Part shown: one piece after another, positions 1-45,400 of the stretch
Layout: each line of letters starts with the position of its first letter
Numbering within the stretch: position 1 is the first letter of the stretch
Source: Anaerolineaceae bacterium
Lineage (GTDB): Bacteria > Chloroflexota > Anaerolineae > Anaerolineales > Anaerolineaceae
Length of the DNA: 45,400 bases
Assembly (NCBI GenBank): GCA_002702705.1
Contig: PABH01000060.1
Coordinates: 1 to 45,400, forward strand
Direction: 5' to 3'
Translations under genes and position numbers: made by a program
The notes under the pieces: generated by a model
Database searches by the model: none
Seen by the model: only the letters and a program-made list of their open reading frames with translations
What the model was told of the DNA's origin: nothing

Positions 1-139
1 ATTCACTCGATAATTGGATCGTACTCCGAAACGTGCCCGGAAACAATCCCCTCCTTCAGGAAGCGATCCTGAAGCTTGTTCATTAACATACTAACACGAT
101 ACGGTTGGAAATCGTACTGCCGTACAAGAGACACAATTG

Positions 140-582
140 GTTCCGGGAGGCAACCCGCCTTACGTGACCGTGACCGTAAAAACACCAACGATATTCCCCA
201 GGTAGGACTCCGTGTGTATGCTTATGACAACAGCAACAGCACTGGTTACAACAGCCTGACCGATGAAAATGGAAACGCACAACTGGTCTTACCCTTCGGG
301 GATTAATACTTCCGCGTGATGTTTAACGACACGCAATTCTGTAGTGACACCGTAAATCACTCCTCTGATGTGGACACATATGCAATTCCAGGCAGTACCA
401 CCGCTGAAATTGTTGTCACCAAACCGGTGGCGGTTACGGTATAAAATACGGCTAGAATTCCACAGGTGGGAGTGGATAACAGTGCCTTTGAAGAAATCAC
501 GTTTAAAAATGGAACAGTACTCTTCACCCTCAACGCCTGTGTGTACCAATTTGTAGCCAACCTCTCTGAGTCCCTCTTTTGA
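140..582 (+). pseudogene. Decayed secreted surface-repeat protein fragment
   Basis: One forward frame reads like repeats of large Chloroflexota surface proteins: VGLRVYAYDNSN, then TDENGNAQLVLP, then a YRFRV-like string and TTAEIVVTKPVAVTV, then a worn second unit with NGTVLFTLNA. The frame is broken by TAA at 304, TAA at 442 and a final TGA at 580-582. The preceding PPYVTVTVK string lies in another frame, so a frameshift sits near the A-run at 178-182. No start codon or ribosome binding site is convincing. I see a remnant of a repetitive extracellular protein, possibly the tail of a gene lying to the left. The first 140 bases and the AT-rich 583-774 stretch show nothing I can name. Confidence 0.6.
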
Positions 583-774
583 AGTTTGATTTCTAATTAA
601 ATTAATTTATCGAAAGGAAGACCTCAACTCTTTTCGATTGCAGCAATTCAGGAAATGTAAGTTGGCAGACCTGGATTAATTGGATATTTATTCGTAACCA
701 GCCAAAGGCTGCTGTCAATTTTATAGTGGTAGAAGTGATAAAATTACAATTATGCAGCTTTATCCGGTGGTTTC

Positions 775-2634
775 ATGATTTTGAATTATTCTGTTGTGGA
801 TAGTTTGTTGTTATTTAATATGGCGGCTGCGGTTCTGGTGTTAATCGGCCTGGTATGGGTTTTATGGACACCAAGCCTGGGGCGTGACCCTTTGGAGCGG
901 TTTGCCGATTCGATTGGGTTAAGTATTTCCATCATCACCCTGGTTGCTTTAATCTTTTACGTGTTCCACTGGGTTTTTTCCGGCTGGTTGGTCGCACTGT
1001 TTTTATTGGTTTGTTTTATTGTGGTGATTTGGGCTGCGTTAGCTGGAAAATTAAAAGTTAAGAAAGAGAATATCGTACCCGCTTTTTTGGTCGGATTGGC
1101 TGTAATGGGTTTGATTTATTGGCGTTTTTATCAGGCAGAGTCGCTAGTTTTTCCTCCCTGGGTGGATTCCGTGCATCATGTGCTGGTGACTCAAAAAATA
1201 ATTGATCATGCTGGTATTCCTCGTACATTGGGGCCGGAATTACCTGTGCCCTTTCATTACCATTTTGGCTTCCACCTGATTGCAGCCTTATTTACCTGGC
1301 TGACCCAACTTTCCGCAAGTGATGCGGTTTTGTGGTTTGGGCAGGTCATCAATGCGTTGGTCGCGGTTGGTATTTATCGGCTTGGAAAAAGTATCTGGCA
1401 TACCAAACGCGCTGCGGGAATTGCTGCTTTGTTGGTTGGGCTGGCTTTTCAAATGCCGGCTTATTATCTGACTTGGGGACGGTATACTTTGTTAACCGGA
1501 CTGTTGGTGCTGCTGCCTGCCATAGCGGCTGCTTATGATTTGGTACTTAAAGGAAGCACAAACGAACGAGTCCTGCGTCTTTTGATATTAACTGCCGGGT
1601 TGGCATTAACCCATTATATGGCTTTGTTGTTTTTAGGTTTGTTTTTTAGCGTTTTGCTGCTGCTTCGTTTATTGGATTGGATCAGGATGAAAAAAACCGA
1701 CCAGTCTTTTTCGTTAAAATCGTGGTGGTTGTGTGCTGGTGCCGGATTGGCTGGTATTGTTTTATCCTTACCCTGGCTGGTGCCGATGTTGGTTGTGCTG
1801 CAAAAACAAGCCACGATCAAAGTGGTGCTGCCGAGTGATGGCAGTCAAAAAGATACGTTTCAATATATTTTGTATTTACTGGGTCCCACCTATAATTATA
1901 TTTTATTAATTTTGGCAGCTTTGTTTTTGATTTACGCCTGGTGGAAAAAAGAAAGCCGCCCCCTGGCTTTGTGGGCTTCCCTGTTGTTTTTGTTAAACCT
2001 GCCGTGGGGGTTGCGCCTGGGACCATTCCGCCCGGATCATTTTTCGATTGTTTTGTTTATTCCGGCGGCTCTTTTGTTAGGCGGCGGAATGGTTTGGCTC
2101 GCACAACAGATGACCTGGTGGACTCGCGGCTGGATTGGATCTTTGTTTTTGTTGGTGGCGGTGGGATTTGGTTTGGGCTGGGGAATGAAACAAACCCAGA
2201 ATGTGCTGAATCCCGTTACGGTGTTAACGGATGGGGCGGATCGCGCGGCAGTATTATGGGTGGAAGAGAACACCCCGGCAGGCGCACGTTTTTTGGCAAA
2301 TACAACCAGTTGGATTTATGAGACTTATCGCGGGGTCGATGGTGGGTATTGGATCATGCCGGTCACGCGGCGTTTTTCCGTTGCGTTGCCGGGTTTGTAT
2401 AGTTTTGCCCAACATGATTTATTGGCGGATTGGCAGGATTGGACAAAACGAGCAGCCCACCTGGAAACCTGCGACGAAAGCTTTTGGTCTTTGGTGAAAG
2501 ATGCTCGGTTAACGCACCTCTATTTACATGAAGGAAAAGGGGATTTGCAGCCGGAGGAAGTGGAAGGCTGCCAGGGGGTCAGACCAATTTACCAGCGTGA
2601 TGGGGTTTGGGTGTATGAGTTGCTACCGAAATAA
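775..2634 (+). CDS. Multi-pass membrane protein, GT-C glycosyltransferase-like
   Basis: This is a 619-residue protein made almost entirely of hydrophobic helices, roughly 12-14 membrane segments, with a short soluble C-terminal domain from about residue 490. The first long loop carries PPWVDSVHHVLVTQ and PVPFHYHFGFH; acidic/His residues in that loop are typical of GT-C-fold lipid-linked sugar transferases. The C-terminal part (AAVLWVEENTPAGARFLANT) resembles the periplasmic tail seen in many uncharacterised bacterial GT-C-like proteins. Family membership is inferred from topology and the loop motif, and the donor and acceptor are unknown. No strong Shine-Dalgarno precedes the ATG. It lies alone, 50 bases upstream of the phosphatase-fold gene. 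Confidence 0.6.
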   Translation: MILNYSVVDSLLLFNMAAAVLVLIGLVWVLWTPSLGRDPLERFADSIGLSISIITLVALIFYVFHWVFSGWLVALFLLVCFIVVIWAALAGKLKVKKENIVPAFLVGLAVMGLIYWRFYQAESLVFPPWVDSVHHVLVTQKIIDHAGIPRTLGPELPVPFHYHFGFHLIAALFTWLTQLSASDAVLWFGQVINALVAVGIYRLGKSIWHTKRAAGIAALLVGLAFQMPAYYLTWGRYTLLTGLLVLLPAIAAAYDLVLKGSTNERVLRLLILTAGLALTHYMALLFLGLFFSVLLLLRLLDWIRMKKTDQSFSLKSWWLCAGAGLAGIVLSLPWLVPMLVVLQKQATIKVVLPSDGSQKDTFQYILYLLGPTYNYILLILAALFLIYAWWKKESRPLALWASLLFLLNLPWGLRLGPFRPDHFSIVLFIPAALLLGGGMVWLAQQMTWWTRGWIGSLFLLVAVGFGLGWGMKQTQNVLNPVTVLTDGADRAAVLWVEENTPAGARFLANTTSWIYETYRGVDGGYWIMPVTRRFSVALPGLYSFAQHDLLADWQDWTKRAAHLETCDESFWSLVKDARLTHLYLHEGKGDLQPEEVEGCQGVRPIYQRDGVWVYELLPK

Positions 2635-2684
2635 TGAACCTTCTTTGTAAATAAAACATATCAAAAATCAATCAAAGGAATCTA

Positions 2685-3737
2685 ATGACACTACATCTAT
2701 CAAAAAAGACCTGTCAAAATAATTTTTTAATACAAATAATTGTTCTAATTTCCAACCTATATATGGTTTTTTTGATGGTTTGGTCAGGTTTAAACCATTT
2801 TTTTCATGACAAATGGTTTTGGTTATTTATATTAAATTCGTTTGGAATATATCTCTTTATTCCGTTTCCCATTTTTATAATTTTCAGCTTCTTGTTTCGA
2901 AAAAAATCTTTGTATATTGTTACAGTAGTCACAGCGTTGCTGTTCACTTATTTTTTTGCCAGTTACTTTCTCCCGAAACCTGGCTGGTTTGAATCCACAA
3001 ACCAGCCTAAATTAACGGTAATGACATTTAATACTTTAGGTGCAAATCAAAGCTGGGAAAATACAGGCCAAGTGTTTTTGAACTCTGACGCAGATATTAT
3101 TGCCATCCAAGAATTAAATTCAAATATCGCCAAAACCATTCAGGAAAAATTAAGTTTACATTACCCATATCAAGCATTGTATCCACAGGAAGGTACTTGT
3201 GGAACCGGCATTATTAGCCGTTACCCGATTATTGAAGTAGAGATGGATTTTACTGCTCCATATTGGTGTCCCGACCCGCAAGTCGCCAAAATTGATTTCT
3301 CTGGGCAGGCAATTATCCTTATCAATTTTCATGCAAAAGCGAGCTCACCAACTGGAATAACCAGAATTAATGATGAAAATTGGATTAGGCAAGAACAAAT
3401 ATCGGAGATTATTCGATATACACAAACTCTAACCGATCCTTATTTAGTCGTGGGAGATCTTAATGCAAGTTCTTTAAGTGGAGCCTATCATTCGATTGTC
3501 CAAATAATGAATGACGCCTGGTCAGAGGGTGGTTGGGGTTTGGGCCATACTTTTCCAGGGGGAAATACTCCAGGAGGCTCACGATTTAAAATCGCCGGAT
3601 ACCATTTACCACAGTGGTTGGTGCGGATAGATTATATTTTTCTTTCTTCAAATTGGGCTACACAACGAACTTGGATCGGAAATTGGGATCGCGGGTCTGA
3701 TCACAGACCAGTTATTACCACTATATTTTTAAAATAA
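2685..3737 (+). CDS. Membrane-anchored endonuclease/exonuclease/phosphatase-family protein
   Basis: This 350-residue protein has about three N-terminal membrane segments (residues 15-105) followed by an EEP (DNase I-like) domain from about residue 108. Landmarks of the fold are present in order: MTFNTLG (metal-site Asn), IAIQELN (catalytic Glu), VVGDLNAS (Asp/Asn) and GSDHRPVIT (Asp-His) near the C terminus. The catalytic domain probably faces outside the cytoplasm, as in other membrane-tethered EEP proteins. The substrate cannot be read from sequence; nucleic acid, phospholipid and phosphoinositide-like substrates all occur in the family. AAAGGAA lies just before the ATG. The gene is AT-richer than the nuo genes downstream. 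Confidence 0.8.
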   Translation: MTLHLSKKTCQNNFLIQIIVLISNLYMVFLMVWSGLNHFFHDKWFWLFILNSFGIYLFIPFPIFIIFSFLFRKKSLYIVTVVTALLFTYFFASYFLPKPGWFESTNQPKLTVMTFNTLGANQSWENTGQVFLNSDADIIAIQELNSNIAKTIQEKLSLHYPYQALYPQEGTCGTGIISRYPIIEVEMDFTAPYWCPDPQVAKIDFSGQAIILINFHAKASSPTGITRINDENWIRQEQISEIIRYTQTLTDPYLVVGDLNASSLSGAYHSIVQIMNDAWSEGGWGLGHTFPGGNTPGGSRFKIAGYHLPQWLVRIDYIFLSSNWATQRTWIGNWDRGSDHRPVITTIFLK

Positions 3738-3776
3738 GGCAAAATATTTTTTCACTTTTCGTTTTAAACTTTTCCC

Positions 3777-3805
3777 TTGAACCCTTACTTTGCTTGTGGT
3801 AAGCT
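3777..3805 (+). promoter_or_regulatory. Possible upstream sigma-70-like promoter for nuo
   Basis: TTGAAC and TAAGCT are separated by 17 bases. The 332-base gap 3738-4069 holds no gene. Besides this pair and the better promoter at 4001-4029 there is a TATAAT at 3905-3910 without a good -35 partner. This is a secondary candidate only. Confidence 0.35.
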
Positions 3806-4000
3806 AATTAACGTGAAATGTATCGGTTATAAATAATAACCATTTATCCATAAGGATAACAAAAACCTTTATTTATAATTACACCGTGAAAGCGGTTGTG
3901 CCGTTATAATGCTAAGGTTGGATTTGAATATTTAATTAATTTGGGTTATTGTAGAAGAGGTGTAACGGGTTATTCTTTTTTTTTATGGCGTTTGTGAAAA

Positions 4001-4029
4001 TTGCCACCAGTTAAAGCCTATGTTATACT
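4001..4029 (+). promoter_or_regulatory. Sigma-70-like promoter of the nuo operon
   Basis: TTGCCA and TATACT are separated by exactly 17 bases. The predicted start near 4036 is about 34 bases before the nuoA ATG, and AAGGAA serves as ribosome binding site. It is the best promoter-like pair in the gap before the 14-gene operon. Confidence 0.6.
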
Positions 4030-4069
4030 ACAAATACTATAATTTAGACCTTCCTTGTAAGGAATAGAC

Positions 4070-4426
4070 ATGTTAGAAAAATATCTTCCCTTGTTAATTG
4101 TTATTTTGTTAGCCATCATTGTTGGCTTCATCGTGGTCATCCTGGCCCATGCCTTAGGTCCGCGCCGACCTACCAACGTAAAGCGTGCACCGTATGAATC
4201 CGGCATGGTGCCGTATGGGCCTGGCAAACGCCGGGTTTCTGTGCGTTATTATTTGATCGCGGTATTGTTTATCTTGTTTGATATTGAAGTGGTCTTTTTG
4301 GTGCCCTGGTCTGTCGTCATTCGAGAAATCGGGATGCCTGGGGTGGTATTTATGATCATTTTTGTGCTGATATTAGAGGTAGCGCATTTATATGCGTGGA
4401 AGAAAGGAGCACTGGAATGGGAATAG
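4070..4426 (+). CDS. nuoA: NADH-quinone oxidoreductase subunit A
   Basis: This is the 118-residue small membrane subunit of respiratory complex I, with three transmembrane helices. The conserved loop is present as [13 protein letters not shown]. The acidic second-helix region [14 protein letters not shown] is the part that helps shape the quinone/E-channel region next to NuoH, NuoJ and NuoK. Length is normal for the family. It is the first gene of a complete nuo operon; AAGGAA precedes the ATG, and its last 10 bases overlap nuoB. Confidence 0.97.
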
Positions 4427-4899
4427 AACAAAAAGCTGGAGATCTTGGGGTTGTAACCACAACCCTGGAAAAAGCAGTGAATTGGGGGCGTACGAATTCC
4501 ATGTGGCCGATCCTGTTTGGATTGGCTTGTTGTGCGATTGAGATGATGGGTGCCCAGGCATCCAATAATGACTTAAGCCGGTTTGGGATGGAGTTAAATC
4601 GAGCCAGTCCTCGTCAATCGGATTTGATGTTTGTGGCAGGGCGGGTTTCCCGAAAAATGGCGCCTGTTGTGCGGCGTTTATATGATCAAATGCCTGCCCC
4701 AAAATGGGTGATTGCCATTGGTGATTGTGCTTCCTGTGGTGGTGTGTTTAACAACTACGCCATCTTACAAGGTGTGGATGAGATTATTCCCGTCAATGTT
4801 TATATTGCAGGCTGTCCACCGCGCCCGGAAGCAATTATTCATGGGGTATTAACCCTGCATGAGAATGTTAGAAAAGAACGAATCAAGGATTGGGCATAA
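4417..4899 (+). CDS. nuoB: NADH-quinone oxidoreductase subunit B (cluster N2)
   Basis: This 160-residue peripheral-arm subunit carries the terminal 4Fe-4S cluster N2, which passes electrons to quinone. The ligands are visible in [10 protein letters not shown] (tandem Cys), GDCASCGG and [10 protein letters not shown] start at the ATG at 4417 because AAAGGAG sits at a good distance before it. An in-frame ATG at 4396 would add seven residues lacking a ribosome site and would overlap nuoA further. The chosen start overlaps nuoA by 10 bases, suggesting translational coupling. Confidence 0.97.
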
Positions 4900-4900
4900 G

Positions 4901-5413
4901 ATGAGTGAACATTTAGAAACCACCGTAAAAGCGATCCAGGATCGATTTGATGCCCAGGTGAAACTTTTTCGCGGAGAATACACCTTAATCATTCAGCCGG
5001 AAAAAATAGTAGCCGTGGCATCCGTCCTGCGGGACGAATTTGGTTTTAATATGCTGATGGATATTACCGCTGTGGATTATTTTCCTAAAGAAACCCCACG
5101 TTACGAAGTCATCTACCAGCTTTATTCTATGCCGTTTAATGTGCGTGTCCAATTACGGGTTCCGGTGGATCATCTCATTTCAAAACTTGACACGGTAGAA
5201 ACCGTCTTTCCGGTAGCCAATTGGAAAGAGCGCGAAGTGTATGATCTGTTTGGTATTGTTTTTAATAACCATTCTGATTTACGGCGTGTGGTTATGCCAA
5301 GTGACTGGGTGGGGCATCCGCTGCGAAAAGATTATCCTTTGGGGTATGAAGAAGTGCAGTTCAGCTTCAACTTTGATGAAATTATGAAAAACAAACCACA
5401 ACCAAAGGATTAG
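4901..5413 (+). CDS. nuoC: NADH-quinone oxidoreductase subunit C
   Basis: This 170-residue subunit is the 30-kDa protein of the complex I connecting module, which packs against NuoD. Family landmarks are VDYFPKETPRYEVIYQL, the WKEREVYDLFGI motif and HPLRKDYPL near the C terminus. NuoC and NuoD are separate genes here, unlike the fused NuoCD of enterobacteria. I use the ATG at 4901, one base after the nuoB stop. The in-frame ATG at 4859 lies inside nuoB and would add an unconserved extension. Confidence 0.96.
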   Translation: MSEHLETTVKAIQDRFDAQVKLFRGEYTLIIQPEKIVAVASVLRDEFGFNMLMDITAVDYFPKETPRYEVIYQLYSMPFNVRVQLRVPVDHLISKLDTVETVFPVANWKEREVYDLFGIVFNNHSDLRRVVMPSDWVGHPLRKDYPLGYEEVQFSFNFDEIMKNKPQPKD

Positions 5414-5450
5414 CACAAAGGATGTCTCAGACGTGCAGGGAGAATAAAGT

Positions 5451-6680
5451 ATGACCGATATTCGTGAAGTATCTGTAAATGAATTACGGCATTTGGTATC
5501 TGACCGTGCGCTGACCGGCGAAACCATGCTGTTGAATATGGGGCCCCAACATCCCAGTACGCATGGTGTGCTGCGGTTATTGTTGGAATTAGATGGGGAG
5601 ATCGTAGTAAATATGATCCCCGATATTGGCTTTTTGCACACCGGTGTGGAAAAAACCTGTGAATCAAAAAATTATATGCAGTCGGAAGTATTAACTGACC
5701 GTTTGGATTATCTCAATCCGATGGGTAACAATATGGTGTACTGCATGGCAATTGAAAAATTAGCCGAGTTGGACGTCCCCGAACGGGCACAAGCCTTGCG
5801 GGTAATATTGGTCGAACTTCAACGCATTTCTTCCCACCTGTTGTGGTTGGGAACCAGCGGTTTGGATGTAGGGGCCATGTCCACTTTCCTTTATTGTATG
5901 CGAGAACGTGAAGTCATTTTGGATATTTTTGAAATGGTTTCCGGCCAGCGGATGATGACCACTTATATTCGCCCGGGTGGTTTGTGGCGGGATGTGCCTG
6001 CCGAATTTGAGCCGGCAGTCCGCAGTTTTATTGATTATATGCCCGCCAAAATTCGAACCTACGAAGATCTGTTAAAGAAAAATGAACTCTTTATGGATCG
6101 CTCTCAGGGAATTGGTGTTATCTCCGGGGAAGATTGTCTGCGGTATGGTCTCTCCGGTCCGGTAGCGAGAGCCAGCGGGTTAAATCATGACCTGCGTAAA
6201 AAGCAGCCTTACTTTGGGTATGAAAATTACGATTTTGATATTCCGGTTCATACGACAGGTGATGTCTATGCTCGTTATCGGGTGCGGGTTGAAGAGATGA
6301 CCCAATCCCTGCGAATCATCGAGCAGGCGTTAAATCGTTTGCCGGGTGGTCCTGTCCGCAGTAATAACCGTAAGTATGTGCCGCCGCCGCGTTCCGAATT
6401 GGGCACCAGCATGGAGGCATTAATCCATCACTTTAAGTTATGGACAGAAGGATTCTCACCCCCCGTTGGCCATGTATATGCTGTCAGTGAGTCACCACGC
6501 GGTGAACTGGGTGTTTATATGGAAAGTGATGGTTCACCAAAGCCATTTAGAGTGCATTTTGTGACCCCTTCATTTGTAAATTTACAAGCCTTACCGTTGA
6601 TGTGCCGCGGCTTATTTATTGCGGACGTGGTTGCCATCATTGGTTCGATTGATATTGTACTGGGAGATGCAGACCGGTGA
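5451..6680 (+). CDS. nuoD: NADH-quinone oxidoreductase subunit D
   Basis: This 409-residue 49-kDa subunit lines the quinone-binding chamber of complex I together with NuoB. MGPQHPSTHGVLR near the N terminus contains the His-containing loop at the quinone headgroup. GFLHTGVEK and YTRPGGLWRD-like YIRPGGLWRD segments, and SPRGELGVY later, are typical. Length is normal. GGGAG precedes the ATG after a 37-base gap, and the 3' end overlaps nuoE by four bases (GTGA), a classic coupling arrangement. Confidence 0.97.
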   Translation: MTDIREVSVNELRHLVSDRALTGETMLLNMGPQHPSTHGVLRLLLELDGEIVVNMIPDIGFLHTGVEKTCESKNYMQSEVLTDRLDYLNPMGNNMVYCMAIEKLAELDVPERAQALRVILVELQRISSHLLWLGTSGLDVGAMSTFLYCMREREVILDIFEMVSGQRMMTTYIRPGGLWRDVPAEFEPAVRSFIDYMPAKIRTYEDLLKKNELFMDRSQGIGVISGEDCLRYGLSGPVARASGLNHDLRKKQPYFGYENYDFDIPVHTTGDVYARYRVRVEEMTQSLRIIEQALNRLPGGPVRSNNRKYVPPPRSELGTSMEALIHHFKLWTEGFSPPVGHVYAVSESPRGELGVYMESDGSPKPFRVHFVTPSFVNLQALPLMCRGLFIADVVAIIGSIDIVLGDADR

Positions 6681-7195
6681 ACAAGCTGTTGAAAAAATAT
6701 CCAAACGAAATTGAAAAAATTCTCAGCCGTTATCCGGCTGACCAGACCCGATCGGCAGTGATGCCCTTGCTTTTTTTGGCACAGCGTGAAGAAGGATTCG
6801 TGCCATCAGATACGCTGGCTGATATTGCGGAAATTACCGGTATATCGGAAACGGATATTACCTCCGTATTGGGGTTTTATACCCTCTTCCATGAACAACC
6901 TGGTGGGCGATATTATATTCAAATTTGTACCGACTTGCCCTGCGCCTTGCGTGGTTCCGAGGAATATCTGGAAACTTTGTGCCAAAAGTTGGGTGTGAAG
7001 GAAGGCGAAACCACAGCAGATGGTTTGTTTACGGTTGAAGCTGTAAAATGTCTGGCTGCCTGCCATCGTGCACCCATGTTCCAACTTCAGGGTGACGGTG
7101 AAATTAAATATTACGAAGACCAGAGTGTGGAAAAGACCCTGGCCGTCATTGAAGCATTACGTGAAAAAGCAAAGCAGGAGGCAGCCAATGGATAA
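6677..7195 (+). CDS. nuoE: NADH-quinone oxidoreductase subunit E (2Fe-2S N1a)
   Basis: This 172-residue 24-kDa thioredoxin-fold subunit belongs to the NADH-oxidising module and holds 2Fe-2S cluster N1a. The four ligands are in CTDLPC and KCLAAC. The N-terminal helical part with DQTRSAVMPLLFLAQREEG is normal for the family. Translation starts at a GTG that overlaps the nuoD stop, with GGGAG upstream. No residues look missing. Confidence 0.96.
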   Translation: MNKLLKKYPNEIEKILSRYPADQTRSAVMPLLFLAQREEGFVPSDTLADIAEITGISETDITSVLGFYTLFHEQPGGRYYIQICTDLPCALRGSEEYLETLCQKLGVKEGETTADGLFTVEAVKCLAACHRAPMFQLQGDGEIKYYEDQSVEKTLAVIEALREKAKQEAANG

Positions 7196-8441
7196 AAAAA
7201 TCTTGCTGCGTCACCTGGATGTACCGAACATCAATCAACTGGAAGTTTACCGTCAGCATGATGGTTTTAAAGCGTTTGAAAAGGTCATTTCTAGCATGAA
7301 ACCAGCGGAAGTTACCGCGGAAGTAAAATCTTCCGGTTTGCGTGGCCGAGGTGGTGCCGGTTTCCCCACAGGGATCAAATGGAACTTTTTGCCAAACGAC
7401 AGTTGGCCGCATTATGTCGTTGCGAATGCGGATGAATCTGAACCGGGCACTTTTAAAGACCGTGAATTGATGGAAAGTAATCCCTTCCAGTTTTTGGAAG
7501 GATTGATGCTGGCTTCATTTGCTGTGCAAGCCAATCTGTCTTATATTTACCTGCGCGGTGAGTTTTGGGAAATTGCCCATGATTTGGATCAGAAGATCCA
7601 AGATTTGGAAGACGTCGGATTGCTGGGTGAAAACATTCTTGGCAGTGGATATTCCTTACATCTCCGCACCCATTTAGGGGCCGGCGCTTATATCTGTGGG
7701 GAAGAGACTGCCTTATTGGAATCGTTGGAAGGTAAAATGGGGCAGCCTCGTCTGCGACCACCCTTCCCGGCAGTGGAAGGTTTGTATGGGAAACCGACCT
7801 TGATTAACAATGTTGAAACGCTGGCCAATTTACCGCCCATTCTTCTGAACGGGGCCGATTGGTATCGTGGTTTTGGCACGGAACAAAGCCCAGGTGTGAA
7901 GATTTTCAGTCTCTCCGGTTGTATTAATAAACCCGGAAATTATGAATTACCACTGGGTGTTACCTACGGGGAATTGATTAATACCTATGGCGGTGGGGTT
8001 CCAGAAGGAAGAACCTTAAAGGCGGTTATGTCTGCTGGGGCATCATCGGATATTGTTGTGGTGGATCAGTACTGTTTGGATACACCCCTGGCTTATGAAA
8101 CCTGTATGGACCGGTTAGGTGCGCCATTGGGTTCCGCTTCCGTCATTGTAATTGATGATTCGGTTAATATTGCCTGGCTTGTGGCAAAAACAGTTAATTT
8201 CTTTAAACATGAATCGTGTGGAAAGTGCACTCCCTGTCGAGAGGGAACCTTCTGGATGAATAGTATCACCAGCCGGATGATGCGAAATGAAGCAAGTGCA
8301 GCGGATATCGATTTATTAAAAAATGTAGCTTTGCAGATGCAAGGTAAATGTTTATGTGCACTGGGCGAGTTTTCAACGATGGCCGTTGTTACCGGGATTG
8401 ATCGTTTCCGTTCAGATTTTGAAAAGCACGTGAGGAGCTGA
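7188..8441 (+). CDS. nuoF: NADH-quinone oxidoreductase subunit F (NADH/FMN site)
   Basis: This 417-residue catalytic subunit binds NADH, FMN and 4Fe-4S cluster N3. RGRGGAGFPTGIKW and NADESEPGTFKDR form the nucleotide/flavin region. ESCGKCTPCREGT plus the later KCLCALGEF supply the N3 cysteines. I choose the ATG at 7188, which follows AGGAGG closely. Longer in-frame starts would lie inside nuoE and add about 40 basic residues not found in the family. It overlaps nuoE by eight bases. Confidence 0.97.
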   Translation: MDKKILLRHLDVPNINQLEVYRQHDGFKAFEKVISSMKPAEVTAEVKSSGLRGRGGAGFPTGIKWNFLPNDSWPHYVVANADESEPGTFKDRELMESNPFQFLEGLMLASFAVQANLSYIYLRGEFWEIAHDLDQKIQDLEDVGLLGENILGSGYSLHLRTHLGAGAYICGEETALLESLEGKMGQPRLRPPFPAVEGLYGKPTLINNVETLANLPPILLNGADWYRGFGTEQSPGVKIFSLSGCINKPGNYELPLGVTYGELINTYGGGVPEGRTLKAVMSAGASSDIVVVDQYCLDTPLAYETCMDRLGAPLGSASVIVIDDSVNIAWLVAKTVNFFKHESCGKCTPCREGTFWMNSITSRMMRNEASAADIDLLKNVALQMQGKCLCALGEFSTMAVVTGIDRFRSDFEKHVRS

Positions 8442-8445
8442 GCGA

Positions 8446-10944
8446 ATGGCAGATAAGGTAACTTTAACAATAGATAACCAAACCGTCACGGTACCAGCTG
8501 GTATGTTGGTTGTGGATGCTGCCAAAGTGGTGAATGTTGATATTCCGGTTTTTTGTTACCATCCCAAAATGGAACCGGTTGGAATGTGCCGTATGTGTCT
8601 GGTGGAAGTTGGCCGGCCAATGCGCGACCGTGCTACGGGTGAACCTATTTTAAACGAGGATGGAACCCAAAAAATCGGCTTCAGTCCCAAATTAGAAACA
8701 GCATGTACCACACCCGTCTCTGAAGGTATGGTGGTGGTTACGGATACACAAAATGCAAAAGAAGGCCGCAAGGCCATTCTGGAATTTTTATTAACCTCCC
8801 ATCCATTAGATTGTCCGGTTTGTGATAAGGGCGGTGAATGTCCATTACAAAACCTGACCATGGAACATGGACCGGGTGAGAGTCGTTTTATTTTTGATGA
8901 AAAGAAGCGGTTACAAAAACACGTTCCATTAGGTGAATTAATTTATTTGGACCGCGAACGCTGTATTCAATGCGCGCGCTGTGTGCGATTTGAACATGAT
9001 ATTGTGGATGACCCTGTAATTCATTTCTTCCACCGTGGGCGATCTTTGGAAATTCAGACCAATTCTGAACCTGGTTTTGATTCGATTTTTTCCGGTAATA
9101 CCACCGATATTTGCCCGGTGGGTGCTTTAACCACAGCCGATTTCCGGTTTGGCGCCCGCCCCTGGGAAATGAAAAAAGCACCTTCAATCTGTACCCATTG
9201 TGCGGTTGGATGTAATATGACCTATAATATCCGCCGGGAAGCCAAAAGTGGTGGTCAAACGGTGATCAAACGGGCTATGCCGCGCCAAAATGAACAGGTA
9301 AATGAAATTTGGTTGTGTGACAAAGGTCGTTTAGGTTACCATTTTGTGGAAAGTGAAGCCCGGCTCTCTTCACCAATGGTTCGTAAACAGGGTGAATTGG
9401 TGCCGGTCAGCTGGGAAGAAGCGTATCAGGTTGTGGAGGATAAACTTCGCCAAGATCAGGTACGAATGGTTTCTTTGGCAGGCGGAAGATTATCCAATGA
9501 AGATTTATTTAACCTGGCTCAGTTAACCCGTTCCAAAAATGGGAAAAACGTCCTGTACAGCACGATGGCTGGTGGTGATTTGACAGCGCAGGTTGGACTT
9601 GGTTTGGGTTCTAATTTTTCCGATATGGGTGCAGGTGATGTAATTTTTGTGGTTGCGAGTGATTTACATCAAGAAGCCCCAATTTGGTGGATGAGGGTGA
9701 AACAAGCCGCAGACCGTGGTGCCAAATTGATCGTAGCCAACGGCCGCCCCACTCGTTTGGATAAATTTGCAAGTCATGTCATTCGTTATGAGTATGGCCA
9801 GGAAGCTGAAACAATGGACGTTTTCCTTCCGGGCGCAGCCGTACCTGAATCCATGGTGGATGCGGTAAAAACCCTAACCGAAGCAAAAAATGCTGTTGTG
9901 ATCTATGGCAGTGATGGTCTCGGTCTGGATGAAAGTTTACACCTTGCAAAATCCTGTGCGAAGTTGGTAACAGATCGTGGTTATTATGGCAAAGTGAATA
10001 ATGGGCTTTTAGCAGTTTGGGACAAGGCCAATACCCAGGGGGCTTGGGATATGGGTTTCCAACCAGACCGTAACTTAAAAGCAACCCTGCGAGAAGCGGA
10101 TGTGGCCTTTATTTGTGCTGCTGATCCTGCTGGTGATGATCCGGTTTTGGCAAAAGCCCTGCAGGAAACGGATTTTGTAGTGGTATATGAACTTTTCCTG
10201 ACGGAAACCGCAAAAATGGCCGACGTTATCTTTCCTGTGCAGGCCCAGCCGGAACGAGAAGGCACCTTCACCAATGGTGAACGACGGGTGCAGCGTTTTG
10301 ATGTGGTTGTGAATGCCTTGCCTGGCACCCAACCGGATTACCGAATCACCGCGCGGATTGCCCGCCAGTTAGGTTTGGGTTTGGAAGAAAAGTCTCCTGT
10401 TTTGGTGGTGAGACAAATTGCCCAGAAAGTTAACAATTATAAAAGCATAAATTTCATGGATTTAGCCAAAGTTGAAGAACAATGGCCAAAAATGGGCCGT
10501 GAAGATTTATATTACGCAGGCACCAGTTATGAAAATATGAGCGGTTTGGGTGTGCAGTACCCCACTGCTGCAGACCGCGGTGAAGAATTGTCGCTCGGTT
10601 TGTTAATTAAAAGTGAAGTTCAGCCTACTACGGGCAGTGGTGTTCGGGTTCTGCCAGTTACGGCTTTATACGATCGCGGGCGATTATTACAGCCTACCAA
10701 CCTGCTTAATCACCGATTAACAAAACAGGCGATCTGTTTTTCGACAGCACTGGCAGAAAAATATGAGCTTACGGATGGTGAACTGATTCGGGTAAGTACT
10801 CCGGATTGGGAGGCCGAGGTCCGGGTGGAAGTGGATTCTCAGCTGGGTGATGATGTGGCGATTGTTGCTCGCAGCAATGGGTTACCCGTTTGGGAACCTG
10901 TGGTTGTTCAAATTCAACATTTGGTAACGGAACCGAAAGCTTAA
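8446..10944 (+). CDS. nuoG: NADH-quinone oxidoreductase subunit G
   Basis: This 832-residue iron-sulfur subunit joins the electron chain after NuoF. The N-terminal ferredoxin domain has CYHPKMEPVGMCRMCLVEVG (N1b). CPVCDKGGECPLQ with the nearby His-containing MEHGPGESRF gives the N5 region, and RCIQCARCVRF with DICPVGAL gives N4. CTHCAVGC followed about 50 residues later by IWLCDKGR also supplies the ligands of the extra N7 cluster found in only some lineages. The rest is a molybdopterin-oxidoreductase-like domain that is usually catalytically inert here. The gene follows nuoF by four bases. Confidence 0.96.
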   Translation: MADKVTLTIDNQTVTVPAGMLVVDAAKVVNVDIPVFCYHPKMEPVGMCRMCLVEVGRPMRDRATGEPILNEDGTQKIGFSPKLETACTTPVSEGMVVVTDTQNAKEGRKAILEFLLTSHPLDCPVCDKGGECPLQNLTMEHGPGESRFIFDEKKRLQKHVPLGELIYLDRERCIQCARCVRFEHDIVDDPVIHFFHRGRSLEIQTNSEPGFDSIFSGNTTDICPVGALTTADFRFGARPWEMKKAPSICTHCAVGCNMTYNIRREAKSGGQTVIKRAMPRQNEQVNEIWLCDKGRLGYHFVESEARLSSPMVRKQGELVPVSWEEAYQVVEDKLRQDQVRMVSLAGGRLSNEDLFNLAQLTRSKNGKNVLYSTMAGGDLTAQVGLGLGSNFSDMGAGDVIFVVASDLHQEAPIWWMRVKQAADRGAKLIVANGRPTRLDKFASHVIRYEYGQEAETMDVFLPGAAVPESMVDAVKTLTEAKNAVVIYGSDGLGLDESLHLAKSCAKLVTDRGYYGKVNNGLLAVWDKANTQGAWDMGFQPDRNLKATLREADVAFICAADPAGDDPVLAKALQETDFVVVYELFLTETAKMADVIFPVQAQPEREGTFTNGERRVQRFDVVVNALPGTQPDYRITARIARQLGLGLEEKSPVLVVRQIAQKVNNYKSINFMDLAKVEEQWPKMGREDLYYAGTSYENMSGLGVQYPTAADRGEELSLGLLIKSEVQPTTGSGVRVLPVTALYDRGRLLQPTNLLNHRLTKQAICFSTALAEKYELTDGELIRVSTPDWEAEVRVEVDSQLGDDVAIVARSNGLPVWEPVVVQIQHLVTEPKA

Positions 10945-10958
10945 GGAGAGGTTAAAGG

Positions 10959-11966
10959 ATGATTGATACTGGAATGGTTATTGAGTGGATTATCAAATCT
11001 CTCGTCTTAATTTTGGGATTAACCGGCGGTTTTGCTTATCTGACCTGGTTAGAACGGCGTTTACTGGCTCGTTTCCAATCCCGCATTGGTCCCAATCGAG
11101 CTGGCCCATTTGGCCTGGGTGTTCCGATTGCAGATGCAGTAAAAGCGTTTTTAAAAGAAGAGTTGATTCCGCATTATGCGGATAAAGTGATTTTTGTTTT
11201 AGCTCCTGTCATCACCGTTGTTCCCGCTTTGACTGTTTTGGCAGTCATCCCGTGGGGTGAACCGTTACAGATGTTTGGCAGGCAGGTTTCTTTATACATT
11301 TCTGATGTGAATGTAGGTATTGTTTACATCATGGCGATCACTTCGATTTCGGTTTATGGGATTACATTGGCTGGTTGGTCCTCCAACAATAAATATGCTT
11401 TATTGGGTGGTTTACGGGCTACGGCACAGATGATCAGTTATGAATTGGCATTGGGGCTTTCGATGGTTGGCCCGGCCCTGGTCGCTGGATCACTCAGTTT
11501 GGTGGATATTGTCCATGCCCAGCAGAATACGCTCTGGTATGCCATATTGCAGCCTGCTGCATTTATTTTGTTCTTTATCTCCAGCACGGCAGAGATTAAC
11601 CGGGCTCCATTTGACATGCCCGAAGCCGAGCAGGAGTTAACCGCTGGTTACCATACGGAATATTCCGGAATGAAATTTGCCCTCTTTTTTATGGCAGAGT
11701 ACATCAAGATGATTGCGGTTTCCGTGATTGGTTCGACTTTATTCCTCGGTGGTTTTGATGGTCCCTTTGTTGGACAATTCCCCTGGTTAGGACCTTTATA
11801 TCTAATCATCAAAACCGTTATCTGGTTAATGGTATTAATTTGGCTGCGTGCAACCTGGCCGCGTATCCGTTATGACCGTCTGATGTCACTGGGTTGGAAA
11901 ATCCTGTTCCCATTCGCATTATTAAATGTGATGGTGACTGCATTTGTAGTGGCATTGGTAGGGTAG
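10959..11966 (+). CDS. nuoH: NADH-quinone oxidoreductase subunit H
   Basis: This 335-residue membrane subunit has about eight helices and anchors the peripheral arm over the quinone entry channel. ARFQSRIGPNRAGPFG near the N terminus and STAEINRAPFDMPEAEQEL in the middle are signature loops rich in charged residues that link quinone chemistry to the membrane arm. Length is typical. AAGGAG and AAAGG precede the ATG, 14 bases after nuoG. Confidence 0.97.
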   Translation: MIDTGMVIEWIIKSLVLILGLTGGFAYLTWLERRLLARFQSRIGPNRAGPFGLGVPIADAVKAFLKEELIPHYADKVIFVLAPVITVVPALTVLAVIPWGEPLQMFGRQVSLYISDVNVGIVYIMAITSISVYGITLAGWSSNNKYALLGGLRATAQMISYELALGLSMVGPALVAGSLSLVDIVHAQQNTLWYAILQPAAFILFFISSTAEINRAPFDMPEAEQELTAGYHTEYSGMKFALFFMAEYIKMIAVSVIGSTLFLGGFDGPFVGQFPWLGPLYLIIKTVIWLMVLIWLRATWPRIRYDRLMSLGWKILFPFALLNVMVTAFVVALVG

Positions 11967-11978
11967 GAGGCTAAAAAT

Positions 11979-12470
11979 ATGTTAAAAGGTTTATTTACAA
12001 CCCTCAAGGAAGCCTTACAAAAACCGGTTACGATTCAATATCCGGAAGTAAAACGTCCGGTACGTACCCGTTTTAAAGGCAGACATGAATTAAGAAGATA
12101 TGATAATGGGCTGGAAAAGTGTATCGGTTGTGCTTTGTGCGCTGCCGCCTGCCCGTCCGATGCGATTTTTGTAGAAGCCTCTGAAAACACGGATGAGGAA
12201 CGATATTCTCCCGGTGAACGTTATGCTTCTACCTATGAAATCAATATGCTGCGTTGTATTTTTTGCGGTTATTGTGAAGATGCCTGTCCAACGGAAGCGA
12301 TTGTATTGGGTGACCAGTACGAATTATCCTATACGGATCGGGAATCCTCTATTTATAACCGGGAGATGTTGTTAGTCCCCGTGAAAGAGGGAGCGGAAAC
12401 AACACCACAAAAAACTGAACCGGGTAAGTTTACTCGTTCGGTACCGATCATGCAGGACCCAACGGACTAG
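11979..12470 (+). CDS. nuoI: NADH-quinone oxidoreductase subunit I (2 x 4Fe-4S)
   Basis: This 163-residue ferredoxin-like subunit carries clusters N6a and N6b between NuoG and NuoB. The two cluster motifs are CIGCALCAAACPSDAI and CIFCGYCEDACPTEAI. The intervening insertion ASENTDEERYSPGERYAS and the C-terminal ELSYTDRESSIYNREMLL are normal for bacterial NuoI. AGGAGG lies at good spacing before the ATG, 12 bases after nuoH. Confidence 0.97.
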   Translation: MLKGLFTTLKEALQKPVTIQYPEVKRPVRTRFKGRHELRRYDNGLEKCIGCALCAAACPSDAIFVEASENTDEERYSPGERYASTYEINMLRCIFCGYCEDACPTEAIVLGDQYELSYTDRESSIYNREMLLVPVKEGAETTPQKTEPGKFTRSVPIMQDPTD

Positions 12471-12481
12471 GAGGACATGGG

Positions 12482-13021
12482 ATGCCAGTAATTCAAATTG
12501 TTTTCTTTAGTTTGTTAGCAATTGTGGCTATTTCTACTGCGATTGCGATGCTGCTGAGCCGTAATGCCATTTATTCCGCATTGTTTTTGGTGCTGAATTT
12601 TGCCACTGTGGCGGTGTTATATCTTACATTGGGTGCGCCGTTTATCGCTGTTACCCAAGTGACGGTATACGCTGGGGCAATTATGGTTTTGTTCTTATTT
12701 GTGATTTCATTACTTGGGGCGGAGAAATTGCCAGGGTATGAGCCACTTAAAGGTCACCGTGTGATGGCGCTTTTGTTGGCCCTGGTATTTGTGGTGGAAT
12801 TGGTCTTGTTTGTGGTTTATCGAAATCAGATGGTTGGCCCTATGCCAGTCGTCACCCCTGAATTTGCCAGCCCGAAAAATATTGGTGTAACTTTGTTTAC
12901 CCAATACCTGCTGCCTTTTGAAGTGGTTGCGATTATTTTACTTTCAGCAACCATTGGTGCGATTGTTTTGACGAAACCCGATAAAAAACGGGTTACGCCA
13001 TTTGCGCAGGAAAAGGAATAA
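12482..13021 (+). CDS. nuoJ: NADH-quinone oxidoreductase subunit J
   Basis: This 179-residue membrane subunit has five hydrophobic helices. TVYAGAIMVLFLFVISLLG is the conserved third helix, whose rotation between helix and pi-bulge is tied to coupling. The soluble tail is short and Lys-rich. AGGAGGACATGGG stands directly before the ATG. Confidence 0.95.
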   Translation: MPVIQIVFFSLLAIVAISTAIAMLLSRNAIYSALFLVLNFATVAVLYLTLGAPFIAVTQVTVYAGAIMVLFLFVISLLGAEKLPGYEPLKGHRVMALLLALVFVVELVLFVVYRNQMVGPMPVVTPEFASPKNIGVTLFTQYLLPFEVVAIILLSATIGAIVLTKPDKKRVTPFAQEKE

Positions 13022-13032
13022 AAGGAGGACTT

Positions 13033-13332
13033 ATGCCATTAACCTATTATTTGGTGATTTCCGCAGTGTTATTTACCCTCGGAATTTTGGGTGTTTTACT
13101 GCGCCGCAACGCGCTGGTAATTTTTATGTCGTTGGAAATGATGTTTAATGCTGCCAACCTTTTATTTGTGGCCTTTGCAAATTTTTATCAAATTTTGGAT
13201 GGCCAAATTTTTGTGTTTTTTATCATGTCGGTGGCAGCAGCAGAAGTTGGGGTGGGGTTGGCACTGATGGTTGCCATTTTCCGCAGTAAACACAGCATTG
13301 ATATTGATCAGATGAGCAGCCTGAAAGGCTAA
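13033..13332 (+). CDS. nuoK: NADH-quinone oxidoreductase subunit K
   Basis: This 99-residue subunit has three helices, standard for the family. The key membrane-embedded glutamates appear in SLEMMFNAANL and AAAEVGVGLALMVAIF; these belong to the proton path next to NuoJ and NuoN. AAAGGAGG precedes the ATG 11 bases after nuoJ. Confidence 0.97.
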   Translation: MPLTYYLVISAVLFTLGILGVLLRRNALVIFMSLEMMFNAANLLFVAFANFYQILDGQIFVFFIMSVAAAEVGVGLALMVAIFRSKHSIDIDQMSSLKG

Positions 13333-13347
13333 TGAAAGAGGGAAACG

Positions 13348-15339
13348 ATGGTATTAAGTGAAGCTTTAACTTTGGATCCCGCTTTTAATCTGGTTCCTTG
13401 GGTCGTGTTATTACCGGTGATCGGTATTGTGGTCAACTGGTTAATTGGAAAACGATTGGGTGAAAAAGGGATTGGGATAATTGCCAGTCTGGCTTCGGGT
13501 GGTGCGTTTGTGGTGTCCGTTATTCTGGCGCTTACACTGAACCGCCATCATGGAGAAGGGGTTATGGTGCCATTTTTACAATGGATCCATGTTGGCAGCC
13601 TTAACCTGGACTGGGTTTTTCGGGTAGATACGCTTGCAGTCACCATGATGTTGGTCGTCAGTGGGGTAGGCACCCTGATCCATATTTACTCGATTGGATA
13701 TATGCACGAAGATGTACGCCACCAGGGTGACCCGGATCGATTCCGCCGGTTTTTTATCTTCTTAAATTTGTTCATTGCTGCCATGATGATCCTGGTTTCG
13801 GCGGACAATTTCTTGATGTTGTTTGTGGGCTGGGAAGGTGTGGGTTTATGCTCCTTCCTGCTGATCGGTTTCTGGTTTGACAAAGGTGAAGGCGGTATTG
13901 GAAATGCAAAAGCAGCCAAAAAAGCCTTTGTTGTCAACAGGGTTGGTGATTTTGGTTTGTTGGTTGCCATGTTCCTCATTTTTTGGTCCTTTGGGACCCT
14001 TAATTTTGAGGCTGTTTTTGAACAGGTTCCGGCAATTGCTGTCACACAACCGGGTGTATTGCTTGCAATTACCTTGTTTATGCTGCTTGGTGTAACCGGT
14101 AAATCCGCACAGATTCCGCTGTATGTTTGGCTGCCGGACGCTATGGCCGGCCCAACACCGGTTTCCGCATTGATCCATGCCGCTACAATGGTAACGGCTG
14201 GGGTTTATTTGATGGTTCGTTCGCAGGCCCTCTATTTTGCCGTACCGCAGGCACAGGCGGCTGTGGCATGGATCGGGGCGATTACGGCTATTTTTGCAGC
14301 TTTGATCGCAGTTGCCCAATATGATATTAAGAAAGTACTCGCATATTCCACCATCAGCCAACTTGGTTTTATGGTCGCTGCAGTGGGTTTGGGTGCGGAA
14401 GTTGCTGCAATCTTCCATTTGGTAACACATGCTTTCTTTAAAGCTTTACTGTTTCTTTCAGCCGGTTCTGTCATTTTAGGCATGGAACATGGTTTGGAAC
14501 ATGGTGCTTCGCATAATGGCCACAATCACCCGGACCCGCAGGATATGCGTAATATGGGTAACTTACGTTCCAAGATGCCGGTTACGTTTGTGGTTTATCT
14601 GATTGGTGCCCTGGCCTTAGCGGGAATTGCCCCATTGGCTGGTTTCTTCTCAAAAGATGAGATCCTCGTGGCAGCAACGCAGAATAACACGGCCATTTTT
14701 GTTATATTGATAGCCGCTGCTTTCTTAACCGCGTTTTACATGGGACGCCAGATTTTGATGGTCTTTTTTGGACCGGCCCGTTCTGATGCAGCCAAACATG
14801 CCAAAGAAAGTTCGTTGTGGGTTACTATTCCCCTGATGATCCTGGCAGCCTTATCCGTTTTGGGTGGTGGGTTGAACTTCCCCGGTTTGCATACACTGGA
14901 ACATTGGTTGGAACATACACTCGAAATTCACCATCCAGCTGAATTTATCACGACCATCGCAGTAAGTTCTTTCCTGGTGGCCGTGATCGCCATTGTGATC
15001 GCATGGTTTGTTTATGGACGCAACCCGATTAAAACAGCCAAAACAAGTGATCCGCTTGCGGTTCGTCTTGGATATGTTTTTCGTGTGATGAATCGGAAGT
15101 TTTTGGTGGATGAATTTTATACCTGGTTTATCATCTGGCCTTATAAACGGGTAGCGGACTTCTTTGCACAGCCCGTTGATCAAGGTGTGATTGACGGTTT
15201 TGTAAATGGACTGGGTGGGTTAATGACCACTGCGGCAGGTGTTTTGCGTAAGCTGCAGAACGGGTTCGCGCGTTCTTATGCCCTTTCGGTTGTGGTTGGT
15301 ATTGTGTTTATCCTGGTTTATCTTTTATTCCGGGTGTAA
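13348..15339 (+). CDS. nuoL: NADH-quinone oxidoreductase subunit L (antiporter-like)
   Basis: This 663-residue distal proton-pumping subunit is Mrp-antiporter-like, with about 16 helices. FVGWEGVGLCSFLLIGFW contains the key Glu of the first half-channel, and GVTGKSAQIPLYVWLPDAMAGPTPVSALIHAATMV the lysine and His cluster. The long C-terminal part after residue 500 includes the lateral helix and final anchor helix. A His-rich loop (HGLEHGASHNGHNHPDP) near residue 385 is a mild oddity. GAGGG precedes the ATG. Confidence 0.97.
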   Translation: MVLSEALTLDPAFNLVPWVVLLPVIGIVVNWLIGKRLGEKGIGIIASLASGGAFVVSVILALTLNRHHGEGVMVPFLQWIHVGSLNLDWVFRVDTLAVTMMLVVSGVGTLIHIYSIGYMHEDVRHQGDPDRFRRFFIFLNLFIAAMMILVSADNFLMLFVGWEGVGLCSFLLIGFWFDKGEGGIGNAKAAKKAFVVNRVGDFGLLVAMFLIFWSFGTLNFEAVFEQVPAIAVTQPGVLLAITLFMLLGVTGKSAQIPLYVWLPDAMAGPTPVSALIHAATMVTAGVYLMVRSQALYFAVPQAQAAVAWIGAITAIFAALIAVAQYDIKKVLAYSTISQLGFMVAAVGLGAEVAAIFHLVTHAFFKALLFLSAGSVILGMEHGLEHGASHNGHNHPDPQDMRNMGNLRSKMPVTFVVYLIGALALAGIAPLAGFFSKDEILVAATQNNTAIFVILIAAAFLTAFYMGRQILMVFFGPARSDAAKHAKESSLWVTIPLMILAALSVLGGGLNFPGLHTLEHWLEHTLEIHHPAEFITTIAVSSFLVAVIAIVIAWFVYGRNPIKTAKTSDPLAVRLGYVFRVMNRKFLVDEFYTWFIIWPYKRVADFFAQPVDQGVIDGFVNGLGGLMTTAAGVLRKLQNGFARSYALSVVVGIVFILVYLLFRV

Positions 15340-15349
15340 TGGTGCAGGC

Positions 15350-15366
15350 TCACCTGGTATAGGTGA
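15350..15366 (+). other. Small intercistronic hairpin between nuoL and nuoM
   Basis: TCACCT and AGGTGA pair perfectly around a five-base loop in the 69-base nuoL-nuoM gap, the largest gap within the operon. There is no U-run, so I do not read it as a terminator. It may affect mRNA stability or be accidental. Confidence 0.3.
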
Positions 15367-15408
15367 ATGGTTTTGAATGAAACTTTGATGAATGATTGAG
15401 GACAGGTT

Positions 15409-16914
15409 ATGGAATTTGGGATCAATCCCTTAGTACTGATGACCTTTTTCCCACTGGTCGGTGTGGTGGTTCTGGTTCTAATTGCGCCCCAACAGAAAAA
15501 TGCCATGCGGTGGACAGCGTTAATTACCTCGCTGATTACCTTTGGTATTTCGATGTGGGTGTTAAGTCAATTTGATCCGGCAGAAAGCACAAATCTGGCC
15601 GTGCGGCAGGATTGGTTAAAAATGGCGGGTGTACCCATTCAATTTTTTATGGGTATGGATGGTTTAAGTGTTTTGATGGTGTTGTTAACCACCTTCTTAA
15701 CCCCAATCGTGATTTTATCCACTTGGAAAGCAGTAGAAGACCAGGTACGTGGTTTCTTAATGTTTTTCCTGATGCTGGAAACAGGGATGCTGGGTGTATT
15801 CCTTGCCCTGGATTTGGTATTGTTTTACATTTTTTGGGAATTTACATTAATTCCAATGTATTTCCTGATTGGTGTTTGGGGTGGAAAACGCCGTATTTAT
15901 GCTGCGGTTAAATTTTTCCTGTTTACAATGGCCGGTTCCGTTCTTATGCTGCTGGCGATTTTGTATATTGGAATGCAGACCGGGACATTTTCACAGCCTG
16001 ATTTGGCCGCCAACCACTATCTTTTCTCTGGCGTACAGATGATTCTGTTCCTGGCATTTGGCCTGGCTTTTGCAATCAAGGTGCCTGTTTTCCCCTTACA
16101 TACCTGGCTGCCGGATGCTCACGTGGAAGCCCCAACTGCTGGTTCCGTCATTTTAGCAGGCGTGCTCCTAAAGATGGGTGCGTATGGTTTCCTTCGATTC
16201 AATTTATCACTTTTCCCGGAAGCAAGTATCAAAGCAGCTCCCTATATGGCAGCTTTGGCTGTGATCGGTATTATTTACGGTGGTGCGGTTGCTTTTGCAC
16301 AAAAAGACGCGAAAAAATTGGTGGCTTATTCTTCAGTTGCTCACCTTGGATTCGTGGTGCTGGGTATTTTTGCGCTCAATACGGAAGGTTTATCCGGTGC
16401 GATTTTGCAAATGGCGAATCATGGCATCAGCACAGGTGCCTTGTTCCTGTTGGTAGGAATGATCTATGAACGCCGCCACACCCGTGATTTGGCGGAATTT
16501 GGTGGTTTATGGAAGGTTATGCCTATTTTTGCGGGATTGACCTTAGTGGTGACCCTTTCTTCAATTGGTTTGCCGGGATTAAATGGTTTTGTTGGTGAAT
16601 TTACGATTTTATTAGGTTCTTTTGGTTCAACCGCTTTGGGCAGCCCCTGGTTTGCTGGTATTGCGACCATTGGCGTTATCATTGCTGCCGTTTATTTGCT
16701 GAAAATGTTTGAAAAAATGTTTTTAGGGCCGGTGACAAAAGAGGAAAATCGCGGATTAAAAGACCTCAACTTACGTGAGATTATTACCATGGCTCCACTG
16801 GTGGTGATGATTTTCTGGCTGGGGATTTATCCAAAGCCGTTTTTTGACTTGATTAACCCGGCTGTTGAACACCTGGTTGAATTGGTTCAGGCAGCATCAA
16901 TGGTTTTGAAATAG
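15409..16914 (+). CDS. nuoM: NADH-quinone oxidoreductase subunit M (antiporter-like)
   Basis: This 501-residue central antiporter-like subunit has about 14 helices. The conserved FYIFWEFTLIPMYFLIG holds the essential Glu. AIKVPVFPLHTWLPDAHVEAPTAGSVILAG holds the Lys and loop of the first half-channel, and YSSVAHLGFVVLG the second. GAGGA precedes the ATG. The gene ends in TAG, followed after two bases by the GGAG of nuoN. Confidence 0.97.
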   Translation: MEFGINPLVLMTFFPLVGVVVLVLIAPQQKNAMRWTALITSLITFGISMWVLSQFDPAESTNLAVRQDWLKMAGVPIQFFMGMDGLSVLMVLLTTFLTPIVILSTWKAVEDQVRGFLMFFLMLETGMLGVFLALDLVLFYIFWEFTLIPMYFLIGVWGGKRRIYAAVKFFLFTMAGSVLMLLAILYIGMQTGTFSQPDLAANHYLFSGVQMILFLAFGLAFAIKVPVFPLHTWLPDAHVEAPTAGSVILAGVLLKMGAYGFLRFNLSLFPEASIKAAPYMAALAVIGIIYGGAVAFAQKDAKKLVAYSSVAHLGFVVLGIFALNTEGLSGAILQMANHGISTGALFLLVGMIYERRHTRDLAEFGGLWKVMPIFAGLTLVVTLSSIGLPGLNGFVGEFTILLGSFGSTALGSPWFAGIATIGVIIAAVYLLKMFEKMFLGPVTKEENRGLKDLNLREIITMAPLVVMIFWLGIYPKPFFDLINPAVEHLVELVQAASMVLK

Positions 16915-16926
16915 CGGAGCGTGTAT

Positions 16927-18375
16927 ATGACCCAAATGATTGACTTACTTACGATTTTGCCGGTAACGATCCTCGTTGCTTGGGGCGTGCTCTTGCTGGT
17001 GGCTGATATTTGGATTCCCCGTGACCGAAAGGGAATTACGGCAGTTTTGAGTGTATTTGGACAGGCGGTAGCCTTAGGCCTTGTTTTGGCGCAGGGTGGG
17101 CAGCGTTTATCCGACTTTAATGATATGGCTGTTTTAGACGGCTTTTCCACCTTTCTCCAAGTGATTTTCCTGGCGAGTGGTATTACTGCTGTTGCATTGG
17201 CTTATGATTACCTGAAACGAATGGAAATTGAACGGGGTGAATTTTATGTCCTGATGCTTTTCAGCACTGCCGGAATGATTTTAATGTCGCAGGCTGCCAA
17301 TTTGTTAATGGTTTTTCTGGCTTTGGAACTGCTCTCTATTCCATTGTATGTGTTAACCGGGTTTGCCCGTCCAAAACTGGAATCTGAAGAAGCTGCCCTG
17401 AAATACTTCTTATTGGGTGCATTTGCTTCCGGTTTTGTTTTGTATGGCATTGCCCTTGTTTTTGGCGCTACAGGACACCTCGATTTTGCCGGTATTGTAA
17501 ACGCTATTCAAACCGGTACAACCAACCCCATCTTATTGGTGATTGGTTCTGCGATGCTGATGGTCGGGTTTGGCTTTAAGGTGGCGACTGTACCTTTCCA
17601 GATGTGGACCCCGGATGTATATCAAGGTGCACCTACTCCCGTGACAGCGTTTATGTCCGTGGCAGTAAAAGCGGCTGGTTTTGCAGCTTTGGTGCGTGTT
17701 TTTCTGCTGTTATTCCCCAGCATGGCCGAGCAGTTGACGCCGGTTTTATGGGTCTTGGCAGCTTTGACCATGTTGGTTGGGAATATCGTTGCGTTAGCAC
17801 AGACCAATATCAAACGAATGTTAGCTTATTCCTCAATTGCCCATGCCGGATATTTGCTAATGGCTTTTGTGGGTTATGGTAATGGCCTGGTAGCTCAAAA
17901 CGTGGTGGCTTCCACCTTGTTTTACCTGGTGGCTTATGGTGTTACCAGCTTTGGCGCCTGGGCTTTGGTGATCATGTTGGAACAGCAGGAAGGTGTTGGT
18001 TTGCAATTAGATGACCTGGCTGGGGTTGGTAAAAAATATCCCTGGTTGGGGGCAGCTATGCTGGTATTTATGCTTTCATTCGCCGGTGTGCCGTTGACCT
18101 TAGGTTTCTGGGGTAAGTTTTATTTGTTCCGCACTGCATTACAAGCAGGTTACGCTGGTTTGGCAATTGTTGGTTTATTAACCTCCGTTGTTTCTGCGTA
18201 TTATTATTTGCGAGTGGTCGTAAATATGTTCATGAAACCGGGTGAACCGGTCTTAAAGATCAATCCCTGGGTCAGTATTGTGATCGCAGTATGCGCTGTG
18301 GCCGTGGTAGCATTGGCCTTTGTGCCGGGCTCCGTGCTGCAGTTGGCATTGAGTGCTGTTTTGGTGCTGCCGTAG
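16927..18375 (+). CDS. nuoN: NADH-quinone oxidoreductase subunit N (antiporter-like)
   Basis: This is the 482-residue third antiporter-like pump subunit and the last gene of the operon. FLALELLSIPLYVLTGFAR carries the conserved Glu. FGFKVATVPFQMWTPDVYQGAPTPVTAFM and YSSIAHAGYLLMAF are the half-channel regions. I use the ATG at 16927, seven bases after GGAG. The GTG at 16921 is too close to that site. A hairpin with a U-rich tail follows 54 bases after the stop. Confidence 0.96.
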   Translation: MTQMIDLLTILPVTILVAWGVLLLVADIWIPRDRKGITAVLSVFGQAVALGLVLAQGGQRLSDFNDMAVLDGFSTFLQVIFLASGITAVALAYDYLKRMEIERGEFYVLMLFSTAGMILMSQAANLLMVFLALELLSIPLYVLTGFARPKLESEEAALKYFLLGAFASGFVLYGIALVFGATGHLDFAGIVNAIQTGTTNPILLVIGSAMLMVGFGFKVATVPFQMWTPDVYQGAPTPVTAFMSVAVKAAGFAALVRVFLLLFPSMAEQLTPVLWVLAALTMLVGNIVALAQTNIKRMLAYSSIAHAGYLLMAFVGYGNGLVAQNVVASTLFYLVAYGVTSFGAWALVIMLEQQEGVGLQLDDLAGVGKKYPWLGAAMLVFMLSFAGVPLTLGFWGKFYLFRTALQAGYAGLAIVGLLTSVVSAYYYLRVVVNMFMKPGEPVLKINPWVSIVIAVCAVAVVALAFVPGSVLQLALSAVLVLP

Positions 18376-18428
18376 AGAAAATAACCACCAAGCACACTAA
18401 ACACACGAAGAAATTAAAAAATCAATAT

Positions 18429-18492
18429 CCTCCCGTTGATGAAATTAGTGTTTACCCTGTAAACTGGTTTCTCAACGGGAGGTTTGTTTTTG
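18429..18492 (+). terminator. Hairpin terminator after nuoN, type-A repeat copy
   Basis: CCTCCCGTTG at 18429-18438 pairs perfectly with CAACGGGAGG at 18473-18482, and TTTGTTTTTG follows. Position and U-run fit an intrinsic terminator for the nuo operon. The loop is long (34 bases) and closely resembles two copies at 43260 and 43427, so this is a member of a dispersed hairpin family doing terminator duty. Confidence 0.7.
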
Positions 18493-18507
18493 TTGAAGTT
18501 AAAAAAT

Positions 18508-18750
18508 CACACAGATTAACAGATATACAGAAGCGAAGATAAAAATAAAACACTTATGTGTGGTGGGTTGGTTTGTGAGAATCAAGCGTCATTGTATCGG
18601 TAATTGAATTTGACTTAATATAGATTGCAAACAACCCACCTTCAGTATTGTCGATTGGTGTTTTTACACAGAAGCACAGAAGAACGAAGTGCAGAATAGT
18701 AAATCTAAAAATCTTTTCTCTGTTGCTCAGTATCTCTGTATATCTGTGTG
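18508..18750. repeat. Inverted ACACAG-type repeat pair in the nuo-fasciclin gap
   Basis: CACACAGATTAACAGATATACAG near 18508 is mirrored by CTGTATATCTGTGTG ending near 18750. ACACAGAAGCACAGAAGA lies between them in direct orientation. The gap 18376-18981 between the convergent nuo and fasciclin genes holds no gene. It contains the nuo terminator, this degenerate repeat, the string ACCACCAAGCACAC shared with 32405, and the hairpin at 18839. Confidence 0.5.
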
Positions 18751-18838
18751 AAATGGGGGCGAATACCACTTGAAAATTGTTGATGAGTTTCTTCTCAAAA
18801 GGTGCTGATTTGATAAAATGTCGATTTTTTTTAAATCA

Positions 18839-18868
18839 CACATCCCCTGGAAAATTCCAGGGGATGTG
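18839..18868. repeat. Perfect inverted repeat downstream of the fasciclin gene
   Basis: CACATCCCCTGG and CCAGGGGATGTG pair perfectly (12 bp) around AAAATT. It lies about 115 bases past the stop of the minus-strand fasciclin gene and may end or stabilise that transcript. There is no U-run on the minus strand directly after it, so an intrinsic terminator call would be weak. Confidence 0.45.
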
Positions 18869-18981
18869 CTTGAGAGACCCAAATTAGAAGGAGAAGGATA
18901 ATAACGGGATGAGTTATCAACCAGGGGAGGGCCGACAACCCATCCAATCTACCAATAAACTACCGATAAAAGATAGTAACT

Positions 18982-20754
18982 TTATTGTGGTGGTAAGAGC
19001 ACACTGTCGATGACATGAATGACACCATTGCTTGTTTCGATGTCGGTGATGATGACCATTGCATCATTGATATAAACTTTGCCATCTTCGACTTTGATAT
19101 TGAGCATTTCGCCTAAGGCGGTTTCAGCTTCGGTTAAGGAGACAACATCTTCTGCCATCACCTTACCGGGAACAACATGGTAGAGCAAAATGTTGGTCAG
19201 TTGTTCCAAGTTTTCCGGCAGGAGTAAACTTTCTACTGTGCCAGCGGGTAACTTGGCAAAGGCATCATCAGTCGGGGCGAAAACTGTGAAGGGACCTTCG
19301 CCCTGCAGGGTTTCTACCAGGTCAGCAGCCTGTACTGCGGCAACCAGGGTAGTGAAGCGGCCATCAGCTACTGCTGTTTCAACAATATCCAACGGTGGGA
19401 TGAGGACTGTATCGATGACATGAATGACGCCGTTACTGGTCAGGATGTCGGTAATTAGAACCTGAGCATCGTTCAGATATACATTACCCATATCTTGTTT
19501 GACCATGATCGACTTCCCTTGTAAGGTGGCGACTTTTTCCATTCCAAGGACATCGGCTGCCATTTCGCGGCCATCAGCGACATGGTAGAGCAAGATATTT
19601 GTTAATGCTTCCGGGTCAGCTAATAAAGCTTCTACGGTGCCAGCTGGCAGCTTGGCAAAAGCATCATCGGTGGGTGCAAAGACTGTGAAGGGGCCTTCGC
19701 CGGATAGGGTTTCAGCTAAACCTGCAGCCTGTACTGCGGCTACCAGTGTGGTAAAACGTCCATCAGCGACAGCAGTATCAACAATATTGGATGGTGGTAA
19801 GATAACTTCATCGATGACGTGGATCAAACCGTTGCTGGTAAAAATGTCGGGTAAAACAACTTGTGCTTGGTTGGCGAATACATTTCCGTCTTCTACAGTG
19901 ATATCAATTGGCGCACCTTGCGCGGACAATGCATAATCTAATCCGACTACATCACTGGCTGGCACTTTGCCGGGAACGACATGGTAGAGTAATATGTTGG
20001 CTAATGCTTCTGGATCTGCCAATAAGGATTCAACGGTTCCAGCGGGTAATTTTGCAAAGGCTTCATCGGTGGGGGCGAAGACTGTGAAGGGACCTTCACC
20101 GGATAGGGTGTCAGCTAAACCTGCAGCTTGTACTGCGGCTACCAGGGTGGTAAAACGACCATCAGCGACAGCAGTTTCAACAATGTTTCCAGGAGGTAAG
20201 AGCACTGTGTCTATTACGTGGATGACACCATTTGAAGCTTCAATATCGGTAATGATAACCTGAGCATCATTGAGGAAAACATTACCGTCTTTGACCATAA
20301 TTTGTACGTCGGTACCATTGATGGTTTCAGCGCTGGTTAAGTTGACGACATCAGCTGCCATAACTTTGCCGGAAACAACGTGGTATAACAAGATATTGGT
20401 CAGTGCTTCCGGATCTGATAATAAGGCTTCTACGGTGCCTTCCGGTAATTTTGCGAAAGCATCGTCAGTGGGGGCGAAAACTGTGAATGGGCCTTCACCC
20501 TGTAAAGTTTCAACCAGACCTGCTGCATCTAAGGCTGCTACTAAGGTGGTAAAACGGCCGTCTTCTACAGCAATGGTGGGAATATCTTTTGCCATCACCG
20601 GTTCTTCGGTTGGTTCAGGAACCATGGTTGGTTCTGCCATTACTTCTGGTTCAGAGTTCTCACCAGTAACAGGGACAACATTATTGGTAGGTGCACAAGC
20701 AGCCAATACCAATGCGACAACGATAAAAAGTGAAAATACGGTTAAACGTTTCAT
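18982..20754 (-). CDS. Secreted lipoprotein with four fasciclin (FAS1) domains
   Basis: This 590-residue protein begins with a lipoprotein signal peptide; LVLAAC forms the lipobox with Cys at about residue 20. After a Pro/Glu-rich linker come four FAS1 domains starting near residues 57, 190, 323 and 457. Each repeats [25 protein letters not shown] and SNGVIHVID with high mutual similarity, suggesting recent internal duplication. FAS1 domains mediate cell-cell or matrix adhesion in many organisms, so a surface adhesion role is likely, with partner unknown. TAGGAGTT precedes the ATG. The gene is divergent from the beta-helix gene at 21440 and could belong to the same surface programme. Confidence 0.93.
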
Positions 20755-20800
20755 TTTGTAACTCCTATAAAATCAGACTAAACTTACCTTTATTGTCATC

Positions 20801-20829
20801 AGTATATGGTTTTGTATAAGTTTCGTCAA
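20801..20829 (-). promoter_or_regulatory. Sigma-70-like promoter of the fasciclin gene
   Basis: On the minus strand TTGACG (20829-20824) and TATACT (20806-20801) are separated by 17 bases. The predicted start lies about 40 bases before the ATG. This is a near-consensus pair. Confidence 0.7.
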
Positions 20830-20862
20830 ATGATTTATCTATTTTGTATAATGTTTTGTATA
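20810..20862. promoter_or_regulatory. Three TTTTGTATA direct repeats over the fasciclin promoter
   Basis: TTTTGTATA occurs at 20810-20818, 20842-20850 and 20854-20862. The first lies in the -35/-10 spacer and the others just upstream of the -35. Iterated nonamers in such a place look like operator sites for a regulator not identified here. The region is AT-rich, so chance repetition cannot be excluded. Confidence 0.4.
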
Positions 20863-21071
20863 TAGTTGGTAAATTAATTTGAGTTCTTTACCTAATACCC
20901 AAAAAAGTGATTGTTCACATGAGGTGGCAACGTAATTATCAGATGAAATTAACCGGAGAAAGAAACCACGCATTTGGAATGTTAAATGCCTGGTTCTGTT
21001 TTTTTTTGCAAAATTCCAAAGAGATTTTCCGTAATCGTTTATAAAAAGTTAGAAACTGGTCCGGATTTTGT

Positions 21072-21100
21072 TTGACATCCCGTAAAAAATGCGTTAATAT
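21072..21100 (+). promoter_or_regulatory. Near-consensus promoter of first beta-helix gene
   Basis: TTGACA and TAATAT are separated by exactly 17 bases. A transcript starting near 21107 would begin about 58 bases before the c-di-GMP-II aptamer, leaving a 330-base leader before the coding region. Confidence 0.8.
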
Positions 21101-21164
21101 CACGTAAAGAAATTAATTCTTTAAAGGTGGGTCTATCAAAAAAAAACGGATTCACCCATAAAAC

Positions 21165-21272
21165 GGCAAGAGGCGTTGAAACAATATGTGTCCGCGAAAG
21201 GGAGGGGATTCCCTGAATAAGCGGGATTTGGGCACCTGACATATTGTTGAGCCAGTGGTGCAACCGGCTGCC
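21165..21272 (+). ncRNA. Cyclic-di-GMP-II riboswitch aptamer, copy 1
   Basis: The class II core is present: TTTGGGCACCTGAC, then GCCAGTGGTGCAACCGG, close to the known clostridial TTGGGCACTTGAC...AGTAGTGCAACCGA. CAATATGT (21182-21189) pairs perfectly with ACATATTG (21239-21246). GCAC and GTGC can form the pseudoknot. TCCGC and GCGGGA frame an optional inserted stem. GGCAAG (21165-21170) pairs with CTGCC (21268-21272) with one bulge as P1. Class II aptamers bind cyclic di-GMP selectively. The 3' strand overlaps the terminator arm, so the RNA can be either aptamer or terminator. Confidence 0.92.
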
Positions 21273-21303
21273 AATTTGGTATTTCAGTCGGTTTTTTCTT
21301 TTT
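21263..21303 (+). terminator. Riboswitch-controlled leader terminator, copy 1
   Basis: ACCGGCTG (21263-21270) pairs with CAGTCGGT (21285-21292) with a single G-U, followed by TTTTTCTTTTT. The 5' arm is the conserved ACCGG ligand-site segment plus the P1 3' strand of the aptamer. Ligand-stabilised aptamer should therefore block the terminator and allow read-through (ON switch). Polarity is inferred from this overlap. Confidence 0.85.
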
Positions 21304-21439
21304 AATCCAATGGTACGGAAGGAAACAACAAGGAGGTTTATTGGGTGGGGATATTTTAAGTGTATTTACCATGTAGGGTGGGTAAGGGGAAATTACCTGG
21401 TTCAAATCAAATCAATTCTAAAAAATGGGGATTTTTTAA

Positions 21440-24400
21440 ATGAATAAATCAATTTTTACTAAAGGTATATATGTTTTCTTAAGTTTATTGTTGGCATTGG
21501 GTGCCTTTACTGCTATGCCAAGTGGGGCGGTAAGTGCTGCTAACTTGGATGTATGCGCATCAGGTTGTACCTATTCAACCATTCAATCTGCAATCAATGC
21601 TGCATCAGATAACGATACAGTTTATGTCCACGCCGGTACCTATTATGAAGCGTTAAGCATTACCAAAACGATTTCACTGGTTGGTGAGGATCGTGATCTG
21701 GTAATCATTGATACTGATAGTAGTGCAGGCACCAGTTATGGTGTTAGTGTGCGTGCTGATGGGGTGGTTATAAGTGACTTAACAGTTGTTGGACCAAACA
21801 ACTATACAGGTGGAACACGACCTGGTAATTATGGAATCAAAGTTAGCAAAGTTGACGATGTTACGGACACCTCTTTTACTATTTCCAATGTTAAGATCAG
21901 AGATTCTTATCGTTCCAATCTTGATTTGAATGGAATTACCAGTGGATTAATCGATGGTGTGATTGTAGAAAATGCCGTTTATGGAGCTGGGATTGGTATA
22001 TCCGATTCGAGTAATATTACAGTACAAAACATTACCACGACTGGGAATGCCTGGGGTGGTTTGGCTGTTATGGCAGGCGGAAACTGGTATCCTCCTGGAG
22101 GTTCCTATAATGTAACTTTAACAGGGACCAATAGTTTTTCAGAAACAAACAAGGTTTATACGGAAAACGAAGCTGATCCCACAAAACCCGTTGTCAACTT
22201 TACCGCGGAAGGTTTTGGTTTTATTGTTCGAAATCCTATTCGACCTTATCATACCTGGTATCAAATCACCGCAGCTGATGCCGTTAGTTTTGCATTGGGA
22301 CTTGCTAATCCTGAACAATCTGTTGTTCAACGGCTATCAGATGGTGCTTTTATATTAGATGAAGGCATGTCCATTCAAGCAGCAATTGACGCGGCAGCGG
22401 ATGGGGATACCGTTTTTGTCCAAGATGGCACCTACAATGAATATTTACGCATCAATAAACCGCTAACCTTAAGTGGTGAATCCAAAACTGGTGTCATTAT
22501 CGACCCGCAGGACACAGGTGGTTATGGTATCGCTGCTACTGCTGACGGACTGGTTTTTGAAAACTTTACATTACGAAATGCGGAAACCTATGGGTTAAAA
22601 ATCAGTAATAGCACAAACGTGGTGGTTCAAAATGTGATTGTACAAGCCAGTGGAAACACCAATGTTGATTTAAATGGTGTTAATCATGCCACTGTAGATG
22701 CAGTTGAAGCCTATACCGCTTCCTATGGGAATGGCTTCAGCATCACCGATTCAAATGATATTCTCATAAGTAATTCCATCTCGGAAGGCAACCATTTCAC
22801 AACTTTCTCAGCTGGTGTTATGGTAGCGGCTTCTGGTGCGGCTTATCCAGGTGGTTCTGATAATGTCGTGTTTGTTAACAACGATTTTCGAGAACCGACG
22901 CATATTTACACGGAACGAAATGCTACTTATGAAATTACCAATCTTGATCCCGGTAATTATGATTACGTATTAAAAACATCATTGGGACTTGGAGAATCTT
23001 ATTATGTCTCATTCGCTGAAGCGAAGGCAGCAGCAGTTCTGTATGCTGATGCTTTACTCTCAGGAGATCTGAGCTCTTTCTCAATCAAATCCGTTTCTTT
23101 GGCTACCTTTTATGTTGATCCTGACCTTAAGATACAGACCGCGGTGAATGCAGCCGAAGCTGGAGAAACCGTTCGTGTAGCGGGTGGCACCTACGTTGAA
23201 GATGTTGTGATTGACAAAGCGTTAAACGTTTTTGGTCCAAACGCTGGTGTAAATCCTAATACAGATACACGGAACTCTGAAGCAATCATCTTACTGGAAG
23301 TGCCTGGTGACACAGTGGATGATACCTTGATGTGGTATCTGGAAGCAGACGGAATTACCATTGATGGGTTTTTATTTGACGGTGATAATCCGGCTTTAAC
23401 CAGTGAGGTAGATGTACGAGGATCAAATGTTGATGCAGGAATCGGTATTGCTGCTTTTGATGGCGTAGGAGAAATTCGTATTGAAAATAACATCCTAAAG
23501 AATTTTTCGTTTGCTTCAATTTATATGTATAACGGTGATAATGTAGCGACATCAGAGAACTATATTCAAAAGAACTGGATTGACAATCTCAATCCAGATA
23601 CCTGGGGTATTGGAATCTTGGTATACAATAGTTTTTATGTTGATATTCAAGATAACGTTATTACCCGTGGTCGCGTAGGTATTCAAACCGGTAATTATCA
23701 ACGGCCAAATCCTGGTTCGACAGCCAGTATTAAGAACAATACGATTGAAGTAACCCGGAGAGGTTTATTCTATAACCTCATGTCTGGAACTAGTACACCA
23801 TTTGAAGTATCTGACAACACATTTACAGCGCTTCCTGCAACGAATGTTCAAGACGGTATCTTGATTTCCTCCATCAATGTTGCTGTTGAAACAAACTTCC
23901 AAAACAACAATATCACCGGTTTTGATTACGGTATCAATTTCTGGAATGATCCCACATCCAATTTTGTGACCGTCAATGGTGGTGTGATTGATCAATGTGA
24001 TTATGGGGTTTTTGCGAACAATTTTGATGGGTATTCATCCAATGGAAATTCGAGTGTTGTTCAAATCCAAGATATCACTATTCAAAACTCAACCAATGCG
24101 GCAGTATATGTCAAAGATAATGAACTGAATACAAATGCCGCTACCATTCAACTAAATGTTTTGTCTGGAAACCAGTTAATCAACAACCCGGTTGATTTCT
24201 TAATCGAAGGTCTTGATGCGACATTGACGCTGGATGAAACGCTGACCGGGCCGTTTGTATGGAATATTGATGGCGCATTAATTCAACCAGCTATTGATGA
24301 AACATATGCTGGTGACACCTTTGTCATTTTAGCTGGTGAATACGAGCAGAATTTCACGGTAAATAAATACCTGAAAATCTATGGCGAAGGCAATGGCGAT

Positions 24401-26275
24401 GATCCTGCCGACAACACTATTCTTAAAAAATTGGTTAACAGTGCAGTTGTAACAGTGTCTGCTTCCGGTCTTTCCGAGGTCGAACCATTACTTTTACAAG
24501 ATTTACGTATTGAACCGGTTGGTGTGTATGGTTTGAATTTAGGTAATCTTGCATACTTAAAATTGGATAACGTGAAAGTAATTGGTAGTGCGGATACAGA
24601 TTTTAATGAAAACGAATCCTGTCTTAAAGTCGCCACAACAGCCGATGTGAAATATTTGGATGTTGTTAATTCTGCATTTGATGGCTGCGATTATGGTTGG
24701 TATATAGCAAAAGCGGTAACAGTTGGTGAAGCCAGTACGCTGCAGTATGTAAATGTTTTCAATACCACCTTTAATAACAATGATTATAAGGGCGCGTATA
24801 TCGAAAAACTTTCCGACGCAGTTTTCGAAAACGTTTCAGTTTTGGATAACGGCAGCACGGGGTTCTGGAATAACGACTGGAATGCAGGTATTGACGTTAA
24901 TTTAAAAAATGGTGATTATCAAAACCTCACCTTCAATAACATCATTGTTGATGGAAATGGGCTTGGTTATAAAGAAGGAACTGGTCTTCTGGTAAAAGCT
25001 CGTGATGATGGATCATATGCCGCCGTTCCAGCTACATTGGATAATGTACTTATTACCAACAGCACCTTTACCGGCAATGAACGTGGTATCCGCTTGGGTG
25101 AACCCGGCAAATTAAACGCTGGCCCGACCAATGTGGTGATCAACTTCAACCGTATTTTTGGAAACGAACAAACTTACACCGGTACCGATGGTTCTGCTTA
25201 TGGCGGGTTGGTTAATCAATCCGTAGCCGCTGTGAGTGCTGAAAACAACTGGTTTGGCTGCAACGCTGGCCCAGAAACCACGGGTTGTGACGCCGTTGCA
25301 GTTAGCACCGGCGCTGGCGCTGTTGACGCGGATCCATGGATTGTTTTGAGCCTGACCGCTGATCCAACCGTGCTCGAACCCGGCATGTCTGCTGATTTGG
25401 AAGCCAACTTGGTAATGAACTCGGCTGGCGTTTCAACGGCTGCCGATGGTTACATTCCCCAGGGTCTCTTGGTCAGTTTCACAGCCCCTGATGGCGGTAC
25501 CGTGAACCCAACCAGCGGCCTGACGGTTAACAGTGCTGTTTCCAGCGTTTTCACTGCGCCTGATATGCATGGTGATTACCAGGTCTGTGCTGCCGTGGAT
25601 AACGAACTGCTTTGCCCGATTGTGCCTGTGGTTGGCCCCGGTGCAGTGGATGATGCCTATTCCACACCCGAAGATACAACCCTGGTGGTAGCGGCCCCTG
25701 GTGTTTTAACCAATGACACCGGCATTGAGACGCTTCCTTATGCGGTTGCTCTGCTCGTAGAGCCCCAACACGGACAATTAACCTTAAACGCGGATGGATC
25801 CTTCACTTATGTTCCGGATGCAGGTTTTGTGGGTGATGATACCTTTGAATACCAGGTCGTTACCCATCCCAACGATGCCAAAACCGGTTGGTCTGATGAA
25901 GCAATTGTGACCATTACAGTTACCCCTGTAAACAAGGTTCCAGTGGCTGTGGCGGATGCCTACGATGCGGTCCAAAACATCACGCTTGAAATTGAAACTG
26001 CTGAAGGTGTTTTGGTCAACGATACGGATGCGGATGTGGATGATTCATTGGAAGCGGTTTTGGTAACGGATGTTAGCAATGGTACCTTAACCTTAAACGC
26101 AGATGGTTCATTTACATACGTTCCGAATGTCAATTATGTTGGTTTTGACAGTTTTACCTACTATGCGACAGACGGTGAAGCAAACAGCGCTCCGGTGACA
26201 GTGACCATTACTGTTGCGCCTGGAATCCCTGTTACCAGTGGGGTTCAGATTTACCTGCCATTTATTGTCCGGTAG
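21440..26275 (+). CDS. Giant secreted right-handed beta-helix surface protein 1
   Basis: This 1611-residue protein has a cleavable signal peptide (about residues 1-33). Four pectin-lyase-like beta-helix segments each open with the same unit, IQ.AI..A..GDTV.V..G.Y.E, near residues 48, 310, 564 and 947. An NWFGCNAGP motif near 1271 is typical of such helices. A possible Ig-like stretch follows, then two tandem cadherin/Ig-like 'tandem-95' domains (from about 1401 and 1505, each with LTLNADGSFTYVP). The extreme C terminus is IYLPFIVR, with no membrane helix or LPXTG. No catalytic pectinase residues are evident, so an adhesin or matrix role is more likely than an enzyme. It is controlled by the c-di-GMP-II leader upstream. 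The site before the ATG is weak (GGGG). Confidence 0.9.
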   Translation: MNKSIFTKGIYVFLSLLLALGAFTAMPSGAVSAANLDVCASGCTYSTIQSAINAASDNDTVYVHAGTYYEALSITKTISLVGEDRDLVIIDTDSSAGTSYGVSVRADGVVISDLTVVGPNNYTGGTRPGNYGIKVSKVDDVTDTSFTISNVKIRDSYRSNLDLNGITSGLIDGVIVENAVYGAGIGISDSSNITVQNITTTGNAWGGLAVMAGGNWYPPGGSYNVTLTGTNSFSETNKVYTENEADPTKPVVNFTAEGFGFIVRNPIRPYHTWYQITAADAVSFALGLANPEQSVVQRLSDGAFILDEGMSIQAAIDAAADGDTVFVQDGTYNEYLRINKPLTLSGESKTGVIIDPQDTGGYGIAATADGLVFENFTLRNAETYGLKISNSTNVVVQNVIVQASGNTNVDLNGVNHATVDAVEAYTASYGNGFSITDSNDILISNSISEGNHFTTFSAGVMVAASGAAYPGGSDNVVFVNNDFREPTHIYTERNATYEITNLDPGNYDYVLKTSLGLGESYYVSFAEAKAAAVLYADALLSGDLSSFSIKSVSLATFYVDPDLKIQTAVNAAEAGETVRVAGGTYVEDVVIDKALNVFGPNAGVNPNTDTRNSEAIILLEVPGDTVDDTLMWYLEADGITIDGFLFDGDNPALTSEVDVRGSNVDAGIGIAAFDGVGEIRIENNILKNFSFASIYMYNGDNVATSENYIQKNWIDNLNPDTWGIGILVYNSFYVDIQDNVITRGRVGIQTGNYQRPNPGSTASIKNNTIEVTRRGLFYNLMSGTSTPFEVSDNTFTALPATNVQDGILISSINVAVETNFQNNNITGFDYGINFWNDPTSNFVTVNGGVIDQCDYGVFANNFDGYSSNGNSSVVQIQDITIQNSTNAAVYVKDNELNTNAATIQLNVLSGNQLINNPVDFLIEGLDATLTLDETLTGPFVWNIDGALIQPAIDETYAGDTFVILAGEYEQNFTVNKYLKIYGEGNGDDPADNTILKKLVNSAVVTVSASGLSEVEPLLLQDLRIEPVGVYGLNLGNLAYLKLDNVKVIGSADTDFNENESCLKVATTADVKYLDVVNSAFDGCDYGWYIAKAVTVGEASTLQYVNVFNTTFNNNDYKGAYIEKLSDAVFENVSVLDNGSTGFWNNDWNAGIDVNLKNGDYQNLTFNNIIVDGNGLGYKEGTGLLVKARDDGSYAAVPATLDNVLITNSTFTGNERGIRLGEPGKLNAGPTNVVINFNRIFGNEQTYTGTDGSAYGGLVNQSVAAVSAENNWFGCNAGPETTGCDAVAVSTGAGAVDADPWIVLSLTADPTVLEPGMSADLEANLVMNSAGVSTAADGYIPQGLLVSFTAPDGGTVNPTSGLTVNSAVSSVFTAPDMHGDYQVCAAVDNELLCPIVPVVGPGAVDDAYSTPEDTTLVVAAPGVLTNDTGIETLPYAVALLVEPQHGQLTLNADGSFTYVPDAGFVGDDTFEYQVVTHPNDAKTGWSDEAIVTITVTPVNKVPVAVADAYDAVQNITLEIETAEGVLVNDTDADVDDSLEAVLVTDVSNGTLTLNADGSFTYVPNVNYVGFDSFTYYATDGEANSAPVTVTITVAPGIPVTSGVQIYLPFIVR

Positions 26276-26295
26276 TTTCAATAAATTCTAATTTC

Positions 26296-26332
26296 AAAAT
26301 AGGCTGGTCCAAAACGGGTCAGCCTATTTTTG
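26296..26332 (+). terminator. Intrinsic terminator after beta-helix gene 1
   Basis: AAAATAGGCTG and CAGCCTATTTT pair perfectly around a short loop, with a T-run following, about 20 bases after the stop codon. This separates the two beta-helix transcription units. Confidence 0.85.
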
Positions 26333-26386
26333 TTAGCAATTTGTTTGTTTTTTGGTTAAAAACAGATTAGATTTTCTGTGTTTTTA

Positions 26387-26415
26387 TTGACTTTTAAGTT
26401 AAAAAACGCTACTAT
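26387..26415 (+). promoter_or_regulatory. Promoter of second beta-helix gene
   Basis: TTGACT and TACTAT are separated by 17 bases, giving a start near 26422 and the same promoter-aptamer-terminator order as the first unit. Confidence 0.75.
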
Positions 26416-26481
26416 TTTTTATATAGAGTCAAAAATGAAACTTTTAATTGATGGATCGTTAAGAGTTCCATTCCTTAAAAA

Positions 26482-26588
26482 AGCAAGCGGCGATGAGATG
26501 ATACGTATCCGTGCGGGGTAAAGAGCACCCCGTTCAGCGGAATTTGGGCACCTGACGTATTGTTTAGCCAGTGGTGCAACCGGCTGCT
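26482..26588 (+). ncRNA. Cyclic-di-GMP-II riboswitch aptamer, copy 2
   Basis: The conserved core AATTTGGGCACCTGAC and GCCAGTGGTGCAACCGG are almost identical to copy 1, while helices differ with compensation. ATACGT (26501-26506) pairs with ACGTAT (26555-26560). P1 AGCAAG pairs with CTGCT, where copy 1 has GGCAAG and CTGCC. The inserted stem is CGGGGT/ACCCCG inside CCG/CGG. Conservation of the core with covarying stems is strong evidence for a functional structured RNA. It precedes the second beta-helix gene. Confidence 0.93.
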
Positions 26589-26614
26589 CCGTATTTCAGC
26601 CGGTTTTTCTTTTT
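26579..26614 (+). terminator. Riboswitch-controlled leader terminator, copy 2
   Basis: ACCGGCTG (26579-26586) pairs perfectly with CAGCCGGT (26597-26604), then TTTTCTTTTT. As in copy 1, the 5' arm is shared with the aptamer core and P1, giving mutually exclusive folds and a predicted ON response. Confidence 0.87.
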
Positions 26615-26729
26615 AATTTACCCAAAGTGTCTCAAAAAACAAGGAGGTTTTTTGAAGTGGGAAAAAGGCAATTTTTTCAAACTAAATTGACAAATCCGTA
26701 AACGGTTCCGGGGTATGGGGAGGTATTTA

Positions 26730-29700
26730 ATGGTGAGAGAAAATGGATTCAAAAGAAATTCTTTTGTTATTTGTTTGTTGGTGATTGTTTGTTTTATTTT
26801 TGTTTTACCGGGGAGTGTGGTATTGGCAGAAACCAGGGAGGTTTGTCCCGTTGACTGTGCTTATACCACCATTCAATCCGCGATTAATGCTGCTGTGGAT
26901 GGTGATGTAATCTCTGTAAAAAATGGGATTTATGCCGAGGTAATTTGGGTGAATAAACCAATCAGTTTGATTGGCGAATCGCGTGATGGGGTTATCATTG
27001 ATGCTTCTGGCCATACCGGGTATGCCATATCCGTTACTGCCAGTAATGTCATCTTAGGGTTTTTTACCGTACAAAATGGAAATGACTACGGAATAAAAAT
27101 TAGCGGTGTAAATAACTTTACCCTTCAGTATGTTACCGTGAACCAAATGGCGCGCAGCGGTGTCGATTTAAATGGGGTTGATACGGCTGTTTTGAATAAC
27201 ATTCGTTCTACCGGGTCGGTGGCAGGCGTGGGAATTGCCATTACGGATTCACAGAATATTGACTTGAACGACATTTTGACCTCGGGAAATGCCTGGGGTG
27301 GGATTGGCATTTATACCTTGGGTGAGTTTCATCCGGGTGGGGTGGATGGTGTTACGCTGACCGGTCTAAATACAATTCAGGAGAATCCGCCCATTTATGT
27401 TGAAATCGAAAACTTTGCTTCGCCAAGTGAACCATACCCGGTTACCAATCTGGATATGGGTGAATTTCGGTATCTGGTTACCAACAGCTCACAACCCAAT
27501 CTAAGTGTTTATTACACCACCTTTGTTCAGGCGCGGGCCACCATCTTGTTTGTTAGTGCACAAAATTTCGCAACCATCCAAGATGTAATAAGCGGCGATT
27601 ACCTTGTTTCACCTGGTTTAAAAATTCATGCTGCTGTGAAATTGGCAGCAGATAACAGCCGCATTTTTGCCTACAATGGTGAATATTTGGAACCACAAAT
27701 TTTGATCGATAAAAATATTACCATCACGGGTGAAAGCCAATCCGGCACGATTTTCAAACCACTTGATGATACGGAAGCCAGCGGGGATGCGGCCGGATGG
27801 TTTGTGGTGAATGACGGATTTGTATTCGATTTGAATAATGTTACCCTGGACGGTCTGGGGAAAAATATTCATCAGGCAATCCGCTCTTTTGGCAGCGGAA
27901 CGATTCAAAACGTGACATTCAAAAATATTTCTTATCCGGGTTACCAGGGTACGGCAGTAGCCAACCTTGGTCAAAATATGACGATTGCTAACAACACTTT
28001 CTTAAATATCGGCAGGACGGGCGTGCTTGTGTCGGGCCCCGGTATCGGCAATACCATCATTTCCGATAATGCCTATACCGGCAAAGGAAGCGGGGATTGG
28101 GTAGACTATGCCGTGGAAGTGGATGGTGGGGCAGTGGTTCTTTTGAAGGGCAATACCATCAGCGGAAACATTGGAGAAACTTTGGGCGGTTTAAGCTCGG
28201 CTGGGGTTTTGGTTACCACCCAAAATGGAACTGGTACAAGAGCCCAACTTTACGGAAATACTGTTCATGGTTGCACCGATGCCGTTCGGGTGGGGGTAGA
28301 CTCAACAGATACATCGGTTGTGGTAATGCACCAAAACGATTTTTCAGGGAATAGTAATGGCGTCTTTACCTATCACAGCCCCGTGGATGCAAGAATGAAC
28401 TGGTGGGGAGACTTAACTGGACCGAGCAGCGGGGATGGCGTATCGGAAGATGTCAATTATTCACCCTGGTTGGGTTTATTGCCCGCTACCACACCAATGA
28501 TCTTGCATACCGATGGCAATATCCAGGCCGCGATTGATGCCGCTGAGGCTGGTGATTCAATTTATGTGCACCCTGGTGTTTATAATGAAATAGCTGAAAA
28601 CCGTTATTTGTTTGATGGCAGCGGCCCCTACCAGTTTGGTTTATTTATTCCGGTCGATAAACCAAACCTCTCCATTGTAGGGGTAGACGATAATGGGTTA
28701 CCAGTATCCTCCTACTCAAGCGTGCTGGCCCAGGTGCAGTTAAATGCGACCAATGATTTTGGCCCCTCCGGTTTGTTTGTGGAAGCGGACCAAATTACCG
28801 TGTCCGGTTTGCAGCTTTCGCAGCATCCGGATTTTATCGGCAAAACCATTGAAGTTATTGGGAATGCGTTTACCCTACAGTACAGCCATGTTTTGGCTAA
28901 CCAGTCTACGGCTCTTGTTTTTAATGATTGGCGTTTTGATGAAGCCAGCGGAAGTTCGCACCTACAGGAGTATTCCATCAATCAGAACCGGATTGAAGAT
29001 GGCTTTATTGATCTTTACAATGGTGCGGGTTATTCCGGTCCTGTAACAGGTCGTTTGATGACCAATAACGTTTTTGATGGTTTCCCTCTCCAGCCAACCC
29101 TCCAATTTACGGGTTCGATTGCCAGTTCACCAATCTATGTTTATCCGGTGGGCGGTGCAATCATTTATGGAAATCAGTTTACTGATGCAGCAGAGCATAT
29201 CCTTGTGCGTGGTGATTATGATAACAGCCAGTTTAATTGGGCCGATTATTGGAATGAAAATATATTTGATCAGGCGGTGATGGTGGGAACAAACCCGCCG
29301 GAAAATATTCGTTCTTATGTAAATGGTCTATATCCCAACAGCCGGCGAATTGGATCCGTCATTCAGGCGGAGATTAATCATGCCCTGCCGGATGACACGG
29401 TTTTGGTGAAAGATGGGCTTTACGAAGAAAATTTGCTCATTAACCAAAACATTTCCCTGATTGGGCAGGGTGAAAACACAATTCTTTTAGCCCCCGAACT
29501 GATCCCAACATGTTTTGCGGTTACTAATCCAAATTACAATGCACACCCCGTGATTTGTATTCAGGCCGATCATGTTACCGTAGATCATTTCACTGTGGAT
29601 GGGGCAGGCCGTGGGAATAGCAATTATAAATTTATGGGGATTGCTTTTCAGAATGCGGGCGGAGCTGTGAAAAACACGGTCATTACCCGCATCAAATCCT

Positions 29701-31010
29701 CCCCAATCACAATGGATGATAATGGTTTGGCTTTGTTTGTTTATAACAACGATGGAACCAACCGCTCCTTTACGGTGGATCAGGTAACCATTGAGGATTT
29801 CCAGAAAAACGCGATGGCCATCAGTGCGTTAGCGGATACCCCCCTGGCGGTCAATATCACCAACAATCATGTTACCGGACAGGGGCATACCAGCCTGGTT
29901 GTGCAAAACGGTATTCAGGTCTGGGGGGATCTATTAACCGGAACGATTGAAGGCAACAGCGTGGATGATATTGGTTTTATCAGCACCAATCCGGATAACA
30001 GAGTTGTTGCCACCAGCATCTTAAATTATTATGCCGATGTGGATGTGCTGCGGAATACGGTGACCGAGGCACAAATCGGCCTGTATGTTTATGACGGCAG
30101 CGGACGGTATATCGACAATCAGTTTGAGATTTTTAAGGTCGGTTATTCCGGTTTTGGCATGATCCTCACCGATCCGCCAGGCGCAGTGCCTTCACCCAGT
30201 GTTGTAAACACGTTGGATGAAAAATCAAGACTGCCGAATGAAGGCGTGAAAACTGAAGGCGAAAATATCATCTTTGCAGAAAACAACCAGGTTTTATTTA
30301 ATGGCACAGATAATACGGGGACCATTGGGATAGATGCAGAAGCGGGACATGGTGTGAAAGATGTTAACGTAAATATCAATGCTAATACCGTGCGCGGGTT
30401 TGATTTTGGCATCACCCTGCTGCAGTGCGGTGGGACAACCTGTACGGATAGTGTATTTACCCATCTTCAGGCCTTGTGCAACCTCATCTCGGAAAATAAC
30501 AAGGGCATGTATTCAAATGTGACCGCTTTGGAAATGTTCGCTCCCTATAACTGGTGGGGTGACCCCAGCGGGCCGTATCATCCCAGTTTTAACCCGGATG
30601 GCCTGGGTGACAGCGTGACCGGATTGATCGATTTTACACCCTGGCTGGAAGAACCGGTCTGTATGGTCAATTTTCCGCCATTGGCACGTGGTGATGTGTA
30701 TAAAGATGCTGTGCAGAACGTTACCTATCAAACTGCCGCACCCGGCGTATTGGCGAATGATATGGATTTGAACGATGACCCCATAACCGCGGTGTTGGTG
30801 GATGACGTTCAGTTTGGTGCATTAACGCTCAACGCTGATGGTTCGTTTACCTATATTCCGGAAGTTAACTTTATTGGCGTTGACAGTTTTACCTATGCTG
30901 CCACCGATGGCGTGTTGAACAGTGAACCCGTCACGGTTACCATCACTGTTTTGCCCGGCATCCCCATTACCAGCGGCGGGACGGTTTATTTGCCAGTTAT
31001 TATGCGTTAA
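26730..31010 (+). CDS. Giant secreted right-handed beta-helix surface protein 2
   Basis: This is the 1426-residue paralogue of the 21440 gene. I start at the ATG at 26730, six bases after GGGGAGG; the in-frame ATG at 26715 overlaps that site. The signal peptide covers about residues 1-33. Beta-helix opening units recur near residues 47, 299, 597 and 877, and NWWGD.(T/S)GP motifs close two helical blocks (near 555 and 1275). One tandem-95 cadherin/Ig-like domain (from about 1320, with LTLNADGSFTYIP) precedes the C-terminal VYLPVIMR. An adhesin or extracellular-matrix function is inferred from architecture and from its c-di-GMP-II leader. It is GC-richer than the first half of gene 1. Confidence 0.9.
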   Translation: MVRENGFKRNSFVICLLVIVCFIFVLPGSVVLAETREVCPVDCAYTTIQSAINAAVDGDVISVKNGIYAEVIWVNKPISLIGESRDGVIIDASGHTGYAISVTASNVILGFFTVQNGNDYGIKISGVNNFTLQYVTVNQMARSGVDLNGVDTAVLNNIRSTGSVAGVGIAITDSQNIDLNDILTSGNAWGGIGIYTLGEFHPGGVDGVTLTGLNTIQENPPIYVEIENFASPSEPYPVTNLDMGEFRYLVTNSSQPNLSVYYTTFVQARATILFVSAQNFATIQDVISGDYLVSPGLKIHAAVKLAADNSRIFAYNGEYLEPQILIDKNITITGESQSGTIFKPLDDTEASGDAAGWFVVNDGFVFDLNNVTLDGLGKNIHQAIRSFGSGTIQNVTFKNISYPGYQGTAVANLGQNMTIANNTFLNIGRTGVLVSGPGIGNTIISDNAYTGKGSGDWVDYAVEVDGGAVVLLKGNTISGNIGETLGGLSSAGVLVTTQNGTGTRAQLYGNTVHGCTDAVRVGVDSTDTSVVVMHQNDFSGNSNGVFTYHSPVDARMNWWGDLTGPSSGDGVSEDVNYSPWLGLLPATTPMILHTDGNIQAAIDAAEAGDSIYVHPGVYNEIAENRYLFDGSGPYQFGLFIPVDKPNLSIVGVDDNGLPVSSYSSVLAQVQLNATNDFGPSGLFVEADQITVSGLQLSQHPDFIGKTIEVIGNAFTLQYSHVLANQSTALVFNDWRFDEASGSSHLQEYSINQNRIEDGFIDLYNGAGYSGPVTGRLMTNNVFDGFPLQPTLQFTGSIASSPIYVYPVGGAIIYGNQFTDAAEHILVRGDYDNSQFNWADYWNENIFDQAVMVGTNPPENIRSYVNGLYPNSRRIGSVIQAEINHALPDDTVLVKDGLYEENLLINQNISLIGQGENTILLAPELIPTCFAVTNPNYNAHPVICIQADHVTVDHFTVDGAGRGNSNYKFMGIAFQNAGGAVKNTVITRIKSSPITMDDNGLALFVYNNDGTNRSFTVDQVTIEDFQKNAMAISALADTPLAVNITNNHVTGQGHTSLVVQNGIQVWGDLLTGTIEGNSVDDIGFISTNPDNRVVATSILNYYADVDVLRNTVTEAQIGLYVYDGSGRYIDNQFEIFKVGYSGFGMILTDPPGAVPSPSVVNTLDEKSRLPNEGVKTEGENIIFAENNQVLFNGTDNTGTIGIDAEAGHGVKDVNVNINANTVRGFDFGITLLQCGGTTCTDSVFTHLQALCNLISENNKGMYSNVTALEMFAPYNWWGDPSGPYHPSFNPDGLGDSVTGLIDFTPWLEEPVCMVNFPPLARGDVYKDAVQNVTYQTAAPGVLANDMDLNDDPITAVLVDDVQFGALTLNADGSFTYIPEVNFIGVDSFTYAATDGVLNSEPVTVTITVLPGIPITSGGTVYLPVIMR

Positions 31011-31015
31011 CAGAA

Positions 31016-31043
31016 AACCGCGTGCTCGCTCAAGCACGCGGTT
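31016..31043. terminator. Hairpin between convergent beta-helix 2 and sortase-like genes
   Basis: AACCGCGTGCT and AGCACGCGGTT pair perfectly around CGCTCA. It begins six bases after the beta-helix 2 stop and lies 37 bases past the stop of the minus-strand sortase-like gene, so it probably ends transcripts from both sides. T-runs are short. Confidence 0.7.
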
Positions 31044-31079
31044 TCATAAGGGGGAGGGGCATAAAAAACGATAAAACCT

Positions 31080-31775
31080 TTAATAAATCGGGGTTGCGAT
31101 AACGAAGGTGCGTCCCCAGGAATAATTGCCGTCTTTTTCCAAACAGGTTTGGAATGTGAGATGATGTTCGCCGGTGTAGACCTGGTAAAACAACTGGGTG
31201 GCGGTCAGGCGTTCATTGGTTTCGAGATCAATAAAATCACTGTAGGGGCTGGTGGGCTCCAGGGCTTGGAACTGGCGGATGCTTTCGATGCGGTAGGCCT
31301 TGGTGCTGCCATCTCCAAGAATGATATCTACTTCCTGCCCAATTTCGAGATCATAAAATTTTGCGCCGGCGTGGGTGTTATGTGCCAACAAACCGGTGGT
31401 GCCAAAATTGGTTGCTGCCGCAAACTGCGTGATCGTATTGGGTGCCGAACTGATGTATCCGGCATTTCCGGCAGGCTGCTGAACAACCGGCATGGCCAAC
31501 ACATCTTCCACGTACACCCCAACCAATTGATCTGAAACGCCATTGGTGACTGAGTTTACAAACAGATCAAACGGATCGGTTTCGGCGGGTGGATTTTTTT
31601 CAGCGGAACTGGTGCCATTGACCAATGCAGGTAAAAATACCGAAAAACCGGAATTGGGTTCGTCACTGGATACGGCGATTTGCTGAATATTTTCAGCGGA
31701 TACCGGAAGCCAACCAGCCATCAGAATGATGGCGCTTACAAATAAGATTGAGGTAAAAAAATACAGTCGTTTCAT
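31080..31775 (-). CDS. Secreted sortase-like transpeptidase
   Basis: This 231-residue protein has an N-terminal signal or anchor helix (residues 4-27). The C-terminal half fits the sortase fold. GLLAHNTHAG supplies the catalytic His132, LTFQTC the catalytic Cys211, and WGRTFVIAT the Arg222. Sortases cut sorting signals and attach proteins to the cell surface, or act as housekeeping transpeptidases. The Cys context (TCLEK) is unusual and the class is unclear, so activity needs testing. Residues 45-52 (SVFLPALV) resemble the YLP tag of neighbouring surface proteins. AAAGGGC precedes the ATG. The leader contains two tandem c-di-GMP-I riboswitches, making regulation by the same second messenger as the beta-helix proteins likely. 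Confidence 0.78.
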   Translation of the reverse strand: MKRLYFFTSILFVSAIILMAGWLPVSAENIQQIAVSSDEPNSGFSVFLPALVNGTSSAEKNPPAETDPFDLFVNSVTNGVSDQLVGVYVEDVLAMPVVQQPAGNAGYISSAPNTITQFAAATNFGTTGLLAHNTHAGAKFYDLEIGQEVDIILGDGSTKAYRIESIRQFQALEPTSPYSDFIDLETNERLTATQLFYQVYTGEHHLTFQTCLEKDGNYSWGRTFVIATPIY

Positions 31776-31813
31776 CGTTTATGCCCTTTAAACTAACTTG
31801 GAGACAAGGGCTT

Positions 31814-31860
31814 CAAAAAACGAAGAAACCAACTGGAAATTTGTGAGCGAATAAGGTTTC
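31814..31860 (-). terminator. Candidate terminator after c-di-GMP-I copy A
   Basis: On the minus strand GAAACC (the 3' strand of the aptamer's P1) can pair with GGTTTC, followed by TTCGTTTTTT. The stem is short (6 bp) and the loop long, so this is tentative. If real, ligand-bound P1 would block it and give an ON response. Confidence 0.35.
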
Positions 31861-31957
31861 GGTAACCTGGCAGTCATATCCTTCCCTCCCCGGAAGGGTT
31901 TAGACCCATGGCTTTGCGTCCCCGGCTTTCACCGGGTTTGCCCTTGTCGATCCATAT
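31852..31957 (-). ncRNA. Cyclic-di-GMP-I (GEMM) riboswitch, gene-proximal copy A
   Basis: Read on the minus strand, the class I signature is clear. AGGGCAAACC is followed by a hairpin CCCGG-TGAAAG-CCGGG carrying a GAAA tetraloop, then GACGCAAAGCC. GGTCTAAACC next contains the tetraloop receptor, and the second helix CCTTCC/GGAAGG ends at GCCAGGTTACCG. P1 forms from GGATCG and CGAAACC with an internal bulge. The element sits between a leader terminator and the sortase-like gene. Confidence 0.93.
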
Positions 31958-32006
31958 AAAAATGAAAATTGCCGTGCAAGAAAAACACGGACCCGACTGA
32001 TCGAAT

Positions 32007-32035
32007 AAAAAAACCTGGAAAATTAATTTCCAGGT
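32007..32035 (-). terminator. Intrinsic terminator between the tandem c-di-GMP-I aptamers
   Basis: On the minus strand ACCTGGAAA and TTTCCAGGT pair perfectly (9 bp) around TTAAT and are followed by a run of Ts. It lies about 60 bases after aptamer B and just before aptamer A, as expected for an expression platform of the first switch. Confidence 0.85.
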
Positions 32036-32093
32036 CCGCTTTTTGCTTTGATGGCGATGAGTTTACTGTCTTCCATGACAGAGTCACGATTCG

Positions 32094-32195
32094 ATCAATT
32101 CGGCGGCCTGGCAGTCATAACCTCCCTCCCCGGAAGGTGTTAGACCCATAGCTTTGCGTCACCGGTTTTCACCGGGTTTGCCTTTATCGTTTGAT
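32094..32195 (-). ncRNA. Cyclic-di-GMP-I (GEMM) riboswitch, distal copy B
   Basis: On the minus strand: AAAGGCAAACCCGGTGAAAA, then CCGGTGACGCAAAGC, then GGGTCTAA and GGCCGCCGAA. The GAAA-capped hairpin, the CGCAAAGC segment and the second helix (CCTTCC/GGGAGG) match class I and copy A. P1 pairs ATCAA.CG with CG..TTGAT, a different sequence from copy A but the same shape. It is the first element of the leader transcript. Confidence 0.92.
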
Positions 32196-32221
32196 GTTAA
32201 TGTGCATCCTTGCTTGAAAAC

Positions 32222-32230
32222 AGTGTAGCA
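32222..32230 (-). promoter_or_regulatory. Extended -10 promoter for the sortase leader
   Basis: On the minus strand TGC directly precedes TACACT, an extended -10 arrangement. The predicted start near 32215 lies about 20 bases before aptamer B. No good -35 hexamer is visible. Confidence 0.5.
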
Positions 32231-32309
32231 CAAATCGGACAGTCTTGTTGTAAAGATGGCGTAAAAAGAGCGTAAATAAAAATGATACCGGAGAAAATAA
32301 AATGGATAG

Positions 32310-32390
32310 GTTGGGCAAGTCCAATCGATCAGATCGGTAATTTTCTAGATAAGATAGAATTTCACAGTGATACGACAGCCACGTCCCAAC
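32310..32390. repeat. 80-base GTTGGGC-ended repeat, copy 1
   Basis: The element runs from GTTGGGCAAG to ACGTCCCAAC with near-inverted ends. A second copy of the same length at 37911-37990 shares the ends and many interior positions (GATCGGT, ACAG, ATA). The rest of 32231-32639 holds the ACCACCAAGCACAC string shared with 18387 and GCGTGCCCAACAAA at 32472, but no gene. Confidence 0.55.
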
Positions 32391-32639
32391 AAAGAATTGA
32401 AAATAACCACCAAGCACACGAATTCACACGAAGAAAAAAATAAAAACCAACCTCACAGCGACTTGAACGCCGCGTGCCCAACAAAAAAATTCGCGACTGT
32501 CCTTCAAAGCCGGGCTTTTGTCGAGAGCGATTGTTGTCTGGGATCGAAACTTTGGCAACCTACTCCGAACGCATACGGAGAAAACAAAACCCGACTTTTG
32601 CATTAAAATGACAAAATTGCGGTATAATAACAAAACAAT

Positions 32640-32712
32640 GCCCTCGTAGCTCAATGGATAGAGTACCTGACTTCGAATCAGTTGGTTGGGGGTTCGAGTC
32701 CCTCCGGGGGCA
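32640..32712 (+). tRNA. tRNA-Arg (anticodon TCG)
   Basis: The cloverleaf is complete over 73 bases without encoded CCA. Acceptor GCCCTCG pairs with CGGGGGC. The D arm GCTC/GAGT encloses AATGGATA. The anticodon loop CTTCGAA gives TCG, reading CGA arginine codons. The T arm contains GGTTCGAGTCC. The outermost pair of the anticodon stem appears mismatched (C-U), leaving four good pairs. TATAAT at 32623-32628 may be its -10 box. Confidence 0.95.
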
Positions 32713-32718
32713 CAGTTG

Positions 32719-32744
32719 CACCGCTTGAAAAAGCGGTGTTTTTT
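32719..32744 (+). terminator. tRNA-Arg terminator
   Basis: CACCGCTT and AAGCGGTG pair perfectly around GAAA, followed by six Ts, immediately after the tRNA. An identical hairpin recurs at 32863. Confidence 0.85.
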
Positions 32745-32797
32745 GTTGTTAAGCTGACTTCTCATCCCGTTGGGGATAGTCCCCATAGGGGAGACAT

Positions 32798-32888
32798 AAT
32801 CAGTTGGTTGGGGGTTTCCCCGTACCGAGGACAGGCGAGTAGTCCCTCCGGGGGCACAGTTGCACCGCTTGAAAAAGCGGTGTTTTTC
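32798..32888 (+). repeat. Damaged second copy of tRNA-Arg 3' half plus its terminator
   Basis: AATCAGTTGGTTGGGGGTT repeats tRNA positions 32676-32694 exactly, and TCCCTCCGGGGGCACAGTTG with the following hairpin repeats 32699 onward. Between them about 26 bases have replaced the CGAG of the T loop, so it cannot fold as a tRNA. It looks like the scar of a duplication or of integration at the tRNA 3' end. Confidence 0.8.
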
Positions 32889-32892
32889 TTTT
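32863..32892 (+). terminator. Duplicate tRNA terminator hairpin
   Basis: CACCGCTT and AAGCGGTG flank GAAAA, then TTTTTCTTTTT. The stem is identical to the hairpin at 32719 and belongs to the duplicated tRNA 3' segment. Confidence 0.75.
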
Positions 32893-32893
32893 T

Positions 32894-32931
32894 GTTTGTT
32901 GGGGAGGGTTTGCAAACCTTCCCCAACAAAC
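32894..32931. terminator. 38-base palindrome between tRNA and XRE gene
   Basis: GTTTGTTGGGG at the left and CCCCAACAAAC at the right continue inward to TTTGCAAA with only one G-T departure from perfect symmetry. It lies between the rightward tRNA unit and the leftward XRE gene ending at 32943, so it may stop transcription from both sides. Confidence 0.6.
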
Positions 32932-32942
32932 ACCTTCTATCA

Positions 32943-33389
32943 TTAATTTTTTTCTGTTGATCTTTGCAGATACACTTTAGCAAGAAAAACACCGATACTG
33001 ATTACACCGGCCAAACCGGCTAATAACAAACCGGTTTCCGAATCCCCTGTAATAAAAAATCGAAATGCGGTCATAATTATGGCAAGAATGATTAACACGG
33101 TTATCTTGTAAAAATCAAAACCGTTTGATGCTTTTTCTGGTTGGATTGTTTCTTCAATACCTGTATTTACGTGGTTATCTTCTACACCATCAATTTGTTC
33201 TTTCAGTAAATAATCCATACTCACATTAAAATAGTTTGAAATCGCAATTAAGGTCTCCATTTCAGGGATGGATTGGTCTAACTCCCACTTTGAAACTGCC
33301 TGTCTTGATACATTCATCATTTCTGCGAATTTTTCTTGGGATATCGATTCTTCTTTTCTTAATTGTACTAATTTTTCACCTAATGTCAT
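32943..33389 (-). CDS. XRE-family helix-turn-helix regulator with membrane tail
   Basis: This 148-residue protein has an N-terminal XRE/Cro-type HTH domain (residues 4-58: QLRKEESISQEKFAEMM then VSRQAVSKWELDQSIP). A linker and two predicted membrane helices follow (about residues 92-112 and 120-140). Membrane-tailed XRE regulators of this kind are common and usually act as repressors, often of their own locus. No toxin or immunity partner is visible beside it. GGAGGTG precedes the ATG at good spacing. A possible TTGTCT/TAAGAT promoter lies near 33435, and a 15-base palindrome further upstream may be its operator. Confidence 0.85.
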   Translation of the reverse strand: MTLGEKLVQLRKEESISQEKFAEMMNVSRQAVSKWELDQSIPEMETLIAISNYFNVSMDYLLKEQIDGVEDNHVNTGIEETIQPEKASNGFDFYKITVLIILAIIMTAFRFFITGDSETGLLLAGLAGVISIGVFLAKVYLQRSTEKN

Positions 33390-33466
33390 CGTGACACCTC
33401 CATCTTAGAATAACTATATCTTAAACCATGCGAAAATATAGACAACCAATTTTAAGTTGAATTTTA

Positions 33467-33481
33467 GCAACCATTGGTTGC
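33467..33481. promoter_or_regulatory. 15-base palindrome upstream of the XRE gene
   Basis: GCAACCATTGGTTGC is symmetric around one central base. It lies upstream of the putative promoter of the XRE gene, and a CAACCAAT half-site recurs near 33443. It is a plausible operator for the XRE regulator. Confidence 0.45.
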
Positions 33482-33565
33482 ATTTATGATTTTGGCTGCT
33501 TAATTAAAACAGACCTGATGCCGAGGTGGATTTCTTGTATTCGGAATACCTTTATAAATCCAAAA

Positions 33566-35404
33566 TTACGGGCTTGGATTGAATGTTGTATCAACACTCC
33601 CATCGGTGTTTAAGCGGGCAAAATTAAATCGTTCAAGACCACCAATTTCAGAAAAACTGCCGCCAACCAAAATCTTGCCATCGGGTTGAACAGCCAGAGC
33701 AAAAACCGAATCATTTGGTTCGGGTTTGAAGGTTGGATTCAACGTTCCATTAGAAGATAACTGGCAGATATACGGAAACGATTGGCCATCTAAATTGACG
33801 AAATAGCCACCCACAATAATCTTTCCATCGGTATACATCGACATTGTTAGCGGCCTGTCATCTGGCAGTGGTGCATTAAAACTGGCATCGGCTAAACCAT
33901 TGTCATCAAAACGAAGAATGCTCTCACCGTCTGTGTTAATGATCTTACCATCAGGCTGGATAACAATTAGCCCCGGCAGATATCCCATATGAGTGTAGGA
34001 AGAAAAACTCTCGTCTATATTTCCATACTGATTTACACGGACAAGTTCTGGGTGAGCGGAACCATCACTATCAAAAACACCCGCGATATAAATTTGATCA
34101 CCTTGAAGTGCAATCTCTGCCCCAACACCGCCTGCCCATTGGATATTTGCGTTGAAACTGTCATCCAGGCTGCCATCGGCGTTCAGCCGGGCTACATAAT
34201 TTCTTATCTCTCCATCTGCTCGATTGAATAATCCTTCCACAAAGATGTCACCATCTGGCAGTACAATTATTTTATTAATTGGAAACAATGAATCTACAAT
34301 GGGGAATAAAAGGTTTGCATTAAAACTATTATCCAGACTGCCATCTGAGTTCAAACGGGCGATGCTTTTGTGTGCGACGCCATTCACGTATTCAAAGTAT
34401 CCCCCGATTAGAATTTTACCGTCAGGCTGCTGCGCAATGGAATAAACATCGTCACCCACATTTGCATTAAAGCTCGCATCCAGGCTGCCATCCGAATTCA
34501 AACGAGCGAGATATCTGCGTTCAACGCCGTTCACAAACCTGAAGGTACCGCCAATCAAGATCTTGTTATCATCAGGTTGAATATGGATAGCCTCCACCGA
34601 ACCATCCAACCCATAGAATGGTTCGGCTTGCCAACCAACAACACCTGACGAGCAAATTTTGGTATAAGGAGAATACACCGTGTATTCAACTTGAAACGTG
34701 CCGTTAGCGATATCCGATGAAGTAAAAGTACCATGGATTTCATCTAGTTTCGCATTTGTGGAGGAATCAGAATAATTAAATTGGTCTTCATAAATATCAA
34801 TGGGGATATTAACACTTGTCCAACCTTCCCCAGTACAACCTTCACTCCAACCTGTACTCCAGCCAACAATCAAGGAGCTCGATTCAATCTGGCATTCCGG
34901 TGAATTGTTAACGATATAGGATATACCCTTACCTTGGCTGGTTGTTCCACTCCAAATCCCTGACTGTGGACAGTTAGGCAGAGCTTCTGTTACCACCGCC
35001 GAAACAATATTACTCCAACCACTGCTGGCGTAGGAATTAATTGCTTTGACGCGGTAATAATATGTGCCAATCTCCATCCCGGAAATTTGCATTGATGTGC
35101 CGGAGCCTTCATAAATATTCGTCGGACTTAAAAATGAGGCACTCGTATCCTCCTGGAGTGTGTAAGTGTTCGCTCCTTCGGAAGAATTCCAGATGACTGT
35201 ATAACTACCGTTCCCATCCCCATTATCGATTGTATTTAATACTGGTGCGAGGGGTGTGATGGGAAAGTTCCTTATGATTAGGGGCAGATAGATAGTACCC
35301 TCACCATTAAGCTGTGCCTGGGACATACTGCTGGGACCTGCCAGCATACTCAAACATATGATCAAAACGAAAACAAAACCGGAAAATGAAATTTTGTTTT
35401 TCAT
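33566..35404 (-). CDS. Secreted fibronectin III / delta-60-repeat protein
   Basis: This 612-residue protein has a signal peptide (about residues 1-31) followed at once by the tag-like IYLPLIIRN. A fibronectin type III domain spans roughly 45-140. A Cys-containing beta-rich region follows (CPQSGIWSG to ICSSGVVGW). From about 280 to the end there are seven delta-60 repeats, of the type ARLNSDGSLD.SFNA with QPDGKILIGG. These repeats form a propeller-like fold of unknown ligand. I start at 35404, behind AAGGAG; a start nine codons upstream lacks a site. Extracellular location is secure and the function is not known. The tag links it to the beta-helix proteins. Confidence 0.85.
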   Translation of the reverse strand: MKNKISFSGFVFVLIICLSMLAGPSSMSQAQLNGEGTIYLPLIIRNFPITPLAPVLNTIDNGDGNGSYTVIWNSSEGANTYTLQEDTSASFLSPTNIYEGSGTSMQISGMEIGTYYYRVKAINSYASSGWSNIVSAVVTEALPNCPQSGIWSGTTSQGKGISYIVNNSPECQIESSSLIVGWSTGWSEGCTGEGWTSVNIPIDIYEDQFNYSDSSTNAKLDEIHGTFTSSDIANGTFQVEYTVYSPYTKICSSGVVGWQAEPFYGLDGSVEAIHIQPDDNKILIGGTFRFVNGVERRYLARLNSDGSLDASFNANVGDDVYSIAQQPDGKILIGGYFEYVNGVAHKSIARLNSDGSLDNSFNANLLFPIVDSLFPINKIIVLPDGDIFVEGLFNRADGEIRNYVARLNADGSLDDSFNANIQWAGGVGAEIALQGDQIYIAGVFDSDGSAHPELVRVNQYGNIDESFSSYTHMGYLPGLIVIQPDGKIINTDGESILRFDDNGLADASFNAPLPDDRPLTMSMYTDGKIIVGGYFVNLDGQSFPYICQLSSNGTLNPTFKPEPNDSVFALAVQPDGKILVGGSFSEIGGLERFNFARLNTDGSVDTTFNPSP

Positions 35405-35529
35405 AACCTTGTTCTCCTTATCACTTTTCAAGAAGAAAGCAAATTAAAGAATCATATGAAGTTATATATCTTCGAATTTCATAGCATTAAATATTTTGAT
35501 GGGCGAAGAATTTTTCGGGAATTAATTAG

Positions 35530-35535
35530 ATTGTA
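35530..35535 (-). promoter_or_regulatory. Possible extended -10 for the delta-60 gene
   Basis: TGT directly precedes TACAAT on the minus strand, about 125 bases before the start codon. No -35 is evident. The gap 35405-35884 otherwise shows only AT-rich sequence and the hairpin at 35769. Confidence 0.25.
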
Positions 35536-35768
35536 ACATTTTTTGGTAACGAATAATACTAATTCGGATATGTTTATCTGTTTAGTAAATAAAAATATTG
35601 TCGTGTATCGAATTCTTTGGGATCAAAAATTCCATGTCGATTCAAAAAAAACTATTTGGTTGTTTAGCTGGAAATTTGGTTTTCCTTCTCCCACCGCAAA
35701 GAGGCAATCTCAGTTGTTTGGGTAACAGTGACGGGACCAATGTGAAGTAATTTTTTGGGATTTACCAG

Positions 35769-35794
35769 GAATGGCGGCTTTACTGCCGCCATTC
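35769..35794. repeat. GC-rich hairpin downstream of the GntR operon
   Basis: GAATGGCGGC and GCCGCCATTC pair perfectly (10 bp) around TTTACT. It lies about 90 bases past the end of the minus-strand GntR gene. The lack of a U-run argues against a plain intrinsic terminator, though it may protect the 3' end. Confidence 0.5.
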
Positions 35795-35884
35795 TCATTG
35801 TCCTCGATCTGGTTGGCGATAATCATGTTTATCCGCGTAGTCTTTGGTTTCAACTATCTGGATAGAACTGGCTTATTATTGGGT

Positions 35885-36253
35885 TTATTCCCAACAGTCT
35901 TTTACCAAATCGGTAACTTCATCAACGGTAAGCCCCAATTCCTGATAATAAAGGATATCCTTTTTCATTTGTTCTTCGGCCAGGGTTTGTTTCATCGATT
36001 CTTTGTCTCCCTGGCTGAGATTGGAGACAAAGCAGCCTTTTCCGGTGCGGGTATAAATGAAGTGGTAACGTTCCAATTCTTCCCAGGCTTTTTTGACGGT
36101 TATGATGCTGACGCGAAGTTCTTTTGCCGCAGTACGAATGCTTGGCAGTGCCGCATCGGTTTTGATCTCACCGTTAATGATCTGGCTGCTGATTTGTTCG
36201 TATATTTGTTGGTAGATCGGTTTGTCCGATGTATTGGAGATGATGATGTTCAA
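35885..36253 (-). CDS. GntR-family (YtrA-type) transcriptional regulator
   Basis: This 122-residue protein has the GntR winged helix (residues 10-78: PIYQQIYEQISSQIINGEI, LPSIRTAAKELRVS, TGKGCFVS) and a short helical tail of about 45 residues. That is the length of the YtrA subfamily, which lacks a large effector domain and usually represses its own ABC-transporter operon. It is the last of three co-oriented genes and overlaps the permease gene by four bases. The likely operator is the palindrome at 37815. Confidence 0.9.
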   Translation of the reverse strand: MNIIISNTSDKPIYQQIYEQISSQIINGEIKTDAALPSIRTAAKELRVSIITVKKAWEELERYHFIYTRTGKGCFVSNLSQGDKESMKQTLAEEQMKKDILYYQELGLTVDEVTDLVKDCWE

Positions 36254-36906
36254 GATACATCAACCTTTTCAAATTCTTTCAAGGATAGTTTGTAGGCGAA
36301 CCAATTCAAAACAACAAACATCAGGATGCCGCCTGCCAGGATGAACCAGTGAATCTGGGTGTAGTTTCCACTGGTGTTGTGGATAATTTCATGAGCAGTC
36401 TTGTTGAATAACACCAGCAATTCAACAGCGGCGGCAAACAGAACCCCCACCGCATTGATGGCGACCGCTGCCAGGCCATATTTATGCGCCGATTTGAAAT
36501 AGAGTGGAAAGAAGCTGAAATTCATGAGGCCAAACATCAAAAAAACCAGGCCAAAGAAAGCCATATTGGGTTCGACGAAAATATACATCGGCAGATTGTA
36601 AAGCAAATGGTGGATGATCGTAAAAATGAGGGTCAGCAGAATATGGGCTAATTCCAATAGGATAATGGCATTCATTCTGGCCTGGACGATCTCCTGCCGT
36701 CTGACGGGCAGTAAAAGGGAAAACATCAGGTCATTTTGTGTTTTATAGGCTGCAAATATATTAGGAATTGAAATAAAGGCAAAATATAAAAGCACAATGA
36801 AGTACAACCAGCCGGGAATCAACATCAGGGCTGAAGCCAGAACGGCGACCAAAAAAAAGAGGGGATGGATCGAAACTTTAAATTCTTTATATAGTAGATT
36901 AAGCAT
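36250..36906 (-). CDS. ABC-2-type transporter permease
   Basis: This 218-residue protein has about six membrane helices and matches the short ABC-2 permease type often paired with YtrA regulators. The cytoplasmic segment KTQNDLMFSLLLPVRRQEIVQARM resembles the coupling loop with its LPV.R.EIV.AR motif. It probably pairs with the ATPase encoded just upstream, with which it overlaps by eight bases. Substrate is unknown; related systems respond to cell-envelope stress or antibiotics. Confidence 0.85.
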   Translation of the reverse strand: MLNLLYKEFKVSIHPLFFLVAVLASALMLIPGWLYFIVLLYFAFISIPNIFAAYKTQNDLMFSLLLPVRRQEIVQARMNAIILLELAHILLTLIFTIIHHLLYNLPMYIFVEPNMAFFGLVFLMFGLMNFSFFPLYFKSAHKYGLAAVAINAVGVLFAAAVELLVLFNKTAHEIIHNTSGNYTQIHWFILAGGILMFVVLNWFAYKLSLKEFEKVDVS

Positions 36907-37756
36907 TGAGAAGCTCCTCTCTGCGAGCGTAATAAATCATAATATCTTCTAAATTGGGTTTTTCCTGCAGGAGCCCATTCACCGGTTTAAATTCGGATTT
37001 TTTGACCAACCCGGTAAATCCAAAGGCATTGTTTTTATAGGCGATCAGGTTATTGGAAACGGCTTCAAAATCTTTTTGTGTACCTTTGATGATGCGGTAC
37101 GTATCGAGAAATTCATCCCGGGTATTGCTGGCGATGATTTCACCGTTATTGATATAGGTCACGTAATCGGCACATTTATCCAAATCGGATGTGATATGGG
37201 TGGAGAATAAGATGCTGCGGGTTCCATCTTCGACTAATTCCTGGAAGGTCTCCAACAGCTGATCCCGGGCGACCGGGTCCAGACCGCTGGTTGGTTCATC
37301 CAGAATGAGCAGCCTGGCCTGGTGGGATAAAGCCAGGGTCAGTGAGTATTTCACCTTCATTCCTTCGGATAACTCCGAAATCTTTTTTTCGGGGTCTAAC
37401 TTAAATTTCTTAAGGTAATAAAAATAGGTTTCTTCGTCCCAATTGCTGTAAAACCGTTTGACGACATTGGTTAGGGTGCTGATTTTGCTTTTTGTGTAAA
37501 AATTTACGCCGCCAAAAGCAACCCCAATATCTTGTTTCAGTTCAAGTTCGTGATCTTTATAATTTTTTCCAAAAATGCGGATTTCGCCGCCATCGGTATG
37601 GATCATATTCAGAATGGCTTTTAGGGTGGTGGTTTTTCCGGCACCGTTGCTGCCGATAAACCCCATGATATACCCTTCGTCCAGATTAAAAGAAACATCT
37701 TTCAGATGGAACTTTTCATAATACTTATTGAGATTTTTGATTTGTAATGGAATCAA
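36899..37756 (-). CDS. ABC transporter ATP-binding protein
   Basis: This 285-residue ATPase has Walker A GSNGAGKTT (about residues 35-43), a signature region LSEGMKVKYSL, Walker B LLILDEPTSGLDP and switch His in STHITSD. A C-terminal extension is typical of drug or lantibiotic-type exporters. I choose TTG at 37756, seven bases after AAAGGAG; a TTG two codons earlier is too close to the site. First gene of the operon with permease and GntR regulator. Confidence 0.92.
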   Translation of the reverse strand: MIPLQIKNLNKYYEKFHLKDVSFNLDEGYIMGFIGSNGAGKTTTLKAILNMIHTDGGEIRIFGKNYKDHELELKQDIGVAFGGVNFYTKSKISTLTNVVKRFYSNWDEETYFYYLKKFKLDPEKKISELSEGMKVKYSLTLALSHQARLLILDEPTSGLDPVARDQLLETFQELVEDGTRSILFSTHITSDLDKCADYVTYINNGEIIASNTRDEFLDTYRIIKGTQKDFEAVSNNLIAYKNNAFGFTGLVKKSEFKPVNGLLQEKPNLEDIMIYYARREELLNA

Positions 37757-37814
37757 CGTCAACTCCTTTTGTTGGTACGGATATTTTTTTATACCGTTAT
37801 CTGTATATATTGTA

Positions 37815-37845
37815 TATACTGTGTATGTTATATATGCACAGTATA
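37815..37845. promoter_or_regulatory. Likely GntR operator upstream of the ABC operon
   Basis: TATACTGTGTAT and ATGCACAGTATA form an inverted repeat (11 of 12 positions) around GTTATAT. It lies 59 bases upstream of the ATPase start in a very AT-rich promoter region. YtrA-type regulators bind such palindromes in front of their own operons. Confidence 0.6.
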
Positions 37846-37910
37846 GTTGGTTTGGTTTTCTTTGTCAAGGGGAAAGTGGTGATTGGTGAAATCGACCGGT
37901 AAGGAGCGTA

Positions 37911-37990
37911 GTTGGGCAAGGCCGGTGTGGGGATCGGTCGTTTGCAAGATGAGCTATATTTTACAGATATATGATAGCTACGTGCCCAAC
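37911..37990. repeat. 80-base GTTGGGC-ended repeat, copy 2
   Basis: GTTGGGCA at the left and TGCCCAAC at the right are exact inverted ends. The interior aligns by eye with 32310-32390. The gap 37757-38385 otherwise holds the ABC promoter and operator and an AT-rich stretch with GAAGAAAAAGAAGTCACGAAG, but no gene that I can support. Confidence 0.55.
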
Positions 37991-38385
37991 AAAAAATTAT
38001 TTACAAAGAAGAAAAAGAAGTCACGAAGGATAAAGCAGAGTTGATCGGGTAGACCAACACAGTTTAGTGGAATTGAGTGAGATTAGTCACCGAATCACAA
38101 TTTCGATCATTCGCTTTACAAATTGCTTTAAGTATTCAATAATTAATGCAATACCCTAAACCATAGTGGGGAGCAAAATTCAGGGGAATCATAATATAAA
38201 GAGAAAATAATTAAATACGTCCTGTACCTTGAAAAAAATAGACAATACCGGCTTAGCAGAATCTATGGAAATGCAGGCTGTAGCAAATCGGTTCATGACT
38301 TTGATCTCGGTTGATATCAAAGTTGAAATTCAAGTGTAAATCCGATACGATAGAGTCAGAGATACCATCTCCCTCGGAGGAAATC

Positions 38386-38913
38386 ATGCTCGAAACCCAC
38401 CCCTTTGGAAATTTTGTACCCAACAATGCGACGACGCTTATTTTGGGAAGTTTTACCGGAAGGCAGGCGGTTAAGGGAAAGTCCTATACCTATGAAGCGT
38501 ACGACTGGTTTTATGGCACCCCACGCAATCAATTCTGGCCGATGATTGAGGCGGTGTATGGGGTTGCCCTGCCGACCAAAAAAAGCAAACAAGATTTGTT
38601 TACCAAACATGGTATAGCGATTACCGATATTATCTATCAATGTGAACGCCAGGATGGAAATAATTCAGACAGCAATTTGAAGAACATTGTATATAACCAA
38701 CAAGCGATTCTTGAAATCGTGGCAAGCCACCCGATCCAAACCATCTTGTTCACCAGTAGATTTGTAGAACGCAAATTCCGAGCCGAATTTAAGCATATCC
38801 TGGAGGGTTATCCCAATATTGAATATCATGTTTTACCCTCGCCCTCTCCACGTTACGCCAGCATGAAGAAAGAAGAAAAGATCAAACGCTATCACGATCT
38901 GCTGCCAAAATAA
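38386..38913 (+). CDS. Uracil-DNA glycosylase superfamily, deoxyinosine-type
   Basis: This 175-residue protein fits the uracil-DNA glycosylase superfamily, closest to the hypoxanthine (deoxyinosine) glycosylase branch. Motif 1 is TTLILGSFTGRQA, followed by WFYGTPRNQFWPMI with the Asn characteristic of that branch, and the late motif is LPSPSPRYAS. These enzymes remove deaminated bases to start base-excision repair. I start at 38386, behind GGAGGAAATC; the in-frame ATG at 38311 has no site. It appears to be a single-gene unit. Confidence 0.83.
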   Translation: MLETHPFGNFVPNNATTLILGSFTGRQAVKGKSYTYEAYDWFYGTPRNQFWPMIEAVYGVALPTKKSKQDLFTKHGIAITDIIYQCERQDGNNSDSNLKNIVYNQQAILEIVASHPIQTILFTSRFVERKFRAEFKHILEGYPNIEYHVLPSPSPRYASMKKEEKIKRYHDLLPK

Positions 38914-38979
38914 TTTTTCGATTTTCCCCCAATTTCCTGCTTGTCTGGATGGGCGATGTTTTGTACAATTTAGCTATCT

Positions 38980-38985
38980 TATAAT
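38980..38985 (+). promoter_or_regulatory. Possible -10 box of the ECF S-component gene
   Basis: TATAAT lies 31 bases before the ATG at 39016. The -35 candidates at proper spacing are poor, so support is limited to the perfect -10 hexamer. Confidence 0.35.
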
Positions 38986-39015
38986 TCATTCCATGTTTCA
39001 TTCGAGGAGAATAAA

Positions 39016-39573
39016 ATGAAAGATCTGTTTAAAGTCAGTACCAGAACCATTGTTGCCACGGGACTTGGCGCCGCTATTTTTACTTTATTGTTCATGTATG
39101 TGAAAGTGCCTTCCCCCATTCCCGAAACCAGTTTCCAAACCGCGTACGGCCTGGGTGCCTTCTTCGCCACCCTGTTTGGCCCCATCGCGGGTGCGCTGAT
39201 CGCTTTCATTGGGCATGCCCTCAGTGATGCCATTCAATACGGTTCCCCCTGGTGGAGCTGGGTTATCGCCAGCGGCGTGGCCGGGTTTGTGTTTGGTTTC
39301 GCTTTTAAACGCACCAAAGTGGAATTGGGCGAATTTAAGGGCAAAGACATCCTCACCTTTAATATCATTCAGGTTATTGGCAACGTCATCGCCTGGGTAA
39401 TCGTAGCCCCGGTTTTGGATATCCTTATTTATTCCGAACCAGTAAACCTGGTCTTCACCCAGGGCATCACCGCTGCCATCATGAACTCTGTCAGCGCCGG
39501 TGTGATCGGTACCCTGTTGCTGATCGCCTATGCCGCCACCCGCACCAAAAAAGGCAGCCTGAGTAAGGAGTAA
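39016..39573 (+). CDS. ECF transporter S component, UPF0397-type
   Basis: This 185-residue membrane protein has about five or six helices. GPIAGALIAFIGHALSDAIQYGSPWWSWVIASG matches the UPF0397-type substrate-binding component of energy-coupling-factor importers (two parts of that loop: GHALSDA and YGSPWWSW). S components capture a vitamin or nucleoside-like ligand and dock on EcfA/EcfT. The ECF module follows in the next two genes, so they likely work together. Substrate unproven; the downstream SAM hydrolase-family gene hints at an adenosyl compound. GAGGAG precedes the ATG. Confidence 0.85.
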   Translation: MKDLFKVSTRTIVATGLGAAIFTLLFMYVKVPSPIPETSFQTAYGLGAFFATLFGPIAGALIAFIGHALSDAIQYGSPWWSWVIASGVAGFVFGFAFKRTKVELGEFKGKDILTFNIIQVIGNVIAWVIVAPVLDILIYSEPVNLVFTQGITAAIMNSVSAGVIGTLLLIAYAATRTKKGSLSKE

Positions 39574-39576
39574 TAC

Positions 39577-39719
39577 CCCCTCATCCAAACCTTCTCTCCA
39601 TCGGGGAGAAGGCTTTAACGCCCTTTGAAAATACAGGTTCTTTTTAGGACTGCCTATTTTTACATAATGTCAAATTCCCTTCTCCCAAAACATGGGAGAA
39701 GGGTAGGGGATGAGGGCCG
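39577..39719. repeat. Large inverted repeat between S component and ATPase genes
   Basis: CCCCTCATCC...CCTTCTC at 39577-39598 and GGGAGAAGGGTAGGGGATGA near 39693-39714 are near-complementary, and each arm carries its own small hairpin ending in GAGAAGG. This form is familiar from widespread intergenic repeat elements. It separates the S-component gene from the ATPase gene. Confidence 0.6.
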
Positions 39720-39758
39720 GATGTCCCTACTGTCGATTATTTTTGGTTTATAATTAAC

Positions 39759-39788
39759 CCCGGGCCGGGTATTGGCCCGGGATTTTTT
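39759..39788 (+). terminator. GC-rich hairpin with U-run before the ECF ATPase gene
   Basis: CCCGGGCC (39759-39766) and GGCCCGGG (39774-39781) pair perfectly, followed by ATTTTTT. It is a strong intrinsic terminator by sequence, placed 35 bases before the ATPase start and just after a TATAAT at 39749. It may end the S-component transcript or be part of a leader control. Confidence 0.7.
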
Positions 39789-39823
39789 ATTATTTTAATG
39801 GTACGAAACGGAATCCATCCTTC

Positions 39824-41533
39824 ATGGAAAAACAAGCAGTCATCGAATTTCAAAATTTTTCCTTCCAATATTACAGCCAGGCTGAACCCACCCTGCACGA
39901 TATTAACCTGAAAATTTATCCGGGTGAAAAAATATTAATCGTTGGTCCCAGCGGCAGCGGCAAGAGTACCATCGGCCACTGTTTAAACGGGTTAATTCCT
40001 TTTTCTTATCAGGGTGAAATTAAAGGCAGTTTGAAGATTAACGGTTTGGAGACCAAAAACCTGGATATCTTTCGACTGTCGAAGATGGTCGGGACGGTCT
40101 TGCAGGATTCAGACGGGCAGTTTGTCGGCCTGACCGCCGGTGAGGATATTGCCTTTGCACTCGAAAATGACAATATTCCCCATACCGAGATGCACGCCCG
40201 GGTGGGAAAAGTGGCCGAGATGGTGGATATGCAAAACTGGCTGACCTCTTCCCCATTTGAGTTGTCCGGCGGGCAGAAGCAGCGAACTTCGCTGGCCGGG
40301 GTGATGATTGATGATGTCGATATTTTACTGTTTGATGAACCGCTTGCTAACCTTGATCCCGCCACCGGCAAAACTGCAATTGAAATTATCGATGATATTC
40401 ATCAGGCTTCTCAAAAAACGATCGTGATCATCGAGCACCGCTTGGAAGATGTGCTGCACCGCCCGATTGACCGGGTTATCGTGTTGGAAGAGGGACGTAT
40501 TATCGCTGACATGAACACCCATGATCTGGTTTCGTCTACCATTCTAAAGGAAACCGGCATTCGTGAGCCACTCTATGTAACAGCCTTAAAATATGCCGGT
40601 GTACGGGTTACCAGCGACACCCTCCCCGGGCATATCACCACCCTGAACACGGATTTATCACGCCAGGCGTTAACCACCTGGCATAAGACGATTATTAAAC
40701 AGGATTGGCGCAACACCAACCCTTCTATTTTGAAGATGGAGCATGTTTACTTTTCCTATGATGGGAAACGCCAGATATTAGATGACATCAGTTTTGACAT
40801 TCGGGAAGGGGAAATGGTTTCGATTGTCGGCAAAAACGGCGCCGGGAAATCCACCCTCTCGAAGCTGTTATGCGGTTTTGAAAAAGAAGACCGGGGTACC
40901 ATTTATTACCGCGGAGAGGATATCAAGGACAAAACCATTAAAGAACGGGCGGAAATTATTGGATTGGTGATGCAGAACCCCAACCAGATGATCTCCAAAC
41001 CAATGATCTATGACGAAGTCGCGTTGGGGCTGCGGCTGCGAAACGTACCGGAAGATGAAATCGCGGAACGGATTGAGAAGGTGCTTAAGATCTGCGGGCT
41101 GCTGCCGTTCCGCAATTGGCCCATCTCCGCGTTAAGTTATGGGCAGAAAAAGCGGGTTACCATTGCCGCCATTCTGGTCTTGAATCCCAAAATCCTGATT
41201 TTGGATGAACCGACTGCCGGGCAGGATTTTCGCCATTACACCGAGATTATGGAGTTCCTGGTGGAGATCAATAAACTGGGCATTACCATCATCCTGATCA
41301 CCCACGATATGCACCTGATGTTGGAATACACTCCCCGCGCGATTGTTTTAGCGGGAGGACGGATTATTGCGGATACGGCCGCGTCGGTGGTGCTCACCGA
41401 CAGCCAGGTCATTGCCGAAGCCAACCTGAAGGAAACTTCGCTTTTTCACCTGGCTCAATTGGCGGGTATTTCGGATGGCACCGCGTTTGTGCAGGGATTT
41501 ATTGATTACGAAAGGGAGTTGAAAGACCGATGA
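39824..41533 (+). CDS. Fused double ATPase of an ECF transporter
   Basis: This 569-residue protein joins two ABC ATPase domains. The first has GPSGSGKST, LSGGQKQR and ILLFDEPLANLDP. The second, from about 305, has GKNGAGKST, LSYGQKKR and ILILDEPTAGQD. Each half resembles EcfA, so the single chain can supply both ATP sites of the importer. The fused layout is as in YkoD-type proteins. Its stop overlaps the EcfT start by four bases. No clear Shine-Dalgarno is visible before the ATG. Confidence 0.93.
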   Translation: MEKQAVIEFQNFSFQYYSQAEPTLHDINLKIYPGEKILIVGPSGSGKSTIGHCLNGLIPFSYQGEIKGSLKINGLETKNLDIFRLSKMVGTVLQDSDGQFVGLTAGEDIAFALENDNIPHTEMHARVGKVAEMVDMQNWLTSSPFELSGGQKQRTSLAGVMIDDVDILLFDEPLANLDPATGKTAIEIIDDIHQASQKTIVIIEHRLEDVLHRPIDRVIVLEEGRIIADMNTHDLVSSTILKETGIREPLYVTALKYAGVRVTSDTLPGHITTLNTDLSRQALTTWHKTIIKQDWRNTNPSILKMEHVYFSYDGKRQILDDISFDIREGEMVSIVGKNGAGKSTLSKLLCGFEKEDRGTIYYRGEDIKDKTIKERAEIIGLVMQNPNQMISKPMIYDEVALGLRLRNVPEDEIAERIEKVLKICGLLPFRNWPISALSYGQKKRVTIAAILVLNPKILILDEPTAGQDFRHYTEIMEFLVEINKLGITIILITHDMHLMLEYTPRAIVLAGGRIIADTAASVVLTDSQVIAEANLKETSLFHLAQLAGISDGTAFVQGFIDYERELKDR

Positions 41534-42369
41534 CCGTTAAAGCCAAACTCTTTTCGTATAACTTGCTGGATACCCCCATTCACGAACTGTCCGGCCTGAC
41601 CAAGCTGATTTGTTTTTTGCTGCTGACTTTTGCGGTTATGTTTTCCTATGACATTCGCGTTATTCTGGCGGTGATGGTCTTTTCGTTTATCGTGCTCAAA
41701 ATATCCCGCATCAAGTTCTCTCAAATTCGTTTGATGGTGATTTATGTACTCATCTTTTTGGTGACCAATGCCGTCATTTCGTTTTTCTTCTCACCAGAGG
41801 AGGGGGTGAAAATTTACGGCACCCGCCACAACCTGGTTGCCATTTATGGCGGGATGTATATCACCTGGGAACAGATTTTTTATCAGGTGACAAAATTTTT
41901 TAAGTACGGTTCCGTCATCCCGCTGGGTATCATTTTTTTGTTAACCACCAATCCCAGTGAATTCGCCTCTTCCCTGAACCGGATTAAGGTCAATTATAAA
42001 GCGGCCTTTGCGGTGGCATTAACCCTGCGTTATTTTCCCGATGTCCAGCGTGAATACCGCGATATCAGCCTGGCACAGCAGGCACGGGGCTTGGATCTTT
42101 CCCATAAGGCTAAGTTCAAAGACCGCTTTAAGAACGCCTTAATGATCATTATTCCGCTCATTTTCTCCACACTGGATCGTATCGAACTGATCAGTAACGC
42201 CATGGATTTGCGTGGTTTTGCCAAAAACAAAACCCGTACCTGGTATACGACTCGCAGAATGAACCGTAAGGATTTTATTGCTTTGGCGATTTCTGCGCTT
42301 ATTTTTATCAGTACCATCTTAATTTCGGTATTTATCAATCACGGCCGGTTTTATAATCCATTTATTTAA
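41530..42369 (+). CDS. ECF transporter transmembrane component EcfT
   Basis: This 279-residue membrane protein has five to six helices. The cytoplasmic coupling region contains QQARGLDLS and, later, AMDLRGFAKN, the two (A/L)RG-type motifs by which EcfT touches the ATPase domains. Length is typical. It overlaps the ATPase stop (ATGA), which supports co-translation and one complex with the S component. Confidence 0.92.
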   Translation: MTVKAKLFSYNLLDTPIHELSGLTKLICFLLLTFAVMFSYDIRVILAVMVFSFIVLKISRIKFSQIRLMVIYVLIFLVTNAVISFFFSPEEGVKIYGTRHNLVAIYGGMYITWEQIFYQVTKFFKYGSVIPLGIIFLLTTNPSEFASSLNRIKVNYKAAFAVALTLRYFPDVQREYRDISLAQQARGLDLSHKAKFKDRFKNALMIIIPLIFSTLDRIELISNAMDLRGFAKNKTRTWYTTRRMNRKDFIALAISALIFISTILISVFINHGRFYNPFI

Positions 42370-42381
42370 AGGAGGAAATAC

Positions 42382-43224
42382 ATGAAACCAATTTTAGTAT
42401 TCCAAACGGATTTTACCTATAAAGAAGGCGCGGTATGCGCTATGTATGGTGTTGTCAAAAGTGTAGATCGTGAACTGGAGATCATTGACGGTACCCATGA
42501 AATTCCCCAATACGATACCTGGAGTGCTTCTTACCGTTTATACCAATCGATGAAATTCTGGCCGGAAGGCACCATTTTTGTTTCCGTGGTAGACCCCGGG
42601 GTGGGTACCCCGCGTAAGGCCAGTGTAGCCAAAACCGCAGATGGATATTATGTGGTCACGCCGGATAACGGCAGCCTGACCCATCTCCACCAGTGGGTGG
42701 GTATTACGGAAATCCGGGAAATTGATGAGCGCATTAACCGCCTGAAGGGCAAAAACACGGAAGGGGTCAGCGTTTTTCACGGGCGGGATTTGTTTTCCTA
42801 CTGTGCCGCCCGTTTAGCCAGCGGCATCATCACGTATGAACAGGTAGGTCCGGCCTACCCGTTGGATGAGATTGTTTTGTTCCCGCTGGCTGAGCCCGTG
42901 ATGGAAGATGGCAAGGTGAAGGGTGTTTTTGAAATTGGTGACCCCAATTTTGGCAACCTGTGGACCAATATCCCGTTGGCTATGTTTTTTGAAGCCGGGT
43001 TTAATTACGGTGATTACCTGAACCTGACCGTGCGGCATGAAGGGAAAGTTGTGTTTAAAGAAAAATTACTTTTCCAAAAATCGTTTGGTTTTGCCAAAAA
43101 AGGCGAAGCGATGATTTACAACAACGAATTGATGCGGGTTTCCCTGGCAGTGAACCAGGGCAGTTTTAGTAAAACCTATCACCTCGATTTTGGCCCGGAT
43201 TGGGAAGTGGAATTCGAGAAGTAG
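42382..43224 (+). CDS. SAM hydroxide adenosyltransferase-family (DUF62) protein
   Basis: This 280-residue protein belongs to the fluorinase/chlorinase-like DUF62 family. QTDFTYKEG at the N terminus, SVVDPGVGTPR, VTPDNGSLTH and GRDLFSYCAA match its conserved loops. Most bacterial members hydrolyse S-adenosylmethionine to adenosine and methionine. AAAGGAGG precedes the ATG 12 bases after EcfT, so the gene is in the ECF operon; this suggests the importer handles an adenosyl or nucleoside compound. That link is inference. Confidence 0.88.
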   Translation: MKPILVFQTDFTYKEGAVCAMYGVVKSVDRELEIIDGTHEIPQYDTWSASYRLYQSMKFWPEGTIFVSVVDPGVGTPRKASVAKTADGYYVVTPDNGSLTHLHQWVGITEIREIDERINRLKGKNTEGVSVFHGRDLFSYCAARLASGIITYEQVGPAYPLDEIVLFPLAEPVMEDGKVKGVFEIGDPNFGNLWTNIPLAMFFEAGFNYGDYLNLTVRHEGKVVFKEKLLFQKSFGFAKKGEAMIYNNELMRVSLAVNQGSFSKTYHLDFGPDWEVEFEK

Positions 43225-43259
43225 ATAAAAAAATTTTGATCACCAGGCTGATCATAACG

Positions 43260-43318
43260 CCTCCCGTTGGTGAAATTGGAATTTACTCTGTGTAAAACCA
43301 GCCCAACGGGAGGTTTTT
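43260..43318 (+). terminator. Hairpin after the ECF operon, type-A repeat copy
   Basis: CCTCCCGTTGG (43260-43270) and CCAACGGGAGG (43303-43313) pair perfectly, followed by five Ts. It lies 36 bases after the operon stop and repeats, with its loop, at 43427 and in related form at 18429. Confidence 0.75.
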
Positions 43319-43325
43319 AAATCTA

Positions 43326-43380
43326 CCTCCGGGAGGGTTGCGTATTGATTGGTGTATGGTCACATCACCTCCCGGAGGGT
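43326..43380. repeat. Type-B hairpin repeat, copy 1
   Basis: CCTCCGGGAGGG at the left and CCTCCCGGAGGG at the right flank GGTGTATGGTCACATCA-like sequence. The right side (CACATCACCTCCCGGAGGGT) recurs exactly at 43640-43657 in the second copy. Confidence 0.7.
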
Positions 43381-43426
43381 ACTTGGGCGGATGTTGAATG
43401 ATTGGATCAGCAAGCGGATTATGGTG

Positions 43427-43480
43427 CCTCCCGTTGGTGAAATTGGAGATTACTTTGTGTAAAACCAGCCCAACGGGAGG
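43427..43480. repeat. Type-A hairpin repeat, copy 2
   Basis: CCTCCCGTTGG and CCAACGGGAGG form the same 11-bp stem as at 43260, and the loop (TGTGTAAAACCAGC) is shared. No strong U-run follows here. Confidence 0.75.
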
Positions 43481-43485
43481 GTTGT

Positions 43486-43568
43486 TCGCACACAGAAGAT
43501 CAGAAATACAGAGAAGAGAGAAAAAAACTGAAATTATTTTTTCTGTGTTTCCGTACCTCCGTGTGCGA
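43486..43568. repeat. ACACAG-type element with TCGCACAC inverted ends
   Basis: TCGCACAC opens and GTGTGCGA closes an 83-base segment full of ACAGA strings (ACACAGAAGATCAGAAATAC on one side, CTGTGTTTCCG on the other). It lies between a type-A and a type-B repeat. More ACACAG strings follow near 43703-43735. Confidence 0.55.
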
Positions 43569-43602
43569 TTTCCAAGTGGAAAGTATTAAAGTAGTAAATC
43601 TT

Positions 43603-43659
43603 CCTCCGGGAGGGTTGCTTGCTGCTTGGGTGAATGGCCACATCACCTCCCGGAGGGTA
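43603..43659. repeat. Type-B hairpin repeat, copy 2
   Basis: CCTCCGGGAGGGTTGC and CACCTCCCGGAGGGTACTT repeat the outer segments of the 43326 copy; the loop differs mainly near its left side. The gap 43225-44041 contains only these repeats and the IS110 left flank. Confidence 0.7.
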
Positions 43660-43869
43660 CTTTCTGATAACAAATCAGACCAGATGCATTGCCCAAAAAA
43701 ACATACAGAAACACAGATTCACAGAGTTACAGAAAAACAACCCAAAAATATTAATAAATAACCTGAATTTTGGATAACGATCCAATTTATTGAATTGTCA
43801 TTGCGAGTAACATTACGTTAGGGATACCCTAACCTATATAAGTAAAGAAACAGGGAAGAATTTGCTAAA

Positions 43870-44041
43870 ATGGAATTATTCCGGACAAAAAAAGCCGGGA
43901 CGGCATTGGTGTTAAAATACCCGATCGCGAGTATGGTTTTGATTATCCGTGGTATTTTCAGTGGTGGCATAGACCCCGTTTAGTAGCGTGCATATCAAAA
44001 GATAATCAGGTCCGGATATTTGATGAGATGAGGAAAAGCAA
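43870..44041 (+). ncRNA. Candidate IS110 bridge RNA / left end region
   Basis: The 170 bases before the transposase contain no gene but several potential stems. TGATTATC (43940-43947) pairs perfectly with GATAATCA (44001-44008), enclosing a large loop, and GCCG/CGGC pairs at about 43892. IS110-group elements encode a structured bridge RNA in exactly this place between left end and transposase. The element boundary, loops and target cannot be set from one copy. Confidence 0.4.
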
Positions 44042-45397
44042 ATGTCAAAAAAGGTTATCGAATTGGATGCATTAGAACAAATCAATCTTGATGCAGCAGG
44101 GATTGATATCGGCGCAGAAAGTATATACGTAGCTGTACCACCTGGAAGAGATACAGAAAGTGTAAAAGAATTTCCAACCTTTACAGCGGATCTACAACGA
44201 ACAGCAGAGTGGTTGAAAAAATGTAAGATAAGCACGGTAGCAATGGAATCAACAGGTGTATTGTGGGTGCCGATTTATGAAATATTAGAGCACCATGGTT
44301 TTGAAGTTTTTTTAGTCAATACTTATCACCTTAAAAATGTACAAGGAAGAAAAACGGATGTATTGGATTGTCAATGGATACAACAATTACACACCTATGG
44401 ATTGTTAAAAGCCTCATTCCGCCCTCCAGAAGAAATTGTGGAAATTCGGGGTTACGTCAGACATAGAGACACGCTGGTCAAGTACCGCTCAGCACATATT
44501 CAACATATGCAAAAAGCGCTAAACCTGATGAATCTAAAATTAGTTAATGTTTTGAGTGATATCACGGGGGTAACTGGAATGAAAATCATTCGGGCGATCA
44601 TTGATGGGGAAAGAGATCCCTACGTGTTAGCAAACTTCCGAAATAAACTATGTAAGAAGGATGAAGAAGAAATCGCTAAATCATTAGAAGGGTATTATCG
44701 CCCGGAACAGGTTTTTGTTCTTAAACAAAGTGTTGAACAGTATGATTTTTATGAAAAACAAATTCAAGAAGTCGATCAACAGTTAGAAAGCCTTTATAAA
44801 AAATATGACCCTCCAGATGAGGATAATTACAAAAACAGAAAAAAACATAAGCCCAGAAAAAACCAAGCTCATTTTGATTTAGGTGATTCTCTATATCGTA
44901 TGGCTGGTGTAGACCTAACAAAAATTGATGGGGTTGATGCGCTAATAGCCCAAAAAGTGCTAAGTGAAATTGGAACAGATATGTCTAAATGGCCAACTGT
45001 AAAACATTTTACTTCTTGGCTAAAACTATGTCCTAACAACAAAGTTACTGGTGGAAAAGTTATCCAAACTGGTACACAAAAAACAAAAAACAGAGCAACC
45101 ACTGCACTTAGAATAGCGGCTTTTAGTTTGTCACATAATAACAAAAGTGCATTGGGATCCTTCTATCGCAGGATAAAAGCACGTAATGGGCCTAGCGAAG
45201 CTATCACTGCAACTGCTCATAAAATCGCAAAAATTATTTATTTTATGCTTCGTGATAAAACAGATTATTATGATTTAGGCGAAAACTATTACCAAGAAAA
45301 ATTCAGAGAAATTCTCATTAAAAAACTTCATAAGCAAGCTGCTAATTTTGGCTATTATTTGGAGCCTTATAATATGGCTATACCTCTAGTTTCTTAG
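44042..45397 (+). mobile_element. IS110-family transposase (complete gene)
   Basis: This 451-residue recombinase has the N-terminal DEDD (RuvC-like) domain: D22 in GIDIGAE, E69 in AMESTG, and D106 and D109 in GRKTDVLDC. It has the C-terminal Transposase_20 domain with the putative catalytic serine at about 325 in FTSWLKLCPNNKVTGGK. A Lys-rich linker (about 258-278) is longer than in some members. GATGAGG lies before the ATG. The right end of the element lies beyond the window; IS110 elements lack clear terminal inverted repeats. The reading frame is intact, so it may be active. Confidence 0.93.
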
Positions 45398-45400
45398 TAG

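Follow-up and report, generated by a model that had tools for sequence, protein, structure and literature searches.

Tandem class I c-di-GMP aptamers in the leader of a sortase_YLP-family gene of Anaerolineae

Described systems and the leader of the window

Class I c-di-GMP aptamers, tandem class I leaders in front of surface genes and a family model for the sortase considered here are already known. In Bacillus thuringiensis, the Bc3-5 tandem precedes cspABCDE and is reported to give more stringent control (PMC4759541). In the Cd1 switch of Clostridioides difficile the terminator can coexist with the aptamer and the antiterminator takes an aptamer strand, which is an OFF layout, and in pilM, an ON switch, the terminator cannot form together with the aptamer (PMC9262584). 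C. difficile also uses class II ON switches for the sortase-dependent proteins CD630_28310 and CD630_32460 and a class I OFF switch for the protease ZmpI/PPEP-1 (PMC6366702, PMC6200980), and in a Geobacter aptamer the A20G change shifts selectivity from cGAMP to c-di-GMP (PMC6456294). The original prediction for the locus described below had called tandem class I aptamers uncommon; this does not agree with PMC12452182, which names c-di-GMP among just three riboswitch families that show a marked tendency to lie contiguously. The same prediction held that the association with a sortase is no described theme, and within the reach of open-access literature searches this stands, as no paper on class I riboswitches in front of a sortase gene, or on such an arrangement in Chloroflexota, was found.

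We analysed a 45,400-nt stretch of DNA from an Anaerolineaceae bacterium (the window), the complete sequence of one of the 74 contigs that make up a 5.9-Mb genome. A cmscan search of the whole window (gathering scores of 59 for RF03167 and 35 for RF01051) returned two class I aptamers on one strand (Table 1), both of them full-length matches to RF03167 (c-di-GMP-I-GGC) above the cut-off, so that the tandem of class I copies, first proposed from the letters alone, holds with both covariance models. In the direction of transcription the distal aptamer comes first, then the terminator, the proximal aptamer and the sortase gene, with 83 nt between the end of the proximal aptamer and the gene start at 31775; aptamers and terminator lie within 31852-32230, and only the gene falls outside. 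Bases of the binding site and fold are kept in both copies, namely G20, the GACGCAAA junction, the GAAA loop and the CC before the 3' strand of P1 (alignments). The elements would make up a tandem riboswitch, with two same-strand aptamers before one gene, each with a platform of its own. The host very likely makes c-di-GMP, since its genome contains 40 GGDEF matches.

The gene behind the aptamers encodes a 231-aa product that scores 241.2 bits against NCBIfam NF053836.1 (sortase_YLP, putative sortase; cut-off 125) and 20.9 bits against Pfam Sortase PF04203, under the cut-off of 26.6, and that matched no PDB chain by sequence at E up to 1. The catalytic His-Cys-Arg residues H132, C211 and R222 are invariant across 38 relatives (alignment A1). 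When an AlphaFold2 model of the product (mean pLDDT of 87.5) was compared with the PDB by Foldseek, all 50 matches listed were sortases (best E of 4.3e-7, prob 1.00, query TM of 0.33-0.44). By profile, catalytic residues and modelled fold, the product belongs to the sortase_YLP family and the sortase superfamily, in line with the sortase-like gene originally proposed. Its nearest named relatives are found in the Chloroflexi MAGs HGW-Chloroflexi-10 and 44-23. The N terminus is signal-peptide-like by eye, and VFLP follows this segment at residue 46. Among 38 sortase_YLP members, 6 have a YLP/FLP-type motif within their first 95 residues and 12 have an IPxT motif there, so that 18 of the 38 (L041, L042 and L046, for example) carry one or the other soon after a signal-peptide-like start. 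These N-terminal motifs resemble the C-terminal motifs of secreted proteins and perhaps point to self-processing.

Elsewhere in the window (32640-32713 and 32798-32887), there is a tRNA-Arg(TCG), and behind it stand exact copies of the 3' part of the tRNA and of the hairpin next to it (47 nt and 19 nt), which look as they might after partial duplication or an old integration.

Table 1. Positions of the leader elements, the sortase gene and neighbouring features in the window
Feature	Position	Strand	Basis
Distal class I c-di-GMP aptamer (transcribed first)	32191-32098	-	RF03167 64.2 bits, E 5.1e-13; RF01051 74.5 bits
GATCGAAT, 5' half of 8-bp helix that would enclose the terminator	32096-32089	-	predicted fold
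Intrinsic terminator of distal copy	32037-32011	-	scan: 11 pairs then T run; no aptamer overlap
ATTCGATC, 3' half of the enclosing 8-bp helix	32006-31999	-	predicted fold
Proximal class I c-di-GMP aptamer	31951-31857	-	RF03167 70.2 bits, E 9.7e-15; RF01051 79.6 bits
Putative switch strand GACAAGGGC (P1 end, J1/2 ligand pocket, first two P2 bases)	31948-31940	-	complementarity
GAAACC, 3' edge of proximal aptamer	31860-31855	-	can pair with GGTTTC 31830-31825 (predicted folds)
GGTTTC, second possible anti-start segment	31830-31825	-	can also pair with start-codon region ATGAAACG (predicted folds)
Putative anti-start segment GCCCTTGTC	31811-31803	-	9/9 pairing with switch strand; first six bases alternatively pair with Shine-Dalgarno region
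AAAGGG, likely Shine-Dalgarno, 8 nt before ATG	31789-31784	-	sequence
sortase_YLP-family gene, 231 aa	31775-31080	-	NF053836.1, motifs, alignment A1, AlphaFold2, Foldseek
Class II c-di-GMP aptamer	21160-21277	+	RF03169 41.4 bits, cut-off 40 (just above)
Terminator hairpin and T run, 5' arm overlapping 3' end of class II aptamer	21262-21297	+	sequence; ON-type architecture
1611-aa repeat protein behind class II switch, N terminus secreted (by eye), C terminus GIPVTSGVQIYLPFIVR	21440-26275	+	
1431-aa beta-helix protein, C terminus GIPITSGGTVYLPVIMR, convergent with sortase	26715-31010	+	

Conservation of the leader with its sortase

A survey of sortase-gene leaders, which had been suggested together with the original prediction, found class I aptamers well beyond the window. 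In the family set of 147 genomes, the sortase query gave 104 matches in 66 genomes and RF01051 gave 145 matches in 57. When 1500 nt of the same strand were considered, one or more class I aptamers lay upstream of 23 of the 104 sortase matches, at 62-403 nt and with two copies in 11; no additional class I copies appeared when 20 family loci were rescanned at the gathering score. At the class level NF053836 was present in 21 of 396 genomes (25 matches), and 15 of the 20 rescanned loci had class I aptamers, in tandem in 12. For a third set, of named genomes, a covariance model was built from 32 of these aptamers and applied to the 700 nt upstream of the protein match; the set consists of the best 80 of 111 sortase relatives and shares many genomes with the earlier sets, with which it overlaps. 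Aptamers were found upstream in 50 of these best 80 of 111 and were in tandem in 42 of the 50, with gaps of 63-151 nt, and 92 of the 93 class I aptamers in 0.49 Mb of named loci sit directly upstream of a sortase. The sole one of the 93 to lie elsewhere is at L208 1553-1645. Sortase loci without a class I aptamer make up 30 of the best 80 of 111, and ten of these 30 lie beside a gene that we take to be yebC. Cultured carriers include Leptolinea tardivitalis and Leptolinea sp. HRD-7 with the tandem and Thermanaerothrix daxensis with one copy.

When the tandem label is mapped on a tree of 81 sortases, 10 changes account for its distribution, and shuffles require 27.0 on average. From this tree and the family, class and named-locus counts we conclude that the tandem arrangement is ancient and has mostly been retained. 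The aptamer-sortase pairing is no accident of this genome. Further to that, it is very unlikely that only one copy is functional and the other a decaying duplicate: the two window copies are alike in sequence (alignment A2), as they would be after a recent duplication, but both keep their binding-site bases, distal and proximal copies retain different platforms, and the tandem arrangement of the aptamer-led named sortases (42 of 50) extends across a deep protein tree.

Class I arrays of other kinds were also seen. A triple array in the same genome (L005 7034-7375, C51:101033-101373), with similar ones in G142, G129, G130, G136, G137 and G139, consists of two back-to-back aptamers that share 5-6 nt, with a third one following after 84-100 nt; in the L005 and L151-L153 arrays a hairpin with a T-rich tail comes next (by eye). 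The genes downstream vary, being malate-dehydrogenase-like (by eye) in G129 and G136, that of an 810-aa protein in G142 and an opposing gene in G000, and such an array is possibly a standalone c-di-GMP-binding RNA. At L154, L155 and L156 (genomes G110, G128 and G123) three class I aptamers stand head to tail with successive overlaps of 7-8 nt, and no common gene was seen by eye downstream of these three arrays.

Putative expression platforms of the two copies

We suggest, with moderate confidence, that this leader lets c-di-GMP switch the YLP-family sortase OFF at two levels. It had originally been proposed that tandem copies can sharpen or gate the response; the tandem behind this idea is real, and its main feature was missed, namely that the platforms appear to be two unlike elements and not two equal gate steps. 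The original observation is confirmed and its interpretation partly supported.

The terminator foreseen between the copies is present, with a stem that counts 11 pairs in our scan where 9 bp had been given; over 31700-32600 the scan returned 5 terminator-like sites, against 1.2 expected from shuffles. A platform scan by script, covering 38 aptamer-led loci (23 of them tandem) and run without a shuffle control, placed a terminator before the next aptamer in 21 of the 23 tandem loci, and in the remaining two (G378 and G421) a hairpin with an interrupted T run was found by eye. A chance hairpin between the copies is unlikely in view of these counts, taken as they are without a shuffle control, and so is a single platform shared by both copies, given a terminator between them in 21 of 23 tandem loci.

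In 20 of the 21 loci the distal terminator begins 13-62 nt past the aptamer end. By analogy the distal copy would be of the Cd1-like OFF type, a direction that is moderately supported. The 5' arm of the window terminator, CCTGG, is complementary to CCAGG in the 3' strand of the distal aptamer, with a duplex of -20.6 kcal/mol. Across all loci, antiterminator complementarity between aptamer and terminator arm scored 13.7, against 9.8 for shuffles and 13.1 for the leaders of other loci; because the latter score nearly as high, we regard this complementarity as weak evidence, and antiterminator pairing at fixed registers likewise lends weak support. It may be, then, that the distal and proximal platforms are opposite in sign, in which case sortase would be made only at mid-range c-di-GMP. 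The two platforms do differ in kind, the copies could differ in affinity, and the distal direction draws on the complementarity just described; however, the absence of aptamer overlap in 20 of the 21 distal terminators is the OFF layout of Cd1, and we consider mixed logic of this sort improbable.

The proximal platform points to translation. Complementarity over all nine positions of the switch strand was found downstream of 21 of 37 proximal copies, against 1.5% in shuffled leaders, and the distal copies, used as an internal control, reached 9/9 in 3 of 21, all U-rich, against 1.3% in shuffles. Among the named loci the counts were 23 of 50 proximal and 4 of 40 distal copies, with shuffles at 1.2-1.3%; the distal rate thus exceeds the shuffles, mostly through U-rich sites. 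The mechanism would not be universal, since full 9-mer pairing is absent from 16 of 37 proximal copies and from 27 of 50 in the named loci. Mean complementarity was 18.4 with a copy's own leader, 16.7 with other loci's leaders and 13.5 with shuffled ones, the advantage of own leaders being modest because the motif is conserved across loci.

Covariation was examined in leaders with GCYYTTRTC, a pattern that leaves the variable positions open. This motif, chosen after the paired sites had been viewed, occurs once in 32 of 71 unique proximal leaders, and the fitting aptamer strand is present in 32/32. The three variable positions give 96 pairs, of which 88 are Watson-Crick and 8 are G-U, against a mean of 57.1 and a maximum of 74 Watson-Crick pairs in 20000 shuffles, the count being inflated by related leaders. 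One variable position holds 17 G-C and 15 A-T pairs without exception, with changes on both sides. The aptamer strand alone is not diagnostic, since 15 of 39 leaders without the motif carry it as well. We consider the switch pairing well supported by covariation, and infer its direction of action: because the 9-mer pairs with a strand containing the ligand pocket, the aptamer should be able either to bind ligand or to form the switch helix, not both, which gives an expected sign of OFF with c-di-GMP.

In the 21 leaders with 9/9 pairing, predicted folds inspected by eye place the free 9-mer in a hairpin covering the Shine-Dalgarno sequence, the start codon or both; in the window, GCCCTT would pair with AAGGGC of the Shine-Dalgarno site. 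A simple fold model supports the direction in part, with the window as a clearer case. There, the start region has a predicted mean openness of 0.22 as long as the 9-mer is free, of 0.42 when it is held and of 0.79 when the switch helix is forced; over the 21 leaders, openness rises with the 9-mer held in 14 and the mean goes from 0.51 to 0.59. In the ligand-free state the switch fold is predicted to be the more stable one for 17 of 21 full-length transcripts (mean of -4.5 kcal/mol) and for 21/21 nascent ones, and in the window at -61.6 vs -57.6 kcal/mol, by a comparison that is biased to the switch fold, as its separate-domain fold bars aptamer-leader pairing and both ligand and tertiary structure lie outside the model. 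The same logic may apply to a further pairing, between GAAACC, GGTTTC and the start-codon region, which was recognised by eye in four leaders of the same genus (G000, G142, G140 and G143).

These last segments also bear on another reading, namely that both copies are transcriptional and both are turned ON by c-di-GMP, as in the triple-tandem Bc3-5. That system offers a precedent, since its class I copies likewise follow one another ahead of genes for surface proteins (PMC4759541), and the proximal copy of the window is followed by a weak stem, GAAACC/GGTTTC, and then TTCGTTTTTT, overlapping P1. An ON layout, however, needs terminator and aptamer to overlap, which the position of 20 of the 21 distal terminators does not provide, and after the proximal copy the script found a terminator-like hairpin in 14 of 38 loci, 3 of them overlapping the aptamer; at least three of the 14 (G064, G066 and G067) are the start-site hairpin itself. 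A proximal terminator made of GAAACC/GGTTTC and a T run was not found by the terminator scans of the window and is kept as a minor alternative. Two ON switches in series are, on balance, unlikely.

Under the two-level OFF switch that we favour, the first decision would fall at the distal copy. With c-di-GMP bound, this aptamer would keep its 3' strand from the 5' arm of the terminator, the terminator would form and transcription would stop; with no ligand, the aptamer 3' strand and the terminator arm would pair as an antiterminator. In transcripts that read through, the 5' strand of the proximal copy would be either part of the ligand-bound aptamer or paired with the 9-mer. Ligand binding would leave the 9-mer free to close the hairpin over the Shine-Dalgarno sequence and/or the start codon and so block translation, and in the ligand-free state the 9-mer would be held by the aptamer strand, with the start site open.

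Ligand choice, neighbouring surface proteins and known systems

Position 20, the base before P2 (assigned from PMC6274999 and a mapping made in this analysis), is G in both window copies (alignment A2), and neither carries the A that marks GEMM-Ib (3',3'-cGAMP) aptamers. Read as distal,proximal, the 42 tandem loci comprise 20 with G,G (as in the window), 16 with A,G, 2 with G,A and one each with unread,A, unread,G, C,C and G,C; single-copy leaders have G in 8. The A of cGAMP-binding relatives thus stands, unexpectedly, in one copy of 18-19 of the 42 tandems. None of the 42 has A in both copies, which is not significant (about one expected, by hand). It could be that in Anaerolineae this leader works as a gate with two levels and two messengers, of which the distal copy reads 3',3'-cGAMP and the proximal copy c-di-GMP, and that the window has the c-di-GMP-only form; if so, two cyclic dinucleotides would be sensed before sortase is made. 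We hold this to be quite unlikely. A search limited to GGDEF synthases found no Hypr-type GGDEF in two mixed-aptamer genomes (85% and 80% complete), where the usual Asp occupies the selectivity position in 11 of the 13 GGDEF matches and the remaining 2 are degenerate. Given this absence, a plainer reading than two ligands is that A at position 20 may only tune affinity.

The window also carries a class II switch in front of the gene for the 1611-aa protein (Table 1). At 34 class II loci, the script found a terminator in 28, and 28/28 overlap the aptamer. Because its terminator overlaps the aptamer end, the class II switch of the window should be ON, and c-di-GMP should accordingly turn on the 1611-aa protein gene. 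As this layout is opposite to the class I layout, high c-di-GMP would raise the surface protein and lower the sortase, a direction unexpected for an enzyme that only attaches adhesins.

From their C-terminal YLP/IPVT motifs, the large secreted 1611-aa and 1431-aa proteins, the genes of which both converge on that of the sortase, are, at a guess, candidate sortase substrates. The C-terminal YLP pattern has 18 matches in the same genome, against 8 for scrambled YPL and 4 for the reversed pattern, and this excess is suggestive, not specific. At another place in this genome (L016, C27:49997-50102), a class II aptamer precedes an ABC polysaccharide exporter-like operon (by eye), the last protein of which ends in IYLPMLIK.

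Substrates were also sought beside other sortases, at eight loci (L143-L150) chosen since a class II aptamer faces the sortase match. The sortase there is another paralogue, beside yebC in 8/8, and none of the class I aptamers listed lies upstream of it, so that these loci yield no substrates for the sortase that class I aptamers precede. They share a recurrent arrangement of a class II aptamer with facing genes for a response regulator (7/8), in some cases an IPVTG-ending surface protein (3/8), and mostly a second sortase-like protein with TCWP (7/8).

To our knowledge, surface attachment of Anaerolineae has been little studied. With this locus the sortase itself, not only sortase substrates, joins the genes behind c-di-GMP riboswitches, and sortase plus class I leader forms a conserved theme within a bacterial class. 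The leader would also be a tandem riboswitch in which each copy apparently controls a stage of expression of its own, transcription or translation, and the covarying pairing shows which bases to mutate.

Compared with described systems, the leader resembles Bc3-5 of B. thuringiensis (PMC4759541) in having serial class I aptamers, each with its own platform, before cell-surface genes. It differs in that Bc3-5 consists of three like transcriptional ON elements before surface proteins, whereas here two unlike elements precede a sortase, the second platform looks translational and both copies look OFF-type. With Cd1 of C. difficile (PMC9262584, PMC6366702) it shares a terminator outside the aptamer and a predicted antiterminator that uses an aptamer strand, in an OFF arrangement; Cd1 is a single copy before the flagellar flgB operon. 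Some related leaders are like Geobacter GEMM-Ib (PMC6456294) in their tandem GEMM-I arrangement and in the A at the selectivity position of one copy, unlike the window, with G in both copies, and with no Hypr-type GGDEF in the two genomes tested. The gene is by score a member of NF053836 sortase_YLP, an entry that is silent on regulation, and the leader is the new part. Finally, if the predicted signs hold, the combination of a class II ON switch for surface proteins with a class I OFF switch for an enzyme acting on them is similar to that of C. difficile (PMC6366702, PMC6200980), where the enzyme is a protein-releasing protease, whereas here it is a sortase behind two class I copies in another phylum. 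As the same ON/OFF pattern goes with a protease in C. difficile, the sortase may serve some purpose other than simple anchoring.
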